This document shows, piece by piece, positions 1 through 64,000 of a stretch of DNA of 64,000 nucleotides. The position numbers were made by a program, and so were the translations under genes. Source of the stretch: an uncultured Alphaproteobacteria bacterium (GTDB taxonomy: Bacteria > Pseudomonadota > Alphaproteobacteria > HIMB59 > GCA-002718135). The notes under the pieces are model-generated. The model ran no database searches, had not been told where the DNA came from, and saw only the letters and a list, made by a program, of their open reading frames with translations. Within the stretch, counting starts at the first letter, position 1. Every line of letters begins with the position of its first letter. The stretch is taken from positions 1 to 64,000 of the forward strand of contig CACOPD010000005.1 of assembly GCA_902628835.1 (NCBI GenBank). The letters are read 5' to 3'.

Positions 1-319
1 CTAACATTAAAATTATTATAAATACTAAACTTAGGATTAAAGATAATAAAATTATTAATAACAAAAAAACAAGAAAAAAATTTTTAGTTTCTTCAAAAAC
101 AAAAAAAGGATTTTTAACCCAAAATAAATAACTTATAAAAAACCCAAAGCCAAAAAATGAAAAGTTTTTAAAAATATTTAAATTACTATGATTTTTTCTA
201 TTTAAATCTATTAGCAGACAAAGGAGAGGGAAAATTATAAAACCTAGTGGTAAAAAAAAATACGGAGGAAACAAAAGTGATGTTAGAAGTCCTAAGGTTA
301 AATAAATTAAAATACTCAA
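1..319 (-). CDS. lnt: Apolipoprotein N-acyltransferase, N-terminal part (runs off window start)
   Basis: Lnt transfers the third acyl chain onto lipoproteins in the inner membrane. Only about 106 N-terminal codons are inside the window. They encode hydrophobic segments with the family's early pattern: a Gly-Leu-rich first helix followed by FPPYFFLPLG, then FGFGFFISYLFWV. An in-frame TAA lies directly before a TTG that overlaps the corC stop codon, so TTG (positions 319-317) is the likely start; the only in-frame ATG is almost at the window edge. It is the last gene of the miaB-phoH-ybeY-corC-lnt string, whose order is conserved in Alphaproteobacteria. The catalytic nitrilase domain is outside the window, so activity cannot be judged. 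Confidence 0.85.
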   Translation of the reverse strand, partial: MSILIYLTLGLLTSLLFPPYFFLPLGFIIFPLLCLLIDLNRKNHSNLNIFKNFSFFGFGFFISYLFWVKNPFFVFEETKNFFLVFLLLIILLSLILSLVFIIILML

Positions 320-1164
320 TTATTTTTATTTACTTCAACTATTTCAATTTTTCTATTGTTTGATTTAACAATCTTGATACTAAGCTCATCGTTAAAATCA
401 ATTATTTCGTTATTTTTTGGTATCCTATTTATTTTTTCATATACTAAACCGCCTACAGAAAAAGTTTCATCATTGGCATTTCTAGGAATATTAATAGCAA
501 AAAATTCCTCTAAATCTTCTACCCTATAACTAGCATCCACAGTTATCGAATTATTTGATTTTTTATAAACTAATTCTTCCTCATCTTCAGCATCATGCTC
601 ATCTTCTATTTCGCCAACGATTTCTTCAACTAAATCCTCGATTGTAACCAGTCCGTCTACACCTCCAACTCCATCGACAACAAGCCCTATATGAATCCTC
701 GATGACCTCATGGTTTTTAGTAAATCTAAAATTGGTGATTTTGGTGCAACATATAAAACATCTCTTATAATTTCATTCATTTGAAATGTATCTTGTGATG
801 ATTTAATAAAATCTTTAATGTGAAAGAATCCAATTACATTATCAATATTTTTTTTGTATACTGGAAATCTTGAATGTCCTTCCTCTTTAATGATTTCTAA
901 AATTTCATTGTATGATTTGTCTTGATCTAGAGCAATTATTTCACTTCTTGGTATCATTAAATCTTCAACGCTTTTTTCATTTAAATTTACAATGTTCTTA
1001 ATTAGATTTTTTTCATTATTGTCATTAATATTTTCAAGATTTTTATCATCTTCATCATTAGCTATAAAATTTAAGATATCTTCTTTTGTAGAATCATTAG
1101 ATAGTAATTTTTTAATTATCCAATTTTTCCAACTCGATGTTTTATCTGTGTTATTCATGTTCAT
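316..1164 (-). CDS. corC: CorC/HlyC-type CBS-domain protein
   Basis: The 282-residue protein has two CBS domains followed by a CorC/HlyC C-terminal domain. The motif MIPRSEIIALD near residue 70 and the second CBS repeat (GLVTIEDLVEEIVGEIEDEHD) are typical. The C-terminal domain starts near residue 205 (SITVDASYRVEDLEEFF). The family is tied to magnesium/cobalt efflux or to membrane homeostasis, but the biochemical role is not firmly known. There is no transmembrane segment, so it is the soluble CorC form. Its start ATG shares one base with the ybeY stop (TAATG), indicating translational coupling. Family assignment is sure; the exact function is not. Confidence 0.9.
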   Translation of the reverse strand: MNMNNTDKTSSWKNWIIKKLLSNDSTKEDILNFIANDEDDKNLENINDNNEKNLIKNIVNLNEKSVEDLMIPRSEIIALDQDKSYNEILEIIKEEGHSRFPVYKKNIDNVIGFFHIKDFIKSSQDTFQMNEIIRDVLYVAPKSPILDLLKTMRSSRIHIGLVVDGVGGVDGLVTIEDLVEEIVGEIEDEHDAEDEEELVYKKSNNSITVDASYRVEDLEEFFAINIPRNANDETFSVGGLVYEKINRIPKNNEIIDFNDELSIKIVKSNNRKIEIVEVNKNN

Positions 1165-1643
1165 TAAAATGTGTACGGATGATTTATACCAAATAATCCT
1201 AAAATTTTTATCTCCTCTTTTTTCATTTTTATAAAATCTAAATTTTTTTTATGATCGTATCCATTAATGTGCAATAAACTATGGATTAGTAAATGATTAA
1301 AATGATCATATATGCTAATTTTATTCCTATATATAAATTTTTCAATTGTATCTATAGAAAAAAAAATATCACAATATAAAATTTTTCCAACATTTTTATT
1401 TGAATTCTTTGAAATAAAAGTAAGAACATCTGTGTCTGATTGTTTATTTTTATAGATTTTATTAAGTTTTATCATTTTTAATTTATCTATTAAAATTATA
1501 TTTAATTCGAATCTATGGTCTTTTTTAAAATAGGAACTCATCTTGTTTATAGTTTTTTTCGTAATAATCTTAATTTTAGGTACACGCCTTGGCCATTTTT
1601 TTGATTCTGCAAAAAAATCAACTTTTATGTTTTTCATATGCAT
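1164..1643 (-). CDS. ybeY: Endoribonuclease/rRNA maturation factor YbeY
   Basis: YbeY is a zinc-dependent protein needed for 16S rRNA 3'-end maturation and ribosome quality control. The 159-residue product carries the diagnostic three-histidine metal motif HSLLHINGYDH near residues 124-134 and the upstream stretch SDTDVLTF. Length fits the family. The start is at 1643 (MHMKN) or two codons further on; both lie inside the end of phoH, an overlap of about 25 bases typical for this operon. Neighbours phoH and miaB support the call. Confidence 0.93.
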   Translation of the reverse strand: MHMKNIKVDFFAESKKWPRRVPKIKIITKKTINKMSSYFKKDHRFELNIILIDKLKMIKLNKIYKNKQSDTDVLTFISKNSNKNVGKILYCDIFFSIDTIEKFIYRNKISIYDHFNHLLIHSLLHINGYDHKKNLDFIKMKKEEIKILGLFGINHPYTF

Positions 1644-2577
1644 TAATAATTTTTTTAACTAAATCATGTCGAACGACATCCTTTTCTGATAATTCAATAA
1701 AACCTATATCGTTAACTTTATTTAATTTTTTCAATGCATCTTTAAGCCCTGAATCTTTTTCACTTACAAGATCTATCTGTGTGATATCTCCTACAACTAC
1801 CATTTGACTATTTTTACCTAGTCTTGTAAGAAACATTTTCATTTGTGTTTTTGTTGTATTTTGAGCTTCATCTAAAATTATGAAACAATTTTCAAGGGTT
1901 CTTCCTCTCATAAATGCAATAGGTGCTATTTCAATTGTGTTATTAACTAATTTTTTTTCTACCTCTTCAAAGGGAAGCATTGAATATAAGGCATCGTAAA
2001 TAGGTCTCAAAAAAGGATCTACTTTTTCTTTTAAATCTCCTGGAAGGAAACCTAACTTTTCACCAGCTTCAACAGCTGGTCTGGATAGAATAATTTTATT
2101 TACTTTTCCGTCTTGAAGAGCTGAAACTGCTTTCGCAACAGCTAGATAAGTTTTGCCAGTTCCCGCAGGACCTATAGCAAATGTAATATTTTTGGTATTT
2201 AGTAATTGAAGATATTTATTTTGTATCTCAGTTCTTGGTATGATTTTTCTTTTTTTAGTTTGAATAAAAAGATTCATCTGATTGTCAGTTTTAATATTCA
2301 TAGATATTAAGCTTTTATTATCTCTTATTCTATCCTCATCTATTTCAGCACCATTTTGTGCTTCTTTAAATAAATTAAGAATAGTTTTCTTAGTTTCAAA
2401 TATTGATTTTTTATTACCTGAGATTTTAATTTTATTTCCACGATATTGAATTTTAACTTGATTAATCTGCTCTATAAGAGATAAATTTCTATCATTAATT
2501 CCAAATAAATTAGATAAAATTGTGTTATCATCTAATTCTAACTCTAAATTTTCATTTTTATTAATTATATTTGACAT
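1618..2577 (-). CDS. phoH: PhoH-family ATPase (PhoH-like)
   Basis: The 319-residue protein has a KH-like N-terminal region (about residues 20-75) and a P-loop ATPase domain with Walker A AIGPAGTGKT at 134-143 and a Walker B-type ILDEAQNT further on. PhoH proteins are cytoplasmic ATPases with probable RNA-related function, often encoded next to YbeY, as here. The start overlaps the miaB 3' end by 13 bases. Despite the name, nothing nearby suggests Pho control of this copy; it sits in the constitutive miaB-ybeY string. Confidence 0.93.
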   Translation of the reverse strand: MSNIINKNENLELELDDNTILSNLFGINDRNLSLIEQINQVKIQYRGNKIKISGNKKSIFETKKTILNLFKEAQNGAEIDEDRIRDNKSLISMNIKTDNQMNLFIQTKKRKIIPRTEIQNKYLQLLNTKNITFAIGPAGTGKTYLAVAKAVSALQDGKVNKIILSRPAVEAGEKLGFLPGDLKEKVDPFLRPIYDALYSMLPFEEVEKKLVNNTIEIAPIAFMRGRTLENCFIILDEAQNTTKTQMKMFLTRLGKNSQMVVVGDITQIDLVSEKDSGLKDALKKLNKVNDIGFIELSEKDVVRHDLVKKIINAYEKHKS

Positions 2578-3866
2578 TCAAGAGAAAAATTTGTTGAGTT
2601 GATAATTTTAACATCCATAATTTTGTTTAATAAATCCTCTTTTGAGTTAGCAAATGTACTTTGATTATAAATTGTACGACCAATAAATTGATCATTATGC
2701 CTACCTGTCTTTTCAAATAATACTTCCATACCCTTGTTGACAAATGATTTATTAAAATTGATTTGTTGTTGTGTTAACAATGATTGAAGAGCGCTCAATC
2801 GTGCTTTTTTTTCAAAAATACTTATATTGTCTTTATGTTGAGCAGGTGTTCCTGGTCTTGGGCTATAAATAAATGAATAGGCAATAACAAAATTTACTTT
2901 CTCTATAAATTTCATAGTATCCTCAAAGTCCTTATCTGTTTCATCTGGAAAACCAACGATAAAATCTGACGAAAGAGCTATGTCAGGGCGAACATTTCTT
3001 ATTTTTTCTACTATTTTTAGATAATCATTAACTGTATGTTTTCTGTTCATTTTTTTTAAAATTTTATCTGAACCAGATTGAATAGGTAAATGTAGAAATG
3101 GCATAAGTTTTGAATTATCAGCATGAGTATTAATAAGAGAATCTTTCATGTCGATAGGATGAGATGTCATATATCTAATCCTCTTAATTTCTTCAATTTC
3201 TGATATTTTATTAATCAAATAAGCTAAATCTTTTGATTTTCCGTCTGTAGCCGTACCATGATAAGCATTAACGTTTTGTCCTAGCAAAATTATTTCTTTT
3301 ATTCCATGTGATACATATTTTTTTGTTTCATCTATTATATCTTTAACTGGTCTAGAAAATTCAGGCCCTCTAGTATATGGAACTACACAGAATGAACAAA
3401 ATTTATCACATCCTTCTTGAATAGATAAAAATTCAGATGACAAATTAGAAGAATTAAAAATTAAGTTTTTGAATTTTTCATTTTGTAGAAATTCACTATT
3501 TTCAACTTCATCAACACTGTTTAGCATTTCAGGTAGTTTATGGTAAGATTGAGGACCTACAACGAAATCTACAGTCGGAGATCTTTTTTTTATTTCAATT
3601 CCCTCAGCTTGAGCTACACAACCCGCAACTACTAATTTCATATTCTGTTTTTTGTCTTTAATTTTTTTAACACGGCCAATATCAGAATAAACTTTTTCAA
3701 CTGCCTTTTCTCTAATATGGCAAGTGTTTAAAACAGTTAAATCAGCCTTTGAAATATCATCAGTTATTTTATATCCTTTATTTGAAAATAAATCTTTAAT
3801 ACGGTTGCTATCATACACATTCATCTGACAACCATATGATTTTATATAAATATATCTATCACTCAT
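2565..3866 (-). CDS. miaB: tRNA-2-methylthio-N6-dimethylallyladenosine synthase
   Basis: MiaB is a radical SAM enzyme that methylthiolates i6A37 in tRNAs reading UNN codons. The 433-residue protein has the N-terminal UPF0004 domain (SYGCQMNVYDSNRI, with conserved Cys also in NTCHIRE and VAGCVAQ) for the second cluster, the radical SAM triad CDKFCSFC near residues 153-160, and a C-terminal TRAM domain. Length is normal. It overlaps rimI by 8 bases upstream. In many alphaproteobacteria a fur gene lies between rimI and miaB; here there is none. Confidence 0.95.
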   Translation of the reverse strand: MSDRYIYIKSYGCQMNVYDSNRIKDLFSNKGYKITDDISKADLTVLNTCHIREKAVEKVYSDIGRVKKIKDKKQNMKLVVAGCVAQAEGIEIKKRSPTVDFVVGPQSYHKLPEMLNSVDEVENSEFLQNEKFKNLIFNSSNLSSEFLSIQEGCDKFCSFCVVPYTRGPEFSRPVKDIIDETKKYVSHGIKEIILLGQNVNAYHGTATDGKSKDLAYLINKISEIEEIKRIRYMTSHPIDMKDSLINTHADNSKLMPFLHLPIQSGSDKILKKMNRKHTVNDYLKIVEKIRNVRPDIALSSDFIVGFPDETDKDFEDTMKFIEKVNFVIAYSFIYSPRPGTPAQHKDNISIFEKKARLSALQSLLTQQQINFNKSFVNKGMEVLFEKTGRHNDQFIGRTIYNQSTFANSKEDLLNKIMDVKIINSTNFSLECQI

Positions 3867-4338
3867 AGTTAATTTTTTTTATAAAACATTTAGCATGGAT
3901 ATTTTTACCATTATAATTATAATAATTATGTCTAAAATTTAGAAAAACAAAGTTGTTTTTTAGATAAAAACTTATTGCTTCTTCATTATTTTCAGCAACT
4001 TCAATAAAAATCTTAGAAAAATTAATATTATTTGTTTCAACATAATTTAGTAATTTTGTTGCAATTTTTTTTCTTCTTAGGCCTTTTGATACAAATAAAA
4101 TATGCAATTCTAAATAATAATCTTTTTCATTATTAATTGTCTGCCCAATTAAAACTCCTGCTAAACTGTTAGCTTCATAATAACCAATGGAATAATTGTT
4201 ATCTTTACTAAATTGACTTTCAATATTTTTTATATTCCAGCCTATTTTTTTGAAATAATTAAATTCATGACTATTATTATTTATAAACTTGTTAATCGAT
4301 AATAGTTGTTCTTTATTTATTATACTAATTCTATTCAA
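3859..4338 (-). CDS. rimI: GNAT N-acetyltransferase, RimI-like
   Basis: This 159-residue GNAT protein has the acetyl-CoA binding segment LRRKKIATKLL (R/Q-x-x-G/K-x-A type loop, about residues 90-100) and the C-terminal NNEEAISFYLKNNF motif typical of RimI, which acetylates the N-terminal alanine of ribosomal protein S18. Placement between tsaB and miaB is the standard alphaproteobacterial position for rimI. The loop is Lys-rich and departs somewhat from the usual RGxGxA form, so substrate is inferred from context. Confidence 0.8.
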   Translation of the reverse strand: MNRISIINKEQLLSINKFINNNSHEFNYFKKIGWNIKNIESQFSKDNNYSIGYYEANSLAGVLIGQTINNEKDYYLELHILFVSKGLRRKKIATKLLNYVETNNINFSKIFIEVAENNEEAISFYLKNNFVFLNFRHNYYNYNGKNIHAKCFIKKINYE

Positions 4339-4946
4339 TTTAGTAACTGATTGTTTGATATATAAATTGGTTTAATAATAATATTTTCTTCAAAGTCTAA
4401 ATTAATATAATTATTGTAAAATTCTTCAAAAAATGAAAACTGAATTTGCTTAAGGTCAATATTTTCATTAATTTTAGTTTTATTAAATATTATTAGATCG
4501 ATATGCTTTGGAATTGAATATTTATTGTTTTCAATTTTATAGTATTCCATTACATTATCTTTAATTTTATAACATAAAAATTTCTGATTATTAGATGAGG
4601 TAACAAAAGCTCCTAAATTTTTTTTGGAATACTTTCTTGAATTAAAGTTTAAGATATCCTCAATGGATAATGGGTAATAAGGAATTTTGCGAGAAACCAT
4701 AAGGCCAGATATAAATGCTGAACCAACTCTTAAACTTGTATAAGATCCAGGACCAATTGTAGAAGAAATTTTTTTAAGATTCTTTGTTAAATTTAAACGC
4801 TTATCTATTTCTATATAGGACTGTATTATATTATCACTCAATTTGTCTGTTTCATTTTGAGTGATTTTTTGCTGTAATATTACTTTGTTGTCATCAATTA
4901 CACAAAATTCTGGTATTGATGATATAATATCTAAAAATAATAACAT
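4335..4946 (-). CDS. tsaB: tRNA threonylcarbamoyladenosine biosynthesis protein TsaB
   Basis: TsaB is the non-catalytic partner of TsaD in forming t6A37 on ANN-reading tRNAs. The 203-residue product begins with the ASKHA-fold strand MLLFLDIISS and carries the conserved GPGSYTSLRVG motif near residues 66-76, followed by a Gly/Ala-rich helix. The C-terminal half is divergent and Asn/Lys-rich. It overlaps rimI by 4 bases. Its ATG is directly back-to-back with the ATG of the next gene on the other strand. Confidence 0.9.
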   Translation of the reverse strand: MLLFLDIISSIPEFCVIDDNKVILQQKITQNETDKLSDNIIQSYIEIDKRLNLTKNLKKISSTIGPGSYTSLRVGSAFISGLMVSRKIPYYPLSIEDILNFNSRKYSKKNLGAFVTSSNNQKFLCYKIKDNVMEYYKIENNKYSIPKHIDLIIFNKTKINENIDLKQIQFSFFEEFYNNYINLDFEENIIIKPIYISNNQLLN

Positions 4947-5975
4947 ATGAAACTTAATAATTACATTCTATTGCTGTTTTTAAAAAGTATTTCTTTAATT
5001 TTTTTACTAGTAAGTGGATCTTTGGCAAATGAAATAAAAAATTCGGCTACGGTATTCATGTATCATAAATTTGGAGTTTCTAAATATCCCTCTACAAGCG
5101 TCACTATTGATCAACTTAATAGTCATATTGAAGAATTAACTAAAGAAAAATATACTATTAAATCATTAGATTTTATTATCGATACGATTATTAATGATGG
5201 TGATCTTCCAGAAAATACTATTGGCATAAGCGTAGATGATGCTGATAAGTCTTTTTTAGAAGTTGGATGGCCTCTATTTAAAAAAAATAATATTCCCATA
5301 ACATTATTTGTAACAACGGGAACAATATCAAATAATAAAAAGTATATTAACTGGGATCAGATTAGACAACTCAAAGAAGAGGGTGTAATAATTGGTGCAC
5401 ACTCTCATACTCATGCTCATATGCCAGATATTAGTATTGAAGAAGTAAGAAATGAAATAGAAACATCTAATAAAATTTTCTTAAAAGAACTCGGTGAAAT
5501 ACCAACTTTATTTGCATTTCCTTATGGTGAGACAACAGAAGAAATAATAGAATTAGTAAAAGAATTTAAGTTTAAAGTAGCATTTGGTCAGCATTCCGGA
5601 ATAATTAATGAAACTTCAAATATGTATTACCTGCCAAGATTTTCCTTGAATGAAAGATATGGTGAAATAGACAGAGTCAAGTTTGCTGCATCATCTAAGG
5701 GTTTAGGAGTTTATGATTTTATACCTAAAAATCCAACGATTAATCAAAACCCTCCATTCATAGGTTTTTCTCTTCTTGATGATAAGAAGGCTCAATCTCT
5801 AGATTGTTTTGTATTTGATAGTAAAGGTCAAGTTGATAGGCAAGTGTATAAATTTAATGAAAGGATTGAAATAAGACTTGCAAGAGAATTATCACCTGGA
5901 AGATCAAGAATGAATTGTACTGTTAAAGATAGTGATGGAAATTGGAGATGGTTTGGGCACCAATTCTATTTTTAA
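4947..5975 (+). CDS. Secreted polysaccharide deacetylase family protein
   Basis: The 342-residue protein begins with a signal peptide (MKLNNY, hydrophobic core, cleavage near SLANE). A NodB-type carbohydrate esterase fold follows: VFMYHKFG near residue 36, the metal Asp pair in SVDDADKS, the two-His motif HSHTHAHM near 150-157 and AFPYGE near 190. A C-terminal region of about 100 residues (from FIPKNP) ends in the small motif NWRWFGHQFYF and has no assignment from me. It may act on peptidoglycan or another N-acetylated glycan in the periplasm; substrate unknown. Start ATG abuts the tsaB ATG with no spacer. Confidence 0.85.
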   Translation: MKLNNYILLLFLKSISLIFLLVSGSLANEIKNSATVFMYHKFGVSKYPSTSVTIDQLNSHIEELTKEKYTIKSLDFIIDTIINDGDLPENTIGISVDDADKSFLEVGWPLFKKNNIPITLFVTTGTISNNKKYINWDQIRQLKEEGVIIGAHSHTHAHMPDISIEEVRNEIETSNKIFLKELGEIPTLFAFPYGETTEEIIELVKEFKFKVAFGQHSGIINETSNMYYLPRFSLNERYGEIDRVKFAASSKGLGVYDFIPKNPTINQNPPFIGFSLLDDKKAQSLDCFVFDSKGQVDRQVYKFNERIEIRLARELSPGRSRMNCTVKDSDGNWRWFGHQFYF

Positions 5976-6968
5976 TTAATAAGAAATAATTTTTTGATCA
6001 AAAATACTAAAGTTATTGGTCTTAATTACCTGTTTAATTGTTTTAATGTAATTTTCATCTTCTGCGTAAGTAGATAATCTTTCGACAAGTAAATTAACAT
6101 TTGAGAAATTATTTCTTTCTCTCATTATATTTCTAATTTCACGAAAACCTTCATATGCGTAATGAGAATTAATATTATTAAAGTATGATGCAACACTATT
6201 ATTATATGAATTAAATGCTTTAATTAAATGCGTATCACCGTTTTCTCTTTCTAGTGGAACAACTCCTTTAGAATTATCATATGTATACTCACCAAATAAT
6301 GCATTATATTCCTGAGCAAATCTAGATGATCCCCAACCGCTTTCAATTGCGGCTTGAGCTAGAACAATAGAATTTGGAATCATTTCAACTCTTAAAAGAA
6401 GTTTGTCAATTATTACCATTTTATGTTCATTATCAAATTCTATTTTATATTTTTTAGAGATTTTTCTTAATTTATTTAGTTCATAGTTATTTAGTGAATT
6501 TTTTTCAGTAAGCTTGGTGCGTAAAATAATTAGATTATTTCTATTTGATAAAATTTTTTGGTTTTCATTTATTATCAATGGTAAAACTGTTTTAACAAAT
6601 TGTTGTTTTTGTTCATTTAAATGTTGAAAGTCTTTTTCAGATAAATTTGTAACCAAATTAACTCGTGCATTATTTTCAATACCAGAGTATGACTTTGGAT
6701 TTAGTGGTTTAGTTTTAATATTAACTAAAAATTTTTTTTTCTTTAATTTATTTAGAATGTCATTTTTTAAAATATCTTTTTCTGAGTAAAGTTTATTGAT
6801 TGTATATGAGTCATAAGTTTTACAATAATTTAAAACAAGCTCATCTAGTTCTGCATTTAATTTATATTTAACTTCAAGTGTTGATGGTTCTTCTTCAAAA
6901 GCAATAGTAGGAATTGTAATTGCTACACCAATAACTACCAATGGATATAAAAAAATTTTATGCATCAA
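5976..6968 (-). CDS. Bax-like glucosaminidase domain protein
   Basis: The 330-residue protein has an N-terminal signal/anchor (MMHKIFLYPLVVIGVAITIPTIA) and a C-terminal glucosaminidase (Bax-type, lysozyme-like) domain with AQAAIESGWGSSRFAQEYNALFGE near residues 204-228, whose Glu is the expected catalytic acid. It likely cleaves peptidoglycan glycans in the periplasm. The middle region (30-190) is Lys/Asn-rich helical sequence of unknown role. Its stop directly follows the convergent deacetylase stop, and its start overlaps the Nfu gene by 11 bases, suggesting cotranscription with it. Confidence 0.82.
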   Translation of the reverse strand: MMHKIFLYPLVVIGVAITIPTIAFEEEPSTLEVKYKLNAELDELVLNYCKTYDSYTINKLYSEKDILKNDILNKLKKKKFLVNIKTKPLNPKSYSGIENNARVNLVTNLSEKDFQHLNEQKQQFVKTVLPLIINENQKILSNRNNLIILRTKLTEKNSLNNYELNKLRKISKKYKIEFDNEHKMVIIDKLLLRVEMIPNSIVLAQAAIESGWGSSRFAQEYNALFGEYTYDNSKGVVPLERENGDTHLIKAFNSYNNSVASYFNNINSHYAYEGFREIRNIMRERNNFSNVNLLVERLSTYAEDENYIKTIKQVIKTNNFSIFDQKIISY

Positions 6969-7521
6969 TAGGTCTAACTTCTTGTACTTCAGGAACGTAA
7001 TGCTTAAGCATATTTTCTATTCCCATTTTAAGTGTTGCTGTTGAACTAGGGCATCCTGAACATGCTCCTTGCATATGAAGATAAACTATACCATCCTTAA
7101 AACTGTCATATATGATGTCTCCGCCATCCATAGCTACTGCGGGTCTTACTCTTGTATCAAGTAATTCTTTGATTTGCTTAACAATGTCTGTGTCATTTTC
7201 TTCATCAACTTTTAAAGAGTTATCGACTTTCTTTGTAGCGCTTATTGTTTCTTCGCCTGAATTATAATGATCCATAATTGATCCTAATATTAATGGCTTC
7301 ATAACTTGCCAATCTAGAGATTGGGCTTTTGTAATAGTGATAAAATCACTGCCAAAAAAAACTCCCTCCACTCCTTCTACGTTGAATAAGCGTTTTGCAA
7401 ATGGTGAGTTAGCTGCTTCTCCAATATCTTGAAAAAAAGCTGTGCCGTCATCCATCACAACTTTACCAGGTAAAAACTTCAAAGTTTGAGGATTGGGTGT
7501 TTGCTCAGTTTGTATAAACAT
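6958..7521 (-). CDS. nfuA: Nfu-type iron-sulfur cluster scaffold protein
   Basis: This 187-residue protein combines an N-terminal Nfu_N domain (FIQTEQTPNPQTLKFLPGK) with a C-terminal NifU domain carrying the cluster-binding CxxC in GACSGCPSS near residues 153-161. This is the alphaproteobacterial/mitochondrial Nfu1 architecture, which delivers 4Fe-4S clusters to client enzymes; clients in this window could include MiaB. It is first in a two-gene unit with the glucosaminidase. The spacer to trpS is about 70 bases with no obvious signal. Confidence 0.93.
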   Translation of the reverse strand: MFIQTEQTPNPQTLKFLPGKVVMDDGTAFFQDIGEAANSPFAKRLFNVEGVEGVFFGSDFITITKAQSLDWQVMKPLILGSIMDHYNSGEETISATKKVDNSLKVDEENDTDIVKQIKELLDTRVRPAVAMDGGDIIYDSFKDGIVYLHMQGACSGCPSSTATLKMGIENMLKHYVPEVQEVRPIDA

Positions 7522-7594
7522 ATAGGATATATATAGTTATTAATATGTCTTTAGTATGAATTTTCTGAAAAAAAATTAAAATTTTGGGGAATTT

Positions 7595-8602
7595 TTAAGT
7601 TAAAAAACCAATAATTTCTTTTGTTTTCTGTAAAACTGGTTCGGCAACTCCTATAGCATTATCCTTACCCTGCTTTAAAATAGAATCGATGTAAGAAACA
7701 TCACTCATAAGTTTGTTCATTTCACTCGTAATGGGCTCTAGTTTAGAAACAGATAAATCTGCTAAATCTTTTTTAAATATAGAAAATTCTTTTCCTGCAT
7801 AATCTTTAATAACACTTTCAATAGATGTGTCTTGTAAAGAGGCAAATATCGATATTAAATTTTCTGCCTCAGGTCTTTTTTCTAAACCAGTCATATCTTG
7901 AGGTAATGGTTCAGGATCTGTTTTGGCTTTTTTAATTTTTTGTGTAATGTTTTCTGCTGTATCAGTTAACATTATTCTCGAATAATCAGAAGGATCTGAT
8001 TTACTCATTTTTTTTGAACCATCACGAAGACTCATAACTCTTGTAGCCTCACCTAAAATTAATGGTTCAGGAATAGGAAAAAAATCTGTCTTAAAATCAT
8101 TATTAAATTTTTGTGCAATATCTCTAGTGAGCTCCAAGTGTTGTTTTTGATCATCACCTACAGGAACGTGTGTTGCTAAATAAATTAGTATATCTGCAGC
8201 CATTAATGTTGGATAAGAAAATAAACCAACAGAAACATTCTCACTATTCTTTCCAGCTTTATCTTTAAATTGTGTCATGCGGTTTAACCATCCCATTCGA
8301 GCAACACAATTAAACAACCAGCCAAGTTGTGCATGTTGAGGAACTTGTGATTGAACAAAAATATTATTTTGATTTGGATCAATACCAGAAGCAATAAAGG
8401 CAGCTGTTACTTCTCGTGTTTTATTTGCTAAAACTTTAGGATCTTGCCAAACGGTAATCGCATGTAAATCGACAACACAAAAAAAACATTCGTATTCTTT
8501 TTGAAGACTAACAAAATTTTTTATAGCACCAAGATAATTTCCTAAATGAAGATCACCAGATGGTTGAACGCCGGATAGAATTCTTTTTGTTGGTTTTTCC
8601 AT
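7595..8602 (-). CDS. trpS: Tryptophan-tRNA ligase
   Basis: TrpRS charges tRNA-Trp. The 335-residue class I synthetase has the HIGH-type motif in [17 protein letters not shown] (about residues 10-26) and the KMSKS loop [10 protein letters not shown] near 198-207. Length and motif spacing are normal. It lies one base after the murJ stop region and reads in the same direction, so the two are probably cotranscribed. Confidence 0.97.
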
Positions 8603-8603
8603 T

Positions 8604-10151
8604 TTATTTTTTTAAATATTCTCTAAGTTGACTTATCGATAGGACTTTTAACATAATTACTAATCCAAAATAAATAATTATAGCTAAAAAGATCATCAGA
8701 AGTAAAAGTGCCGAGTTTAATAACACTGAATTACCACTAATATTTGTAAAGAATAGTCCATTTAATACGTATATTCCTACAAATAATAGGGATGAACTTA
8801 GTAAAATTTTGATAGAATTCCTTACTAAAAGACCATCAAATTTCATAAGATTTCTAATAGCTAAAAAGAGGTACAATAATAATGCATTGACCCATGCACT
8901 AATTGCTGTAGCAACAGCAATGCCCATTTCTCTCATTGATCCAATTAAAAGTAGCGATAACACAACATTAGTGATCACACTGACAATAGATATGTATAGT
9001 GGTGTTTTAGTATCTTCTCTTGCAAAGAAACAGGAAACTAAAACTTTAATTATAATATATGCAGGTAGGCCTAATGCAAAGTAACTTAATACTTTAGCAG
9101 TATAAAAAGTATCTTCTGCTACAAAGGCACCTCGTTCAAATAAAATTTGTATAATAGGTTCAGCTAAAATAAATAATCCTATGGCTGATGGTAAAGAAAT
9201 TAATAACGAAAATTCAATAGATCTATTTTGAATATTATTTGTTGTTTCTTGATCTGATTGTTTAATTGCTTTTGATAAACTTGGTAAAAGAACAATGCCA
9301 AGTGCTATCCCAAAGATGGCAAGTGGTAATTGGTTAAGACGATCGGCGTAATAAATATGACTGATAGCACCAACGGGTAAAAAAGAAGCAATGATAGTTC
9401 CAATGACAATATTTAATTGAATAACCCCTGAACCCACAACACCTGGTAAAAATAATTTGAAAAACTTTTTTAATTTTTCATTTAAAACTGGGATACGAAT
9501 ACGTGGTCGGTAAAAATTTAAAACCGCTCTGTATAAATATAAAAATTGTAAAACTCCTCCTATTAATACACCATATGATAATGCGTGACCTGCAGTTGTC
9601 ACAAAAGGTGTTAAAAAGAATAATGACAGAATAAAACTTATATTTAAAATGGCAGGCGCAAATGCACCAGCAGCAAAACGTTCATGAACATTATTGATTG
9701 AGGCAAAGTGAGCAGCTAAGGAAATAAAAATAATATAGGGGAAAATTATTTTTCCAAAATGCACAGCAAGTTCATAGGCCTCTTTATTTTCAGTGAATCC
9801 AGGTGCTAAAACTTGGATGATATAAGGCATTCCAAAGAAAAAAAGGATTGTTAAAACGACCGTAGCAAATAGTAACATTGATGTCGTGTTTTCAACAAAA
9901 TCAGAAGCCTCGCGTTCATCTTTTGGATTGAGAACAACACCAGAGAAAACAGGGATTAATGCAGCACTGTATGCTCCTTCTGCTAGGACGCGGCGAAAGA
10001 AATTAGGAATACGAAATGCTACGAAGAATGCGTCAGCAATTACTGTTGATCCAAGATATCTTGCTATTAATATGTCGCGGATAAATCCTAATACTCGACT
10101 TAAAAATGTATAAAAGCTGACAGTAAAGAATGATCTAAAAAGACTCTTCAT
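8604..10151 (-). CDS. murJ: Lipid II flippase MurJ
   Basis: MurJ flips the peptidoglycan precursor lipid II across the inner membrane. The 515-residue polytopic protein has the MATE-like MurJ signature at its N-terminus ([17 protein letters not shown], then [31 protein letters not shown]), with the conserved charged residues in the first helix and about 14 hydrophobic segments. It precedes trpS as the upstream gene of that pair. Confidence 0.96.
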
Positions 10152-10201
10152 AAGATAGTTTTATAGTTTGAATAGTGATTTGTATAAGTGAATTTTAGGG
10201 C

Positions 10202-10453
10202 CTAATTATGCCCAAAGCTGTAACCTGCAGATCTTACGGTTCTTATATAATCCTTTTTATTATTTGTATTCAGCACTTTTCTTAAACGCCTAACATGAAC
10301 ATCAACAGTTCTAGGCTCTACTAACGCATCATTTTTCCATACATGATTTAATAATTGATCTCTCGAAAACACGCGGTCTATATTTTCTAAAAAAAATCTT
10401 AGAAGATTAAACTCAGTAGGACCAAGTTTAATTTCTTTATCTTCTCTAAACAC
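10202..10453 (-). CDS. PhoB-type winged-helix DNA-binding domain lacking a receiver domain
   Basis: The reading frame encodes only an OmpR/PhoB winged helix: LGPTEFNLLRFFLEN, RDQLLNHVW, then the recognition helix TVDVHVRRLRKVL and the wing IRTVRSAGYSF. That pattern is specifically PhoB-like. GTG at 10453 is the first usual start codon. Homology to the first PhoB beta-strands continues upstream of it (ISLNIATHK) up to an in-frame TAA, so translation may begin at a non-standard codon further up. The roughly 120-residue receiver is absent: only about 130 bases separate this gene from the divergent transporter. It is either a gene relic or a regulator reduced to its DNA-binding half. The adjacent Pho-box-like array favours function. 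Confidence 0.8.
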   Translation of the reverse strand: MFREDKEIKLGPTEFNLLRFFLENIDRVFSRDQLLNHVWKNDALVEPRTVDVHVRRLRKVLNTNNKKDYIRTVRSAGYSFGHN

Positions 10454-10478
10454 TTTGTGAGTAGCAATATTTAGAGAA

Positions 10479-10522
10479 ATATTACACTTATGTTATAGAT
10501 TTGTTACAGAAGTATTATTTTT
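10479..10522 (+). promoter_or_regulatory. Pho-box-like array of four 11-bp direct repeats
   Basis: Four consecutive 11-mers (starting at 10479, 10490, 10501 and 10512) all fit NTRTTAY at their 5' ends: ATATTAC, ATGTTAT, TTGTTAC, GTATTAT. The 7+4 periodicity and the core match the PhoB box (CTGTCAY repeated every 11 bp) with C changed to T at one position. The array lies about 60-100 bases before the + strand PiT-like gene and points toward it. It also overlaps the upstream coding remnant of the receiver-less phoB. Operator function is inferred. Confidence 0.7.
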
Positions 10523-10582
10523 TTATCAAATCAAATAAATTAACTTTCGAATCTAATTTTAAAAAAATATAAAATTTAAAAT

Positions 10583-11542
10583 ATGGAGTTAACCTTAATT
10601 TATACTATTATAGGTTTTGGACTTGCAGCATATTCTGTTATTGCTAATGACTCTGTTCAAACTCTTGGAACATTTATAGCTTCAAACCAACGCTTTAAAT
10701 GGTACTGGTTAGCTACTGCTGGCTCTGCTGTACTAGCATTTACACTTATATATGGATGGACCATTAACGACGGTGATATTACCTTTGGACGTTTAAATAA
10801 AATTCCATATCAAACTATTCAGTGGTATCATGCTTGTGCTCCATTAATTTTAGTACTTCTTACAAGAGGTGGAATTCCTGTATCTACTACTTTCTTAGTT
10901 TTGTCTGCTTTTGCATCAACGGTTGTATTAGAAAAAGTTCTGATGAAGTCTGTAATTGGTTACGGATTAGCAGCAATGATAGCGTATATGGTTTGGATTG
11001 GTGTAAGTTATTTTATCAATGAAAAATTTGATAAAGTTCAAGATAAACACAGAAGACCATGGGTAATAGCTCAATGGTGTACAACTGGTTTTCTTTGGTA
11101 CACTTGGTTAAGTCATGATATTGCGAATATAGCTGTTTTTCTTCCTCGTGAACTTCCAGTAAGTTTATTAATAGCAATAATTGCTTTATTAAGTGTTCTT
11201 TTATTCTATATCTTTTGGGACAGAGGTGGACGTATTCAACGAGTTGTCTATTCAAAAACTGGAACACGTTATACTCGATCAGCTACTATAATAGATTTTG
11301 TTTATGCAGTCATTCTACTCTACTTCAAGCAATACAATGATATTCCAATGTCAACTACATGGGTCTTTGTTGGTTTATTATGTGGAAGAGAACTTGCAAT
11401 CTCTACAATGAACAAAGATTACAAACTTCGTTATGTCTTTCCATTAATTGGAAAAGATTTTCTAAAAATGATTTTTGGATTAACTGTATCTGTTGGAATT
11501 GTTTTATCAATTCATTATGTTTTAATACCAAACGGTTTTTAA
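10583..11542 (+). CDS. Divergent PiT-family-like membrane transporter
   Basis: The 319-residue protein has about 8-9 hydrophobic segments. Two internal repeats recall PiT phosphate carriers: ANDSVQTLGTFIASN near residue 21, GGIPVSTTFLVLSAFAS near 97, SHDIANIAVFLPRELP near 177 and IPMSTTWVFVGLLCGRELA near 254. These match the GAND...T and G(I/L)PVSTT motifs of the canonical PiT encoded at 14960, but the overall sequence is quite different. I infer a phosphate or related anion carrier driven by an ion gradient. The Pho-box-like array upstream supports a phosphate role. An organophosphate or sulfate substrate cannot be excluded. Confidence 0.65.
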   Translation: MELTLIYTIIGFGLAAYSVIANDSVQTLGTFIASNQRFKWYWLATAGSAVLAFTLIYGWTINDGDITFGRLNKIPYQTIQWYHACAPLILVLLTRGGIPVSTTFLVLSAFASTVVLEKVLMKSVIGYGLAAMIAYMVWIGVSYFINEKFDKVQDKHRRPWVIAQWCTTGFLWYTWLSHDIANIAVFLPRELPVSLLIAIIALLSVLLFYIFWDRGGRIQRVVYSKTGTRYTRSATIIDFVYAVILLYFKQYNDIPMSTTWVFVGLLCGRELAISTMNKDYKLRYVFPLIGKDFLKMIFGLTVSVGIVLSIHYVLIPNGF

Positions 11543-12036
11543 AGTTTACCTTTTTTCTTTTTGAGTTCTTTTTTTAATTTAGGCCAATCATTATCACTTA
11601 AAATATAGCCTACGCAATTTCGAGAACCACACTTACAAATGTGATCCACAAAATCTGTATCAAAAGGATAACCATAGTTATAAAAAAGCTCAGCTCCTTT
11701 TTTTATTCGTTTAATGGAAGAAATCCAAATTTCATTATCTATGATGTCTACTTCACAATTAGGATTACATGAGTGATTAATAAATTTTGCAAAATTATAA
11801 TCAACATCACCGTCGATGTCGTATCGTTTGTTTAGTTCAAAAACATAGACCATGCCGTTATTTTTATCTTTTTTTGCTTTACGGATTTGTTTATCTGCTC
11901 TTCTGTCACCCTCTCTTTTAGTAACTTTATCACCAATATATTGGATTACTTTCTGGCCTTTTTTAATACTAGTTTTTGCAAATAATCCAGAACCGTGAAG
12001 GGGTGATTTTTTTTTAAACCAAATTTTCTGCGTCAT
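11539..12036 (-). CDS. SET-domain protein-lysine methyltransferase
   Basis: The 165-residue protein from MTQKIW is a compact SET domain: SPLHGSGLFAKTSIKKGQKVI at the start, the cofactor motif FINHSCNPNC near residue 90, and ELFYNYGYPF near 125. A post-SET cysteine cluster follows (CKCGSRNCVGY). All catalytic-core motifs are present. I chose the ATG at 12036 because the longer frame has 41 non-conserved residues and would run into the plcP start region. The target is unknown; bacterial SET proteins methylate lysines in histone-like or ribosomal proteins in the few studied cases. Stop codon overlaps that of the PiT-like gene. Confidence 0.85.
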   Translation of the reverse strand: MTQKIWFKKKSPLHGSGLFAKTSIKKGQKVIQYIGDKVTKREGDRRADKQIRKAKKDKNNGMVYVFELNKRYDIDGDVDYNFAKFINHSCNPNCEVDIIDNEIWISSIKRIKKGAELFYNYGYPFDTDFVDHICKCGSRNCVGYILSDNDWPKLKKELKKKKGKL

Positions 12037-12122
12037 ACTGTTATTTTTATACAATACACACATATAATAATAAATTGTATTATAAAAAGATACTTTTATG
12101 TATAAGAGCAATTCTTTAATTA

Positions 12123-12935
12123 ATGAAATTTGAAAATAATAAAAAATTTTACCGCACAATTTGGATTTCAGATACCCATCTAGGAACCAGTGGTTGTAAA
12201 AGCAAAATGCTTTTAGAATTCTTAGAAGAAACAGATTCAGAATATTTATTTTTAGTAGGCGACATTGTTGATGGATGGCGCATGCGTAAGAAAATGTATT
12301 GGCCTCAAGAACATAACGACGTGGTTCAAAAAGTTTTAAAGAAAGCTAAAAATGGAACTAGGGTAGTGCTTATCCCAGGAAATCATGATGAAGTATTAAA
12401 AGATTTTACAAATTTTTCCTTCGGAGAAATTTCAATCAAAAATGAAGATACGCATCAATTAGCTGATGGTAGGAAAGTACTGATTACACACGGAGATGAA
12501 TTTGATGCTGTTATCATTAATGCAAGATGGCTAGCCAAAGTTGGATCAGCACTTTATGAATATTTACTAAAGTTAAATAATGTATTTAATTTTGTTCGAC
12601 GAAAGATGGGCTTGTCTTACTGGTCACTGTCTCAGTATTTAAAAAAGAAAACAAAACATGCAACGAACTTTATTAGTAATTTTGAGTTTGCTGTATCAGA
12701 TAGAGCTAGAAGAGAAAATGCCGATGTTGTTGTGTGTGGGCATATACATAGACCAGAAATAAAAGAATTAAATGGTGTTCTCTATTGTAATGATGGTGAC
12801 TGGATTGAAAGTTGCACAGCACTCGTAGAAGATGAAATTGGAAATTTATCAATTCTTAATTGGCCCGAAGAAAGAGAAAAATTAAAATTAATTTCTTTAG
12901 AAGAAAGACGAAAAATAAAAGAGGATGCAGCCTAA
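12123..12935 (+). CDS. plcP: Metallophosphoesterase PlcP (phospholipase C-type, lipid remodelling)
   Basis: The 270-residue protein is a calcineurin-like phosphoesterase: ISDTHLG, VGDIVDGW, PGNHDE, THGDEFD and CGHIHRPE provide the two-metal site. Its specific features (YWPQEHNDVVQK, NDGDWIESCTALVE) match PlcP, which cleaves phospholipid headgroups to give diacylglycerol under phosphate starvation in Sinorhizobium and marine bacteria. It overlaps by 11 bases the glycosyltransferase that would use that diacylglycerol. It is often misnamed UDP-2,3-diacylglucosamine diphosphatase (LpxH), but the pairing and motifs favour PlcP. No convincing Pho box precedes it. Confidence 0.85.
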   Translation: MKFENNKKFYRTIWISDTHLGTSGCKSKMLLEFLEETDSEYLFLVGDIVDGWRMRKKMYWPQEHNDVVQKVLKKAKNGTRVVLIPGNHDEVLKDFTNFSFGEISIKNEDTHQLADGRKVLITHGDEFDAVIINARWLAKVGSALYEYLLKLNNVFNFVRRKMGLSYWSLSQYLKKKTKHATNFISNFEFAVSDRARRENADVVVCGHIHRPEIKELNGVLYCNDGDWIESCTALVEDEIGNLSILNWPEEREKLKLISLEERRKIKEDAA

Positions 12936-13932
12936 AAAAATCGCGTTAATAAGTGATGCGTGGGTTCCTCAGGTAAATGGCGTAGTTACGACATTTCAAA
13001 GTGTTATACCTCTCCTAGAAAAAAAAGGTTTTGAAATTAAAATATTACATCCTGAGATGTTTAATAATTTTAGTTATCCTTGGTACAAAGAAATAAAAAT
13101 TTCTTTCAATACTAAAAAAGTTACGGAAAAATTTTTTAAAGAATTTAATCCAGATATTGTTCATATAATGACTGAAGGTCCAGTAGGTTTTGCTGGTCGT
13201 AAGTACTGTCTTATAAATAAATTACGATACACTTCTTCTTTTCACACCCGTTTTCCTGATTATATTAAACAGAGATCTTATGTTCCTAAAAGTTTAACAT
13301 ATTCAATATTAAGAAGACTTCATGATAATTCTGTAAATGTACTTGTTCCATCGCTTTCCATGGTCGAAGAATTAGAGCGGTATAATTTCAAAAATTTAAA
13401 AGTATGGAATAGAGGAGTTGATACTGAATTATTCAACCCAAATAAAAGAAATAGAAATGATAATGACATTCAACTGACTTATGTTGGAAGAGTTGCTATT
13501 GAAAAAAATATTGAAGAATTTTTAAAACTAAAAGGAAATTATAATAAAACAGTTGTAGGAGATGGTCCTGAATTACAAAAATATATAAAAAAGTATCCTG
13601 ACGTAAATTTTGTTGGATTGAAACGAGGTAAAGAACTTGCAGAATATTATGCGAATGCTGATGTGTTTGTTTTCCCATCTAAAACGGATACTTTAGGGAA
13701 TGTAATACTTGAGGCTCTTGCTTGTGGAACACCAATTGCAGCATTTCCTGTTACTGGACCAAAAGATATTCTTAAAGATTCTAAAATAAATACACTTGAT
13801 GACAGACTAGGTAATTCAGTAGAAAAAGCTCTTAAAATGAATAGAAATGATTGTCGTGAATTTGCTATGAAATTTACGTGGGAAGATTGTGCTAATGAAT
13901 TTTTAGATTCACAAATTGATTCTAAAAATTAA
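12925..13932 (+). CDS. agt: GT4 glycosyltransferase Agt-like (glycolipid synthesis from diacylglycerol)
   Basis: The 335-residue GT-B enzyme starts with IALISDAWVPQVNGVV, typical of the SqdX/MgtA/Agt branch of GT4. It has the nucleotide-sugar region TYVGRVAIEKNIEEFL near 178-193 and the donor-binding motif DTLGNVILEALACGTPIAAFPVTGP near 252-276. In marine bacteria the PlcP-Agt pair makes monoglycosyl- or glucuronosyl-diacylglycerol to replace phospholipids when phosphate is scarce. Start overlaps plcP, so the two are translationally coupled. The sugar (glucose or glucuronate) cannot be read from sequence. Confidence 0.82.
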   Translation: MQPKKIALISDAWVPQVNGVVTTFQSVIPLLEKKGFEIKILHPEMFNNFSYPWYKEIKISFNTKKVTEKFFKEFNPDIVHIMTEGPVGFAGRKYCLINKLRYTSSFHTRFPDYIKQRSYVPKSLTYSILRRLHDNSVNVLVPSLSMVEELERYNFKNLKVWNRGVDTELFNPNKRNRNDNDIQLTYVGRVAIEKNIEEFLKLKGNYNKTVVGDGPELQKYIKKYPDVNFVGLKRGKELAEYYANADVFVFPSKTDTLGNVILEALACGTPIAAFPVTGPKDILKDSKINTLDDRLGNSVEKALKMNRNDCREFAMKFTWEDCANEFLDSQIDSKN

Positions 13933-13940
13933 TAACTTTT

Positions 13941-14168
13941 CTAAACAAATAAATAGACGTACCCAAAAAGAAAAAGAGGTAGTTGTAATCCAAAGTTTGT
14001 TAATAACGCTTTATCTCTTGTCATATAACCAACCACTGACCAACCAACTGCACCTGTTCCATGTATAATAATATTATATGGATATGCATTTAAGTTAGTT
14101 AATAATATTCCTGACAAGATTAAAAAGGTACTAAACCACTTAATTCTATTAATTGATATATCTGTCAT
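13941..14168 (-). CDS. Small membrane protein, unknown function
   Basis: The 75-residue product has about three short hydrophobic segments (WFSTFLILSGILLTNL, a glycine-rich middle GTGAVGWSVVGY, and LQLPLFLFGYVYLF). I do not recognise a characterised family. It lies between the lipid-remodelling pair and the DUF47-PiT pair on the opposite strand, convergent with agt. The strict hydrophobic pattern and absence of any other frame support a real gene. Its ATG, read on the + strand, sits inside CTGTCATAA, which resembles a Pho half-site but probably by chance. Confidence 0.6.
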   Translation of the reverse strand: MTDISINRIKWFSTFLILSGILLTNLNAYPYNIIIHGTGAVGWSVVGYMTRDKALLTNFGLQLPLFLFGYVYLFV

Positions 14169-14233
14169 AAAACTCCTAAATTCTGAAAATTTTCAATAAT
14201 ATATGTATCTTAAAGATAAAGATATTAATCAAA

Positions 14234-14251
14234 TTGTAACGAATTTTTAAC
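14234..14251 (+). promoter_or_regulatory. Weak Pho-box-like repeat before DUF47-pit
   Basis: Two half-site-like heptamers, TTGTAAC (14234-14240) and TTTTAAC (14245-14251), lie 11 bp apart about 40-57 bases before the DUF47 start. They resemble the stronger array at 10479-10522 but with poorer matches, so this is a low-confidence operator. Confidence 0.3.
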
Positions 14252-14290
14252 ATTTCTTTATTTTTTTTTGAAAAGTTCTATAAGCACGCC

Positions 14291-14953
14291 ATGTTTGGAC
14301 TAAAAAGTGCATCTTTATTTGGTGATACCAAGAAACTTGAAAGAGAAATTGATGAATTTGTAGATATTGTCTCTGAAGTAGGTTTAGTATTTAAATCGAT
14401 AGTTCCAACTTATCTTAATCATTCTGCCAACGGTAAATTTGAGGAAATGGTTGAAAAAGTAAAAGATATGGAAAGTAAGGCCGACAAAATTACGAAAGAT
14501 GTTGAGCATACTCTTTATGAAGAAACATTAATCCCAGATGCAAGAAGTGACGTGTTACGACTTCTAGAACACATCGACGAATTAATTGGAATGTACCAAG
14601 GGAATTGTTATCACTTCTCTATTCAAAAACCTAATTTTCCAAAAGAGTTTCACCAAGATTTAATTGAGTTAACAGAGACTGTTGTAAATTGTGTTGAATC
14701 ATTATGTTTAACCGTAAGATCATTTTTTAGAGATATTAAATCTGTTAGAGATAATGCACATAAAGTTACATTTTATGAAAAAGAATCTGATATAAAATTT
14801 AGTTCTCTTGCAAGAAGAATTTTTGATTCTGAATTACCTCTAGATCAAAAAATGCATCTTCGATATTTTGTAGAGAAAATTGATCGTATTTGTGATCAAG
14901 CAGAAGACATAGCTGACGAGGTTCAAATTTACGCTATTAAACGTTCCGTTTAA
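14291..14953 (+). CDS. DUF47 (PhoU-like) phosphate transport regulator
   Basis: The 220-residue, all-helical protein matches the DUF47/PhoU-related family (TIGR00153 type), with a charged N-terminal region, ESKADKITKDVEHTLYEETLIPDARSDVLRLLEHIDEL near residues 58-95 and a C-terminal CDQAEDIADEVQIYAIKR. Such proteins are encoded directly upstream of PiT transporters and are thought to gate them. Here the PiT gene starts 6 bases downstream, giving the standard pair. Confidence 0.92.
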   Translation: MFGLKSASLFGDTKKLEREIDEFVDIVSEVGLVFKSIVPTYLNHSANGKFEEMVEKVKDMESKADKITKDVEHTLYEETLIPDARSDVLRLLEHIDELIGMYQGNCYHFSIQKPNFPKEFHQDLIELTETVVNCVESLCLTVRSFFRDIKSVRDNAHKVTFYEKESDIKFSSLARRIFDSELPLDQKMHLRYFVEKIDRICDQAEDIADEVQIYAIKRSV

Positions 14954-14959
14954 TTTTCA

Positions 14960-16012
14960 ATGGAAATTACAATTCTAATTTTTTTATTTGGCGGTCTTTT
15001 TTTAGGTTGGTCACTTGGCGCCAATGATGCAGCAAATGTTTTTGGAACTGCAGTTGGAACACGAATGGTTAGTTTCACAAGTGCAGCAATAATTTGTAGT
15101 GTCTTTGTTATTCTAGGTGCAATTATTAGTGGCGCTGGAACCACAGAAACTTTAGGTAAGTTAGGTGCTATTAATGCATTGCCTGGTGCTTTTGCAGCAT
15201 GTGTGGCTGCAGGAATATCTGTTTATTTAATGACCAAAGTTGGCTTGCCTGTTTCAACAACGCAAGCGATTGTTGGAGCAATTGTTGGTTGGAATTTATA
15301 CACGGGATCTTCAACTAATTTTCAAGTCTTAATTACTATTTTAGGAACATGGATACTCTGTCCTATCATTGCAGGAGTTATTGCAATGGGTTTATTTACT
15401 TTTACAAAAAGAGTTATACTCAATAGAAAGTTACATATTCTCAGACTTGATGCTTATACAAGAACAGCTTTACTTTTAGCGGGTGCTTTTGGTGCTTATA
15501 GTTTAGGTGCAAACAATATTGCCAATGTAATGGGTGTATTCGTACCTATATCGCCGTTTACTGATGTTACTATTGGAAATTTATTTGTCTTTTCTTCAAA
15601 AGAACAATTATTTCTTCTTGGTGGTTTGGCAATAGCCGTTGGTGTTTTTACTTACTCGAAAAGAGTCATGTTTACCGTTGGTAATGATCTTTTAAAAATG
15701 ACACCTGTGGCAGCATTTATTGTTGTAATATCACATTCTATTGTTTTATTTTTATTTGCATCCCAAGGTATAAGTGCTTTTTTACAATCTATAAATCTTC
15801 CCTCTATACCTTTGGTACCAGTATCAAGTTCCCAAGCTGTCGTCGGCGGCGTAATTGGAATTGGTCTTTTAAAAGGAGGAAAAGAGGTTCAATGGTCAAT
15901 TGCGGGTAGAATTTCTTTGGGTTGGATGACGCTACCTATAATTGCAGCTTTAATTTCTTTAATTGTTCTATTTATTCTAGAAAATATTTTTAATTTAACG
16001 GTCTCTTTTTAA
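14960..16012 (+). CDS. pit: PiT-family inorganic phosphate transporter
   Basis: The 350-residue inner-membrane carrier has both PiT half-repeats: GWSLGANDAANVFGTAVGTR near residue 17 and SLGANNIANVMGVF near 180, each followed by a (G/P)xPVS(T/S)(T/S)QAxVG motif (GLPVSTTQAIVGAIVG near 95; PVSSSQAVVGGVIG near 287). It imports phosphate with a proton or sodium ion. It is cotranscribed with DUF47 and ends in a 4-base overlap with the convergent phosphatase gene. Confidence 0.95.
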   Translation: MEITILIFLFGGLFLGWSLGANDAANVFGTAVGTRMVSFTSAAIICSVFVILGAIISGAGTTETLGKLGAINALPGAFAACVAAGISVYLMTKVGLPVSTTQAIVGAIVGWNLYTGSSTNFQVLITILGTWILCPIIAGVIAMGLFTFTKRVILNRKLHILRLDAYTRTALLLAGAFGAYSLGANNIANVMGVFVPISPFTDVTIGNLFVFSSKEQLFLLGGLAIAVGVFTYSKRVMFTVGNDLLKMTPVAAFIVVISHSIVLFLFASQGISAFLQSINLPSIPLVPVSSSQAVVGGVIGIGLLKGGKEVQWSIAGRISLGWMTLPIIAALISLIVLFILENIFNLTVSF

Positions 16013-16533
16013 TTAACTGCTCGATAAGAAAAAATAAAATCTTCCTGAATTTTAGATTCAATTGCTCCTTTTCTTCTTGATCGTACTAGATCAATAGCTT
16101 CTTGCTTTTCATAATTAAATTCAACAAGTAAGATAGCAGCTATAGTACCAGCTCTTCCTTTACCTCCACGGCAATGTAAAACTATATTTTTTCCATCTAT
16201 CAATTCGTTCTTTAATAAAACTTTTGTTGTTTCCCATTTATATTTAAAATCTTTATCTGGTGCTCCCATGTCATAGATTGGTAAATGATACCAATGTAAC
16301 TTATGTTCATAAATACTTTTGACAAATAAAGTTTTATCACACAATTTTTCAAATTCGCTATCTTCAACAAAAGAAGTAATGGAGCTACAATTATTATCTT
16401 TAAATATTTCTAATTCGTTTGCTAAAATTGTTTCTTCAAATAAACCATTAGAGTTAAGACCTGGGAAGGAAGTTAATATAATTTTGCCTGCAAATGACTT
16501 AGAGTCAATAAAATCATAATTGCTAAATTGCAT
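16009..16533 (-). CDS. Dual-specificity/tyrosine-type protein phosphatase
   Basis: The 174-residue protein has the Cys-dependent phosphatase loop HCRGGKGRAG near residues 120-129 (HCx5R) with the general-acid loop upstream (YDMGAPD near 87-93), resembling CDKN3-like dual-specificity phosphatases. It probably dephosphorylates a protein or small phosphoester. Its ATG follows the phnZ-like stop with no spacer, so the two genes form a coupled pair. A role in phosphonate use is suggested by position only. Confidence 0.82.
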   Translation of the reverse strand: MQFSNYDFIDSKSFAGKIILTSFPGLNSNGLFEETILANELEIFKDNNCSSITSFVEDSEFEKLCDKTLFVKSIYEHKLHWYHLPIYDMGAPDKDFKYKWETTKVLLKNELIDGKNIVLHCRGGKGRAGTIAAILLVEFNYEKQEAIDLVRSRRKGAIESKIQEDFIFSYRAVN

Positions 16534-17109
16534 TTACGCTTGTTTAGCTAAAAAAGACTGTCTTGCTTCTTCTAAATAGGGACGAAAATGTTCAACATCT
16601 GGAGTTTTTTTATCTAGAATTTTTGCTAAATCATCAAATCTTCTAAGCTCTACTGCTTCATCCATAAAAGGTTTGCTTATAAACGCATCTGCTTCTTCTT
16701 TTGTGAAAGGACCACCTTGAACTTTTAATGAAAGTTTTGATGCTTCTGATAGACTATCATAATAACCTTCTTCAACACTTGATAAATATCTTTTTGAGTC
16801 AACATGTGCTCTAATTGGTAGAATAACATCCTCACCAAAATATTTTTTTAAAAAATCAGCACCTAAATTTTCATGATGACCATCTTTCCCTTCATGAATG
16901 GGATCGCCATCCTCATAGATAAGGTGGCCAACATCATGCAGTAATGCTGCAGCAATTGTTGGTCCTGGTAATTTATGTTTTTCAGCAAGTTCAGCACATT
17001 GGAGTGCGTGCTCAAGCTGGGTCACATCTTCATTACCATATTGAATATCAGCACCTTTTGTTTTCAAAAGATCTAAGAGATAATCTACGATATTTTCTTC
17101 CATTCTCAT
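16534..17109 (-). CDS. phnZ: PhnZ-like HD-domain mixed-valent di-iron oxygenase
   Basis: The 191-residue HD protein matches the phosphonate-associated HDIG family. It has His34, the His58-Asp59 pair in LLHDVGH, His79 in HHENLGA and RAHVDSKRYL near 100-109. A Tyr24-x-x-Glu27 pair (YGNE) matches the substrate-gating residues described for PhnZ. PhnZ oxidatively cleaves the C-P bond of (R)-2-amino-1-hydroxyethylphosphonate to glycine and phosphate. The hydroxylase PhnY* that makes this substrate is not in the window. Start may be at either Met of MRMEE. Divergent from phnW. Confidence 0.85.
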   Translation of the reverse strand: MRMEENIVDYLLDLLKTKGADIQYGNEDVTQLEHALQCAELAEKHKLPGPTIAAALLHDVGHLIYEDGDPIHEGKDGHHENLGADFLKKYFGEDVILPIRAHVDSKRYLSSVEEGYYDSLSEASKLSLKVQGGPFTKEEADAFISKPFMDEAVELRRFDDLAKILDKKTPDVEHFRPYLEEARQSFLAKQA

Positions 17110-17197
17110 TTATAATTAACTTATTAGAAAATAAATTCAATTCTAACTTTAATAAGATTGATCAAATTTATAATAATATTTATTAAGTAAATATTTA

Positions 17198-18295
17198 ATG
17201 GATAAAAAATTATTAACCCCTGGTCCTCTCACGACATCGATGTCAACAAAAGAGGCTATGCTTCATGATTGGGGTTCGAGAGATACAAAATTTATTGATC
17301 TCAATGCATCAATTAGAGATTCCCTTGTTAAATTAATAGACGGTGAAGATAAATATCAATGTGTTCCAATGCAGGGAAGTGGAACTTTTGCTGTAGAATC
17401 TATGGTGAGCTCTCTTACTCAAAAAGATTCTAAAATTCTAATTCTGATCAATGGTGCTTACGGACAAAGAATGAAAAAAATGTGCACTTATTTAGGAAGA
17501 GATTTTATTGAATATGAAGTTGCTGAACATGAAGTACATGAAATCAACAAAATTGAAGAGTTAATTGATAGCAACAACTTAACACACGTCTTTGCTGTAT
17601 ATTGTGAAACAACATCGGGTATTTTAAATCCTATTGAAGAAATTGCAAAATTAGTTGAAATGAAAAATTTATCGTTGTTCATCGATGCAATGAGTGCCTT
17701 TGGTGCACTACCCTTAAGTTCTAAAACAACTACTTTTGATGCTGTAGCCGCTTCATCAAATAAATGCTTAGAAGGTGTGCCAGGTGTTGGTTTCATTCTT
17801 GTTAAAAATGAAGTTATTCAAAATGCAAAAGGCAATAGTCATTCACTAAGTCTAGACTTATATGATCAATGGCAAGCAATGGAAAAAAATAAACAATGGC
17901 GATTTACACCTCCAACACATGTATTGGCTGCATTCAATCAAGCTATTGAGGAACATAAACAACAAGGTGGTGTAGAAGGAAGAGGTAAAAGATATAAAAA
18001 AAATTGTGAAATTATTTGTAATGGAATGAAAGAGTTGGGATTTGAGCAACTACTTCCTGATAATTTGCAAGCACCAATTATTATTACGTTTAAACAACCT
18101 AATGATCCTAAATTTAACTTTGAGAAATTTTATAATGCTCTTAGTGAAAAAGATTTTTTAATTTATCCAGGAAAACTAACAGTGGCAGAAACTTTTAGAA
18201 TTGGGTGTATTGGTAATTTAGATGAACAAGACATGATGGATACAATAAAAGCTGTAAAAGAAGTCGTTACTGAATTGGGATTAACATTAAACTAA
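17198..18295 (+). CDS. phnW: 2-aminoethylphosphonate-pyruvate transaminase
   Basis: PhnW moves the amino group of 2-aminoethylphosphonate to pyruvate, giving phosphonoacetaldehyde and alanine. The 365-residue class V aminotransferase begins LLTPGPLTTS and has ETTSGILNPIEE near 144, FIDAMSAFG, SSNKCLEGVPG near 187 with the PLP lysine, and GNSHSLSLDLYDQW. This resembles Salmonella PhnW closely in my recollection. Phosphonoacetaldehyde would then pass to PhnY (30770) and PhnA (32209). It starts a two-gene unit with the cupin and is divergent from phnZ across an 88-base spacer with no clear operator. Confidence 0.93.
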   Translation: MDKKLLTPGPLTTSMSTKEAMLHDWGSRDTKFIDLNASIRDSLVKLIDGEDKYQCVPMQGSGTFAVESMVSSLTQKDSKILILINGAYGQRMKKMCTYLGRDFIEYEVAEHEVHEINKIEELIDSNNLTHVFAVYCETTSGILNPIEEIAKLVEMKNLSLFIDAMSAFGALPLSSKTTTFDAVAASSNKCLEGVPGVGFILVKNEVIQNAKGNSHSLSLDLYDQWQAMEKNKQWRFTPPTHVLAAFNQAIEEHKQQGGVEGRGKRYKKNCEIICNGMKELGFEQLLPDNLQAPIIITFKQPNDPKFNFEKFYNALSEKDFLIYPGKLTVAETFRIGCIGNLDEQDMMDTIKAVKEVVTELGLTLN

Positions 18296-18302
18296 CAAAA
18301 CA

Positions 18303-18935
18303 ATGACAAAAGAAGTTGAAATACCATTAGTTAAAGCAACAAATGAAAATCTTAAAGGATATGGGTATTTAATCGATACTTTTGAAAAAAGTGATATTGA
18401 AATTGTTACCTGGCCAAAACAAGGATGGCGCGACATAGAAGAGGGAACAGGAAATGAAGGTGGAACTACCGAAGGTTCTTTTGATACATGGTGGCAAGGT
18501 GACGTACTTTATGGACAAAATAATGCTGTCCAACATAAGAGCGATTATGAAGTAGATGGAAAATATATACTGGGTTATGCCAATAATCCTGATCAAGAAT
18601 TACAAAAAGATAAATATTCAGATCCAACAAAAATATTTCTATGGCATGCAAATTATCATCCTGATGGAGGTCAGCTTTTTTTTCCTACAGAAAATAAACC
18701 ATTTATTTGTCCTTTAGCTTTACCAACAGACGACATTGAACCAGAACATTTTAAAGCATTTTATTGTGACGGATCAAAAGGTTTATATATTCATCCAAAT
18801 ATTTGGCATGAAGGGGTGTTTCCAGTTTCAGAAAAACAGTCATTTCAAGGAAAACAAGGTAAAGTACATGCAAGAGTTAGCATCGACCTGAAGGAAGAGT
18901 TTAACAAATATATTTACTTTAAGACAAATATTTAA
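18303..18935 (+). CDS. Ureidoglycolate-lyase-like cupin protein
   Basis: The 210-residue protein starts IPLVKATNENLKGYGYLIDT and has FLWHANYHPDGGQLFFP near residues 114-130, FICPLALPTDDIEPEHFKAFYCDG near 135-158 and GLYIHPNIWHEGVFPV near 161-176. The last part recalls the G-x4-H-x4-WH pattern of AllA ureidoglycolate lyase. The His-rich sites suggest metal binding. It starts 7 bases after phnW in the same direction, so I infer a role in aminophosphonate catabolism or in handling its amino/hydroxy intermediates. A genuine ureidoglycolate lyase in purine catabolism is the alternative, but no purine-catabolism gene is nearby. Confidence 0.6.
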   Translation: MTKEVEIPLVKATNENLKGYGYLIDTFEKSDIEIVTWPKQGWRDIEEGTGNEGGTTEGSFDTWWQGDVLYGQNNAVQHKSDYEVDGKYILGYANNPDQELQKDKYSDPTKIFLWHANYHPDGGQLFFPTENKPFICPLALPTDDIEPEHFKAFYCDGSKGLYIHPNIWHEGVFPVSEKQSFQGKQGKVHARVSIDLKEEFNKYIYFKTNI

Positions 18936-20377
18936 CTATATTCTTTAGAATAAAAGCTTGAAAACAAGATTGGTTGATCAAGATTTACATAATCAGTTTT
19001 AAGCTGGATAATTTTTTTTAAAACTTTTTCATCATTACCCATATAGGCAATCATAGATTTTATGTTCTTTTGTTTTAAAATACTTAATTCTTCTAGCTTA
19101 TCTCTAAGGGTATATTCAATTATTTTAGGATTATAATTTTCAATTATTTCATTTAATGTATTAAAGTCTTGTCTCCTTAGCATATAATTTAAATTGGGAT
19201 GAAAATTTATAATATCCATCATTATATTTTTATTTTCAGACCAAAAAAAACACTTATCTAAATAATTAAATTTATTAATGGTATTAATAACATCTTCTAC
19301 ATTTCCATCTTTGATTTCAGCATATAAATTTCCGTTATATAGTTCAACAATTTCTAATATATCTTCTAATTTAGGAATTTTCTGATTTGTGAAATCTGAA
19401 TTAAATTTTTTTCCTATTTCAATTTTATCCAAACTTGAAGAAAGAGTTTGTTTTACATATCCTTTATAATTTGAGGTTCTATTAAAAGTAGAGTCATGAT
19501 TAATTATTAATTTTTTATCTGCTGTTGTTCTAATATCAATTTCTACATGAGAAAAACCAAATGATAGTGCAAGTAAAGTTGATGCTAGTGAATTTTCTGG
19601 TGCTATACTATTAAGACCACGATGACATACAACCTGAACTGGCCATTCACTATTATTTTTAAAAATTGGGTTAACAAGTTCTGGTTGATTAGAACAAATG
19701 CCTAAAACTGGTAAATTCCTTAATATCTTCATTCTTTCTGGATTTTCTTCATGCCATATAACAACTTTTTGATTTTGCTTTTCACACTTTTGAAAGAAAT
19801 TATCGTCTAATAGTTTTTCTGGATTTTCTAATTTTTCCCAGCACAAATGAATAATATCAGCAGCCTTAGCATACTCAAATGGATTAAAACCAGGAGGAAC
19901 AAGAATGGCGTAAGGATAAGAATTATCAAGTTTTTTTAATTCCTTTATCAACTCTATATTAAATGAACCAATGATTACTCTTTGATAATTATATTTTTTT
20001 AGTAATTTAATTAGAATATTAGAAACATATCTAGCTTTAATATCGAGATAAATTCCTACATTTAGTTTTATAGCAAGCTTAAGAACATCTTCAAAGAGAG
20101 GTGCAGTGTTTATAGGTAGTTTAGTTCTTATTTCTTGAAGATACAAATTAATAATATTTTCACCAGTATCTAGGAATGAATCATGAAAAACAATTAGATG
20201 TTTGTCTTTAGTTATTTGTACATCAACCTCCCAAAAATTTGCACCAATTTTAGCAGCAAAGAAAAAGGATTCTATTGTATTTTCTTGATAATAAGTGCTG
20301 GCTCCTCTGTGCGCAATAGAGTAGGGTTTATGAGGACTTAACCAATTTTCATTTGAGTCTTTTTCCATTTTTATCAA
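18932..20377 (-). CDS. Tandem-domain glycerophosphodiester phosphodiesterase
   Basis: The 481-residue protein contains two GDPD domains in one chain. Domain 1 has His23-Arg24, Glu32, Glu50-x-Asp52 and His65-Asp66. Domain 2 has His252-Arg253, Glu261, Glu279-x-Asp281 and His294-Asp295. Both keep the core HR...E...ExD...HD residues, although domain 1 has Asp instead of Glu in its later IxK strand. GDPDs release glycerol-3-phosphate from deacylated phospholipids. There is no signal peptide, so it acts in the cytoplasm on imported substrate. It overlaps the ABC ATPase gene upstream, placing it in the importer operon. Start could also be the second Met. Confidence 0.88.
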   Translation of the reverse strand: MIKMEKDSNENWLSPHKPYSIAHRGASTYYQENTIESFFFAAKIGANFWEVDVQITKDKHLIVFHDSFLDTGENIINLYLQEIRTKLPINTAPLFEDVLKLAIKLNVGIYLDIKARYVSNILIKLLKKYNYQRVIIGSFNIELIKELKKLDNSYPYAILVPPGFNPFEYAKAADIIHLCWEKLENPEKLLDDNFFQKCEKQNQKVVIWHEENPERMKILRNLPVLGICSNQPELVNPIFKNNSEWPVQVVCHRGLNSIAPENSLASTLLALSFGFSHVEIDIRTTADKKLIINHDSTFNRTSNYKGYVKQTLSSSLDKIEIGKKFNSDFTNQKIPKLEDILEIVELYNGNLYAEIKDGNVEDVINTINKFNYLDKCFFWSENKNIMMDIINFHPNLNYMLRRQDFNTLNEIIENYNPKIIEYTLRDKLEELSILKQKNIKSMIAYMGNDEKVLKKIIQLKTDYVNLDQPILFSSFYSKEYS

Positions 20378-21401
20378 ATAAGAGTAAACCTTCTTTCATT
20401 ATTCCCCAATTAACATTACTGTTTAATTCAACTCTATTTTCTGATGGCTGAATTGATCTTATGGTTATATTATTGTTAAAACCAACATCATACAAATCCT
20501 CTCGTCCTTGTGTTTCAACAAATGTAATTTTTCCAGAAACTTTATTTTCATATTGTGGACCAAAATGCTCAGGTCTGATACCTAAAACAATTTCTGTGTT
20601 TTCAGAAATATTTAATCCAGTATTTAAGTTAATTTTTAGATTCCCAGCAATAAACATTCCGTTGTTAAAAACTCCATTGAGGAAAGATATTGGAGGATTG
20701 CCAATGAAACCAGCAACAAACTTATCTATTGGATTTTTATACATTTCATCTGGAGTAGATAATTGAATAATTTTTCCATCCTTCATTAAAGCAATTCTAT
20801 CGCACATCGACATTGCTTCAACTTGATCATGGGTTACAAGAATTGCAGTAATTCCAGTTTCTTTTTGTATTCTTTTTATTTCAGAACGCATTTCTAATCT
20901 AAGTTTAGCATCTAGGTTAGCAAGGGGTTCATCTAATAATAATACATCTGGTTCTCTGATTAAAGCTCTCGCTAATGCTACTCGTTGTTGCTGGCCACCT
21001 GAAAGCTGTGCAGGCTTTCTTTTAAGTAATTCGGGAATGTAGACAAGATTGGCTATCTCTTGAACTTTTTGATCAATAATTTTTGAATCAAGTTTTTTTA
21101 ATTTTAATGGAAAAGCAATATTTTCGTAAACAGTCATGTGTGGATACAAAGCATAGTTTTGAAAAACAACACCAACATTTCTTTGTTGGGAAGGTACGTT
21201 TGACATATCTTTTTGATCAAATAAAAGTTTACCTGAATTCATTCTGTAAATTCCACATATAGAAAAAAGTGTTGTAGATTTTCCACATCCTGATGGACCT
21301 AAAAGTGCTAACATTTCTCCACTATGAACAGTAAGATCTAAATTTTCAATTACAGATACAGGACCAAAAGATTTACTAAATTTTTCTAAAACTAATTTCA
21401 T
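20349..21401 (-). CDS. ugpC: ABC transporter ATPase, UgpC/MalK type
   Basis: The 350-residue ATPase has Walker A GPSGCGKST near residues 35-43, signature LSGGQQQR near 134-141 and Walker B VLLLDEP, plus a C-terminal MalK-like regulatory domain (VLGIRPEHFGP). It energises the two permeases encoded just upstream. Gene order binding protein - permease - permease - ATPase - phosphodiesterase indicates an importer for glycerol-3-phosphate or, more likely, glycerophosphodiesters. The symbol reflects family resemblance, not proven substrate. Confidence 0.85.
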   Translation of the reverse strand: MKLVLEKFSKSFGPVSVIENLDLTVHSGEMLALLGPSGCGKSTTLFSICGIYRMNSGKLLFDQKDMSNVPSQQRNVGVVFQNYALYPHMTVYENIAFPLKLKKLDSKIIDQKVQEIANLVYIPELLKRKPAQLSGGQQQRVALARALIREPDVLLLDEPLANLDAKLRLEMRSEIKRIQKETGITAILVTHDQVEAMSMCDRIALMKDGKIIQLSTPDEMYKNPIDKFVAGFIGNPPISFLNGVFNNGMFIAGNLKINLNTGLNISENTEIVLGIRPEHFGPQYENKVSGKITFVETQGREDLYDVGFNNNITIRSIQPSENRVELNSNVNWGIMKEGLLLFDKNGKRLK

Positions 21402-22228
21402 TATCCTTTTGTACCCCCTCCATATATATTCATTAATTTTTTTTGAAACACTATGTAGATAATAATGACTGGTATTGCATAAAATGTTCCAACTGATTTA
21501 AATAGATTAAAATCAAATTTGTTATCATCAAGTATAAGTGCAGATAGATAGGTTGATAGTACCTGTACATCACTACTTGGTGCCAGAACTAGAGGTAATA
21601 CAAATTCACTCCATCCTGATAAAAAAGAAAAAATTAGTAAAGCTGCAATTCCTGGTTGTACTTGTGGTAAAATAAGTTTTCGCCAAACAGTAAATCTGCT
21701 TGCACCGTCTTGAATACCGGCCATTTCAATTTCCCAAGGAACTGTATCGTAAAATCCTTTCATTATCCAAACACCAAACGGTAATTCTAAAGCTGATTTT
21801 ACAAGTATGACGCCTAATAGGGTGTTGTACAAACCCATGATTTGTAGGGTTAAAAAGATAGCAACAATGAGAGAGATAGTTGGAAAAGCATGCAACATTA
21901 TTAAACCGGCAAGAAAAATTTTTCTTCCGGGAATATCTAAACGAGAAAGAACATATCCTGATGTCATGGATAGTGAGGTAACCATAATTGAGGTTGTGCT
22001 TGCAAAAATAAAGGTATTAAAAGTTACGGTCCAAATATAGGACTCTCCTGTTTTTGGTGTTTCCCATAAAAATCTCCAATGCTCTAATGTAAAACTACTT
22101 GGCCAAATACCGCCAGGAGCAGGATTTGTGAAATTATCTATTATCTGAAAAATGAACATTATTAATAGTGGCAAAGAAATTAATGTAAGTAACAATGTTA
22201 TTGGCCAAGAACGATAATAATTATTCAT
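21401..22228 (-). CDS. ugpE: ABC transporter permease, UgpE/MalG type
   Basis: The 275-residue inner-membrane permease has six hydrophobic segments and the EAA loop for ATPase contact (MAGIQDGASRFTVWRKLILPQVQPG near residues 177-200). It abuts the ATPase gene (shared base) and the partner permease (22229), so it belongs to the same operon. Substrate specificity comes from the binding protein at 23588. Confidence 0.88.
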   Translation of the reverse strand: MNNYYRSWPITLLLTLISLPLLIMFIFQIIDNFTNPAPGGIWPSSFTLEHWRFLWETPKTGESYIWTVTFNTFIFASTTSIMVTSLSMTSGYVLSRLDIPGRKIFLAGLIMLHAFPTISLIVAIFLTLQIMGLYNTLLGVILVKSALELPFGVWIMKGFYDTVPWEIEMAGIQDGASRFTVWRKLILPQVQPGIAALLIFSFLSGWSEFVLPLVLAPSSDVQVLSTYLSALILDDNKFDFNLFKSVGTFYAIPVIIIYIVFQKKLMNIYGGGTKG

Positions 22229-23530
22229 TTATCCCTCAATCCTTGGTTTAGTTACTAGGTCCTTAAAGTTAAAAAATTTCAAATAGAATAAGCTAGCAAT
22301 TATTCCTATTATTACTAAGACCAAAGCATAAGTAGCACCTAAGCCATATTGTAAATTACCTGCATAATTTTGCAGTGCTGTGTGATATGCAGCTAAAGCC
22401 CAAACTTCGGTGGATCTACCTGGTCCTCCATTTGTCGCTAATAAAATGTATTCAAATGAAGTTAATAATGACAAAGTTTGATAGGCCGTTGTAAACATTA
22501 TTGGCCATCTTAATTGAGGAATTATTATATTCCATATTTGTTGCCATCTATTTGCACCATCAACCTCAGATGCATATAACATTGATGATGGTATGGCCTT
22601 AATTGCTGACGAAAATAGTATCATTCCAAAAGATGCTCCAACAAATCCATTTATTAATACTATAACTGTCCAAGCATGAACTGGAGAATCCATCATCCAA
22701 TTTTTTGGTGATGCACCAAAGTAAGTCGACATTTGTGAAATAAATCCAGTATCCCAAGTGAACCATTTCCACATCAGAACATATAATACTGGAGGAAGTA
22801 TCCTTGGCAAAAACCAAATAGTTCTAAATGTAGACGCTGTTTTTGATGGTAAATAAAATGTAGAAATTGCCAAAAACAAACCAAAAACTACATTAAATGT
22901 TAAAGTAAAAGAGACATAAATAAGTGTATAAAATGCAAACTTATAAGAAGATGGTAAACTATAAATTAATTTGAAATTATTATTGGTCCAAGACCAACCA
23001 GTATAACTTTCTTTAATAATAACATCCCTATCATTTTGGTCTATTTCAAGCTTTATTAAATTTTCCTCGAAAATAGACTTGCTATCAAACCTTTCATTAA
23101 TAATTGATTCTTTAAATATTTCAGCGATCTCTTTTCTATCACGTGTTTTTTTAATTTTATTCTTTTTTAATTTTTTAAGTGCTCTCTCTAAATCTTTTCT
23201 ATTTGAAAATTTTTCACCAAAATATAAAGACTTAATTTCATTTGAGAGAGATTCTTTATATTTTTCACTTATAATTTTTAAACCTTCTTCATTAATTGAG
23301 TACCCAGCATTTTCAAGTTTTTCAATAGTATCATTTTGAATATTATATTTTTTTATTTCTTTAATAGTTTCTTGATTAATTAAATACTCTCCTCCTTTTA
23401 TGCCTGTTGATGTTGACATATTTGTAAATGAAAAAAAAGCAGTCATAACAACTGGTGTTAGAAAAAATAATAAAACCATTATTAGTACTGGAGATATAAA
23501 AATAAAACCAAACCAGTTTATTCTATTCAT
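22229..23530 (-). CDS. ugpA: ABC transporter permease with MalF-like periplasmic insertion
   Basis: This 433-residue permease is about 130 residues longer than a usual UgpA. The extra part, roughly residues 45-175, lies right after the first membrane segment and is charged, Lys/Glu-rich and helical, in the place where MalF carries its P2 periplasmic loop. The C-terminal part is standard, with the EAA loop ASEVDGANRWQQIWNIIIPQLRWP near 324-347. It pairs with the permease at 21401. The insertion may contact the binding protein. Assignment to the importer is firm; the substrate is inferred from the phosphodiesterase in the operon. Confidence 0.85.
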   Translation of the reverse strand: MNRINWFGFIFISPVLIMVLLFFLTPVVMTAFFSFTNMSTSTGIKGGEYLINQETIKEIKKYNIQNDTIEKLENAGYSINEEGLKIISEKYKESLSNEIKSLYFGEKFSNRKDLERALKKLKKNKIKKTRDRKEIAEIFKESIINERFDSKSIFEENLIKLEIDQNDRDVIIKESYTGWSWTNNNFKLIYSLPSSYKFAFYTLIYVSFTLTFNVVFGLFLAISTFYLPSKTASTFRTIWFLPRILPPVLYVLMWKWFTWDTGFISQMSTYFGASPKNWMMDSPVHAWTVIVLINGFVGASFGMILFSSAIKAIPSSMLYASEVDGANRWQQIWNIIIPQLRWPIMFTTAYQTLSLLTSFEYILLATNGGPGRSTEVWALAAYHTALQNYAGNLQYGLGATYALVLVIIGIIASLFYLKFFNFKDLVTKPRIEG

Positions 23531-23547
23531 AATTTTTTATTAAAATA

Positions 23548-23570
23548 ACAGGAGTGAAATTCACTCCTGT
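23548..23570 (-). terminator. Intra-operon hairpin after the binding-protein gene
   Basis: A perfect 9-bp stem (ACAGGAGTG / CACTCCTGT) with a 5-base loop lies in the 57-base gap between the binding-protein stop and the permease start, followed on the - strand by an A/T-rich tract without a clean T run. It probably causes partial termination or protects the upstream mRNA, so that binding protein is made in excess. Confidence 0.65.
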
Positions 23571-23587
23571 TTATTATTTGTAAAGTA

Positions 23588-24934
23588 TTATCTAACTAAT
23601 AAATCATCTCCAAGTTTTGAAGATAATTCGCTTTCAAGATCATTTACTGCATCTGCAGCAGATTTAGAACCAGTCCACACAGACTCTAAACCAGCCCACA
23701 TAGCTTCTGAAAATACACCATATTGTAAATGGTTAGGTTGAGCATTAGCTGATCCTAAAAGTACTTCAGTTGCTTCCGCAGCCCATTGGTCATTTGCATA
23801 AAGTCCAACATTAGATTGTTGTTTAGAAATACCTAAGTGTGCAGATTCAATAGCATGTAAAGAATTGATTCGAGGCTCTGAAGCAATCTTTACAAGCTGA
23901 GATGCAATATCTTGTAAATCCTCATCATTTTGATTTGTTACAAGATAAACTAGAGGATGCGTAATGGTATTTGCTCTTCCTCTGTCATTTCCTGCTGGAA
24001 TAAGAGTGAATTGAATTGTCCCGAAGAAATCATCATTTCCTTCTTTTCCAGTATATCTAGCATAGTGCCATGTTCCACCATGCCAAAAAGCAGCTTTACC
24101 ATTTGCAACTTCATTGTACCATTGTCCCCAATCAGTACCAATATGATTTTTCTTTGTTACTCCTGCAGCGACTGCATCCGCGAAGAATTGATAAAATTCT
24201 TGCATTGAAGCTTTATCCAACAATAGTTTACCTGATGCAGAATCCATTAACTCACCACCAAACGATTGATAGAATTGTGCATAATCAGGACCATTAGACA
24301 CTCTAGGGTAAAAACCATAACCCTCTTCTACTAATCCCATTGATACAGCTTTCTTTGCATCTTCAAGAACATTTGCTAGGGTATAATCACCAGAAGCAAC
24401 TTTAGAAGGTAGTGCATCAATATCACTATCTGAGTAACCAATACCTTTTAGATATTCCTTCCAAAAGAAGAAAGGTCTACTTTCTGCATCTTGTGGAAGA
24501 CCGTATTGTATTCCGTTGTAAGCTGCAATTTCCATTAAGTTGTCATAAATATCATTTAATGGCCAAGCATCCATATCAAGATAATCTTCAACAGGAACAA
24601 TGTAACCTGCTTGACTCCATGGCGCTATGTCAAGGTGACTTGTAACAACTATGTTAGGGGCTGATCCATCTTCAGCTGCTAGGGTAACAGCTTGTTTAAA
24701 CTCTCCCCATCCACCAAAGTCTCTCTTACCTTCTACAGTGATATTAATTTCTTCTCCTTGTATTGCCATTTCACGAGTAAGTATATCAGCAGCCATCTTT
24801 ATAGCTTCCATTCTATAATAGTCAGCTTCGTTAGTTCCTCCGGCCCATACTGTAATTTTTACATCTTTTGCAATAGCATAACTAAAACTTAATAAAGTTA
24901 TAAGAAATGCTATAACAATTTTTTTAATATTCAT
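23588..24934 (-). CDS. ugpB: ABC transporter extracellular solute-binding protein, family 1
   Basis: The 448-residue periplasmic protein has a signal peptide (MNIKKIVIAFLITLLSFSYAIA-KD) and a family 1 binding fold (VKITVWAGGTNEADYYRMEAIKMAADIL, GWGEFKQAVTLAAEDGSAPNIVV). It is first in the importer operon with two permeases, an ATPase and a tandem GDPD, which points to glycerophosphodiesters or glycerol-3-phosphate as ligand. It has a strong GGGAGG ribosome binding site and a consensus-like promoter just upstream. Sugars remain possible from the family alone. Confidence 0.85.
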   Translation of the reverse strand: MNIKKIVIAFLITLLSFSYAIAKDVKITVWAGGTNEADYYRMEAIKMAADILTREMAIQGEEINITVEGKRDFGGWGEFKQAVTLAAEDGSAPNIVVTSHLDIAPWSQAGYIVPVEDYLDMDAWPLNDIYDNLMEIAAYNGIQYGLPQDAESRPFFFWKEYLKGIGYSDSDIDALPSKVASGDYTLANVLEDAKKAVSMGLVEEGYGFYPRVSNGPDYAQFYQSFGGELMDSASGKLLLDKASMQEFYQFFADAVAAGVTKKNHIGTDWGQWYNEVANGKAAFWHGGTWHYARYTGKEGNDDFFGTIQFTLIPAGNDRGRANTITHPLVYLVTNQNDEDLQDIASQLVKIASEPRINSLHAIESAHLGISKQQSNVGLYANDQWAAEATEVLLGSANAQPNHLQYGVFSEAMWAGLESVWTGSKSAADAVNDLESELSSKLGDDLLVR

Positions 24935-24962
24935 TTTATACCTCCCAAAATATTAATAGATT

Positions 24963-24991
24963 AATTAAGCATTGAAGAAAATGTATGTCAA
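24963..24991 (-). promoter_or_regulatory. Predicted sigma-70 promoter of the glycerophosphodiester importer operon
   Basis: On the - strand a perfect -35 TTGACA (24991-24986) is followed after 17 bases by a -10-like TTAATT (24968-24963). The transcript would start about 20-25 bases before the binding-protein ATG, leaving just enough leader for the GGGAGG ribosome binding site. The remaining spacer up to the divergent gene at 25189 is A/T-rich with nothing else I can name. Confidence 0.5.
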
Positions 24992-25188
24992 TTTCAAAAA
25001 AAATGGGAGGAATCTTGTATTTTTTTTAGTCTTACAAATTTAAAAATTAAAAAAACCAATTTATCATTATATTTTTTTGACATTAAAAATTCCTAGGTGA
25101 AAAAATATTTTTATACAAAAAATGTTAATAAAATTTTTAAAAGATTTTAGCTTAATTGATGAATAAATTGTTATAAAAACTGGATTAT

Positions 25189-25986
25189 ATGAAACTTTTA
25201 CACTTGTCAGATCCACATATTGAGCCTGATATTTTGCATGGAATAGACTCACAGTTAAGGTTTAAAAAGGCATTAGAACATATTAAAAAAAATCATTTAG
25301 ATTCAGATTTGTTTGTAATATCAGGTGATATTACACACTTTGGCAGTGAAGACGCATACAAGATATTTTTAGACATTATTAAAGAAGAAAGGTTACCAAC
25401 GAAATTATTCCCAAAATTAATTATAGGTAATCATGACAACAGAGTGAATTTCAAAAAAAGTTTTACAAAAACTAAAACTGATGAGAATGGTTTCATTCAA
25501 TACACTGAAGCTTTTGAAAATAAACTTTTTATTTTTTTAGACACAAATAAACCAGAAACAGATAGCGGTTACTTTTGTGAAAATAGACAAAGATGGTTTG
25601 AAAATGAATTAAAAAAAGGAATAGATAAAAGTATATATATTTTTATGCATCATAATCCTCTTGCGCTTGGAGATAAAAATAGTGATAAAATAGGACTTAT
25701 TCAAAAAGATGAATTTAAAAAAATTTTATTAAAGTATAATAAAAATATCAAACACTTATTTTTTGGGCACCAACATATTACTGTATCAGGTCAATACTTA
25801 GGTATTACATTTTCTTCACCAAGAAGTACATGGTCTCCTTTAGTTTCAAACTTTTCAAATAAATATCGTTTAGGAACAGCAAACACTGATCCAAATTATA
25901 ATGTTGTTTTGATAAAAGAAAATTCTTTAGTAGTACATAGCGAAGATTTTTTAAAGACAGATATAAATTGGTTCGAGAATGAATAA
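25189..25986 (+). CDS. GpdQ/CpdA-like class III metallophosphodiesterase
   Basis: The 265-residue protein has the calcineurin-type metal motifs in order: SDPHIE (7-12), SGDITHFGS (near 45), IGNHDNR (near 81), MHHNPL and FGHQHIT. This matches cyclic-nucleotide or glycerophosphodiester phosphodiesterases of the GpdQ/CpdA branch. It is cytoplasmic (no signal peptide) and divergent from the importer operon, which suggests glycerophosphodiester hydrolysis. Cyclic-AMP hydrolysis is the alternative. Confidence 0.78.
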   Translation: MKLLHLSDPHIEPDILHGIDSQLRFKKALEHIKKNHLDSDLFVISGDITHFGSEDAYKIFLDIIKEERLPTKLFPKLIIGNHDNRVNFKKSFTKTKTDENGFIQYTEAFENKLFIFLDTNKPETDSGYFCENRQRWFENELKKGIDKSIYIFMHHNPLALGDKNSDKIGLIQKDEFKKILLKYNKNIKHLFFGHQHITVSGQYLGITFSSPRSTWSPLVSNFSNKYRLGTANTDPNYNVVLIKENSLVVHSEDFLKTDINWFENE

Positions 25987-25988
25987 AG

Positions 25989-27095
25989 TTATTTTTTTTC
26001 AATTACAAAAATTTCATTATTAAAATATAGTCCTTTGTTTTTTGAAACTATTTTTTGGACCACTTTTTCATAATTTTTTGTTTTTTCCACCATCATTACT
26101 TTATCATCATCCATTTGATTTACATATATAGATGCATTCCACGCAGAAAAAATTAGAGAGGTGGCTATTCCATTACTTATTTCTGTTGGAAGAGCTCTCA
26201 GTTTACATTTAATAATTCTTTTTTCTACAAAAGATAAACTGCTTAATAAGTCTTTATCTAAATTTTTCTTAAGATAGGAAATGATACTATTCCCAAGAGA
26301 TGGAAAGGGGTTCTCTTTTGGCCAAATTTTACGAATTATTTCATTAGCAGGATCGTTTCCTGAAGCGTGAATAGTTAATAATTTCCCTTTTGATTTTAAC
26401 GCTCTAATCATTGGTTCAATAACGTATTTTGATTTCTTTTCTGCTGAAATTCTTGAACGATAAGGCTGTGACGCAATAATAAGATCAAATTTATTATCTG
26501 ATTTTTTTTTGGTAGGTATTAATTCATTAACATTAAATTCTTGATCTTCGCGGTAGATAACCATGACTGAAGGCTCTTTATAAGTATGGTTACCTGACTT
26601 TTTATTGATCTCTATATTCCATTTTTTTTCTAAAAACTCATTTTGTTTTCTTAATTGTTGGGCAAATTCAAGAGAAGTGTCACCTTTTAATTTAATAGTA
26701 TTCCAATTAATTTTTTTCTGTTTAGTTTCATTTTTTGATTTAAGGTTTGCAGCTTCAGAGTAGTGAAGATTTGAAATGACAAAAACAGTATTCTTATGCT
26801 CAACAAACCTATCGGGTAATTTTTCTAAACCTAATCTTACATCTTCTATACTTATTTCTTTTGTACAAACTAATAGAGGTACGTTAGGTCTAGCTTCATG
26901 ACACTGCCGCATAACATTCATAAGTAAAGAGCCATCCCCCATTCCAGCATCAAATATTTTTATGCCAGGTTTTTGAGGTTTAATTTTATTTACGTGAGGA
27001 CGAATCGCATCAGCAATTTGATTTTTTTCATTTGTTGTTGTGACAAATAATAAATATTTTTGTCTGTTATCATAAAACCTGAAATTTTTTTTCAT
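25989..27095 (-). CDS. SAM-dependent methyltransferase-like protein, unknown substrate
   Basis: The 368-residue protein has a Rossmann SAM-binding motif FDAGMGDGSLL near residues 48-58, KEISIEDVRLGLEKLPDRF downstream, and a later YDL-type active-site-side motif (KFDLIIASQPYRSR). The start FRFYDNRQKYLLFVTTTNEK is distinctive; I recall similar proteins in other alphaproteobacteria but no function. It is last in a run of three genes (MetE-core, Fe-ADH, this one) separated by only a few bases, downstream of a phosphonate-type operon. Substrate unknown. Confidence 0.55.
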   Translation of the reverse strand: MKKNFRFYDNRQKYLLFVTTTNEKNQIADAIRPHVNKIKPQKPGIKIFDAGMGDGSLLMNVMRQCHEARPNVPLLVCTKEISIEDVRLGLEKLPDRFVEHKNTVFVISNLHYSEAANLKSKNETKQKKINWNTIKLKGDTSLEFAQQLRKQNEFLEKKWNIEINKKSGNHTYKEPSVMVIYREDQEFNVNELIPTKKKSDNKFDLIIASQPYRSRISAEKKSKYVIEPMIRALKSKGKLLTIHASGNDPANEIIRKIWPKENPFPSLGNSIISYLKKNLDKDLLSSLSFVEKRIIKCKLRALPTEISNGIATSLIFSAWNASIYVNQMDDDKVMMVEKTKNYEKVVQKIVSKNKGLYFNNEIFVIEKK

Positions 27096-27097
27096 TA

Positions 27098-28210
27098 CTA
27101 ATAAAGTCCCATTGATTTAGCAGAAGAGATGAAGGCTTCTTTATTGCCAATAAAGTTTTTACCTCGTTCCCCTAAAAACGCATCATCTACTATATTATTC
27201 CATTCTTGAACAGGAACTTTTATTTCATTTAAGTTAAGAGGAACCTCTAAAGAACGCATAAATTCACTCAGATTATTTGCAGCATTCTCTAGATTATCGT
27301 TAAAAATTAATTTTAGTCTTTCCTCAGCTACACTATCAATTCCAACCATACTTTTAGTAATCATAGGTAAAGTAAATGAACAAGCGATACCATGCTGAAT
27401 ACCGTAATTGAGTGTAACAGGGTATGATAGATTGTGCGCAATAGCAGTTTTCGTATTGGAAAACGCTAAGCCAGCATGAACACACGCCAATGCAATGTTT
27501 GAGCGTAATTCAACATTTCTTAAATCTTTAGTGAGAAGTGGTAAATTTTCTAATACTAATTTTGATGCTTGTATTGCATGAGAAGCAGAAACTGGGTTTG
27601 CATTAATATTCCAAATACTTTCCATTGAATGGGAGAGAGCATCTAAACCTGTTGAAATGGTCAAACCTAAAGGCTTATCAACCATAATAGATGGGTCAAT
27701 AATTGTTTTTTCTGCATAAAGAGATTTGTGCGCCAAAGATAATTTATTATTTTTTTCTTTATCCCATATTGTGGCCCAACACGTAAGTTCACTTGATGTT
27801 CCTGAAGTTGTAGGTACTGCAATAATCTTGATTGGATTTTCGACTCTTGGGCTTTTCTTATTGCGAACGAAATCAGTTAGATATTCTTGTTTATCTTTAA
27901 ATGCAGCAATTGCTTTAGCTGTGTCTGTAACAGAGCCACCACCTATGGCTAAAATATAATCTACTGATTTATTAATTGAAGAAAATTTATTTTGTAGCTC
28001 TAAAATATCCTTATAATCTGGATTAGGCTGAACATCAGTCATAATGGATAAGGGTGGATTTGAAGAAGATTTTAATTCATCGCTATATTTTTTAAAAATT
28101 TCTTCTGGATGAGTGATTATGATGTAGTTCTTATTTTTAAGAGCATCATGTACTTCTTTAAATCTATTTTCTCCAAAGATAATTTCAACAGGGTTAAAAT
28201 AATTCCACAT
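27098..28210 (-). CDS. Iron-containing (group III) alcohol dehydrogenase
   Basis: The 370-residue protein has the NAD-binding GGGSVTDTAKAIA near residues 91-103, PTTSGTSSELTCWATI near 133-148 and the metal-ligand segments DALSHSMESIW and HNLSYPVTLNYGIQHGIA. Start MWNYFNPVEIIFG is typical. Such enzymes oxidise or reduce small alcohols/aldehydes; a branch reduces phosphonoacetaldehyde to 2-hydroxyethylphosphonate. In this neighbourhood a phosphonate aldehyde or alcohol is a reasonable but unproven substrate. It lies 2 bases before the methyltransferase-like gene and 4 after the MetE-core gene. Confidence 0.75.
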   Translation of the reverse strand: MWNYFNPVEIIFGENRFKEVHDALKNKNYIIITHPEEIFKKYSDELKSSSNPPLSIMTDVQPNPDYKDILELQNKFSSINKSVDYILAIGGGSVTDTAKAIAAFKDKQEYLTDFVRNKKSPRVENPIKIIAVPTTSGTSSELTCWATIWDKEKNNKLSLAHKSLYAEKTIIDPSIMVDKPLGLTISTGLDALSHSMESIWNINANPVSASHAIQASKLVLENLPLLTKDLRNVELRSNIALACVHAGLAFSNTKTAIAHNLSYPVTLNYGIQHGIACSFTLPMITKSMVGIDSVAEERLKLIFNDNLENAANNLSEFMRSLEVPLNLNEIKVPVQEWNNIVDDAFLGERGKNFIGNKEAFISSAKSMGLY

Positions 28211-28214
28211 TATA

Positions 28215-29294
28215 TTAAATTGATTTTGCCGCTTTAGTTAAAATTGTCATTTTCTCAATTGCTTGTTCTCGAGTAAAGAAACCTAAACCACAATCTGGTG
28301 CAGCTATTAAACGGTGTTCATCAATATGTTCAAGTGAATCTTTGATACGAACTCTTACTTCTTCAACAGACTCCATTCTACTTTTTGCAATATCAATAAA
28401 TCCAAAAATTACTTTCGTTTTAGTAAATTTTTCTAAAAGATTTAAATCATTATGCCTATGTGAATCTTCTAAAGATACTTCATCAATAGTTGAATCATCT
28501 ACAAGTGATGCAATTCTATCATAAGCATCTAGATCAGCCTTTTTATATCCTTCTGAATCTAATGAGTTAGGATAACCACAACAAATATGACAAACGCGTT
28601 GCACTTCTTTAGGTATACCATGCATCATTCTTTCTAAATTTTCCATTCCATATGAATGAGCTTCATCGGGCTTTCTAGCAAATACTGGTTCATCAATTTG
28701 AATATACTGACAACCTGCCTCTACAAGTGCTTTAACTTCTTTATTTAGAGCTAATGCTAAATCAAAACCAAGTTTTTTCATGTCATCATAGTAATTGTTG
28801 GCAATTGAATCTGTAATTGTCATTGGTCCAGGTAACGTAATTTTAACTGGGTTTTTTGTAAATTGTTGTGCGCTCTTCCAGTCTAAATGCATACGTATTT
28901 CTTTACTTGAAATTGGTGCAACAATAGTTGGAAGATCAGCTTCGAACGCACCTTGTCTTACTGACTTATGTGTAACTTCCTTAAAACTTACACCATTTAA
29001 AAATCGACATTGATATAATACATAACTCTCACGCCTAACTTCCCCATCTGTTGGAACATCAATACCCGCACTTACTTGATCAGTTATAACTTCTTTAATT
29101 GCTGCTAAAAATAATTTTTCAGCATCCGCACCTGCAGACTCTAATGCTTTTTCATATGCTCCAGGTGACCAATTTGATAATAATCCTTTTGATGCTTTTC
29201 TCTCTTCTTCTGATTTTGTCCCTAAAAACCAATCTTGAATGGGTGTTTGTTTAGGTTTTGGATAAGCACCTATTGTAGTTGTTGTAAGAGGCAT
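28215..29294 (-). CDS. MetE C-terminal-domain-like (core-MetE) protein
   Basis: The 359-residue protein corresponds to only the catalytic TIM barrel of cobalamin-independent methionine synthase. Possible zinc ligands are visible in CHICCG near residues 240-245 and in the C-terminal PDCGLGF, and IQIDEPVFA matches the family. It lacks the N-terminal half needed for polyglutamyl-folate in MetE. Such core-MetE proteins either make methionine with alternative methyl donors or act on other thiol/alkyl substrates. Operon context (Fe-ADH, methyltransferase-like, phosphonate genes) suggests a non-standard role. It has a GGGAG ribosome binding site. Confidence 0.75.
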   Translation of the reverse strand: MPLTTTTIGAYPKPKQTPIQDWFLGTKSEEERKASKGLLSNWSPGAYEKALESAGADAEKLFLAAIKEVITDQVSAGIDVPTDGEVRRESYVLYQCRFLNGVSFKEVTHKSVRQGAFEADLPTIVAPISSKEIRMHLDWKSAQQFTKNPVKITLPGPMTITDSIANNYYDDMKKLGFDLALALNKEVKALVEAGCQYIQIDEPVFARKPDEAHSYGMENLERMMHGIPKEVQRVCHICCGYPNSLDSEGYKKADLDAYDRIASLVDDSTIDEVSLEDSHRHNDLNLLEKFTKTKVIFGFIDIAKSRMESVEEVRVRIKDSLEHIDEHRLIAAPDCGLGFFTREQAIEKMTILTKAAKSI

Positions 29295-29326
29295 CTATTT
29301 TTACTCCCATTTAAATTTAAAATAAA

Positions 29327-29351
29327 ACAGCGGCTTTTATAAAGCCGCTGT
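29327..29351 (-). terminator. Hairpin terminator/attenuator after second binding-protein gene
   Basis: A perfect 11-bp stem (ACAGCGGCTTT / AAAGCCGCTGT) with a 3-base loop sits between the binding-protein stop (29382) and the MetE-core start (29294), followed on the - strand by TTTTATTTTAAATTT. This is a good intrinsic terminator; partial read-through would set low expression of the downstream trio. Confidence 0.78.
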
Positions 29352-29381
29352 AATAAAAAGTTAATAATAAATAATCTCAAA

Positions 29382-30635
29382 TTACATAAGATCGTTTATT
29401 TCTTCCATCATTTCTTCTTGAAGATCTGCCATATCATCAGCGTCGCCTGTAGCAATTTCTTCCGTGAAATCATAGATTACCTGTGTAACAGCTAATCCAT
29501 TTTCTCCAGGATACGCAAACCAATCAGCAAGAAGTGGAAGTTGTTCAACAGCAGTAAGTTTATTAGGGTTTTGACTATAGAAGTCACCTAATAAATCATT
29601 CGCTGCTTTATTTGGTGGAACATATCCAGTTGTTTCAGCAACTAATGCAGCACCGATACCTGATGTAATGAACTTTAAGAAAGTCCATGCAGCATCAACT
29701 CTTGCTGGATCATCAGATGTAGACACTAACATTGCAGCGTTTCCACCTGCTGGTAATCTTGCTGGTGTTCCATTGTTTACTCCAGCCATTCCAGGGAATG
29801 GTGCAGTTTTTAAAACAAAGTCTGCCTTTGCAGCATTAACTGAACCCAAGCTTGAAGTAGACCAGAACATCATACCAATAGTACCTGCGTTAAACGCAGC
29901 TTGACCATCAGCAATTGAATAGTTTGGCATATTACATCCACTCATGATTGCTTTCATTTGCTCTAACGTTGCAAGTCCTGCATCACCACCCATATTTACA
30001 GCTCCATCTTTAACCATTGGAACGTTCTGAGTATGCATTAATGCTTGGTGGAACCAGTTACCTGTGATGTTCCAACCAAAGTATAGAGTTCCTTTACCTG
30101 CTGCTTCCAATTTATTACATGCTGCAATAACTTCGTCCCAGTTAGTTGGAATACTATCTACACCTGCTTCAGCTAATAGATCCATGTTGTAATAGCCAAC
30201 TGGCGTTGATACAGAAAATGGTAATCCATAAACTTCACCACCGAATGTTGAAAGACTTAACATAGCAGAATGGTAACCATCTTTTTCAAAAGCTGCTTCT
30301 TTTGCAATAAATGGCTCTAAAGACTTTGCAATACCTTTATCTACTAGAGGTGCTTGTCTGTTAAGACCTTGCATCGTTACATCTGGTAAGTTACCTGAAG
30401 TAGACTCTCTAAAAATTGTTGCAGTTGCATCTTCATAGTTTTCGTATGTAGCTCGAAACTTTACTTGGATATCTGGATGCGCTTTTTCAAACTCTGGCAT
30501 AATAGCTTGAAAAGTTACATCAAATAATCCTGAATAAGGATAAGCCACTTCTATTTCAATAGACTTAGCTGAATTGACTGATCCATAAAAACCAAAAGCT
30601 AATATGGCTGCCAATCCTGTTATTAATTTTTTCAT
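29382..30635 (-). CDS. ABC transporter solute-binding protein linked to phosphonate genes
   Basis: The 417-residue UgpB-like protein has a signal peptide (MKKLITGLAAILAFGFYGSVNSA) and the family 1 fold (EIEVAYPYSGLFDVTFQAIMPEFEKAHPDIQVKFR). It lies 134 bases downstream of phnY on the same strand, while its likely ATPase and permeases (33616-36591) are divergently transcribed beyond phnA. It has an ideal GGGAGG ribosome binding site. I infer that the complete system imports aminoethylphosphonate or another phosphonate/phosphoester. The acidic C-terminus (DDMADLQEEMMEEINDLM) is unusual but of unknown meaning. Confidence 0.82.
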   Translation of the reverse strand: MKKLITGLAAILAFGFYGSVNSAKSIEIEVAYPYSGLFDVTFQAIMPEFEKAHPDIQVKFRATYENYEDATATIFRESTSGNLPDVTMQGLNRQAPLVDKGIAKSLEPFIAKEAAFEKDGYHSAMLSLSTFGGEVYGLPFSVSTPVGYYNMDLLAEAGVDSIPTNWDEVIAACNKLEAAGKGTLYFGWNITGNWFHQALMHTQNVPMVKDGAVNMGGDAGLATLEQMKAIMSGCNMPNYSIADGQAAFNAGTIGMMFWSTSSLGSVNAAKADFVLKTAPFPGMAGVNNGTPARLPAGGNAAMLVSTSDDPARVDAAWTFLKFITSGIGAALVAETTGYVPPNKAANDLLGDFYSQNPNKLTAVEQLPLLADWFAYPGENGLAVTQVIYDFTEEIATGDADDMADLQEEMMEEINDLM

Positions 30636-30769
30636 TTAATCCTCCCGATTGAATATAATGATTTAACCTACATCTAGCTCGATAGGGTTACAATTTTATT
30701 ACGGAAAAATTGCAAAAAAATAAGTGTATTTTTCCACAGAAATTAAAGAATTAGAGAAAACTGGTTATT

Positions 30770-32212
30770 TTACCAAGGTAGTGAGAAAGTTTTTACATTA
30801 GTAAAACTTTTCATTGCTTCAATAACACCCTCTTTATAACCAAGACCTGAATCTTTAATTCCTCCAAAAGGAGACATTTCAATTCTGTAACCTGGCACCT
30901 CCCAAATATTTACAGTTCCAACATTTAAACCTTGAATATATTTTTTTGCTCGCATGAAGTTATTTGTACAAACACCAGATGATAATCCGAATGCTGTTGA
31001 GTTAGATATTTTCATTACAGCTTCATCATCATTTGGCACACGAATGATTGGGATAACTGGACCAAATGTTTCTTCTAAAACTAATTCACTTTTAGGATCA
31101 ACATTATCAACTACTATTGGGGGTAACAAAGCACCTTTTCTTCCAGGGTGATATAAAATTTTTGCACCGTCTTCTTCAGCCATAGAAACTCTTTTATCAA
31201 AAAGTTCAGCAGCTTCAGCATTAACAACGGTACCTAAATCTGTTTCCATATTCATAGGATCACCAAATTTAATTTTCTTAGCACGCTCGAGAGCCATTTC
31301 AACAAATTGATCTGCAATAGATTCTTGAACCAATATTCTTTTAACAGCTGTACAACGTTGACCAGAGTTTTTCGTTGCTCCAGTAACTGCTAGCTCAACA
31401 GCTTTTTTAAGATCATCACCATCTAAGTCATTTAAAACAATTAATGGATCATTACCACCAAGCTCTAGAACTGTTCTTTTGTATCCAGCTTGTTCAGCAA
31501 TTAATTTTCCTACACCCACACTGCCTGTAAAAGTAATTAGATCAATGTTTGGATTCTTGATCATTTCAGATCCGATATCTTGAGGCCATCCAGTTACAAC
31601 TGAAAACATTTCTGGTGGCAGACCTGCTTCATATAAAACATCAGCGAGTACCATTGCTGTTAAAGGTGTTAATTCTGTCTGCTTACATACTGTACAATTA
31701 TTAGTTGCAATTGAAGGTGCAATTTTATGCGCTACCATATTCAAAGGATGATTAAATGGAGTGATTGCTGAGATTGCCGTTAAGGGTTCTCTTATGGTAA
31801 ATATTTTTCTCGCTTTTCCATGTGGAGTTAAATCACAAGAAAATATTTCTCCATCATCAAGAATACAAAGTTGAGCTGTTAAAGAAAAGACATCAAAAGC
31901 TCTTCCTACTTCGTATAGAGAATCTTGTTTAGAGATGCCAAGTTCTAAAGTAATAATATCAGAAATTTCTTCTTTTCTTTTAACAAGTACTTCTGCAGCA
32001 GTTTGAAGAATTTTTTGTCTCTCATATCTTGTAAGTTTAGGTTGGTAATTTGCAGCAATATCTAAAGCCTTTCTTGCATGCTCTGCAGTACCGGCTGGAA
32101 CCGTTCCGATTACTTCACCTGTAAAAGGGTACTCAACATTTATTGTTTTATCTGAAGTAACTTTTTCTCCAGCTATACGCATTGCTTCATTAATCATTTT
32201 TTTGTGCATCAT
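30770..32212 (-). CDS. phnY: Phosphonoacetaldehyde dehydrogenase (NAD-dependent)
   Basis: The 480-residue aldehyde dehydrogenase has the NAD-fold motif [14 protein letters not shown], catalytic Glu in LELGGNDP near 250 and catalytic Cys in [12 protein letters not shown] near 287. Overlap by 4 bases with phnA identifies it as the PhnY of the Sinorhizobium-type PhnWAY pathway, which oxidises phosphonoacetaldehyde to phosphonoacetate. Start may be at MMHKKM or at the second/third Met. Confidence in this substrate rests mainly on the coupling with phnA and the presence of phnW in the island. Confidence 0.88.
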
Positions 32213-33450
32213 AAGGCTCCGTTAATTGCATAGTAAAATGCATCATAGTTATATAATTGTTTGCTAGTATCTAAATTTTGCAATTTTAAATTTGATATGA
32301 ATGGCACTTCTCTTTCATGAAGTCCGCCATGAGAACGTAAAGGTTCATTTAATCCAGAAAGATTGTGTTTATCTTCTGATGAACCAATAGTCATAAATTC
32401 TGAAGACATACATATAATATCGCCCATTCTATCTGGAGGTAAATTATAAGTAGAGCATCCTTCATCTTTTGTTAAAACAACTTCTATATCTTTTATTTCT
32501 TTAATAGCATTTACAACTGAATCTACCTTGCTCTTGTCTTCTAAATAAATTGTTGCAAAAGAACCAAGTGAACCATGGTGAACGACATATGGATCTGTAA
32601 TTGGTAGAATAACTTTAGCCATGTTTGGTTCAAATTTTTTATCTAAATAATCTTGTAAAAATATTGCATTAGGTGAACCATCTTCTTTTGATTTTGGTTT
32701 CATACCGTGATCTGCTGTGATGATTATAGAAACATTCTCCTTATTTAAAAGACCAATATATTTATCAAACATTGCATAAAATTTATTTGCTGTTTCGTTT
32801 CCCGGTGCATATTTGTGTTGAATATAATCCGTAGTCGATAAATACATGATATTTGGTTTGAACTCTTCAAGAAGCTTTACACCTGCAGCCATTACAAATT
32901 CAGAAAGTCCTTCAGAATATACTTCTGGCACTGGCATCCCCAACCAATCGTTTACATTATCTATACCATTGAGATCTTTTGTTGCTTGATCAGATTTTTC
33001 AGCAGAAAAACAAATAGCTCTCTCATCATCAAAACTTAATCCGTTTCCTAAAAGTGTTCTCAACTTGTCTTTTGCAGTAACAAGAGCAATTTTAGAACCA
33101 GAATTGTAAAATTTTTCAAAAATAGTTGGTGCTCGCATATATTTTGGATCATTCATCATTACTTCTTCACCAGTCTCAGGTGTATAAAAGAAGTTTCCGC
33201 ATATACCGTGTACAGAACTTGGCTGCCCAGTTACAATGGAAATATTATTAGGATTTGTAAAACTTGGAATAGCGCTGTGAACTAGTAGGTTTTCACCACT
33301 TGCAATTAGTTTATCAAGATTTGGTGTAAGATTTGATTTTGATGCTTCTTCGAGATACTCTTTTTGACTACCATCAAGGCATATAACAATAGCAGTTTTT
33401 GAGAAAGAGCTTGGATATTCTCTATTATTAATTTCTAAATTTTCGGACAC
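32209..33450 (-). CDS. phnA: Phosphonoacetate hydrolase
   Basis: PhnA splits phosphonoacetate into acetate and phosphate. The 413-residue alkaline-phosphatase-superfamily enzyme shows the metal and nucleophile sites in order: VICLDGSQ (Asp), [15 protein letters not shown] (Thr nucleophile), [12 protein letters not shown] (Asp, His), ITADHGM (Asp-His) and GLHEREVPF (His). It begins the phnA-phnY operon and is divergent from the ABC ATPase at 33616. With phnW (17198) it completes aminoethylphosphonate mineralisation without the hydrolase PhnX. Confidence 0.92.
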
Positions 33451-33488
33451 GATTTCAACTAATATATATTATTAAAAATACGAATTTA

Positions 33489-33517
33489 TAGTTATCTGCT
33501 AGTTAAACTCAATCATA
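33489..33517 (+). promoter_or_regulatory. Possible Pho-type direct repeats between phnA and the ABC ATPase
   Basis: The 165-base divergent spacer contains TAGTTAT (33489), TAGTTAA (33500) and AATCATA (33511), each 11 bases apart, the periodicity of a Pho box. Two of the three share the GTTA core with the array at 10479-10522; the third resembles the TCAT core of the classical box. The rest of the spacer is A/T-rich and unremarkable. Confidence 0.4.
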
Positions 33518-33615
33518 ATTTGAATATTTGTTAATAAAATTGAAATAAATAGATTTAAAATATTCTCAAATTTAATAAAATTTTGTAGATTAAAGTTAAG
33601 ATACAGGGGGAATGA

Positions 33616-34749
33616 GTGGGGACAATATCACTTAAAAATATTTCAAAATCATTTGGGTCTACACAAGTACTTAATAATTTGAATGTTGATATAAACGATG
33701 GAGAATTCTTAACATTAGTTGGTCCATCTGGTTGTGGTAAATCTACATTACTTAGAATAATTGCAGGATTGGAACAGCAGACTTCAGGCGATGTATTAAT
33801 AGATAATAAAAATGTAAATAGAGTTAGAGCCAGTGAAAGAGATTTGGCAATGGTATTCCAGTCATATGCTCTTTACCCTCATCTCACAGTAAGAAGAAAT
33901 TTGGAAACTCCATTAAGACTAAGAGATTATAATGCATTTGAAAGACTTCCCTTAATTGGTAATTTTTCTCCAAGCAAAAAAGAGAAAACAGAATCTATAA
34001 ATCAATTAGTAAATAAAACTTCTGAAACTCTAAAAATTTCAGAACTATTAGATAGAAAACCTGGACAATTGTCAGGCGGTCAGAGACAAAGAGTTGCTCT
34101 TGGTCGTGCTATGGTTAGAGAGCCTGTTGCCTTTTTAATGGATGAACCTCTTTCAAATTTAGATGCGGCTTTGAGAGTTCACATGCGATCTGAACTATCT
34201 GAACTTCATAATTCACTTAAAACTACTTTTGTTTATGTAACACATGATCAAGCAGAAGCGTTAACTATGTCTTCTAGAATGGCTGTTATGATTGATGGAA
34301 ATTTATTACAACTAGATACACCTCAAGAAGTATATGACAATCCTTCCTCATTAAGTGTAGCTCAATTTGTTGGAAGTCCAAAAATAAATATATTTAAAGG
34401 AACTGCGGACTCTGGTGGGACGGTAAGTTTTCTCAACGTTAATCTTAAAAGAAAAAGTTCTGAAAGTAATACAGATTTACATATTGGTATTCGACCAGAA
34501 CATTTAGAAATTACAAATGAAAGTAATGAAAATACATTTAGTGGAACGGTTGCATATAGAGAAAATTTAGGTTCAGATATTTTCTTTCATGTAAATATTG
34601 AAGACGGTTCAAATAAAATAATTGTAAGGGGCTTACCACAATTTACACACCAAATTTCAAACGGTTCTAGTGTAAATATAAAAAGAGTTTCAGATAAAGC
34701 ATTGCTATTTAATGAAGCCGGAATGAGAGTTCAATTTACTAATGCATAA
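33616..34749 (+). CDS. ABC transporter ATPase, UgpC/MalK type (phosphonate island)
   Basis: The 377-residue ATPase has Walker A GPSGCGKST near 36-44, signature LSGGQRQR near 154 and Walker B AFLMDEP, with a MalK-type C-terminal domain (GIRPEHLEI). A 24-residue insertion after the Q-loop region (YNAFERLPLIGNFSPSKKEK) is unusual. The start is GTG at 33616 with GGGGG upstream; a nearby ATG at 33612 is in another frame. It heads the operon with two permeases and works, I infer, with the binding protein at 29382. Confidence 0.85.
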   Translation: MGTISLKNISKSFGSTQVLNNLNVDINDGEFLTLVGPSGCGKSTLLRIIAGLEQQTSGDVLIDNKNVNRVRASERDLAMVFQSYALYPHLTVRRNLETPLRLRDYNAFERLPLIGNFSPSKKEKTESINQLVNKTSETLKISELLDRKPGQLSGGQRQRVALGRAMVREPVAFLMDEPLSNLDAALRVHMRSELSELHNSLKTTFVYVTHDQAEALTMSSRMAVMIDGNLLQLDTPQEVYDNPSSLSVAQFVGSPKINIFKGTADSGGTVSFLNVNLKRKSSESNTDLHIGIRPEHLEITNESNENTFSGTVAYRENLGSDIFFHVNIEDGSNKIIVRGLPQFTHQISNGSSVNIKRVSDKALLFNEAGMRVQFTNA

Positions 34750-35698
34750 TTCAAAAGCTCACATATGGTTTATTGCACCAGCAATCATACTGATGATAAT
34801 TATTTTAATCTTTCCTCTTTTTCTTGCAGGAGGAATTTCTTTTACTGACTATAATTTAGGAAACAAAACATTTGAGTGGGTTGGACTAGAAAATTATGAC
34901 AAGATGTTCAATCGCAAAACATATGTCAAAATGATTTGGGCCACAGCGACGTATGTTATTGTTGTGGTTCCAATTTCTGTTGTACTTGGATTATGTGCTG
35001 CTATGCTCTTAAATTCACTAAGGTTTGGCGCTGATATATATAAAACAATTTTCTTTCTTCCAGTTATGGCAACTCTTCTTGCAATGGCAATTGCATGGGA
35101 ATTTACTCTTCATCCAACATTAGGAATTGTAAATAGTTTTTTAGCAAATGGGTGTGGGGGAGTTAGGGAATTCATTCTTGGTTTTCATTGGTTGCCATGG
35201 GTAGACTCACAAGAAAGTTGGTATGCTGTAGCATGTGCAAACAACATGGATTTTCCATATTGGTTAAAACAAAAAAATACTGCGATTTGGACAGTATGTT
35301 TCATAGGAATTTGGCAGGCTTTTGGTTTTAATATGGTTTTATATTTAGCTGGCTTAACAAGTATACCAAGAGAGTTATACCAAGCTGCAGAAATGGATGG
35401 GGCTAAATCTACTTGGGAACAATTTAAGCTTGTTACATGGCCAATGCTTGGTCCAACAACGTTGTTTGTTGTGACTATTACTACAATTAGAACGTTTCAA
35501 GTATTTGATACCATCGAAATACTTACTAAAGGTGGTCCATCAAAAACAACGTATGTCATGATGTATGCAATCTTTGAAAAAGCTATTCAACAAAACTTAA
35601 CAAGTATCGGTGCAGCAATCACTGTTGTCTTTATTGGATTTATTCTTGTGTTAACGTTTTTCCAAAGATATGTCATTGAGAAGAGGGTTCATTATTAA
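34742..35698 (+). CDS. ABC transporter permease, UgpA type
   Basis: The 318-residue inner-membrane permease has about six hydrophobic segments and the EAA loop (AAEMDGAKSTWEQFKLVTWPMLGP near 217-240). A roughly 50-residue loop containing several Cys and Trp (ANGCGGVREFILGFHWLPWVDSQES) lies between membrane segments, probably periplasmic. It overlaps the ATPase gene by 8 bases and the next permease by 1. Confidence 0.87.
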   Translation: MHNSKAHIWFIAPAIILMIIILIFPLFLAGGISFTDYNLGNKTFEWVGLENYDKMFNRKTYVKMIWATATYVIVVVPISVVLGLCAAMLLNSLRFGADIYKTIFFLPVMATLLAMAIAWEFTLHPTLGIVNSFLANGCGGVREFILGFHWLPWVDSQESWYAVACANNMDFPYWLKQKNTAIWTVCFIGIWQAFGFNMVLYLAGLTSIPRELYQAAEMDGAKSTWEQFKLVTWPMLGPTTLFVVTITTIRTFQVFDTIEILTKGGPSKTTYVMMYAIFEKAIQQNLTSIGAAITVVFIGFILVLTFFQRYVIEKRVHY

Positions 35699-36591
35699 TG
35701 GAAGCTAAACAATATATTGGAGAAGGTTGGAAGCATGCAATCTTAATTATTGGTGCAATCGTAGTGATGCTCCCTTTTTATATGATGGTTTCTATGTCAT
35801 TAAAATCTCAGCAAGAAATCCAATCAATTTCTGGTGGTCTTATTGGTGCACAAGAAACTCAGACGTTTCCCGTATGTGTTAAAACTGGTTATTCAGAAGA
35901 AACATGTACAATGAAGCCATATCAATACAACTATTGGTTTGCTTTTGAAAAAGCTCCTATTCCTAGATACTTAATGAATGGTGTCATTGTTACTTTATCA
36001 ATCTTCATCATTCAGGTTTTAGTCGCCTTACCGTGCGCGTATGCACTTGCCAAGTTACGGTTTTACGGACGAGAATTTGTTTTTTCGATGGTTTTATTTT
36101 GCTTGCTCATACCAGTTCACGGAATTGCGCTTCCATTATATGTTATGTTGGCCCAGGCAGGATTAGTTGACACCTATTCCGCCTTAATACTCCCCTGGAC
36201 CATATCGGTGTTTGGAATCTTTTTAATGCGGCAATTCTTTATGACTGTTCCAGATGAATTAATTGATGCCGCCAGGATGGATGGCATGGGAGAGTACGCA
36301 ATCGTATGGAAAGTAATGCTTCCAACTGCAATACCAGCGCTACTTGCTTTTGCAATATTCTCAGTTGTTGCACACTGGAATGATTATTTCTGGCCTCGTA
36401 TGGTAATAACAGGAAATAGAGATCTCTTTACTCCACCACTTGGTATAAGAGAATTCAGAGGTGGGATTGATAGTGACGAATTTGGTCCTATGATGGCTTC
36501 AATAGTTACTGTAACTGTTCCTCTTATTGTTGCTTTTATAATCGCACAAAAACGATTTATTGAAGGAATTACTTTGACAGGCATGAAGTAA
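35698..36591 (+). CDS. ABC transporter permease, UgpE type
   Basis: The 297-residue permease has six hydrophobic segments and the EAA loop (DAARMDGMGEYAIVWKVMLPTAIP near 197-220). A periplasmic loop after the first helix carries two Cys (FPVCVKTGYSEETCTM) not usual for UgpE; together with the Cys-containing loop of its partner this suggests periplasmic disulfides. It completes the importer whose binding protein is at 29382. Confidence 0.87.
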   Translation: MEAKQYIGEGWKHAILIIGAIVVMLPFYMMVSMSLKSQQEIQSISGGLIGAQETQTFPVCVKTGYSEETCTMKPYQYNYWFAFEKAPIPRYLMNGVIVTLSIFIIQVLVALPCAYALAKLRFYGREFVFSMVLFCLLIPVHGIALPLYVMLAQAGLVDTYSALILPWTISVFGIFLMRQFFMTVPDELIDAARMDGMGEYAIVWKVMLPTAIPALLAFAIFSVVAHWNDYFWPRMVITGNRDLFTPPLGIREFRGGIDSDEFGPMMASIVTVTVPLIVAFIIAQKRFIEGITLTGMK

Positions 36592-36605
36592 ATTCTTATC
36601 TACTG

Positions 36606-37454
36606 ATGACATTGTCAGTAAATTTTATTTTTATCTTAATTCTTGTTTCTGCTCTATGTCATGCAGTTTGGAGTGCTATAATAAAATCAAGCAAGAACCC
36701 TTTATCGTTAATGGGTATAACGTCTGTCTTGGAAGTTACTATTTTTTTACCTTTAACATTTACTGTTCCATTTCCAACTGTAGAGGTTTGGTATTTTTTA
36801 ATAGCAACCGTAATCATTCATGTCTTCTACAGACTAAATGTTATCTACTCATATAGGTACGGTGATCTCTCTTACATATATCCAATTTCTAGAGGAAGTT
36901 CATGTTTGTTTGTAGCGATCATTAGTATTTTATTTTTAAGTTCTGATATTAGTGTTGCTGGTTTCGTAGGAATATTAATTGTTTGTATTGGATTATTTTT
37001 AATTTCTTATTCTAAAAATTTATCTTTTAACTTCAGAGGTTTTGCTCTCGCTATATCAACGGCTATTCTAATTACTGCTTATACTTTAGTTGACGGTGTT
37101 GGGGTTAGACTTTCTGAAAATGGTTTTTCCTATATTTACTGGCTCTTCACACTTAATGGAATACCTTTACTAATTATTGGTTTGATCTCTAAAGATGGTT
37201 TACGAAAAAGAGAAACGTACACTTTTAGATCCGGGATTGCTGCTGGTGTATTTGCAACAAGTAGTTACGCAATTGTTGTTTGGAGTATGCAATTTATAGA
37301 AATAGCTTATGTTTCTAGTATTAGAGAAATAAGCATTGTGTTTGCTGCAATTATTGGAATGCTTTTCTTATTTGAGAAGAATGCAAAATCTAGAATAATA
37401 CCTTCTATTTTAATAGTTAGTGGTATTTCAGTTGTTTATTTTCAAATTCTTTAA
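36606..37454 (+). CDS. EamA/DMT-family transporter
   Basis: The 282-residue membrane protein has ten hydrophobic segments in two five-helix halves, the EamA arrangement (HAVWSAIIKSSKNPLS; SYIYPISRGSSCLFVAI near 95). DMT exporters or importers carry metabolites such as amino acids; substrate unknown. It starts 14 bases after the permease in the same direction, so it may be cotranscribed with the phosphonate-type importer. Confidence 0.85.
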   Translation: MTLSVNFIFILILVSALCHAVWSAIIKSSKNPLSLMGITSVLEVTIFLPLTFTVPFPTVEVWYFLIATVIIHVFYRLNVIYSYRYGDLSYIYPISRGSSCLFVAIISILFLSSDISVAGFVGILIVCIGLFLISYSKNLSFNFRGFALAISTAILITAYTLVDGVGVRLSENGFSYIYWLFTLNGIPLLIIGLISKDGLRKRETYTFRSGIAAGVFATSSYAIVVWSMQFIEIAYVSSIREISIVFAAIIGMLFLFEKNAKSRIIPSILIVSGISVVYFQIL

Positions 37455-37498
37455 GCAAAAAATATAGACTTTTTCTGCTAAAATTTTATATGACTTTT

Positions 37499-37660
37499 AT
37501 GACTGAGGATATTGTGAAGGTAGATCCAAAAACTGAAACTATCTCTTGCGATGGTGGTGAAGATGGTTTAGGACATCCGGCAGTTTATTATACCTTTAAT
37601 AATGAAAACAAAATTGTTTGTGGTTATTGCGGTAAAATATTTATAAAAAAAGAAGAGTAA
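37499..37660 (+). CDS. Zinc-finger CHCC domain protein (small)
   Basis: This 53-residue gene starts ATGACTGAGGAT and ends two bases before the next ATG. It carries the zf-CHCC pattern: Cys in SCDGGEDGLGHP, His in the same segment, then CGYCGKIF. The family is related to the mitochondrial complex I subunit NDUFS6 and is common in Alphaproteobacteria, where a role in complex I assembly has been proposed. An ATG three codons earlier (37490) is the other possible start. No clear ribosome binding site is visible. Confidence 0.85.
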   Translation: MTEDIVKVDPKTETISCDGGEDGLGHPAVYYTFNNENKIVCGYCGKIFIKKEE

Positions 37661-37662
37661 AA

Positions 37663-38016
37663 ATGTACAAAGAATCTTGGGGTTTAAAAAGAATATGTCC
37701 AATGTGTAGTAAGCAATACTACGACTTAGGAAGAACAGAACTGGAGTGTCCTGAGTGTGGTAAAGAAATTGAAGTTACTACAATGACTAGACCAAGACGT
37801 GGAAGAAAACCTGGAAGTACTAATGCTGCTCCTTTAACAAATCCCATTCCGCCAAAACCAAAAGAAAAAGATGATGATCTTGATATCGATAATTTGGATT
37901 TAGATAACAACGAAGACAATCTTGAGGATGATACTGTTTTATTAGAAGACGAAACAGAAATTGATCCAATAGCTGAAGGTATTAAGCCTAAAGAAGACGG
38001 CGAAGAAGAATACTAA
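37663..38016 (+). CDS. TIGR02300 (FYDLN-acid) family protein
   Basis: The 117-residue protein has an N-terminal zinc-ribbon-like part (KRICPMCSKQYYDLGRTELECPECGKE: CxxC...CxxC) and an acidic tail rich in Asp/Glu from about residue 68. This is the alphaproteobacterial TIGR02300 family, of unknown function. It follows the zf-CHCC gene by two bases, so the two small zinc proteins are probably made together. Confidence 0.87.
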   Translation: MYKESWGLKRICPMCSKQYYDLGRTELECPECGKEIEVTTMTRPRRGRKPGSTNAAPLTNPIPPKPKEKDDDLDIDNLDLDNNEDNLEDDTVLLEDETEIDPIAEGIKPKEDGEEEY

Positions 38017-38038
38017 AATTTCAATAAAAATTTAGAAG

Positions 38039-39277
38039 ATGTTTAAGGTACTTCAAAACACTTGGGCCCTTTTCTTTGGCTTTGGTTTAATCTGTCTTGG
38101 TCACGGATTACAAGGAACACTAATCGGTGTTCGTTCTGTTTTAGAAGGTTTTAGTTTTTTTGCATCAGGACTTATTATAGCTGGTTATTACGTTGGATAC
38201 TTAACTGGAGCATTATCAATTCCCATTTTTTTACAACGTGTTGGTCACATAAGAGTTTTTGCTGCTTTAGCATCGCTTGCATCTATTGCTATATTATTAC
38301 ACTCAGTATTTGTTGATCCGTATTCATGGATGTTTATACGAATATTAACTGGCTTAAGTCTTGCTGGAATTTATGTGATCATGGAGAGTTGGTTGAATGA
38401 AAAATCAACTAATCAAACTCGCGGTCAATTACTTTCCGTTTATATGATTATTACTTTTGTTTTTGTTGGAGCAGGACAATTTTTATTAAATTTAGGCGAT
38501 CCAGCTAAAGTTGATTTATTTATTTTAGTATCGATCTTATTATCATTCGCACTTCTTCCTATTCTTCTATCTTCAACAGAACAACCAAATACAGAAAGTC
38601 CTAAATTTTTTTCTTTAAGAGAATTTTATACTGTTTCACCTTTAGGTTTTGTTGGCGCATTAGCAACTGGTTTATCACATAGTGCAGTTTTTGGGTACGG
38701 TGCAATATATGCATCATCTATTAATTTAAGTTTATTTGAAATTTCTCTGTATATGATGATCATAACGTCAGCTGGCGCCTTATCTCAATGGCCTATTGGA
38801 TATTTGTCAGATAGAATTGATAGACGTGTCATTCTTATTGGTGTTTCCTTTATGGCTTCAGGCTTGAGTTTATTTTTTGTTTTTGCAAGCTTTATGCCAC
38901 TAACATTATTCTTAATTTTTACTGGTCTTTTTTCTATTGCTTGTTTGCCTATGTATTCACTTACGGTTGCTCATACAAATGACTTTTTACAACCTAATGA
39001 AATAGTATCAGCAAGTGCAACCTTTGGCATACTCATTGGTATTGGATCAATTATTGGACCTTTATTTGTTTCTGGCTTCATGGAAATTTTAGGAGCGGTA
39101 GGTTTTTACATCTATTTATTTTTAATACATGGACTGCTAGGATTATTTGGTTTGTATAGGATGACACAAAGAACTAAACCCCGTGATCTTGAATCACAAT
39201 ACAATCCTTTACCACGAAATATTAGTCCTGCCGGTATGGAAATGAATCCAGTTACTGAGCTAACTGAGGACGAGTAA
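38039..39277 (+). CDS. Major facilitator superfamily transporter (YcaD-like)
   Basis: The 412-residue protein has twelve hydrophobic segments and MFS loop motifs (GYLSDRIDRRVILIGVSF near 257-274; MESWLNEKSTNQTRGQLLSVYMI near 116-138). The second resembles the YcaD/MFS_1 group of exporters with unknown substrate. The 3' end overlaps msrQ on the other strand by 26 bases. Confidence 0.85.
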   Translation: MFKVLQNTWALFFGFGLICLGHGLQGTLIGVRSVLEGFSFFASGLIIAGYYVGYLTGALSIPIFLQRVGHIRVFAALASLASIAILLHSVFVDPYSWMFIRILTGLSLAGIYVIMESWLNEKSTNQTRGQLLSVYMIITFVFVGAGQFLLNLGDPAKVDLFILVSILLSFALLPILLSSTEQPNTESPKFFSLREFYTVSPLGFVGALATGLSHSAVFGYGAIYASSINLSLFEISLYMMIITSAGALSQWPIGYLSDRIDRRVILIGVSFMASGLSLFFVFASFMPLTLFLIFTGLFSIACLPMYSLTVAHTNDFLQPNEIVSASATFGILIGIGSIIGPLFVSGFMEILGAVGFYIYLFLIHGLLGLFGLYRMTQRTKPRDLESQYNPLPRNISPAGMEMNPVTELTEDE

Positions 39278-39857
39278 GTCTTTTAAATATTCTGTGAAGT
39301 AACAAGAGAATAATTATTCCCATATAAATTACTGGTTCTGTTTTATCAGCGCGAACTAAAACATAAAAATGCATACTTGCTAGAATGGCTACTGGGTAAA
39401 TTAAATAGTGAATTTTCTTCCATACTTTAAAACCTAGTCGTTTAATCATTTTGTTTGTTGAAGTGATAGCAAGTGGAATTAAAAAAAGGAAACTTATAAA
39501 ACCAAAAGTTATAAATGGTCTTTTTATAATATCTTGAATGATGAATTGTATATCTAAAAAATGATCTAGAACTATGTAAGTGGAGAAATGTAAACAGACA
39601 TAATAGAAAGCGAAAAGTCCAATCATTCTTCGAAAAACTACTATCGATTTTAAAGGTTTAATATTTGATAGAGAAGTAATCATAAGTGTTATTATTATTA
39701 ATCTAAGTGCCATCAAACCTAACTCATCCATTAGTTTTTCAATTGGATTAACTCCAAGATTTCCAGTAACAAATTGGTACGCCCAGAGTAGGCTAGGAAA
39801 TAGAATTAAAATAAATAAGACAGGTTTACTGCGATTAAAATTTCTGGTTGAAAACAT
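39252..39857 (-). CDS. msrQ: Heme-binding membrane subunit MsrQ
   Basis: MsrQ is the inner-membrane b-type cytochrome that passes electrons from the quinone pool to MsrP. The 201-residue protein has six hydrophobic segments of the ferric-reductase-like type with histidines in helices (CLHFSTYI near 88; KIHYLIYPVAILASMHFYV near 147-165). Its start lies 3 bases after the msrP stop, the standard MsrPQ operon order. Confidence 0.92.
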   Translation of the reverse strand: MFSTRNFNRSKPVLFILILFPSLLWAYQFVTGNLGVNPIEKLMDELGLMALRLIIITLMITSLSNIKPLKSIVVFRRMIGLFAFYYVCLHFSTYIVLDHFLDIQFIIQDIIKRPFITFGFISFLFLIPLAITSTNKMIKRLGFKVWKKIHYLIYPVAILASMHFYVLVRADKTEPVIYMGIIILLLLHRIFKRLTRPQLAQ

Positions 39858-39860
39858 TCA

Positions 39861-40778
39861 TTAATAAAATTTGGTCAAATCTAAATCTTTATAGAGATGT
39901 GCTACTTCTTCTTCATAGCCGTTAAACATAAGTGTTTCTCTTCTTTTAAACTCTCCAATTCGTCTCTCTGTTCCTTGACTCCATCTTGGATGATTAACAT
40001 TAGGATTAACATTAGCATAAAAACCATATTCCCAAGGAGCCAATGTTTCCCAAGAAGTTTCAGGTTGCGTATCTAAAAATCTAATTTCCACTATTGATTT
40101 AATTGATTTGAATCCATACTTCCATGGAACAACTAATCTTATGGGCGCACCATTTTGATTAGGCATTTCATGACCATACAATCCAGTTGCTAATATTGTT
40201 AATGGATTCATAGCTTCGTCCATTCGAAGCCCTTCTCTATATGGCCAAATAATTGTTCTTTTTTGTTGTCCTGGCATTTCTTCCGGTCTGAAGACAGTTA
40301 CAAACTGAACATACTTTGCTGAGCTTAAAGGTTCAGCCATGTTTATAAGTTCAGATAATTGAAAGCCTTGCCAAGGAATAACCATGGACCATGCTTCAAC
40401 ACATCTTAATCGATATACCCTATCTTCTATTGTTACATTTGATAAAATTTTTTCTAAATCAAATGTTTGGGGCTTTTTCACAAGACCATCTATTTTTATT
40501 GTCCATGGCCTAGGTTTAAAATTTCCAGAGTTTAAATGCGGATGTTTTTTATGAGTCCCAAACTCATAAAAATTATTATACGTTGTGATTTCTTCGTAAG
40601 AATTAAGTTTATCACTATCATTTAGATATTTATTATAAATTGAAGAATTATTATTATGATTAGCAAAAGCAGATGATGATACTGTTGCCAACAAGGCGCT
40701 TGCTAATGAGCCCTTAATAAACTTTCGTCTGTTTAAATATGTTTTATATGGTGTAATCTCAGAGCTTAAAATCTTCAT
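39861..40778 (-). CDS. msrP: Protein-methionine-sulfoxide reductase catalytic subunit MsrP
   Basis: MsrP is a periplasmic molybdopterin enzyme that repairs oxidised methionines in envelope proteins. The 305-residue precursor has a Tat signal ([24 protein letters not shown]) and the sulfite-oxidase fold with the molybdenum Cys in [18 protein letters not shown] near 122-139 and [19 protein letters not shown] near 185. It is upstream of msrQ in one operon. Confidence 0.94.
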
Positions 40779-40864
40779 ATTTTAGATATATATTAATAAA
40801 TCTAAAATTGTAGTAATGTTAAGAACATCTTTATCAAATCCATTTAAATTGTTAGTGTAATTCT

Positions 40865-42655
40865 ATGAAAAATCTTTCGATCTTACTACTTAGTGTTTTC
40901 TTATTTTTATTACCTTTTGAGTTAGCTTCTGCAGAAAAAGTTCATGGAATTGCAATGCATGGCACACCAAAATATAGCAGTAATTTTACGCATTTAGATT
41001 ATGTAAACCCAAATGCACCTAAGGGTGGAACGGTAAAGTTCGGATCATATGGTTCTTTTGATAATCTTAATAGAGTAGCATTTAAAGGTTCTAAAGCTGC
41101 TGGACTTGGGTATATTAATGATACGTTAATGAGAAGAGTTTGGGATGAAGCATTCTCTCTCTATGGTTTGATAGCTGAAAAAGTAGACTTACCTGAAGAT
41201 AGATCGTCTATAACTTTTTATTTAAATTCAAATGCTACCTTTCATGATGGTTCACCAATAACACGTGATGATGTCTTGTTTAGTTTAGAAACATTTCAAA
41301 CAAAAGGAACTCCAAATCAGAAAAAAACTTATGGCAAAGTAGTCAAAACTGAATTGATTGGAAATGATGGAATAAAAATGATTTTTGCAAATAATGAAGA
41401 TAAAGAATTGCCTCTTATTATTGCAGGCTTTCTTCCTATCATTCCAAAAAAGTTTTATGAAAATCTTGATGTTACAAAAACATTTTTAGATATTCCCCTA
41501 GGAAGTGGTCCGTACCAAGTTGATAGTCTCGATCCAGGACGTCAAATAAAGTACAAACGCGTTGAAAATTACTGGGCAAAAGATTTACCAGTAAATAAAG
41601 GTCTCTATAATTTTGATACAATTATTTATGATTATTACAAAGATTCAAATGTCTTAGTTGAGGCTTTTAAAGTTGGTGAATACGACTTTAGAAGAGAATA
41701 CAATGTTAAGCGTTGGTTATCAGAATATGATTTCAAAGCTGTCCAGAATGGTGAAGTAATACTAAGAGAAATGAATAACGATAGACCAGTTGGAATGAAT
41801 GGTCTTGTGATGAATACAAGACGTGACATATTTAATAATAGAAATGTAAGACTTGCTTTAAGTTATGCCTATGATCATGAATGGATTAATAAAACAATAT
41901 ATCAAAATGCTTATGTGAGAACAGATAGTTATTTTGATAATTCACCATTAGCTTCTTCAGGCTTACCGTCAAAAAATGAGTTAGAATTACTGAATGTATG
42001 GAAAGATGAAATTCCAGCAGAGGTATTTACGGAAACATTTACTCCACCAATTACGGATGGCAGTGGTAATGACCGTAAAAATTTATTGAAAGCAAAAGAA
42101 ATACTCGAAAAAGAGGGATGGTTTGTTGAAAATGGAAAACTGGTAAAGGATGGAAAAGAATTCAAGTTTGAGTTCTTAATTGTCAGTCCATCTGATGAGA
42201 AGATCGCCTTAGCCTATAAAAGTAATTTAAAAAAACTTGGCATTACAATGGACGTAAGAACTGTTGATTCATCACAGTATCAAGAACGTTTGTTAAGTTA
42301 TGATTTTGATATGATTAAAAGATACTGGGGCGTCAGTCTAAGTCCAGGAAATGAACAACAATTTTATTGGGGATCAGAAGTTGGTCAAAAAGATGGAAGC
42401 AGAAATTATCCTGGTATCAATAGTCCAGCAGTTGATGCATTAATTGAAAAACTAATTAGTGCAACAAATAGAGAAGAATTAACAACGGCGATCCACGCAC
42501 TTGATAGAGTATTGTTATGGGGTCACTATGTCGTTCCTCTTTATCATAGCAACAAAGACAGAATTGCTTATTGGGATTTTTTTGAATACCCAGACGAAAT
42601 TCCACTTTACGGAATTGTAATTGAGTCTTGGTGGATTAATAAAGATAAACAATAA
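40865..42655 (+). CDS. YejA-like family 5 extracellular solute-binding protein
   Basis: The 596-residue periplasmic protein has a signal peptide (MKNLSILLLSVFLFLLPFELASA) and the peptide-binding family 5 fold. HGIAMHGTPKYSSNFTHLDYVNPNAPKGGTVKFG is the YejA-type start, and DTLMRRVWDEAFSLYGLIAEKV and FHDGSPITRDDVLFSLETF follow. YejA binds oligopeptides or microcin C. No yejB/E/F permeases or ATPase are adjacent; the next gene is a DMT transporter. Ligand unknown. Confidence 0.88.
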   Translation: MKNLSILLLSVFLFLLPFELASAEKVHGIAMHGTPKYSSNFTHLDYVNPNAPKGGTVKFGSYGSFDNLNRVAFKGSKAAGLGYINDTLMRRVWDEAFSLYGLIAEKVDLPEDRSSITFYLNSNATFHDGSPITRDDVLFSLETFQTKGTPNQKKTYGKVVKTELIGNDGIKMIFANNEDKELPLIIAGFLPIIPKKFYENLDVTKTFLDIPLGSGPYQVDSLDPGRQIKYKRVENYWAKDLPVNKGLYNFDTIIYDYYKDSNVLVEAFKVGEYDFRREYNVKRWLSEYDFKAVQNGEVILREMNNDRPVGMNGLVMNTRRDIFNNRNVRLALSYAYDHEWINKTIYQNAYVRTDSYFDNSPLASSGLPSKNELELLNVWKDEIPAEVFTETFTPPITDGSGNDRKNLLKAKEILEKEGWFVENGKLVKDGKEFKFEFLIVSPSDEKIALAYKSNLKKLGITMDVRTVDSSQYQERLLSYDFDMIKRYWGVSLSPGNEQQFYWGSEVGQKDGSRNYPGINSPAVDALIEKLISATNREELTTAIHALDRVLLWGHYVVPLYHSNKDRIAYWDFFEYPDEIPLYGIVIESWWINKDKQ

Positions 42656-42676
42656 AATAAGTAATCAAATATTTTT

Positions 42677-43561
42677 ATGAGTCATACAAGAGCTAACATA
42701 CTCATGTTAATTGCCTCGCTTATATGGGGAACAGCTTTTGTCAGCCAAACTACTGGAATGGGAGCCATAGGTCCTTTTACTTTTAGCTTTGGAAGATTCT
42801 TTTTTGCTTTTTTAACAGTAATTCCATTTGCGATTTATCTAGAACAACAAAATATTGTTAAAATATTAAGTGATAGAAAAAAAGTTTATCTTTGTTTAGC
42901 AACAGGTTTTTTTCTTTTTGGTGGTATGGGTCTTCAACAGTACGCTTTACAAAAATCATTAATATCAAATGCTGCTTTTCTTAGCACTCTTTACGTTCCC
43001 TTTGTTGGTATAATTTCAAGATTCATAATTAAAAAACAGGTACACTGGATTATCTGGATTGCCATTTTACTTTGTTTGTATGGATCATATCTTTTATCCT
43101 CTAATCAATCAGTTGAGATTCAACAATCAGATTCACTTTTGTTTATTGCTGCTTTGTTTTTTGCCTTACATATTATTTGTATTGATATTTTTATGAAAGA
43201 ACTCAATAGTCCTTTTTTATTTGGAAGTATTCAATACTTTATTGTTTTTGTCTTATCTATGATCTTGGCTTTCATTTGGGAGGAGCCAAAACTCTCAAAT
43301 ATGCAAATTGAATGGTTTGAAATTTTGTATACAGGTATTTTTTCAGCTGGTATTGGATATACACTTCAAATTATTGCTCAACATAAAGCTAACCCTGCTC
43401 CAGCTGCTATTATTTTATCAATGGAGTCAGTCTTTGCAGCTATAGCAGGTTGGATACTTTTAAATCAAGTTTTAGACACACAAAAAATACTTGGATGCCT
43501 TGCAATATTTGTTGGAGTCATTATAGTACAACTAGTACCAATAATAATTAAACAAAAATGA
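42677..43561 (+). CDS. EamA/DMT-family transporter
   Basis: The 294-residue membrane protein has ten hydrophobic segments with EamA motifs (SLIWGTAFVSQTTGMGAIGPFTFSFGRFFFAFL near 13-45; HKANPAPAAIILSMESVFAAIAGWILL near 237-263). Substrate unknown. It overlaps the PfkB kinase gene by 4 bases (ATGA), which suggests import of a nucleoside or sugar for that kinase, but this is only context. Confidence 0.85.
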   Translation: MSHTRANILMLIASLIWGTAFVSQTTGMGAIGPFTFSFGRFFFAFLTVIPFAIYLEQQNIVKILSDRKKVYLCLATGFFLFGGMGLQQYALQKSLISNAAFLSTLYVPFVGIISRFIIKKQVHWIIWIAILLCLYGSYLLSSNQSVEIQQSDSLLFIAALFFALHIICIDIFMKELNSPFLFGSIQYFIVFVLSMILAFIWEEPKLSNMQIEWFEILYTGIFSAGIGYTLQIIAQHKANPAPAAIILSMESVFAAIAGWILLNQVLDTQKILGCLAIFVGVIIVQLVPIIIKQK

Positions 43562-44532
43562 ATGATAAATTAGACGTAGTTGGAATTGGAAATGCTATGG
43601 TAGATGCCATAATTCCTTCCAATCAAAGTGAGATTGAAAAGCATGAAATTAACAGAGATTCTATGAATCTTATTGATGAAAACTTAAAAAATAATTTGCA
43701 TGAAAGTTATTCCATCAGGGAAATGGCTGGTGGTGGTTCCCTTGGTAACTCCATGTTTGGGATTACCTCGTTTGGTGGCAATGGAAGTTTTATTGGAAAA
43801 ATTAAAAATGATGAAGTTGGAATTTTTCTTCAAAAGGATATGGTCAGAGAAGGTTTACAATTTCCTTTAGGTTTCACTTCACCAGATATTTCTACAGGAT
43901 GTTGTACAATTTTTGTTGAGGAAGATGGGACAAGAACAATGTGTACTTTTCTAGGCGCAGGCACTTTAATTGGACCAGATGATATTAATGATCAGCACAT
44001 AAAAAATCATAAAATAGCTTATCTTGAAGGTTACTTATGGGATAATGAAAATGCAAAAAAAGCTATGAAGAAAATGGTTGATATTTGTAAAGCAGATAAT
44101 CAGCAAATTGCTTTTACTTTGTCTGATTTATTTTGTGTTGATAGGCATAGAGATTCTTTCAAAGAATTAATTGAGAATGATGTAGATATTCTTTTTGCTA
44201 ACGAAGATGAGATTAAAGCTCAGTCTGAAGAAACCAACTTTGACAAAGCTATTGAATATGCAAAATCATTAAGAATGACAGTGGCAATTACAAGAGCAGA
44301 GAAGGGGTCAGTTATTGTAGAAAAAGATAACGTAATTGAGATTAATCCAATTCAAGTAGACAAAGTTGTTGATACGACAGGAGCGGGTGATCTATATGCA
44401 GCTGGATTTTTGTTTGGCACTGCTCGGGGTAAAGATATTTCGACTTGTGGAAATTACGCAAGTATTGCTGCTGCAGAAATAATTTCTCATTATGGTGCAA
44501 GACCTTTAGTGAAATTATCTAATTTAATTTAG
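43558..44532 (+). CDS. PfkB-family kinase, adenosine-kinase-like
   Basis: The 324-residue ribokinase-fold protein starts DVVGIGNAMVDAI, has the substrate GG motif REMAGGGSLGNSMFGI near 56-71 and the catalytic DTTGAGDLYAAGFLFG near 275-290. This branch in Alphaproteobacteria is usually called adenosine kinase. The convergent neighbour is an adenosine deaminase, which fits adenosine salvage. A sugar kinase role is the alternative. Confidence 0.85.
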   Translation: MNDKLDVVGIGNAMVDAIIPSNQSEIEKHEINRDSMNLIDENLKNNLHESYSIREMAGGGSLGNSMFGITSFGGNGSFIGKIKNDEVGIFLQKDMVREGLQFPLGFTSPDISTGCCTIFVEEDGTRTMCTFLGAGTLIGPDDINDQHIKNHKIAYLEGYLWDNENAKKAMKKMVDICKADNQQIAFTLSDLFCVDRHRDSFKELIENDVDILFANEDEIKAQSEETNFDKAIEYAKSLRMTVAITRAEKGSVIVEKDNVIEINPIQVDKVVDTTGAGDLYAAGFLFGTARGKDISTCGNYASIAAAEIISHYGARPLVKLSNLI

Positions 44533-45499
44533 CTAATAACTTATTTTTATTTTCTTCATCGCAAAAAGAATATTTAATTGCGTTATGAGTAAGTGAGGTT
44601 AGTTCTTTTTCATTTAAACCTAAATCTTCCATAACTTTGTATTCACCGTTAATTGTTGCGTTGAAAAAAGGAGGATCATCAGAATTGACCGTTACTTTTA
44701 CTCCTTGATCAAATAATGTTTTCACGGGATGATCTACATAATCTTCATAAATTTTGGTTGCAATATTACTTGTTGGACAAGTTTCTAGAATAATATCTTT
44801 ATCAATTATTTCTTTGACTAAATCAGGATCCTCTATTGATCGGACTCCGTGACCTAATCTTGTTGGATGCAAAAGGTTAATAGCATTTCTTATATTTACA
44901 GGACCATCCCATTCACCTGCATGAACGGTAATTGGAAAATTTTCTTTTTTTAACATATCAAATGTTTCAACAAATAAGTTTGGAGGAAAATGTAATTCAT
45001 CCCCAGCCAAACCAAAACCAACTAAACAAGGATGAGGATTATTTAAAACTTCCTCTGCAGTTCTTTGTACTGACTCTGGTCCTAAATGTCTGATCCCATT
45101 CATTATATAACGTGAAACAATTCCAAAATCCTTTTCAGCTTTTTTAGAAGCTTCATAGACTCCTTCAATAAAAGAATGATAAGTCATGCCTTTTTCTTTA
45201 GCATGAGTTGAGGAAATCATCGCTTCGACATAAAGAACATTACTTGTGGCACAATCTTTTAAATACTCATACGTTAATTCAAAATAATCTTCTGGAGTAT
45301 GTATGACAGAAGTAACAATGTCATATTTTTTTATAAAATCATAAAAATCATCCCATTGGTATGCATATTTTGAACCAAACATTTCTTCAGGTATTTCATG
45401 ATTGTTTCGTTTGGCAAATTTTTTACATAAATCTGGTGTTATAGTTGCCTCTAAATGAACATGAATTTCTGCTTTTTTGACTGAATTAAAAATATTCAT
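44519..45499 (-). CDS. add: Adenosine deaminase
   Basis: The 326-residue TIM-barrel deaminase has the zinc HxH motif (AEIHVHLEAT, residues 9-18), HAGEWDGP near 202 with the catalytic Glu region, GHGVRSI near 221 and the metal Asp pair in VNSDDPPFF near 279. It converts adenosine to inosine. I use the ATG at 45499, because the family starts directly before the HxH strand; a longer frame adds 13 unrelated residues. Its 3' end overlaps the convergent kinase by 14 bases. Adenine deaminase activity is possible. Confidence 0.88.
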   Translation of the reverse strand: MNIFNSVKKAEIHVHLEATITPDLCKKFAKRNNHEIPEEMFGSKYAYQWDDFYDFIKKYDIVTSVIHTPEDYFELTYEYLKDCATSNVLYVEAMISSTHAKEKGMTYHSFIEGVYEASKKAEKDFGIVSRYIMNGIRHLGPESVQRTAEEVLNNPHPCLVGFGLAGDELHFPPNLFVETFDMLKKENFPITVHAGEWDGPVNIRNAINLLHPTRLGHGVRSIEDPDLVKEIIDKDIILETCPTSNIATKIYEDYVDHPVKTLFDQGVKVTVNSDDPPFFNATINGEYKVMEDLGLNEKELTSLTHNAIKYSFCDEENKNKLLAKLN

Positions 45500-45528
45500 A
45501 TAAATAAAATTACCTATATAATAATAAC

Positions 45529-46440
45529 ATGGAAGCAAGAATAAATAGAAGAAACTTTATTGTTGGAGCAAGTTGTTCTTTATGTGGTTCTGTGATTTTA
45601 CCTTCCTGCACGCAAGTTCCACTTACAAACAGAAATCAACTAAATTTATATGATAGCAACTTACCTATAATTTTAATGGGTGGTGGTGTCCTTGGTACTC
45701 CAAAAATTTATCCTAATGAAAGATCTTTAAATCAAGAAGTTGAAAAAACATATTCAAGATTTTTATCAAAAGCTAAAGAAGATAAAATTCTTTTAGATAA
45801 CACTGATGAGTCAAAAAAAATTGAGGGAATTGGAAAAGAAATTTATAACTCTCTAGATACATATTACCTTAATAAGCGTGAAAAAAATCCAGTAGAAAAT
45901 TTCAATTGGCAATTTGCTTTAATTGAATCTGATACAAAAAATGCATGGTGTATGCCTGGTGGAAAAATTGCTTTCTACACTGGTATACTTCCAGTCTGTA
46001 AAAATGATGATGGAATTGCAGCAGTCATGGGGCATGAAATTGCACATGCATTTGCTAGACACACTGTTGAAAAATTAACACAAGCATCTATGATGCAAAT
46101 GGCAACAATTGGAATATCTCGAAGTAAATATGCAGAACTTCTTAATAAGTCTTTTAGAGTAGGAAATGTAGGAGGCAATGTTTACAATTCAGTTGTCAAA
46201 TATGGTATTTTTCTTCCATTTAGTAGAAAAATGGAAAGTGAAGCTGATTATTTAGGCATGGGATTTATGAATCTTGCTGGATTTAATATTAAGGAACCTG
46301 CTAAACTATGGCAGAGAATGATGGCTGACCAAGAAGGAAGGATGCCCGAATTTATGGGATCGCATCCAAGTCCTGATAATAGATCTAAAAAATTTCTCGA
46401 GTGGGAAAGTGAAATTTTGGATAAATTTCCTCGTGTTTAA
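45529..46440 (+). CDS. M48-family metalloprotease, exported lipoprotein-like
   Basis: The 303-residue protein has an N-terminal twin-arginine-containing signal (RINRRNFIVGASCSLCGSVI) with a lipobox-like LPSC, then an M48 peptidase domain with the zinc motif HEIAHAFARH near 162-171 and the third ligand in MESEADYLG near 232-240. C-terminal HPSPDNRSKK is typical of BepA/LoiP-like periplasmic proteases that maintain outer-membrane proteins. Divergent from the deaminase across only 29 bases. Confidence 0.9.
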   Translation: MEARINRRNFIVGASCSLCGSVILPSCTQVPLTNRNQLNLYDSNLPIILMGGGVLGTPKIYPNERSLNQEVEKTYSRFLSKAKEDKILLDNTDESKKIEGIGKEIYNSLDTYYLNKREKNPVENFNWQFALIESDTKNAWCMPGGKIAFYTGILPVCKNDDGIAAVMGHEIAHAFARHTVEKLTQASMMQMATIGISRSKYAELLNKSFRVGNVGGNVYNSVVKYGIFLPFSRKMESEADYLGMGFMNLAGFNIKEPAKLWQRMMADQEGRMPEFMGSHPSPDNRSKKFLEWESEILDKFPRV

Positions 46441-46461
46441 TTTATAGTGTTTTAATTATTT

Positions 46462-47508
46462 ATGTCTGCTGTAGAAATCACAAATTTAAGCCACACAATA
46501 GGTAATAAAGAAATTTTAAGAAATATAAACTTTACTCTAAGCAAAGATAGTATCTCGTGTATTTTAGGGCCCTCAGGAAGTGGTAAAACTTCACTCCTTA
46601 AATTAATTGCTGGTTTAGAAAGAGTACAAAACGGTAGTATAAAAATAAACAGTAAAGAAGTAAGTAGCAAATCTAAACATTTACCTACAGAAAAAAGAAA
46701 TATTGGTTTTCTATTTCAAGATTATGCACTGTTTCCCCATCTAACAGTTAAACAAAATTTGGAATATCCTGTTAATTATAAAACTTCACCTCATACTATT
46801 GGAGATATAATTAAATTAATAAAACTTCCAAATTCACTTAATAAGTATCCTCATGAATTAAGTGGGGGTGAGCAACAAAGAGTTGCTTTAGCAAGATCAA
46901 TTATTTCAAACCCTGATATTCTTTTATTAGATGAACCTTTTTCAAGTTTAGATTTAAATTTAAGAGAGGATGTAAGAGATGACACCTTACATTTACTTCA
47001 AAAATCAAATGTCTCAGTAATTATTGTTACTCATGATCCATTTGAAGCAATGTTTATTTCTAATCAAATTAATATTATGGATACAACTGGTAGAATAGTC
47101 CAATCAGGTAGTCCGGCAGAATTATATAATAATCCGGCTAATTCTTACGTAGCTGAATTCTTTGGAGAAACAAATAGATTTGAAGGTATAGTAAAAAATG
47201 CGCAAATTATTACACCTGTTGGCAAAATAAGTGCCCCAAAAGAATTAGAAAATAAAAATGTCAAAATTCATATTAGACCAAGAGGTATTAGATTAAACAA
47301 ACAGCCTACTCCTGTGAATGGTATAAAAGGAACTGTTATGGCTTCAAAATTAATGGGTTCATTTAGTTTTATTCATTTATCTGTTTTAGATAAAGATAAT
47401 GAAATTGTTCACATTCATAGTCATATGCCTGCCGATTTTAATCCAAAACAATCATCTGCAGTAGAAATAGAGATTGATGAAAAACAAACATTTATTTTTC
47501 AAAATTAA
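46462..47508 (+). CDS. fbpC: Iron(III) ABC transporter ATPase, FbpC type
   Basis: The 348-residue ATPase has Walker A GPSGSGKTS near 36-44, signature LSGGEQQR near 132-139 and Walker B ILLLDEP, plus a C-terminal TOBE-like domain with HIRPRGIRL. It belongs to the Fe3+/spermidine/putrescine group. Its gene is convergent with fbpB (4-base overlap) rather than in the same operon, an uncommon arrangement. The assigned substrate follows from the FbpA-type binding protein. Confidence 0.85.
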   Translation: MSAVEITNLSHTIGNKEILRNINFTLSKDSISCILGPSGSGKTSLLKLIAGLERVQNGSIKINSKEVSSKSKHLPTEKRNIGFLFQDYALFPHLTVKQNLEYPVNYKTSPHTIGDIIKLIKLPNSLNKYPHELSGGEQQRVALARSIISNPDILLLDEPFSSLDLNLREDVRDDTLHLLQKSNVSVIIVTHDPFEAMFISNQINIMDTTGRIVQSGSPAELYNNPANSYVAEFFGETNRFEGIVKNAQIITPVGKISAPKELENKNVKIHIRPRGIRLNKQPTPVNGIKGTVMASKLMGSFSFIHLSVLDKDNEIVHIHSHMPADFNPKQSSAVEIEIDEKQTFIFQN

Positions 47509-49118
47509 CTACTTCTTTTCTTTTGAGAGACTCTTTGAAGTGTTGAGTTTAAAAAAATAACCGGCCCAAGACCAACAATTATGATTATTAAAGCTGCAAA
47601 AGATGATTCCTGAAGAAGTTCATCTGATGCATATTGATATACATAAGTTGAAAGTGTTTCAAAATTAAAAGGCCTTAATAAAAGAGTTATTGGTAACTCT
47701 TTGAGAATATCGACAAAAACTAGAATACCTCCGATAAGAACATTGGTATAAATAAGTGGTAAAATAATTTTCCTTATGCTTTGATAAAAGCCTCTACCCA
47801 TTGACGTTGATGCATCCATTGCATTTGGATGAACCTTAAGAATACCTGATCTAATAGCCGCATTACCAACTGCTAAAAATCTAGTTACATAAGCAAAAAT
47901 TAAAACTATAAAACCACCTGCTACATAGCTTAAATGAAAATTTATTATACTATTTATCCAGCCAACAAAAATTACTATTCCTACTGCTAATATCGTTCCA
48001 GGTAATGCGTACCCGCATGAAGCTATAAAAATTAAAACTTTGTGAAAATTGTTTGATTTATAGTTTGAAATTAGAATTAATAAAACAGAAGAAAGCATTA
48101 CAAAAAAAGCACCTGCAGATGCTACTGAAATACTAGTCAGGGCAGTTTTAAATATTTCAGTAAAATTAATAATTGAAAATCCACTTAAAACAAAATTTAA
48201 GAGAATTAGAACTGGAACAATAAACCCTAGAAATATTGGTATAAAGCAAATTAAAAAACAGATTAATTTTTTAGAATTAGATAAGTTATCAGAAATCAAC
48301 ATATTTTGGCCACTGCTTAATTCATGGTATCTTTGTCTTCTTCTTGCTAGGTACTCAATTGTAAGCAGGATTACTACGAAGATAAAAAGTACTGATGAAA
48401 TCTGAGATGCTCCTGACAAACTATTCATACCAAGCCAAACATTAAAAACACCGAGTGTTAGCGTCTCAAGAGCAAAATACTCAACTGTTCCAAAATCAGA
48501 GATTGTTTCCATTAAGACTAGTGCAAGTCCTGCAAATATTCCAGGTCGAGCCAATGGTAAAGCCACAGAAAAAAAACTATTGCGTCCATAAACTAAACTT
48601 GTTTGATAAAAAGATATAGGTACAGTTAAAAATGATGCACGTGTCATCATATATACATAAGGATAAAGAACGCATGACATTACTAACATTGCCCCACTCA
48701 TGGACCTTATTTCTGGGAACCAATAATCTGATGAACTATTCCAATTAAATATTTCCCTAAGAGTTTTTTGAAATACGCCTGCATATTCTAAAAAATCTGT
48801 ATACGTGTATGCGATTATGTATGCTGGAACAGCTGCTGGCAATAATAATGCCCATTCAAATATCTTTTTTCCAAAAAAATTATATCTTGTTACAACCCAA
48901 GCAGAGGATATTCCAAATATTAAAGTCAATACCCCAACACCGAACATTAATACTAATGTATTATAAACATACCTTGGCAGAACAGTTGAAAATAAATGAG
49001 GCCAAAGTGTTGTATCTCCTAAAAATGCAGAGAAGAAGACTGCAATAATAGGAGATATTATAGCAAATGCTAAAAGAGTTGCTAAAGTTGAAGAGCTATT
49101 CCAGTTATACAAAATCAC
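47505..49118 (-). CDS. fbpB: Iron(III) ABC transporter permease, FbpB type (fused double permease)
   Basis: The 537-residue protein contains two permease halves in one chain with about 12 hydrophobic segments, the FbpB architecture. Two EAA-type loops are visible (SLVYGRNSFFSVALPLARPGI near 175-195; DASTSMGRGFYQSIRKIILPLI near 433-454). It imports ferric iron from the periplasm and lies 12 bases after fbpA in the same operon. Confidence 0.9.
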   Translation of the reverse strand: MILYNWNSSSTLATLLAFAIISPIIAVFFSAFLGDTTLWPHLFSTVLPRYVYNTLVLMFGVGVLTLIFGISSAWVVTRYNFFGKKIFEWALLLPAAVPAYIIAYTYTDFLEYAGVFQKTLREIFNWNSSSDYWFPEIRSMSGAMLVMSCVLYPYVYMMTRASFLTVPISFYQTSLVYGRNSFFSVALPLARPGIFAGLALVLMETISDFGTVEYFALETLTLGVFNVWLGMNSLSGASQISSVLFIFVVILLTIEYLARRRQRYHELSSGQNMLISDNLSNSKKLICFLICFIPIFLGFIVPVLILLNFVLSGFSIINFTEIFKTALTSISVASAGAFFVMLSSVLLILISNYKSNNFHKVLIFIASCGYALPGTILAVGIVIFVGWINSIINFHLSYVAGGFIVLIFAYVTRFLAVGNAAIRSGILKVHPNAMDASTSMGRGFYQSIRKIILPLIYTNVLIGGILVFVDILKELPITLLLRPFNFETLSTYVYQYASDELLQESSFAALIIIIVGLGPVIFLNSTLQRVSQKKRSS

Positions 49119-49130
49119 TGGTTTTATAAA

Positions 49131-50150
49131 CTACCAGCCAACTCTATCAATAATCTTTTGAGCTTCTGGTGCTAATTCTGCAATTTTTATAATTGGTAAG
49201 TTGTCTTCGCGAAACTCTCCCCAATTTTGTAATTCTTCACTAGGAGAAACTTTAGGGTTAACAGGGTATTCAAAATTTATTTCACCATAAAGTTTTTGTG
49301 CTTTTTCACTTGTTAGAAACTCTAATAATGCAATAGCCTCTTTTTTATTTTTTGAATATTTTGCAACTCCTGCTCCCGAGATATTTACATGAGCTCCCCT
49401 ATCTCCTTCTGCTTGATTTGGAAATATTAATCTGACATTTTCTACCCATTTCCTTTGTTCAGGATCTTCTGAAAATTTTAGTTTGCCATAATAGTAATTA
49501 TTTATGATTGCTATTGAGCATTCGCCTTCATAAATTGCTTTTACTTGAGCCCTATCATTACCTTGAGGTCTTTTGGCAAAATTTGATACTAGATTTCTTG
49601 CCCATTCCTCAGCTTTTTCTTTTCCATATTCTGCGAGAACTGAAGCCATAATACCTCTGTTGTAAACATGACTTCCAGGTCTAGTGCATATTTGGCCTTT
49701 CCACTTTGAATCAGCAAGATCTTCTAGCGTAGTTATATCTCCATCTTTTATTTTTTCATTATCAACTACTATTACCCTAGCTCTTTTTGATAAACCAAAC
49801 CAAGAATTATCGGGACTTCTTAAGTAAGATGGTATGTTGTTAATTAATTTTTTTGATTCTATTGGTAAAAGTAGATCAAGATCATCATAAACATATAGCC
49901 TGCCTATATCGACAGTTAAAATTATATCTGCAGGACTATTCTCACCCTCAGCTTTAAGACGTTGGGCTAAACCTTTTTTAGAGTAAACTACATTAGTTTT
50001 AATGCCAGTCTCTTGAGTAAACAATTCTAAAAATGGGTTAATAAGAAAAGGCTGTCTATGCGAATATATGTTTATTTCCTTAGCCATAATGTACGGTGTA
50101 AAGATGAAAGATATGGTTAAAAATATAAAACTTATAATATTAGTTTTCAT
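49131..50150 (-). CDS. fbpA: Iron(III) periplasmic binding protein, FbpA/IdiA type
   Basis: The 339-residue protein has a signal peptide (MKTNIISFIFLTISFIFTPYIMA) and the ferric-binding fold: EINIYSHRQPFLINPFLELFTQETGI, ADIILTVDIGRLY near 75 and the tandem-Tyr segment NNYYYGKLKF near 217-226 typical of the iron site. The start overlaps the fatty-acid-hydroxylase-like gene by 11 bases. Confidence 0.92.
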   Translation of the reverse strand: MKTNIISFIFLTISFIFTPYIMAKEINIYSHRQPFLINPFLELFTQETGIKTNVVYSKKGLAQRLKAEGENSPADIILTVDIGRLYVYDDLDLLLPIESKKLINNIPSYLRSPDNSWFGLSKRARVIVVDNEKIKDGDITTLEDLADSKWKGQICTRPGSHVYNRGIMASVLAEYGKEKAEEWARNLVSNFAKRPQGNDRAQVKAIYEGECSIAIINNYYYGKLKFSEDPEQRKWVENVRLIFPNQAEGDRGAHVNISGAGVAKYSKNKKEAIALLEFLTSEKAQKLYGEINFEYPVNPKVSPSEELQNWGEFREDNLPIIKIAELAPEAQKIIDRVGW

Positions 50151-51186
50151 TCAAAATTCTCCCTTTGTTGTTATTTGATAAAAATTTATTCTTTAGTTTT
50201 TTAAAATTTTTAAAAATATAATTTTTAATTTCAATAAATGGATTTAAGTATAAATCTTTGAGATTGTGTGTTTCATCTTTTTGATTTTTTGAAATACCGA
50301 GTTCAAGTGTATCAAATTCTACTGAATGATGAAGTGAGCCAAATAACCAATCCCATATCGCAAGTGCTGCTCCAAAATTTTTATCATGATGTTCTCTTGC
50401 AATAGAGTGATGGAGCTGATGCTGTGCTGGTGAAATAAATATAAACTCTACCCATTTCCAGTATCGAATGCCTATATGTGAATGACGAAGATTAGATCCA
50501 AGTACATTGAATAAAAAAACAAAAATATTTACACCAAGAATTGTTAACAGATCAACATTATTACCGAAAAGAAATATAAATGAAGAAATGCTAATAGCTT
50601 GTGTAAGTGAACTTCTTAATGAAAATATAATACCCTCCAAAGGATGTGTTCTAAATACTGTCATTGGAGTTAAAACTGTTGCTGAATGATGAACTTTATG
50701 AAGTGACCACAATATAGGCCATCTATGCATAAATCTATGAATAATATATTTACTAAAGTCATCAATTGTAAATTGAAACGAAGTAAAAGAAATTATTACA
50801 ATGATTGGCAATGTTTCCTTAAACATTCCAACACTGAGCCAATCGATAGAATGAAAATAAAAATATAGAGCAGTAGCAATTGTTAACTGAGTTATTAATA
50901 ATGGAGAAATTATCATCATTATTAATTGATTAATAAAAAAAACTTTATAGTCTGATTTAGCCGACTTAGAAAAAAATATATTTTTATCAAATATTTTTTT
51001 TAGAGCTTTTTTAAATGATAGTCTTCTATTTAAAACAAACCAACCCAACGCAATGAATATTGAAATAACTATATATGCTATGAAAACTCTTTTTTTAGGA
51101 TCAATAAATTGATTGCCTATTTTTAAAAAATATTCGTTTAAAATTTCCATTCCATTAAAGGTGTGGCTTATTAAAAGCCACACCAA
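50140..51186 (-). CDS. Fatty acid hydroxylase / sterol desaturase superfamily membrane protein
   Basis: The 348-residue membrane protein has four or more hydrophobic segments and the di-iron histidine boxes HRFMHR (near 147), HKVHHS (near 159), and HQLHHSIAREHHDKNFG (near 252-268). Such enzymes hydroxylate or desaturate lipids with a non-heme di-iron centre. Presence inside an iron-uptake operon (between a DUF4856 protein and fbpA) is unusual. Substrate unknown; a role in lipid change under iron limitation is only an inference. Confidence 0.85.
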   Translation of the reverse strand: MVWLLISHTFNGMEILNEYFLKIGNQFIDPKKRVFIAYIVISIFIALGWFVLNRRLSFKKALKKIFDKNIFFSKSAKSDYKVFFINQLIMMIISPLLITQLTIATALYFYFHSIDWLSVGMFKETLPIIVIISFTSFQFTIDDFSKYIIHRFMHRWPILWSLHKVHHSATVLTPMTVFRTHPLEGIIFSLRSSLTQAISISSFIFLFGNNVDLLTILGVNIFVFLFNVLGSNLRHSHIGIRYWKWVEFIFISPAQHQLHHSIAREHHDKNFGAALAIWDWLFGSLHHSVEFDTLELGISKNQKDETHNLKDLYLNPFIEIKNYIFKNFKKLKNKFLSNNNKGRILNEN

Positions 51187-51194
51187 ATATAATA

Positions 51195-52574
51195 TTAGTC
51201 ATTTTCTGCTGAGTCAGAACTTCCCATTGAACTTGCAAGTTCTTCCATAGCAGCTAATTGATCATTTGCTCTCGCAACTACTCCAAATTCATCAACCATT
51301 AGTTTTTGAATTTTAATCATGTGAAGTTTAAATTCTCCCCAATCTTGAGCTTGATCTTTAATGAAGTTACCATTTGAATCAACGCCTACAACTTGAGAAG
51401 CATTTAACAGAACTGGTCCAAAACCCATCATTCTATTCATCTTTTCTGCGGTTTCACCAAGATCTTCTGGTCCACATTGAAGTGCTAAAGCAAAGCCCTT
51501 AAGCTCTCCCCAATGTTTTGCATATTTTCTAAATGCATCTGTAGTATCACCATTTGCTTCCATAATTGTTTCAAGAGCCACAATGTCCTTATATGTAGAA
51601 CCAGCATACTTGAACACAGACTCAGCAATAACTTTTTGCCAATTGTCTCTAATAGTATCTCTAGCTGCTAACATATCTGTTCTTTCAGCAAAGTTAAGGT
51701 TTCTTCCACCAGCATCTCTGATTACTTTTCTTCCATCAATAAATGCTTGGTTAACAGTAGCTAAGTAATTAGTCTTACCGCCTTTGTCATAACTTGATGC
51801 ATAGTAAGCATGTGCGTATAACATCTCAGAATATAAATCTACAACACCATCACCATTATAATCAGCGGCAGCTAAATCTTTCATTTTAGCAACATTGTAG
51901 TTTTGTTCTGCTGTTAGAGTTAAAGAGTGAGCTGGTGCACCCCAATAACCAAAGGCTTCATCCCAACTGTGTTCTTTACCAGTATAGTATGCACCTTCTT
52001 TGTATGGTTTACGGTTTTCTTTTTGACCAATTTCCATTTTTTTACCAAGATAATTGTTTACACCTTGGTTATAAAAAACAGCACCCATTGCAAACTTAGA
52101 TATTAATTGAGTGTAATCAAATCCAGTTGCTGGATCAAAATCACCACCAATCTCACTAGCTTTCTGCATCATATGCTCAAGAGCTTCTGGTCCAGATAGT
52201 CCACCCCAGCCTGGAATAGCACCTTTGTACATTTTACCAGATAAGTTTCCGCTACCTATTTCTGAAACCATGGTTTGCATTACTGGAAAACCATCTTTTG
52301 ATTTTGGAGCGATAATCTCTAAACCATCTTCTCCATTATAGTAAGCCATCATTTTATCAAGATCACCAGTTTTAACAAGTTTCTTCAAACTATCGTGTAA
52401 AACTTGTCTAGCCATTTGACCTGTATATTTTACTGAATTTGTTTCATCGCCATCATAACCTTTTAACGTAATTGGATATGGACCATAAATTTCTGGGCCA
52501 TGACCATCTGCAAAAGATTTAGAAAAACTAAATGAGAAAACTAATGCAGTAGCAATCAGTAATATTTTTTTCAT
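51195..52574 (-). CDS. DUF4856 (imelysin-like) periplasmic iron-associated protein
   Basis: The 459-residue protein has a signal peptide (MKKILLIATALVFSFSFSKSFA) and a DUF4856 domain, recognised by YTGQMARQVLHDSLKK near 50-65, GAVFYNQGVNNYLGKKM near 164-180 and EHSWDEAFGYWG at 201-212. The family is related to imelysin (M75-like, EfeO-type) proteins used in iron acquisition. A DxNxDGxxD loop near 238-246 resembles a calcium-binding loop but lacks the usual last ligand. It is first in the operon ahead of fbpA/B and is preceded by two Irr-type boxes and a structured leader, which supports an iron role. Confidence 0.8.
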   Translation of the reverse strand: MKKILLIATALVFSFSFSKSFADGHGPEIYGPYPITLKGYDGDETNSVKYTGQMARQVLHDSLKKLVKTGDLDKMMAYYNGEDGLEIIAPKSKDGFPVMQTMVSEIGSGNLSGKMYKGAIPGWGGLSGPEALEHMMQKASEIGGDFDPATGFDYTQLISKFAMGAVFYNQGVNNYLGKKMEIGQKENRKPYKEGAYYTGKEHSWDEAFGYWGAPAHSLTLTAEQNYNVAKMKDLAAADYNGDGVVDLYSEMLYAHAYYASSYDKGGKTNYLATVNQAFIDGRKVIRDAGGRNLNFAERTDMLAARDTIRDNWQKVIAESVFKYAGSTYKDIVALETIMEANGDTTDAFRKYAKHWGELKGFALALQCGPEDLGETAEKMNRMMGFGPVLLNASQVVGVDSNGNFIKDQAQDWGEFKLHMIKIQKLMVDEFGVVARANDQLAAMEELASSMGSSDSAEND

Positions 52575-52614
52575 ATTTCTTTTCCTTAATTGTAAAATTT
52601 CTTAGTTTATGGTT

Positions 52615-52683
52615 GTGGAGATAAGTGAAAACCTGTGAGGTTAAGATGCGCCTTTACCCTTTAAAAAGATTGCTTATCTCCAC
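52615..52683 (-). ncRNA. Structured 5' leader candidate of the iron operon
   Basis: An 11-bp perfect inverted repeat (GTGGAGATAAG / CTTATCTCCAC at 52615-52625 and 52673-52683) encloses about 47 bases that contain a second hairpin, AACCT-GTG-AGGTT (52630-52642, + strand letters). Read on the - strand it lies about 40 bases before the DUF4856 start, after the predicted promoter region. It has the look of a folded cis-regulatory RNA, but I match it to no known riboswitch class. On the + strand it is followed further on by a run of ten T, so an RNA from that strand is also conceivable. Confidence 0.5.
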
Positions 52684-52779
52684 GTCCTATTACTAAGGAT
52701 CTAAAATGCTTTTATATTAATTAAAAATCGTTTTTTTTTTATTTAAAAAATGATGTTATTTTAGGAAAAAATAAGCTTT

Positions 52780-52796
52780 TTTAGAGTTATTCTAAT
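52780..52796. promoter_or_regulatory. Irr/ICE-type iron control box 1
   Basis: TTTAGAG-TTA-TTCTAAT forms the inverted repeat TTAGA-N5-TCTAA and fits the rhizobial iron control element TTTAGAA-N3-TTCTAAA with two mismatches. It lies about 206 bases before the DUF4856 start. Binding by an Irr-like regulator is inferred. Confidence 0.6.
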
Positions 52797-52961
52797 TTAA
52801 AGAAAATTTTAGTAGGTGGTTAATAATCGTAATATTAAATGTGAGTTATAATGTTAAAAAAACTAACCACCATGGAACGGAAGTAAACTTCTACATAGAT
52901 AAAAATGAACTTTTTTGTAAAAAAAAATTATTTCTACAGCAAGAAACATTAATTAGGGTAT

Positions 52962-52978
52962 TTTAGAACTATTCTAAT
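52962..52978. promoter_or_regulatory. Irr/ICE-type iron control box 2
   Basis: TTTAGAA-CTA-TTCTAAT matches the iron control element consensus at 16 of 17 positions, counting free spacer positions. It lies 182 bases from box 1 with similar flanks (both followed by a TAAA(A)GAAA tract), just past the 3' end of hupE. The 160 bases between the boxes hold an 8-bp inverted repeat (GGTGGTTA at 52815, TAACCACC at 52864) and no open frame I trust. Confidence 0.62.
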
Positions 52979-52988
52979 TAAAAGAAAT

Positions 52989-53576
52989 TTAAATAATCAA
53001 ATAGAATCCAAAAACAGCACAGCATAGTCCGAGAATTCTTAAAACTGCATTTAAAAAATAATTTTTAATCAACACCAATCCAATACCTACTCCAAATAAG
53101 TGTAGAACTGCTGTACCTGATGAAAAACCTAGAGCAAACAATATTGGATTAGCAGCCCAAGGCATTTCAATACCGTGAGCTAATCCATGAAAGGAACCAA
53201 AAAATATAACTGCTATCATTATTATAATTGTTGGTAATTTTTTTTCTATCGCAACCGATAAGCCTAAAAAAATTACTGAAAAGATTATTCCCCACTCAAT
53301 AATATTAGACAGAGTAATGGCTAGTATTTCTATAAATAAACCTGCCGCTCCGCCTAAAATCATAAATAGAACAAACAAGGAGGGAACTGTCCATATGGCT
53401 CTTCCACCAATTTGTGAACTGACAACTCCAACACATACCATTGCTAAAAAATGATCTAAACCTAAAACAGGATGTGAGAGACCGTCATAGAAACCATTCA
53501 TTCCTGTAAAGGTATGGGCGTAAAGAGGTTTAAAAATTAAAAGTGTGCTTATTAAAAAAATAATTCTGAGAAACAT
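52989..53576 (-). CDS. hupE: HupE/UreJ-family membrane protein
   Basis: The 195-residue protein has a signal-like N-terminus and about six hydrophobic segments with the family motifs HPVLGLDHFLAMVCVGVVSSQIGG near 36-58 and FHGLAHGIEMPWAANPILFALGF near 129-151. HupE/UreJ proteins are thought to take up nickel or cobalt. No hydrogenase or urease gene is in the window, so cobalt for a B12-type use, or another metal, is possible. It follows the gene at 53584 by 7 bases. Confidence 0.85.
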   Translation of the reverse strand: MFLRIIFLISTLLIFKPLYAHTFTGMNGFYDGLSHPVLGLDHFLAMVCVGVVSSQIGGRAIWTVPSLFVLFMILGGAAGLFIEILAITLSNIIEWGIIFSVIFLGLSVAIEKKLPTIIIMIAVIFFGSFHGLAHGIEMPWAANPILFALGFSSGTAVLHLFGVGIGLVLIKNYFLNAVLRILGLCCAVFGFYLII

Positions 53577-53583
53577 AATAAAA

Positions 53584-54258
53584 TTATGTTTTCCTTCTAA
53601 AAAATATTATTTTTATTAAAAAATAAATAATTGTTATTAAAACTAAAAGAGCAATATGAGGAATATAGGCACGAATATCAAATTTTTGCCAGTGCACGAT
53701 ATCCATGAATGGGCCAATATAAAGAATAATAGGTGTCCAAGTTAATATTTGTTCCCATAAATTAGATCCAAAAAATTCTGCCTCACCAACTGCTAGTGAA
53801 TAATGTCCTGTGTTATCGTCATTAAATACTTTTATATAATAGGTGCCAGCTTCAATCATAAAACTTGTTTTAAATTCTTGGTTTCTTTCGGTTCCTATTT
53901 CAGGGCCTTTCCAATACCAATCTCTTGCATAGGGCTCGTACCATGCATTCCAATCAAAATCCTTACCTTGTGCGCTATAAATGACTTCTTTATTTTCATT
54001 TAAAACTTCAAGGGATAACCATTTATAAGTATCATTTACTTTTGGACTTAAGATACCTGTGTAAAATAAAAAATCACTATCACTTTCTATTTTATAATAA
54101 TGTGGCTCTCCTTCTAACTTAGAATAATAAGCTTTTGAAATTTCTGGGTATACTACTTTATGTGGGTTATCAAAAGATGGTGAATAATTTATTAATTTAG
54201 GTTGATGGGCAAAAATTGATAAAGGATAAAATACTAAAAGAAAAATTAATATTTTCAT
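53584..54258 (-). CDS. Exported protein with C-terminal membrane anchor, HupE partner
   Basis: The 224-residue protein has a signal peptide (MKILIFLLVFYPLSIFA-HQ), a periplasmic beta-rich domain (about 25-165) and a C-terminal membrane segment (IPHIALLVLITIIYFLIKIIFF). TSFMIEAGTYYIKVFNDDNTGHYSLAVG near 130-157 resembles a prepeptidase C-terminal-type beta-sandwich. It has many Tyr/Trp residues (DWNAWYEPYARDWYWKG). I do not know a function; operon position suggests it assists HupE in metal capture. Confidence 0.65.
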   Translation of the reverse strand: MKILIFLLVFYPLSIFAHQPKLINYSPSFDNPHKVVYPEISKAYYSKLEGEPHYYKIESDSDFLFYTGILSPKVNDTYKWLSLEVLNENKEVIYSAQGKDFDWNAWYEPYARDWYWKGPEIGTERNQEFKTSFMIEAGTYYIKVFNDDNTGHYSLAVGEAEFFGSNLWEQILTWTPIILYIGPFMDIVHWQKFDIRAYIPHIALLVLITIIYFLIKIIFFRRKT

Positions 54259-54301
54259 AATTACTTATAAAAATTAAAATTATACTTTTCAACAATTGTA
54301 A

Positions 54302-54334
54302 AGTTTGGGGCCACTTTGGGCCCCTATCCAAACT
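54302..54334 (-). terminator. GC-rich hairpin at the hsp20 3' end
   Basis: A 6-bp GGGGCC/GGCCCC stem with a 6-base loop is extended by AGTTT/AAACT across a 5-base bulge. In this very AT-rich DNA it is conspicuous and overlaps the hsp20 stop codon. The T tract after it is weak, so it may stabilise the mRNA as much as terminate it. It separates hsp20 from the HupE pair. Confidence 0.6.
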
Positions 54335-54770
54335 ACTTTATTGAGATTAATCTAGCTTTTTTTTCTTCTGGAATAATTCTCTCCAAATCAATCGCTAAAA
54401 GTCCATTTTTCAATTCAGCGTCTTTAACTTTAATATCTTCTGAAATTGTGAACGATCTTTCAAATTGTCTTGTTGAGATTCCTTTATGGATTACACCATT
54501 ACCATTTTCATTAACCACTTTTTCTTTAGGTTTATTTCTAACAGTTAGGTTGTTTTCTTTTAATTCAATCTCAATATCTTCTTTACTATATCCAGCAAGA
54601 GCAACTTCAATTTTATAGTTATGCTCATCGACTCTATGAATATTGTAAGGTGGATAATTTGTATTGTATCGTTCCGTAGACTCCAACATTCTATCAAATT
54701 CATCAAAAATTGAGTCAAATCCAACAGAGAATGGTCTTAGAGAATTCCAAACGGATAGGTTTCTAGTCAT
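54333..54770 (-). CDS. Small heat shock protein Hsp20 (IbpA-like)
   Basis: The 145-residue holdase has an alpha-crystallin domain: YNIHRVDEHNYKIEVALAGYSKEDIEIELKENNLTVR (about 37-73) and the C-terminal LKNGLLAIDLERIIPEE with a short IxI-like tail. The N-terminus (SLRPFSVGFDSIFDEFDRML) is IbpA-type. The start at 54770 has AGGAG five bases upstream; a longer in-frame start lies inside the leader hairpin and is not credible. Expression is probably controlled by the ROSE-like element just before it. Confidence 0.92.
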   Translation of the reverse strand: MTRNLSVWNSLRPFSVGFDSIFDEFDRMLESTERYNTNYPPYNIHRVDEHNYKIEVALAGYSKEDIEIELKENNLTVRNKPKEKVVNENGNGVIHKGISTRQFERSFTISEDIKVKDAELKNGLLAIDLERIIPEEKKARLISIK

Positions 54771-54773
54771 AAT

Positions 54774-54841
54774 AACTCCTTTATTAAGCAAGTTTATTTT
54801 GTCCGCACCCACAATGGCATACAGACATTTATTATGTGGGT
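54774..54841 (-). promoter_or_regulatory. ROSE-like RNA thermometer in the hsp20 leader
   Basis: On the transcript, AACUUGCUU (54794-54786) can pair with AAGGAGUU (54781-54774) across an AAUA loop, hiding the Shine-Dalgarno AGGAG and leaving a single unpaired G. This is the UYGCU/SD pairing that defines ROSE elements. A second hairpin upstream pairs ACCCACA with UGUGGGU (54841-54835 and 54813-54807). Location directly before a small heat shock gene is where ROSE elements occur in Alphaproteobacteria. Read by eye, not by folding software. Confidence 0.72.
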
Positions 54842-54867
54842 ATGATTGTGATTAATTCAAGTCTTTG

Positions 54868-55524
54868 TTATTTTTTTCTTATAAACGATAATCCATCAGA
54901 TAATGGCAAAAGAGAGAATTCCACTCTTGTGTCATTTTGTATTTTTAAATTTAAGTCACGGATAGTTTTTGTTTGAGAGTCTTGTTTAGTTTCGTCAGCA
55001 ACATCACCGTGCCAAAGCATATTATCAATAATTATTATTCCATTAGAAACTAATAGGTTTAGTGATAGTTCGTAATAATTTGGATAATTATTTTTATCAG
55101 CATCTATAAAAATTAAATCATAACTCTGTTGACGGTCTATCATGCTTTGCATTACCTCAACACCATCTCCAATAATCGATTCAATTTTTGAGCTCATATT
55201 ATCTAATTCCCAATATTTTTTTGCTAAGGGTAAAAATTCATCTGAATTATCAACAGTTACAATTTTTCCTGTTTCTGGTAAACCTCTAGCCAAAAACAAA
55301 GAACTCATCCCTGTAAACCTTCCAATCTCTAAACAGTTATTAGCATTAGAAATTTTAGTTATCATTTCTAAAAACTGACCTTGTTCTTTTGCAATCTGCA
55401 TTTGGGAAACACTACCAAGTTTTAAAGTTTCATTTTCTAGTTCAGTAATTATTTTATCTTCTCGGTAACCTACGCTTTGTAAATATTGCACAAGTGATTC
55501 ATTAATTTCAGTTTGGGTGCTCAT
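54868..55524 (-). CDS. Class I SAM-dependent O-methyltransferase
   Basis: The 218-residue protein is a catechol-O-methyltransferase-like (Methyltransf_3) enzyme: CLEIGRFTGMSSLFLARGLPETGKIVTVD near 61-89 binds SAM, FIDADKNNYPNYYE near 136-149 and IIDNMLWHGDVAD near 161-173 hold the metal/substrate site. Substrate unknown. It shares one base with the deoA stop, so it is the last gene of the nucleoside-salvage operon. Link to nucleosides is by position only. Confidence 0.88.
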   Translation of the reverse strand: MSTQTEINESLVQYLQSVGYREDKIITELENETLKLGSVSQMQIAKEQGQFLEMITKISNANNCLEIGRFTGMSSLFLARGLPETGKIVTVDNSDEFLPLAKKYWELDNMSSKIESIIGDGVEVMQSMIDRQQSYDLIFIDADKNNYPNYYELSLNLLVSNGIIIIDNMLWHGDVADETKQDSQTKTIRDLNLKIQNDTRVEFSLLPLSDGLSFIRKK

Positions 55525-56834
55525 TAATTTATGGTTTCAAATATTTCAGATAGTTTCTGAGTTTTTTTATCTGAAATAATGAAACAACCTTTTATTTTAT
55601 CTATTAAATTATCATCTATATTTTTACTTGAGTATAAACTTAACAGAGCTGTTGAAGAATTTACTTCATCGCCTATATTGAGAACATTATCGTATCCAAC
55701 TCCATAATCTATTTTATCTGTAACCTGTTTTCTTCCTCCTCCAAGTTCAATAAGTATAAGGCCTAATTCTCTGGTATGAATTTTTTCTATCCAACCTTCC
55801 TTATTACAAAATACATCTTTTCGAACAGAGGTATTTATTAAATCTTTTTCAAAAGATGATAAAATATTTCTTGGTCCACCCAAGGCTGCAACCATCATTT
55901 CAAATTTTTCTGCAGCTAGTCCATTATTAATAACCGTATTAATTTTATTATATGCTTCTTCTTTAGAAATTTTATAAATGTTTACTAATAGCGAAGATAT
56001 TAATTCATTGGTGATCTTCTCTAATCTGTGATCTTTAAAATCATTTTTAATATATTTTATGCATTCTAATATCTCTAGCGTATGACCAGCACTTTTACCT
56101 AAGACCTGATTCATATCTGTTAATATAGCTTCGCAATGTAAACCAGCTCCTTTAGCGACCCTTACTAAGGAGTTGGATAAATCTCTTGCTATATCAATAG
56201 TACTATTAAAAGATCCATTACCAACTTTTACATCTAGTACTAAAGATGAAAGACCGCTTGCAATTTTTTTTGAAAGAATTGATGATGTTATTAAAGGTAA
56301 AGATTCTACTGTACCTACAACATCCCTTATAGAATATAATTTTTTATCAGCTGGTGCTAAGTTAGAGGTTTGACCGATAATTGCACAACCAATATCTTTT
56401 ACAACTTTTTTAAAAGTCTCTAAATCAGGTTTTGTATTGTATCCAGGTATTGAATCAAATTTATCTAGTGTGCCACCTGTATGACCCAAACCTCTACCAG
56501 AAATCATTGGCACATAAAGTCCACAAGCTGCAAGTATTGGTGCTAAAATAATGCTCGTCTTATCTCCAACACCACCAGTTGAGTGCTTATCACACACCAA
56601 CTCATTATCTACTATCTCAGACCAGTTGAGTGTATCGCCTGATTTTGTCATCGCCTCAGTTAAACAAACAGTTTCCTCAGGTGTCATTCCATTTGCAAAT
56701 ATTGCCATGCTCATTGCTGCAATTTGTGCGTCTGAAAAAGATCCATTTGTTAAACCGTCTACAAAAAAGTTGATATCTTCTTTTGACAGATCTTGGTTAT
56801 CTCTTTTTTTTCTAATTATCTCTTGAGGTATCAT
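55524..56834 (-). CDS. deoA: Thymidine phosphorylase
   Basis: DeoA splits thymidine or deoxyuridine with phosphate into base and deoxyribose-1-phosphate. The 436-residue protein shows the N-terminal helical domain (IIRKKRDNQDLSKEDI), DKHSTGGVGDKTSIILAPILAACG near 84-107, the signature SGRGLGHTGGTLDKFDSIPG near 117-136 and the C-terminal PYNP domain with GGGRKQVTDKIDYGVG. It overlaps the purine nucleoside phosphorylase gene by 23 bases. Confidence 0.95.
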   Translation of the reverse strand: MIPQEIIRKKRDNQDLSKEDINFFVDGLTNGSFSDAQIAAMSMAIFANGMTPEETVCLTEAMTKSGDTLNWSEIVDNELVCDKHSTGGVGDKTSIILAPILAACGLYVPMISGRGLGHTGGTLDKFDSIPGYNTKPDLETFKKVVKDIGCAIIGQTSNLAPADKKLYSIRDVVGTVESLPLITSSILSKKIASGLSSLVLDVKVGNGSFNSTIDIARDLSNSLVRVAKGAGLHCEAILTDMNQVLGKSAGHTLEILECIKYIKNDFKDHRLEKITNELISSLLVNIYKISKEEAYNKINTVINNGLAAEKFEMMVAALGGPRNILSSFEKDLINTSVRKDVFCNKEGWIEKIHTRELGLILIELGGGRKQVTDKIDYGVGYDNVLNIGDEVNSSTALLSLYSSKNIDDNLIDKIKGCFIISDKKTQKLSEIFETIN

Positions 56835-57642
56835 CGAATTGAACTTCTTGTATAAATTGTTTAATTAAATTTAAAACATTGTTCTCTGCTAAACTTGCAT
56901 TCTCTAAAGTTTCTTGATGACTTAATTTTGTTTTATTCATACCAGCAGCTAAGTTGGTAATTACACTGATACCAATAACAGGAAGTCCGCAATGATTAGC
57001 AACTAAAACTTCTGGTACCGTAGACATTCCAACAGCATTTCCACCTATCACTTTTAAAGCATTGATTTCAGCAGGTGTTTCAAAATTTGGTCCTGAGTAC
57101 ATACAGTAAATACCTTCATAAATTTTTTGATCTATTTTTTTAGCGATTTGTATTATCTGATCTCTATAAAACTTATGATACCCATCACTCATATCATGAA
57201 AGCGAGGGCCATACTCTTCTGCATTGGGTCCAATAAGTGGATTAAAACCGCTCCAATTTATATGATCTTTAATAGCCATTAAACTACCTGCAGGCATAGC
57301 TTCATCTAAACTACCTGCTGCATTTGTAACTATTAATAACTTACATCCAATGTCCTTTAAAACTCTTATAGGTAAAGCTAAGCTTTGAGGATTGTGGCCC
57401 TCATAAATATGTGATCTTCCATACATGCAAACAACATTTAAATTATTTATTTTTCCTAAAACTAATTTACCAGCATGACCTTTTACAGTTGGCTGCGGAA
57501 AATCAGATAACTGTTCATATGAGATTGATTCTCTAACATCTTTTTCTTCAAAAAAATTTGTTAGTCCACTTCCTAAAATTACAGCAATATCAGGTGAAGT
57601 ATTATTTGTTATTTCTAAAAATTTTTTTGCTGAGGGTAACAT
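56812..57642 (-). CDS. Purine-nucleoside phosphorylase (trimeric type)
   Basis: The 276-residue protein is a class I PNP: AVILGSGLTNF near 20-30 binds phosphate, VVCMYGRSHIYEGHNPQSLALPIRVL near 71-96, VTNAAGSLDEAMPAGSLMAIKDHINWSG near 107-134 and GNAVGMSTVPEVLVANHCGLPVIGIS near 200-225. It releases purine bases and ribose-1-phosphate from inosine/guanosine, following adenosine deaminase (44519) in salvage. It overlaps cdd by one base. Confidence 0.94.
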   Translation of the reverse strand: MLPSAKKFLEITNNTSPDIAVILGSGLTNFFEEKDVRESISYEQLSDFPQPTVKGHAGKLVLGKINNLNVVCMYGRSHIYEGHNPQSLALPIRVLKDIGCKLLIVTNAAGSLDEAMPAGSLMAIKDHINWSGFNPLIGPNAEEYGPRFHDMSDGYHKFYRDQIIQIAKKIDQKIYEGIYCMYSGPNFETPAEINALKVIGGNAVGMSTVPEVLVANHCGLPVIGISVITNLAAGMNKTKLSHQETLENASLAENNVLNLIKQFIQEVQFDDTSRDN

Positions 57643-58058
57643 TAAAGATTCTCTGGGCCAAAAGAGTCTGGAAGTAATTCTTCGAGCGTAGATGTTTTCA
57701 TATGACCATTTTCGTTACACATATGAATTTTAGTATCTAAAGCAGCAAATTCTCTTAACCTTTGTCTACAACCGCCACAAGGTGAGCATAATAATTCACC
57801 TGAACCTATAACCACAACTTCTAAAATTTGTTTGTTTCCATTAGATATCATATTTCCAATTGCTGTTGCTTCGGCACACTGGGATTGGGGATAGGCTGCA
57901 TTTTCAACATTACAACCAGTAATAATTTTATTATCCTCTGTTAAAAAAGCTGCTCCTACTTTAAAATGTGAATAAGGCACATGAGCTTGCTCTCTAACTT
58001 TTTTTGCAGCCTTAAATAAAGTATCAAAATTTTCTGAAACCATATTCTTGTTTAACAT
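57642..58058 (-). CDS. cdd: Cytidine deaminase
   Basis: The 138-residue enzyme has VPYSHFKVGAAFLT near 27-40, GCNVENAAYPQSQCAEATAI near 48-67 (zinc Cys and catalytic Glu) and CSPCGGCRQRLREF near 91-104 with the second and third zinc Cys. It converts cytidine to uridine. It is the first gene of cdd - purine nucleoside phosphorylase - deoA - methyltransferase, an operon that mineralises environmental nucleosides. Confidence 0.95.
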   Translation of the reverse strand: MLNKNMVSENFDTLFKAAKKVREQAHVPYSHFKVGAAFLTEDNKIITGCNVENAAYPQSQCAEATAIGNMISNGNKQILEVVVIGSGELLCSPCGGCRQRLREFAALDTKIHMCNENGHMKTSTLEELLPDSFGPENL

Positions 58059-58084
58059 GAAATTACTAAAAAAATTATTTATTT

Positions 58085-59236
58085 CTAAATCTTAAACAAT
58101 TCTTGAGACAAATCAGGAAGTGCGTCTCCCCAAAAAACTTCTTTACGTAAAAATTCTGGATCTTGGTTAAAACAAACAGACATTGCAGAGTTGTAGATAG
58201 CTCTGGAGTCAATTGTTGAGTTTAGATCTCTTCCTTCAAATAATTCTTTCTTTTTAAGCCCAGGCCAATCTGTATAAACTTGAGATTTTTTTAACAAGCC
58301 TCCAGCCATTAGTATTGCACTTCCATATCCGTGTTCAGTGCCATAGCCTCCATTTTGTTTAATAGTTCGTCCAAATTCTGTTAAAGTTAAAATTAGTGTA
58401 TTATCAAAAGCTTGACCAAGATTTTCGTGTAAAATAGTAACAATCTTATTTACTTCTTCTAGTTCATCGGCATGCGCACCATCAACACCTCCTTGGGCAG
58501 TATGAGTGTCAAAACCATCTAAATCAAATACAGCAACTCGAGGACCACTTTGATCTTTTAATTGTTTGGCGGCTTCAAGGGCAAGTTTTTTTCTATCATC
58601 TGAGTCAGTAGCTATTTGCATGGATAATGGTCTTTGTCTAATTGTATCGAGTGTAGATTTAATTAGTTCATTATGTTCACCTTTAAATTCATTATAAATT
58701 TGGTCTATTAAATTTTTTTCAACAAAATCTGGTGATGGAAAAAAATTATTATTCTGTGGCACGCCTCTTAGTAAAAGTGGCATTGGTAAAGATATTGCCA
58801 AACCTTTTCCTGTAATATTTGATGCTAGTAAACCTCTACCAAGCCATCCTGTTTTTTCTTTGTATGGAATATGAGCTCCGGTTTCCATTAAATTTTGTCC
58901 ATCAAAATGAGATCTTCCTGTGTAGGGAATATTTGTTGCATGTACAAATGCTGCCTGATTTTTCTTCCAAAGTTTATGAAAAATTTCTAATTTAGGATGA
59001 AGGCCAAAGTCACTATTCAAATTAAGAACATCTTCTAAAATGAGTTTTTTTCTTAATTTTTTGAGACGTTTATCTCCAATAACAGGAACAGCTGTTAAAC
59101 CATCCATTCCCCCTCTAAGTGATATTATGATTAGATTTTTTTTCTGCATTGATGCAAAACTTATTTTTGGAAAATATCCTGAAAGAAACAATGTTGTTGA
59201 TCCTCCAATTAAAAAATTCCTTCTTGTACAATTCAT
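58085..59236 (-). CDS. DUF1501 family exported protein
   Basis: The 383-residue protein has a Tat signal (CTRRNFLIGGSTTLFLSGYFP) and the DUF1501 features LIIISLRGGMDGLTAVPV near 35-52, THATNIPYTGRSHFDGQNLMETG near 97-119, DLDGFDTHTAQGG near 241 and LTEFGRTIKQNGGYGTEHGYGSAILMAGG near 285-313. The fold is related to sulfatases/alkaline phosphatases, but no activity is known. It overlaps the DUF1800 gene by 4 bases; the two families nearly always occur together. Confidence 0.9.
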   Translation of the reverse strand: MNCTRRNFLIGGSTTLFLSGYFPKISFASMQKKNLIIISLRGGMDGLTAVPVIGDKRLKKLRKKLILEDVLNLNSDFGLHPKLEIFHKLWKKNQAAFVHATNIPYTGRSHFDGQNLMETGAHIPYKEKTGWLGRGLLASNITGKGLAISLPMPLLLRGVPQNNNFFPSPDFVEKNLIDQIYNEFKGEHNELIKSTLDTIRQRPLSMQIATDSDDRKKLALEAAKQLKDQSGPRVAVFDLDGFDTHTAQGGVDGAHADELEEVNKIVTILHENLGQAFDNTLILTLTEFGRTIKQNGGYGTEHGYGSAILMAGGLLKKSQVYTDWPGLKKKELFEGRDLNSTIDSRAIYNSAMSVCFNQDPEFLRKEVFWGDALPDLSQELFKI

Positions 59237-60669
59237 ACTTTTAATACTCCTGGCAAATTACAAATAACACCGTACTTTCGCCCTAAATCGTAATCTAATG
59301 TACCAAATCTATATTGTTCAATTAGAGATGCCATATTTTCAAAATCTTCAAAATTATTTTTAAGACAAGCTAAAATAAAATCATGCGATCTGTTTCCAGA
59401 TTTAATAAGTATTGGAAGCTCTACTGAAGCAAACCACAACCTTCTCAATAACAATTCTGGTGATACCCAATCTACCTCAAAATCACTCCAGCCATTAGGT
59501 TGTTTAGCACGATATGGTGAGTGCCCAATTTCTCTAAGTATCCATGACAATTGTCTTTGTTTTCTATTTGGCTTTGATTTAAAAGTATAATTCATTTTAT
59601 CTGAAGAAAGAGGAATGTTTAAATCAAACATCCTGGATAATTGCATTAACCATATTTCTGGTGGATGAAATTTATGAGTATTCTCATTGTATTTATAAGC
59701 TTGTCTGATAACTGCTTTGTGGATTTCAATTAATTTACCATTGGATTTATTCCAGGCCTCTATTACTGGTTTTATCATTTCTTCGGTTGGTTCATCTGTA
59801 ATAAAATGCCTACATAGTTTTGTTGAAACAAATTTTATACAGATTGGATGTGTTGCCAAGTCATGAATAACTTTTGCAAGTTCTCTTTTAGCATCATTTT
59901 TATATTTGATTCCTAAAACTACCTTGTCTCCTTTTTGATGCATTTCTTGATCAAACCATATGTCTCCCGTTTCTAGATTTTTTCTACTCCATTTATGTGC
60001 CCAACCTGTCATGATATATGCTAACTGAATAACATCCTCTTGGGTGTATCCAGCATTTGGAGATACTGTATGCAACTCTAATAATTCCCTTGCGTGATTC
60101 TCATTTATAGTTTCACCCCACTCCATTCCTTTTTTAGAATTAGGACCAAAAGATTCTGAATTATCAAGGTGATGAATCATACACCATGAAGTCGTAACAG
60201 ATTGAACCATCTCTTCAAAAGTTTTAACCATATTAGGTCTAATAATTTCACGTTGGTAGGGCCCAGTGCTAAACTCTGCTAAGAAATCTTTTTCACTAAT
60301 AGCAAAATGGTTTCCCCAAAAAAGCCAAAAACGTTCAAATACAGGTTGTTTGGAATACTTAGTTTGATAATGACGAATAGCATGTTCATTTAATTCAAAA
60401 TATCTTTCGCCAGTTTTTATTCTCAGTTCATCTTTTGCTTTTTTATAGGCATGCTTGTCATTTTTAAATTTTTTTCTTAAGACTTCTCTATCGCCGTATA
60501 CCCATTCTCCATATTTTTTTCTTAATTCTTTTTCTGTAGAAATTGTTCCAGGCCATAAAAGATCGGGTATGGTATCTAGTTGATTTAATGCCCAATTAAG
60601 AGGGTCTTTATCTTGTTTATCTTTTAATGATAAACCAAACGCTACTCGTCTATAAAATTTTAATGACAT
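59233..60669 (-). CDS. DUF1800 family protein
   Basis: The 478-residue protein is a DUF1800 member: RVAFGLSLKDKQ at the N-terminus, ENHARELLELHTVSPNAGYTQEDVIQLAYIMTGW near 189-222, KLCRHFITDEPTEEMI near 287-302 and LQLSRMFDL / NGWSDFEVDWVSPELLLRR near 416-434. It lacks a recognisable signal peptide; its partner DUF1501 has one, so the pair may travel or assemble together. Function unknown. Confidence 0.88.
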   Translation of the reverse strand: MSLKFYRRVAFGLSLKDKQDKDPLNWALNQLDTIPDLLWPGTISTEKELRKKYGEWVYGDREVLRKKFKNDKHAYKKAKDELRIKTGERYFELNEHAIRHYQTKYSKQPVFERFWLFWGNHFAISEKDFLAEFSTGPYQREIIRPNMVKTFEEMVQSVTTSWCMIHHLDNSESFGPNSKKGMEWGETINENHARELLELHTVSPNAGYTQEDVIQLAYIMTGWAHKWSRKNLETGDIWFDQEMHQKGDKVVLGIKYKNDAKRELAKVIHDLATHPICIKFVSTKLCRHFITDEPTEEMIKPVIEAWNKSNGKLIEIHKAVIRQAYKYNENTHKFHPPEIWLMQLSRMFDLNIPLSSDKMNYTFKSKPNRKQRQLSWILREIGHSPYRAKQPNGWSDFEVDWVSPELLLRRLWFASVELPILIKSGNRSHDFILACLKNNFEDFENMASLIEQYRFGTLDYDLGRKYGVICNLPGVLKV

Positions 60670-60721
60670 ATATAAAAAAAAATAGTTTACATATATTTAT
60701 AATATTTAAAAATAAAATTTA

Positions 60722-61372
60722 ATGGCAAAAATACCTCTGAAAATTTGTGGCATAACCAATATAAAATCAGTTGAAGTCGCGCATAAAAATAAAATAAAGT
60801 CATTAGGTTTTGCTAGTAAAAATTTAAATGGGCCAAACACTGTTAGTGATAAAAAAATACAATCATTAATTAAAGAATGTAAAAATTATAAAATAGAATC
60901 AGTGCTTTTGACTCGATACGTATCTTTAGACAAGTTAATTGATCAAATTGATTTTACAAAACCAAAGACAATCTCATGCTCATATCATTTTTCAAAAAAA
61001 GATTTATTAAGAATAAAAAAAATATTTAAAAGATTAAAAATTGGTATTGCAATTAATCCAGAAAATTTTGATAAGCAATACGTTGAATCTATTAAAAAAA
61101 TTATTGATGTTATTTATTTTGATATGAATGTTTATAGAAAAAAAAGTATTAAAAAGTATTCATTAAGAAAAAGTATTAAACAAATACAATTTATAAAAAG
61201 TAAAAATATTCCAGTTTATATTGGCGGTGGTATAGACAAAAAAAATGTTTCTAAAATTTTAAAACAAATAACACCGTTTGGATTAGATATTTCGAGAAGT
61301 TTAAAAAATCAGAGAAATTTAATTTCTAAATCAAAACTCAAAGATTTTTTAAATCAAATTTCGGTACGATAA
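60722..61372 (+). CDS. Divergent phosphoribosylanthranilate-isomerase-like (TrpF-like) protein
   Basis: The 216-residue protein begins LKICGIT like TrpF and ends with VYIGGGIDKKNVSKIL and FGLDISRSL, matching the last strands of its barrel. In between it is degenerate: the usual GGTG-type phosphate loop and the SSGVE-x2-G-x-KD motif near the C-terminus are missing, and the middle is Lys/Ile-rich. Thus the fold is clear but isomerase activity is doubtful. It is alone, without other tryptophan genes, and convergent with folK (24-base overlap). Confidence 0.6.
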   Translation: MAKIPLKICGITNIKSVEVAHKNKIKSLGFASKNLNGPNTVSDKKIQSLIKECKNYKIESVLLTRYVSLDKLIDQIDFTKPKTISCSYHFSKKDLLRIKKIFKRLKIGIAINPENFDKQYVESIKKIIDVIYFDMNVYRKKSIKKYSLRKSIKQIQFIKSKNIPVYIGGGIDKKNVSKILKQITPFGLDISRSLKNQRNLISKSKLKDFLNQISVR

Positions 61373-61849
61373 TCGTTTAATAATATATTTATTTTGCAAT
61401 TCTTTAGATAATACTTTTATTGATTTTTTTTCAAGCGGATGTCTGAAAAATGGATCAATATCTAGTATTGGGTATAACACAAAGTCTCTTTCAGCTGCTC
61501 TTGGGTGAGGAATTATTAAATTTTTTTTATTAAATATTTGTTTGCCAAAAAAAATAATATCCAAATCAATGTTTCTTGGACCATTGATAATTTTTTTATT
61601 TTTTTTTAATTTTTTTTCAATTTCATAAATATTATTTATTAATTCTAATGGCTGCTGATTGGTTAATAGTTTTATTGCGGTATTAAAAAAATTACTTTGC
61701 GATTTGTATCCATAAGGAGAAGAAATATAAATATTTGCAAATTTTTTTATATTACCAATATTTTCTAACTCTCTAACGGCACAGCGTAAATTAAATATAG
61801 CATTACCTAGATTTGAGCCAAGTGCGATTATAGTTTCAGTTTGATACAC
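61349..61849 (-). CDS. folK: 2-amino-4-hydroxy-6-hydroxymethyldihydropteridine pyrophosphokinase
   Basis: FolK transfers pyrophosphate to the pterin before DHPS. The 166-residue protein has IIALGSNLGNAIFNLRCAV near 7-25, NFFNTAIKL near 54, and the HPPK signature GPRNIDLDIIFFG near 89-101 followed by IPHPRAAERDFVLYPILDIDP near 112-132. It overlaps folB by 14 bases and ends the folate operon. Confidence 0.93.
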   Translation of the reverse strand: MYQTETIIALGSNLGNAIFNLRCAVRELENIGNIKKFANIYISSPYGYKSQSNFFNTAIKLLTNQQPLELINNIYEIEKKLKKNKKIINGPRNIDLDIIFFGKQIFNKKNLIIPHPRAAERDFVLYPILDIDPFFRHPLEKKSIKVLSKELQNKYIIKRLSYRNLI

Positions 61850-62180
61850 TTAGAGATTCAGCTCCATATTTTTTTGCTACAGCTGTTTTATTAATTGTAA
61901 TTTTAACTTTTTTTATTTTAAATTTTTTTTCGAGAGCATTGGATGTTTTTATTATTAAATGCTCAAGAGTATGTGATTGAGATTCCTTTATGAAAGTTTT
62001 TAAATATTTTGTAATAGATGAATAATCCTTAACATTATTAATATTGTTTAAATCTAATGAGTTTTTAACAGGATAACTAAATTCTAATGTTATCTTTAAT
62101 AACTGTTTTTTCTTTCTCTCTTGAGCAGTGATACCTATATTTGCACTGATGGATAAGTTTTTAATTTCTACTTTGAACAT
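61836..62180 (-). CDS. folB: Dihydroneopterin aldolase
   Basis: The 114-residue protein fits FolB: ISANIGITAQERKKKQLLKITLEF near 9-32, DYSSITKYLKTFIKESQSHTLEHLIIKTSNAL near 51-82 with the catalytic Glu in TLEHL, and a C-terminal VKITINKTAVAKKYGAESLSV with a lysine near the expected site. It overlaps folP by 13 bases and folK by 14, so the three are tightly coupled. Confidence 0.92.
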   Translation of the reverse strand: MFKVEIKNLSISANIGITAQERKKKQLLKITLEFSYPVKNSLDLNNINNVKDYSSITKYLKTFIKESQSHTLEHLIIKTSNALEKKFKIKKVKITINKTAVAKKYGAESLSVSN

Positions 62181-62986
62181 AGTTTTTCAAAAATTTTTAA
62201 TGATTGCGACGTTTCTTTTATGTCGTGAACTCTAAATATATCAACTCCTTTTTTATAACAATATAATGCAGAAGCAATTGAACCTCCCAATCTTTGATTT
62301 GTTTCACTCTTATCTATGAGGTTGATCCAACTTTTTCTAGATGATCCTAATAATAATCCATATCCCTTAAACTTAAACTGGTTAATTTTTTGCATGATTT
62401 CTAAATTTTGTTTTAAATTTTTACCAAAACCAATACCTGGGTCAAACCAAACTTTGGACGAAGGAATTTTTATTTTTTCTAATTGTTTAATTTTCTGGAG
62501 AAATATTTTTTTAATATCTTGTACAACATTATTATATGAGTGTATTTTCTTTTGCATAGTTTTGGGTGGTGCAGGTGTGTGCATTAAAATTAAACCAGTT
62601 TTAAATTTTTTAGTTAAAAAGAATAAATCTTCTGAGCCGCCGAAGACATCATTTATAATATGTGCTCCCATATTCAATGCATATTCTTGAGTTTCAATTT
62701 TATAAGTATCAACCGATATGACAAATTTATTTTTTGGTAATTTTTTTAATATCGGGTCTAATCTTTTAACTTCTTCTTTGTGTGTTAATGGATCTGAGCC
62801 AGGTCTTGTACTCTCTGCTCCAATATCAATAATACTTGCTCCATTTTTTACCATTTCTTTAATATTTTTTAGTGCATCTGAACTTTTAAAACTCTTTCCA
62901 CCATCACTAAAGGAGTCGGGAGTAACATTGCATATTCCCATTACTGTTGGACTAGATAATTTAAAATTATATTTTCCTAATTTCAT
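62168..62986 (-). CDS. folP: Dihydropteroate synthase
   Basis: FolP joins the pterin pyrophosphate to p-aminobenzoate. The 272-residue TIM barrel has VMGICNVTPDSFSDGGKSF near 15-33, the second signature ASIIDIGAESTRPGSDPLTHKEE near 50-72, SVDTYKIETQEYALNMGAHIINDVFG near 95-120 and WFDPGIGFGKNLKQN near 178-192. Sits between pabC and folB in the folate operon. Confidence 0.95.
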   Translation of the reverse strand: MKLGKYNFKLSSPTVMGICNVTPDSFSDGGKSFKSSDALKNIKEMVKNGASIIDIGAESTRPGSDPLTHKEEVKRLDPILKKLPKNKFVISVDTYKIETQEYALNMGAHIINDVFGGSEDLFFLTKKFKTGLILMHTPAPPKTMQKKIHSYNNVVQDIKKIFLQKIKQLEKIKIPSSKVWFDPGIGFGKNLKQNLEIMQKINQFKFKGYGLLLGSSRKSWINLIDKSETNQRLGGSIASALYCYKKGVDIFRVHDIKETSQSLKIFEKLCSK

Positions 62987-63738
62987 TTCAATAATATTTT
63001 TGAATATTTTTTTGATAATAAATTATATATTTTCATTGAAGACCTATACCAATTAAATTGTTTAATAAAAGAAATACTAACCACACCTTTACCAGAGCCA
63101 ACTAAAAGTATTTCACTAAATTGATTTAAGCTAGAAATATTAATATCTGTTCTATAAATTTTATAAGGTAGATTTTTAATTAAGTATTCTAGAGTAATTC
63201 CATAATAATAGTAATTTTTTGGAATAAATAATTTATTAGTATTTACAAAAATTAAATTAGTCGTAGAGCCTTCTAAAATTTTATTGTTAAAATAAAAAAG
63301 AATTTCTTCTTTTTGTAAATTAATTTTTTTTTGTAAAGAAATTATTTTTTTGTACTGCAAGTTTTTGAAGTTAGGCAAAGCCCGTTGAAATCTAAAAAAT
63401 TTTGCAGTAAAATACTTATGATCTTTATTTCTTTTACGTAAAGATAATGAGATTATTTTTTTTGTAACTGCAATTCTTAATAGGTGGTCGTAATTTTTAA
63501 TTTTAGAATATTTATTTAAAAAATTAGTTAAAAAATTTTTTGAAATTTTAACATCAATGCTAAAATATCTTAAATCTTTATTTAGTTTTTTTAAATGCTG
63601 ATCAACTAAGATAAAATTTGGCTCTTTGCCAAATAGTCTAATGGTTGTAAATATACCCTTGTATCCCCAAAGAGAATTGAACTTAAGTAATTTAAAATTC
63701 TTAGCGTGAAAGGATTTTTTTAATAAGATATTTTCCAT
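62983..63738 (-). CDS. pabC: Aminodeoxychorismate lyase-like (class IV PLP enzyme)
   Basis: The 251-residue protein is a divergent branched-chain-aminotransferase-fold enzyme. GYKGIFTTIRLFGKEPNFILVDQHLKKL near 25-52 and EILFYFNNKILEGSTTNLIFVNTNKLFIP near 144-172 (Glu and Thr-Thr-Asn contacts of class IV enzymes) identify it. It would make p-aminobenzoate from aminodeoxychorismate. The sequence is unusually Lys/Asn-rich. Its ATG lies 38 bases inside the pabA end; context in the folate operon supports the call. Confidence 0.8.
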   Translation of the reverse strand: MENILLKKSFHAKNFKLLKFNSLWGYKGIFTTIRLFGKEPNFILVDQHLKKLNKDLRYFSIDVKISKNFLTNFLNKYSKIKNYDHLLRIAVTKKIISLSLRKRNKDHKYFTAKFFRFQRALPNFKNLQYKKIISLQKKINLQKEEILFYFNNKILEGSTTNLIFVNTNKLFIPKNYYYYGITLEYLIKNLPYKIYRTDINISSLNQFSEILLVGSGKGVVSISFIKQFNWYRSSMKIYNLLSKKYSKILLK

Positions 63739-64000
63739 GTGGAGTTAAAAATGAATCTGGGTGAAACTGTAATCCATAGATTTTATTAATATCATCTTCA
63801 ACCGCCATTGCTACATTTGTTTTTACACAACGCATTGTAATTATCATTGATTGAGAAACAAATGGCTCAGCCATTTTTAAAGAATGGTATCGACCTCCTA
63901 AGAAATTAAAATTTTTTCTAAAAATTGATTTATCGTTAATAACTTTAATATGACTCTGATAACCATGAAGAATTTTTTTTTGTTGAACTATTTTAGCCCC
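63701..64000 (-). CDS. pabA: Glutamine amidotransferase, PabA/TrpG type, C-terminal 99 codons
   Basis: The frame entering from the window end encodes the C-terminal part of a class I amidotransferase: LHGYQSHIKVI, the RYHSLKM segment and GLQFHPDSFLTPHGKYLIKK, which contains the catalytic His (FHP) and following acidic site (Ser instead of Glu in the usual HPES; here HPDS). It ends at TAA inside pabC. In this operon it would supply ammonia for aminodeoxychorismate synthase (PabA); TrpG use is also possible. The catalytic Cys is outside the window. Confidence 0.85.
   Translation of the reverse strand, partial: GAKIVQQKKILHGYQSHIKVINDKSIFRKNFNFLGGRYHSLKMAEPFVSQSMIITMRCVKTNVAMAVEDDINKIYGLQFHPDSFLTPHGKYLIKKILSR

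Follow-up and report, generated by a model that had tools for sequence, protein, structure and literature searches.

What does a PhnZ-type oxygenase act on where no PhnY* hydroxylase is encoded beside it, and why is its gene followed, stop codon to start codon, by that of a phosphatase? The locus that raises these questions lies in a stretch of 64,000 nucleotides (hereafter the window) from an alphaproteobacterium of the family GCA-002718135, order HIMB59, and consists of two predicted genes:

16534..17109, reverse strand: PhnZ/TmpB-type HD-domain diiron oxygenase, 191 aa (assigned from profiles, PDB matches, residues and a structure model)
16009..16533, reverse strand: PTP-fold, dual-specificity-type phosphatase, 174 aa, P-loop HCRGGKGR (assigned from Pfam, motif and fold matches)

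The TAA stop of the HD gene directly adjoins the ATG of the phosphatase gene downstream of it, as the first-pass annotation had read it; its phrase ‘fused by operon’ is apt for the adjacency of the two genes, the proteins themselves being separate.

The HD protein narrowly misses the cut-off of the NCBIfam Phn-HD model TIGR03276 (201.4 against 214.6 bits) and scores 157 bits with the TmpB and 153 bits with the GmPhnZ1 model, both below the cut-off of 300. Among PDB sequences it matches TmpB (E 2e-32; 39% identity) and PhnZ (E 6e-29), and its structure model (pLDDT 91) superposes on both (Z 26.8, rmsd 2.1 and 178 aligned for TmpB; Z 25.7, rmsd 1.9 and 178 aligned for PhnZ), with the next fold, MIOX, reaching only Z 11.2. 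The diiron ligands H34, H58-D59, H79, H102 and D159, which follow the H...HD...H...H...D motif reported for PhnZ/TmpB oxygenases (PMC8177086), are identical in 91/91 alignment rows; the YxxE lid (here YGNE) keeps Y24 in all 91 rows and E27 in 85. The ligands and the Tyr-x-x-Glu pair picked out at first pass are therefore in place, and the C–P-cleaving chemistry predicted for the HD step from homology is well founded.

The HD proteins of the family fall into a single clade (12 rows, support 100/99), separate from the TmpB-like and Burkholderiales clades, in a tree that places the PDB PhnZ unsurely, on a long branch, and so does not settle which group is sister to them. Twenty sites are private to this clade (one residue in at least 90% of its members and in less than 15% of sequences outside), and three of them border on active-site positions in the sequence, namely N26 within the lid, A101 preceding H102 and F158 preceding D159, each found in 0–1% of the sequences outside. 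Because they lie so close to the ligands and the lid, these residues may alter the substrate, and an earlier suggestion that the pair acts on a different phosphonate may thus hold some truth.

For the phosphatase, the Pfam scores (PTP-SAK, 48.7 bits; Tc-R-P, 34), the intact HCx5R loop at residues 120–127, the conserved general acid Asp88 and the fold (KAP: Z 19.3, rmsd 2.7, 167 aligned; PRL-1: Z 18.8, rmsd 1.9, 147 aligned; SsoPTP: Z 17.9, rmsd 2.3, 148 aligned) all agree with a predicted enzyme of the PTP fold and dual-specificity type. On two alphaproteobacterial plasmids (L137, L181), an ADP-ribosylglycohydrolase is fused to or sits beside a homologue of this phosphatase; no phosphonate link emerged from these cases.

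The surroundings of the pair bear directly on what the HD protein may act on:

14291..14953, forward strand: DUF47 PhoU-like partner of PiT (PF01865, 79 bits)
14960..16012, forward strand: PiT-type phosphate permease (PHO4, 207.6 bits), convergent with the phosphatase gene and overlapping it by 4 bases
17198..18295, forward strand: PhnW, 2-AEP transaminase (PRK13479, 512 bits, cut-off 296; TIGR02326, 458 bits, cut-off 400.8), divergent from the HD gene
18303..18935, forward strand: ureidoglycolate-lyase-like (AllA-like) protein after phnW (PF04115, 42 bits)
27098..28210, reverse strand: phosphonate-associated Fe alcohol dehydrogenase-like protein (TIGR03405, the PsrA model, 364 bits, below the cut-off of 423.7)
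30770..32212, reverse strand: PhnY, phosphonoacetaldehyde dehydrogenase (TIGR03250, 797 bits, cut-off 635.65)
32209..33450, reverse strand: PhnA, phosphonoacetate hydrolase (TIGR02335, 468.5 bits, cut-off 407.55)
36606..37454, forward strand: phosphonate-associated EamA membrane protein-like (TIGR03340, 142 bits, below the cut-off of 288)

The full phnWAY route is thus encoded in the window, with phnW, phnY and phnA all above curated cut-offs. As first noted, no PhnY* is encoded there: the window holds neither a PhyH protein (E<=0.001) nor a TmpA-type TauD protein (E<=1e-10). That absence is real, but the first-pass annotation overlooked phnW, which diverges from the HD gene, together with phnY and phnA, and in such a context the lack of PhnY* is largely unremarkable. 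PhnW is unlikely to serve biosynthesis, since PEP mutase has no match in the genome at E<=0.001. PbfA handles (R)-1-hydroxy-2-aminoethylphosphonate (R-HAEP) elsewhere; the four class-III aminotransferases found in this genome (84% complete) include no pbfA, the best reaching 217 bits against a cut-off of 525. A search of the same genome for PhnS2 gave no match at E<=1e-60, and a second HD protein (G000:C4:55088) was set aside because it adjoins genes that read, by annotation, as carnitine-type. The AllA-like gene also stands behind phnW in those family loci where that flank was covered. A promoter and terminator scan of the window stayed at chance level (9 promoter-like hits against 7.5 expected; 0 terminators).

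By annotation reading, the window also holds SET-domain, LpxH-like and glycosyltransferase genes, and relatives carry PstS-, PhoR- and GlpF-like genes near the locus. This setting resembles the phosphate island reported for order HIMB59, where PiT is described as typical of family GCA002718135 (PMC10734472).

A PhnZ homologue in a phnWAY setting has precedent. In the cluster counts presented by Zangelmi (2021; PMC8154272), phnZ occurs in 24 of 75 phnWAY clusters, never together with pbfA, and phnY*Z clusters number 7; phnZ within phnWAY clusters is read there as a side branch for ready-made R-HAEP, a compound described as not properly processed by PhnW–PhnX. These counts and this mishandling make an accessory R-HAEP branch the economical reading of the present locus as well, and, of the options first listed for it, uptake of a ready-made substrate fits best. 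We therefore think it probable that the pair forms an accessory hydroxy-aminophosphonate branch of the phnWAY island, with the phosphatase as a functionally coupled partner. Under this reading, 2-AEP itself would pass from PhnW to PhnY to PhnA, and the HD protein would be an accessory C–P-cleaving diiron oxygenase of the island. Its substrate would be an aminophosphonate that is already alpha-hydroxylated, so that no PhnY* is needed; it would most likely be R-HAEP or a close derivative, would enter the cell along with AEP without being properly processed by PhnW, and would yield phosphate and glycine (or an analogue). The phosphatase, in turn, would most likely take a phosphate ester off the HD substrate in some small, strongly anionic form or, alternatively, act on a dead-end phosphorylated side product.

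How firmly the two genes belong together was surveyed in 110 genomes of the family (the window's own included), mostly incomplete, with HD counts that include partial matches at contig edges and in split frames and exclude weak second HD matches of up to 27.9 bits. HD was found in 94, the phosphatase in 95 and PhnW in 92, and all 94 HD-bearing genomes have the phosphatase. The two genes are adjacent on the same strand, phosphatase downstream, in 84 of the 94 (stop and start abutting in 62), and the phosphatase is thus anything but generally unlinked in relatives. In a further eight genomes they lie 4.1–5.0 kb apart on the same strand; at the seven of these loci that were examined, from diverged family members, the gap contains genes of a 2-AEP-type ABC importer, all three of which score above cut-off at L041 (PhnS2, 403 bits; PhnT2, 494 bits; PhnU2, 769 bits). 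In the last two (G001 and G063), HD and phosphatase are on separate contigs, the phosphatase close to a contig end. The one genome with the phosphatase alone (G035) has a contig that stops 62 bases past it, in the direction in which HD would be expected.

Fifteen of the 110 genomes have neither gene. Two of these, G002 and G103, retain PhnW, the AllA-like gene, importer genes and an FAD oxidase (G002 also phnA/phnY), so the pair appears to be missing as a unit, although neither genome, at about 91–92% completeness, proves its absence. Fisher's p for HD/phosphatase co-occurrence (1e-17) is inflated by linkage and common ancestry; linked genes co-occur trivially, and the independent weight therefore falls on the 10 non-adjacent cases and the 2 co-absences. 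Another family member, G108, in which none of HD, phosphatase and PhnW was detected, encodes a TmpA-type dioxygenase near a contig end (L144 5436–6587; 490 bits against a cut-off of 400).

Outside the family, the coupling dissolves. In the alphaproteobacterial sample, none of 19 non-family genomes having both genes, compared by eye, has them linked, which argues that the coupling is lineage-specific. Among 77 non-family HD loci, a phosphatase homologue lies within the stretch at two: at Comamonas L091, next to a C–P lyase/phnCDE operon, only 19 nt separate it from HD, with the two genes on opposite strands, which is no more than a hint of an HD–phosphatase link outside the family, and at L080 it is 4.7 kb away. 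In another alphaproteobacterial family (G481/L163), 2.3 kb separate a phosphatase homologue from phnS2; among 12 genomes with both, compared by eye, no other has them linked. The homologue there (L163 3977–5426) overlaps a LysR gene, and an agmatinase-like gene and phnS2/phnT2 run divergently from it.

The same 77 loci show what usually accompanies HD elsewhere: a PhyH neighbour in 7, a TauD neighbour in 16 (some in one open frame with HD) and a phnY aldehyde dehydrogenase within 200 nt in 9 (e.g. Rhodospirillaceae L064), none of these nine with a PhyH or TauD neighbour. HD genes also occur within C–P lyase/phnCDE operons in plasmid examples. At L075, L086, L102 and L107 (Kitasatospora), a TauD-type hydroxylase and a PhnZ-like HD protein share a single open frame, resembling the fungal PhoF fusion but in bacteria.

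The phosphatase could be regulatory, which counts against the reading preferred above, or tied to the adjoining PiT permease, merely hitch-hiking with the HD gene. PiT lies in the stretch at 18 of 20 family loci, the other two (L037, L050) being cut by contig ends. Homologues of the phosphatase are also found in a phosphate-analogue setting: with the window protein as query, 64 records matched, and in five of the eight plasmid neighbourhoods opened (L176, L177, L178, L180, L182) the homologue, about 26–30% identical, is housed in an arsenic operon. At L176 and L178 it lies directly 5′ of the ArsJ-associated GAPDH and ArsJ, and we know of no role assigned to such homologues. At L040, L043 and L044, however, other genes separate the phosphatase from PiT while HD is still adjacent, and G002 and G103 are without HD and phosphatase alike. 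On balance, we regard a regulatory or PiT-tied phosphatase as improbable.

We also consider unlikely a two-step route in which the phosphatase would strip the phosphate ester off an imported phospho-hydroxyphosphonate and the HD protein would then split the exposed alpha-hydroxyphosphonate. Beyond the strict pairing of the two genes, it draws on the P-loop lysine (GKGR), which is found in 9/9 aligned family phosphatases, in 3/3 of L166–L168 and in L091, the sole other HD-adjacent homologue, and in 0/19 readable class homologues (L146–L165, excluding L159, matched elsewhere in its sequence). A similar C(K/R)xGKGR loop occurs in PTEN and VSP, enzymes of polyanionic substrates, and Ci-VSP and PTEN are further fold matches of the phosphatase (Z about 15). 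The closest fold matches, KAP and PRL, are nevertheless protein phosphatases, and no natural phospho-hydroxyphosphonate is known to us. A bolder version, in which the two enzymes make up a new route and the phosphatase replaces PhnY* altogether, unmasking a phospho-conjugated alpha-hydroxyphosphonate for cleavage by an HD protein with an altered pocket, strikes us as less likely again; if true, such conjugates would be a nutrient class so far unrecognised in seawater.

A hydroxylase might, finally, be encoded elsewhere, a 2-oxoglutarate oxygenase acting as PhnY* or TmpA and feeding the HD protein from an unlinked gene. The genome search suggested at first pass does return six PhyH and two TauD-type proteins, all outside the window, none of which reaches a PhnY* or TmpA cut-off. 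On the methylphosphonate hydroxylase model (cut-off 500), none of these PhyH proteins scores above 26.9 bits, whereas five PhyH genes neighbouring HD elsewhere score 132–358 bits. For one TauD protein (G000:C2:150208-151233), TmpA is the best-scoring NCBIfam model (318 bits against a cut-off of 400; 269 for gamma-butyrobetaine dioxygenase), but its gene sits, by annotation reading, amid dehydrogenases and an ABC transporter of sugar type; we regard it as a distant TmpA-like protein that falls short of a convincing PhnY* but may still be a candidate. The other has gamma-butyrobetaine dioxygenase as its best model. Nor do related strains keep phnY* next to the pair: a PhyH or TauD gene was labelled in the stretch of 0/26 family loci, the labels there and at the 77 other loci coming from custom profiles, under which an unlabelled locus is no proof of absence. 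An unlinked hydroxylase is accordingly very unlikely in our estimation.

For marine surveys, the accessory branch has a practical side. Reported counts put phnZ in anything between <1% and roughly 20% of surface bacteria (PMC10574752), and phnZ has been termed the dominant 2-AEP strategy, its partnership with PhnY* being assumed (PMC9381506); for one AEGEAN169 clade, the hydrolytic 2-AEP pathway is given for >85% in an account whose relevant passages leave phnZ unmentioned (PMC11366302). Where an oligotrophic marine family carries a phnZ-like gene almost universally and no PhnY* with it, surveys could miscount that gene as ‘2-AEP by PhnZ’, and the phosphatase offers a concrete handle on the real substrate of HD.

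Set against known systems, the HD protein shares fold, ligands and YxxE with PhnY*–PhnZ (2-AEP) and GmPhnY*–GmPhnZ (methylphosphonate), but has no linked hydroxylase and stands with phnWAY instead. It is likewise close to the TmpB of TmpA–TmpB (trimethyl-AEP) in sequence and modelled structure; TmpB-like genes, however, come with a TauD neighbour or fusion, and the window protein has neither and falls outside their clade. The phosphatase is homologous to the CDKN3/PTP-SAK-type bacterial phosphatases of ars operons, although those are listed with ACR3, ArsH and ArsJ and without PhnZ, and one literature collection yielded no paper joining PhnZ with a dual-specificity phosphatase, PhnZ and aminoethylphosphonate with a tyrosine phosphatase, or a phosphonate operon with a dual-specificity phosphatase. 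The nearest counterpart is the phnWAY-accessory PhnZ of the clusters tabulated in PMC8154272, which the window matches in having PhnW, PhnY, PhnA and a PhnZ homologue without PhnY* or PbfA. By this comparison, the HD gene would be an ordinary accessory phnZ, and what sets the window apart is an HD protein in a clade of its own and, directly after its gene, a phosphatase partner that appears to be lineage-specific and is strictly kept.

Follow-up and report, generated by a model that had tools for sequence, protein, structure and literature searches.

The locus considered here raises the question of why an iron-acquisition operon should be preceded by two Irr-type iron control boxes (ICE), and what the DNA between them is for. 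It lies in a window of 64,000 nucleotides (contig CACOPD010000005.1, positions 1 to 64,000) from an uncultured alphaproteobacterium of the HIMB59 lineage, in which the genes hsp20, a 224-aa gene, hupE, DUF4856, hydroxylase, fbpA and fbpB follow one another in this order, all on the minus strand, with 414 bp of intergenic DNA between hupE and DUF4856. The operon begins with the DUF4856 protein gene (51195-52574; PF16148, 6e-10), followed by the genes for a fatty-acid-hydroxylase family membrane protein (50140-51186), a fbpA/futA-type ferric-iron-binding protein (49131-50150; iron transport protein 2pt1, 3.9e-87) and a fbpB-type ABC permease (47505-49118), whose family placement is general and whose iron role is deduced from its context. 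The fbpC-type ABC ATPase gene (46462-47508, plus strand) is convergent and stands outside the operon, and the upstream neighbor is the HupE/UreJ-family gene (52989-53576, minus strand), whose end lies 10 bp before the distal box. In the loci checked the hydroxylase gene is always found after DUF4856, and its product shows a distant similarity to the ornithine-lipid hydroxylase OlsE (47 bits, far below the cut-off). The answer favored here, to which we assign a probability of about 0.6, is that the boxes serve two promoters arranged in series and activated by Irr, the distal of which would drive an orphan 71-nt RNA kept by selection.

Neither box has a strand of its own. The proximal one (TTTAGAGTTATTCTAAT, 52780-52796; ATTAGAATAACTCTAAA in minus-strand sense) departs from TTTAGAANNNTTCTAAA at two positions and the distal one (TTTAGAACTATTCTAAT, 52962-52978; ATTAGAATAGTTCTAAA in minus-strand sense) at one; in the reading sense of the minus strand they are placed at -222 and -404 from the DUF4856 start. 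The first-pass annotation had reported two boxes 182 bp apart that closely fit the ICE motif, and both are indeed present between 52780 and 52978, far above chance: when the 414-bp intergenic region was simulated 20,000 times with a first-order model, at least two sites with two mismatches or fewer arose in only 0.2% of cases. Their conservation was followed in DUF4856 relatives, comprising genomes of the same family, with Pelagibacteraceae bacterium AG-337-I02 among the close ones, and named single-cell and metagenome assemblies, many of them incomplete; all the evidence is computational. The proximal box is kept in nearly all of the approximately 30 related genomes that bear the operon (DUF4856 protein identity 79-100%) and is degenerate in L029 and L054, and the distal box is found in only one group, clade A, where 16 of its 17 columns are invariant. 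In the 14 two-box sequences, identity reaches 97-99% in the boxes, 67-79% in the adjoining spacers and 62% at the fourfold sites of DUF4856, which argues that the boxes are under strong selection.

Downstream of the proximal box, the operon promoter has a predicted -10 element, TATAAA (52711-52716, minus strand), in which TATAA is 100% conserved and the sixth base 92% in the two-box species, and no recognizable -35. The distal promoter has a predicted -10 element at 52892-52897 (minus strand), which reads TATGTA here and TATAAA, TATTAA or TAATTA elsewhere, T-12, A-11 and A-7 (numbered relative to TACTTCC) being 100% conserved; a possible -35 element, TTTACA (52916-52921, minus strand), is mostly conserved in the two-box species and missing in L023, and counts as weak evidence. 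From the box end to the start of the conserved RNA that follows, the distance in clade A is 77 bp (76 in one sequence) for the operon leader and 76-77 bp for the inter-box RNA; it is 78 bp in clade B (79 in one), 76 in clade C, 75 in L059 and 75 in L029. The spacing is thus near constant over six sequence types although the spacers themselves are poorly conserved; the leader of a further gene in clade B, gene X (86-88 bp), is left out of this argument because its distance is measured from an arbitrary motif. As a -10 element also occurs at the expected distance upstream of both clade A RNAs, we conclude that these RNAs are predicted transcript starts, and that the box centers lie about 84 (proximal) and 85 bp (distal) upstream of them. 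On these predictions the boxes belong to two separate promoter units, each with a box, a -10 element and a conserved RNA start.

The RNA of the distal unit is a conserved element of 71 nt (TACTTCCGTTCCATGGTGGTTAG...TTAACCACC; 52815-52885, minus strand), formed by an unpaired 5' end and a hairpin. Its mean identity is 96%, as compared to 62% at fourfold sites and 67-79% in the neighboring spacers; the 5' segment TACTTCCGTTCCA is invariant, one hairpin pair is seen as GC, GU and AU, and the element is clearly selected. It occurs in 19-20 of the 162 genomes of the order, once in each, and only upstream of the DUF4856-hydroxylase-fbpAB operon; a match in G033 is a chance match in an unrelated region. 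The 8-bp inverted repeat noticed earlier between the boxes (52815-52822 and 52864-52871) is found as described and is extended by imperfect pairing. A small protein encoded at this place was rejected: the only ATG lies at the base of the hairpin and is replaced by ACG in L007, and L014 and L023 have indels in the loop.

The boxes and their flanks had been said to look duplicated. This part of the first-pass annotation does not hold, since the shared flanks (40 nt, 80%) consist of AT-rich matches at the edges and the 70 nt downstream of each box are 37.9% identical to each other, which is the chance level (37.4 +/- 1.5% for shuffles), so that a segmental duplication is out. The relatives offer another explanation. 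The 71-nt RNA is separated from the proximal box by an 18-nt gap (52797-52814, minus strand), and at this very place L011 and L014 (genomes G099 and G014) carry gene X, which encodes a winged-helix regulator of 119 aa; by its position, the RNA is predicted to be the leader of gene X in these two loci. The AlphaFold model of the gene X product has a mean confidence of 82, and its nearest solved structures are MarR-type proteins, with modest scores; the modeled fold is that of a MarR-like winged-helix regulator. Clade B likewise has gene X immediately upstream of the proximal box; there the gene is preceded by a box of its own at about -173 and by a hairpin leader of another kind. That leader (L173-L178) forms a strong hairpin with a conserved TTGCAGGTACCAGCGCAA apex and a self-complementary GGUACC loop, and has no Rfam match in L174 or L175. 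Most genomes hold a distant paralogue of gene X elsewhere, and in the window species the gene no longer stands between the boxes. At least two changes of state are required to map the absence of gene X onto the DUF4856 tree; recombination of the region, or loss of gene X and its later regain, may underlie this pattern. Since relatives have gene X and the flanks are unlike, the distance of 182 bp between the boxes is most likely the outcome of gene loss and not of duplication. The distal unit would then be what a lost gene has left behind, its promoter and leader still intact, and offers a testable case of a leader that outlives its gene.

In the proposed model, the distal unit now yields the 71-nt orphan RNA, which would most likely be an iron-responsive small RNA. 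A small RNA between the boxes had been suggested as a possibility, and the suggestion has become plausible, as the 71-nt element has its own -10 and box and occurs in many species that no longer have its former gene next to it. We tentatively regard it as an Irr-controlled small RNA that arose from the leader of an mRNA: the winged-helix gene would have been deleted, probably more than once, with the promoter and the leader retained and now acting alone in the iron response. Such an RNA would resemble RyhB, PrrF and NrrF, the Fur-controlled iron small RNAs, in being a conserved element of small-RNA size with a promoter under a Fur-family iron regulator, but would differ from them by its Irr box instead of a Fur box, by its origin as a gene leader, and by having no clear terminator and no Rfam match. 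The search for trans targets gave no conserved match to start regions, and hence no conserved pairing with a target mRNA of the RyhB kind; only the 12-nt 5' segment was used, in seven genomes. The rather unlikely alternative that survives best holds that the distal unit is a second promoter of the operon, giving a longer mRNA from about 52885 that contains both RNA elements, with the 71-nt element functioning in cis. It agrees with the sequence after the hairpin, where the U-run is poor and no typical U-run terminator is seen, with the position of the proximal box only 18 nt further along the same strand, and with the restriction of the element to the upstream region of this operon, but in L011 and L014 the same RNA leads gene X, with the operon about 500 bp further away, and the proximal unit already possesses its own start and a full leader. 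Action of the orphan RNA in trans is therefore ranked somewhat above an extended operon leader.

The protein that recognizes the boxes had been proposed to be Irr, and an irr gene is indeed present. The genome encodes two Fur-family proteins, one of which is probably Zur, as its gene stands beside znu-type transporter genes; for the other, IrrA is the highest-scoring curated family, its 149.6 bits falling 0.4 short of the cut-off of 150; Fur and PerR models score far lower, and orthologues of this protein in relatives exceed that cut-off. Irr is found in 78 of the 110 genomes of the family, as their incompleteness would lead one to expect, and in nine of the ten most complete; in G032 (90% complete), both boxes are present and no Irr was detected. 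The canonical ICE-like palindrome, the Irr-type gene here and in most relatives and the iron-transport genes downstream are all consistent with Irr as the regulator. It is improbable that the boxes are bound by another protein, for instance the winged-helix product of gene X, as their presence on both sides of that gene in relatives might suggest, or an unrecognized regulator, given that they are unchanged in species without an adjacent gene X and also precede fbpA in genomes without DUF4856, that the motif is the known Irr palindrome, and that G108 has a perfect box between an Irr-like gene and katG. As in the Irr/ICE system of rhizobia and other alphaproteobacteria, the locus thus combines a TTTAGAA-N3-TTCTAAA palindrome with one or two mismatches, an Irr-type gene and iron genes downstream; it differs from that system in that the centers lie at about -85 with a nearly fixed spacing to structured leaders, in the very few sites per genome, and in the host lineage, which belongs to the streamlined marine plankton. 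Genome scans for boxes, which are pattern searches, gave only about seven places in the 1.48-Mb assembly that match the near-palindrome TTAGAATAATTCTAA with at most one mismatch, the two boxes among them, and few of the other sites are convincing, so that the Irr regulon of the window genome looks very small. Iron control of the operon finds support apart from the Irr argument, because a canonical Fur box, TGATAATGATTATCA, precedes the same operon in about 10 other alphaproteobacterial loci; one operon would thus be served by a Fur box in one lineage and by an Irr-type box in another. The Fur-box core TGATAATGATTATCA lies at about -165 of DUF4856 in L073, L075, L078, L104 and others.

As to the direction of control, the position of the boxes at about -85 and their nearly fixed spacing fit an activator, so that Irr-dependent induction would be expected in iron shortage. 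Rudolph et al. reportedly described positive control by Irr through ICE in 2006. In the species studied, Irr is mostly a repressor that acts near the start site under iron depletion (PMC3413700), and slightly less probable even than binding by another protein is that it represses through these boxes, as for bfr/mbfA-type genes, the operon being induced by iron or heme sufficiency: the sites at -84/-85, with their nearly fixed spacing, are far from the core promoter, the operon genes are those of iron uptake, and other lineages have Fur boxes before the same operon. Uptake genes should rise in iron shortage, as does the homologous transporter gene sfuC of Pelagibacter, which is 16-fold up under iron limitation (PMC2864753), and this expectation, together with the site at -85, leads to the activator model. 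Under shortage of iron (or heme), the Irr-type Fur-family protein would bind each palindrome, about 85 bp upstream of the promoter, and promoters with a weak or absent -35 would be switched on by bound Irr, the proximal unit giving the mRNA of the iron-acquisition operon. The nearly constant box-to-start spacing suggests concretely how Irr could act as an activator, a role that has been described less fully than its repression of genes. The locus also links an Irr-type circuit with ferric uptake in uncultured bacteria of the ocean, whose growth is often limited by iron and whose iron regulation is little known. It is very unlikely that the inter-box RNA survives only as a non-functional relic of the gene X leader, even with gene X gone in the window species: its mean identity is 96%, as compared to 62% for fourfold sites and 67-79% for the neighboring spacers, and has been maintained across at least two changes of state on the tree.

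The operon mRNA itself is predicted to start with a conserved double hairpin, a structured 5' leader of 88 nt (52615-52702, minus strand) that the first-pass annotation did not include. It consists of a 3-nt tail, the P1 hairpin (52699-52685; four pairs and a 7-nt loop), 1 nt, and P2, whose arms are 52683-52673 and 52625-52615. The same layout in different letters is present in the sister clade B, L059 and L029, and the leader, recognized by its motif, also occurs in 47 genomes without a DUF4856 match; in clade C, represented by the five of those 47 genomes that were read, it lies directly before fbpA. Both strands of P1 vary while its geometry stays constant; 97.5% of cells are paired and about 1 in 500 shuffles is as good, so that its covariation, over ten short rows, appears good but not overwhelming. 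Covariation of P2 was judged within clade A and by fold, because the MAFFT alignment of clades A and B is structurally wrong over P2. Neither the operon leader nor the inter-box RNA has an Rfam match above the gathering score; the former is a new two-hairpin leader, and the locus adds two structured RNAs that Rfam does not have. A parallel in position to the operon leader is the region before sfuC in Ca. Pelagibacter ubique, a candidate structured region according to Meyer et al. 2009 (PMC2704228) and Smith et al. 2010 (PMC2864753), which likewise places a possible RNA before a strongly iron-regulated FbpA-type gene, but is only a ranked intergenic region with no named motif.

Regarding its function, an anti-Shine-Dalgarno switch through the 5' arm of P1 was discarded, since in clade C the arm pairs better with the clade A site than with the site of clade C itself, and no leader arm was found that alternatively pairs and covaries with the ribosome-binding site across clades, as a riboswitch might. 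A ligand pocket in P2 is unlikely because of the small P2 loop of clade C. With these options weakened, the preferred guess is that the double hairpin protects the 5' end from decay or serves as a protein-binding site. Some mRNAs, such as ompA, carry stabilizing hairpins at their 5' terminus. The leader shares with them stable stem-loops that lie at the predicted 5' end and far upstream of the ribosome site. It differs in conserving both the geometry of P1 and the placement of P1 with respect to P2, which suggests that it is recognized more specifically.

Some further sites were seen outside the operon. The window's own genome has a near-perfect box, ATTAGAATAATTCTAAA (L114, 2627-2643), about 85-100 bp before the gene of a 217-aa protein that has no Pfam or NCBIfam match, and flavodoxin was dropped as a second Irr target, as the only relative that has this gene lacks the site. 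The perfect box of G108 between the Irr-like Fur-family gene and katG is located at L151 1501-1515 and L243 2240-2256; katG was rejected as a lineage-wide target, this box being found only in G108, with none before katG in G079 or G032. G002 has a perfect box between hsp20 and the 224-aa/hupE pair (L146, 1501-1515), which is absent in the window and suggests a place for the two genes in the iron response. Before hsp20, a ROSE_3-like RNA thermometer is matched at 54765-54826 (minus strand) with 29.9 bits, below the gathering score of 43 (E 0.0008), and similar sub-threshold matches are present in L195 and L006.
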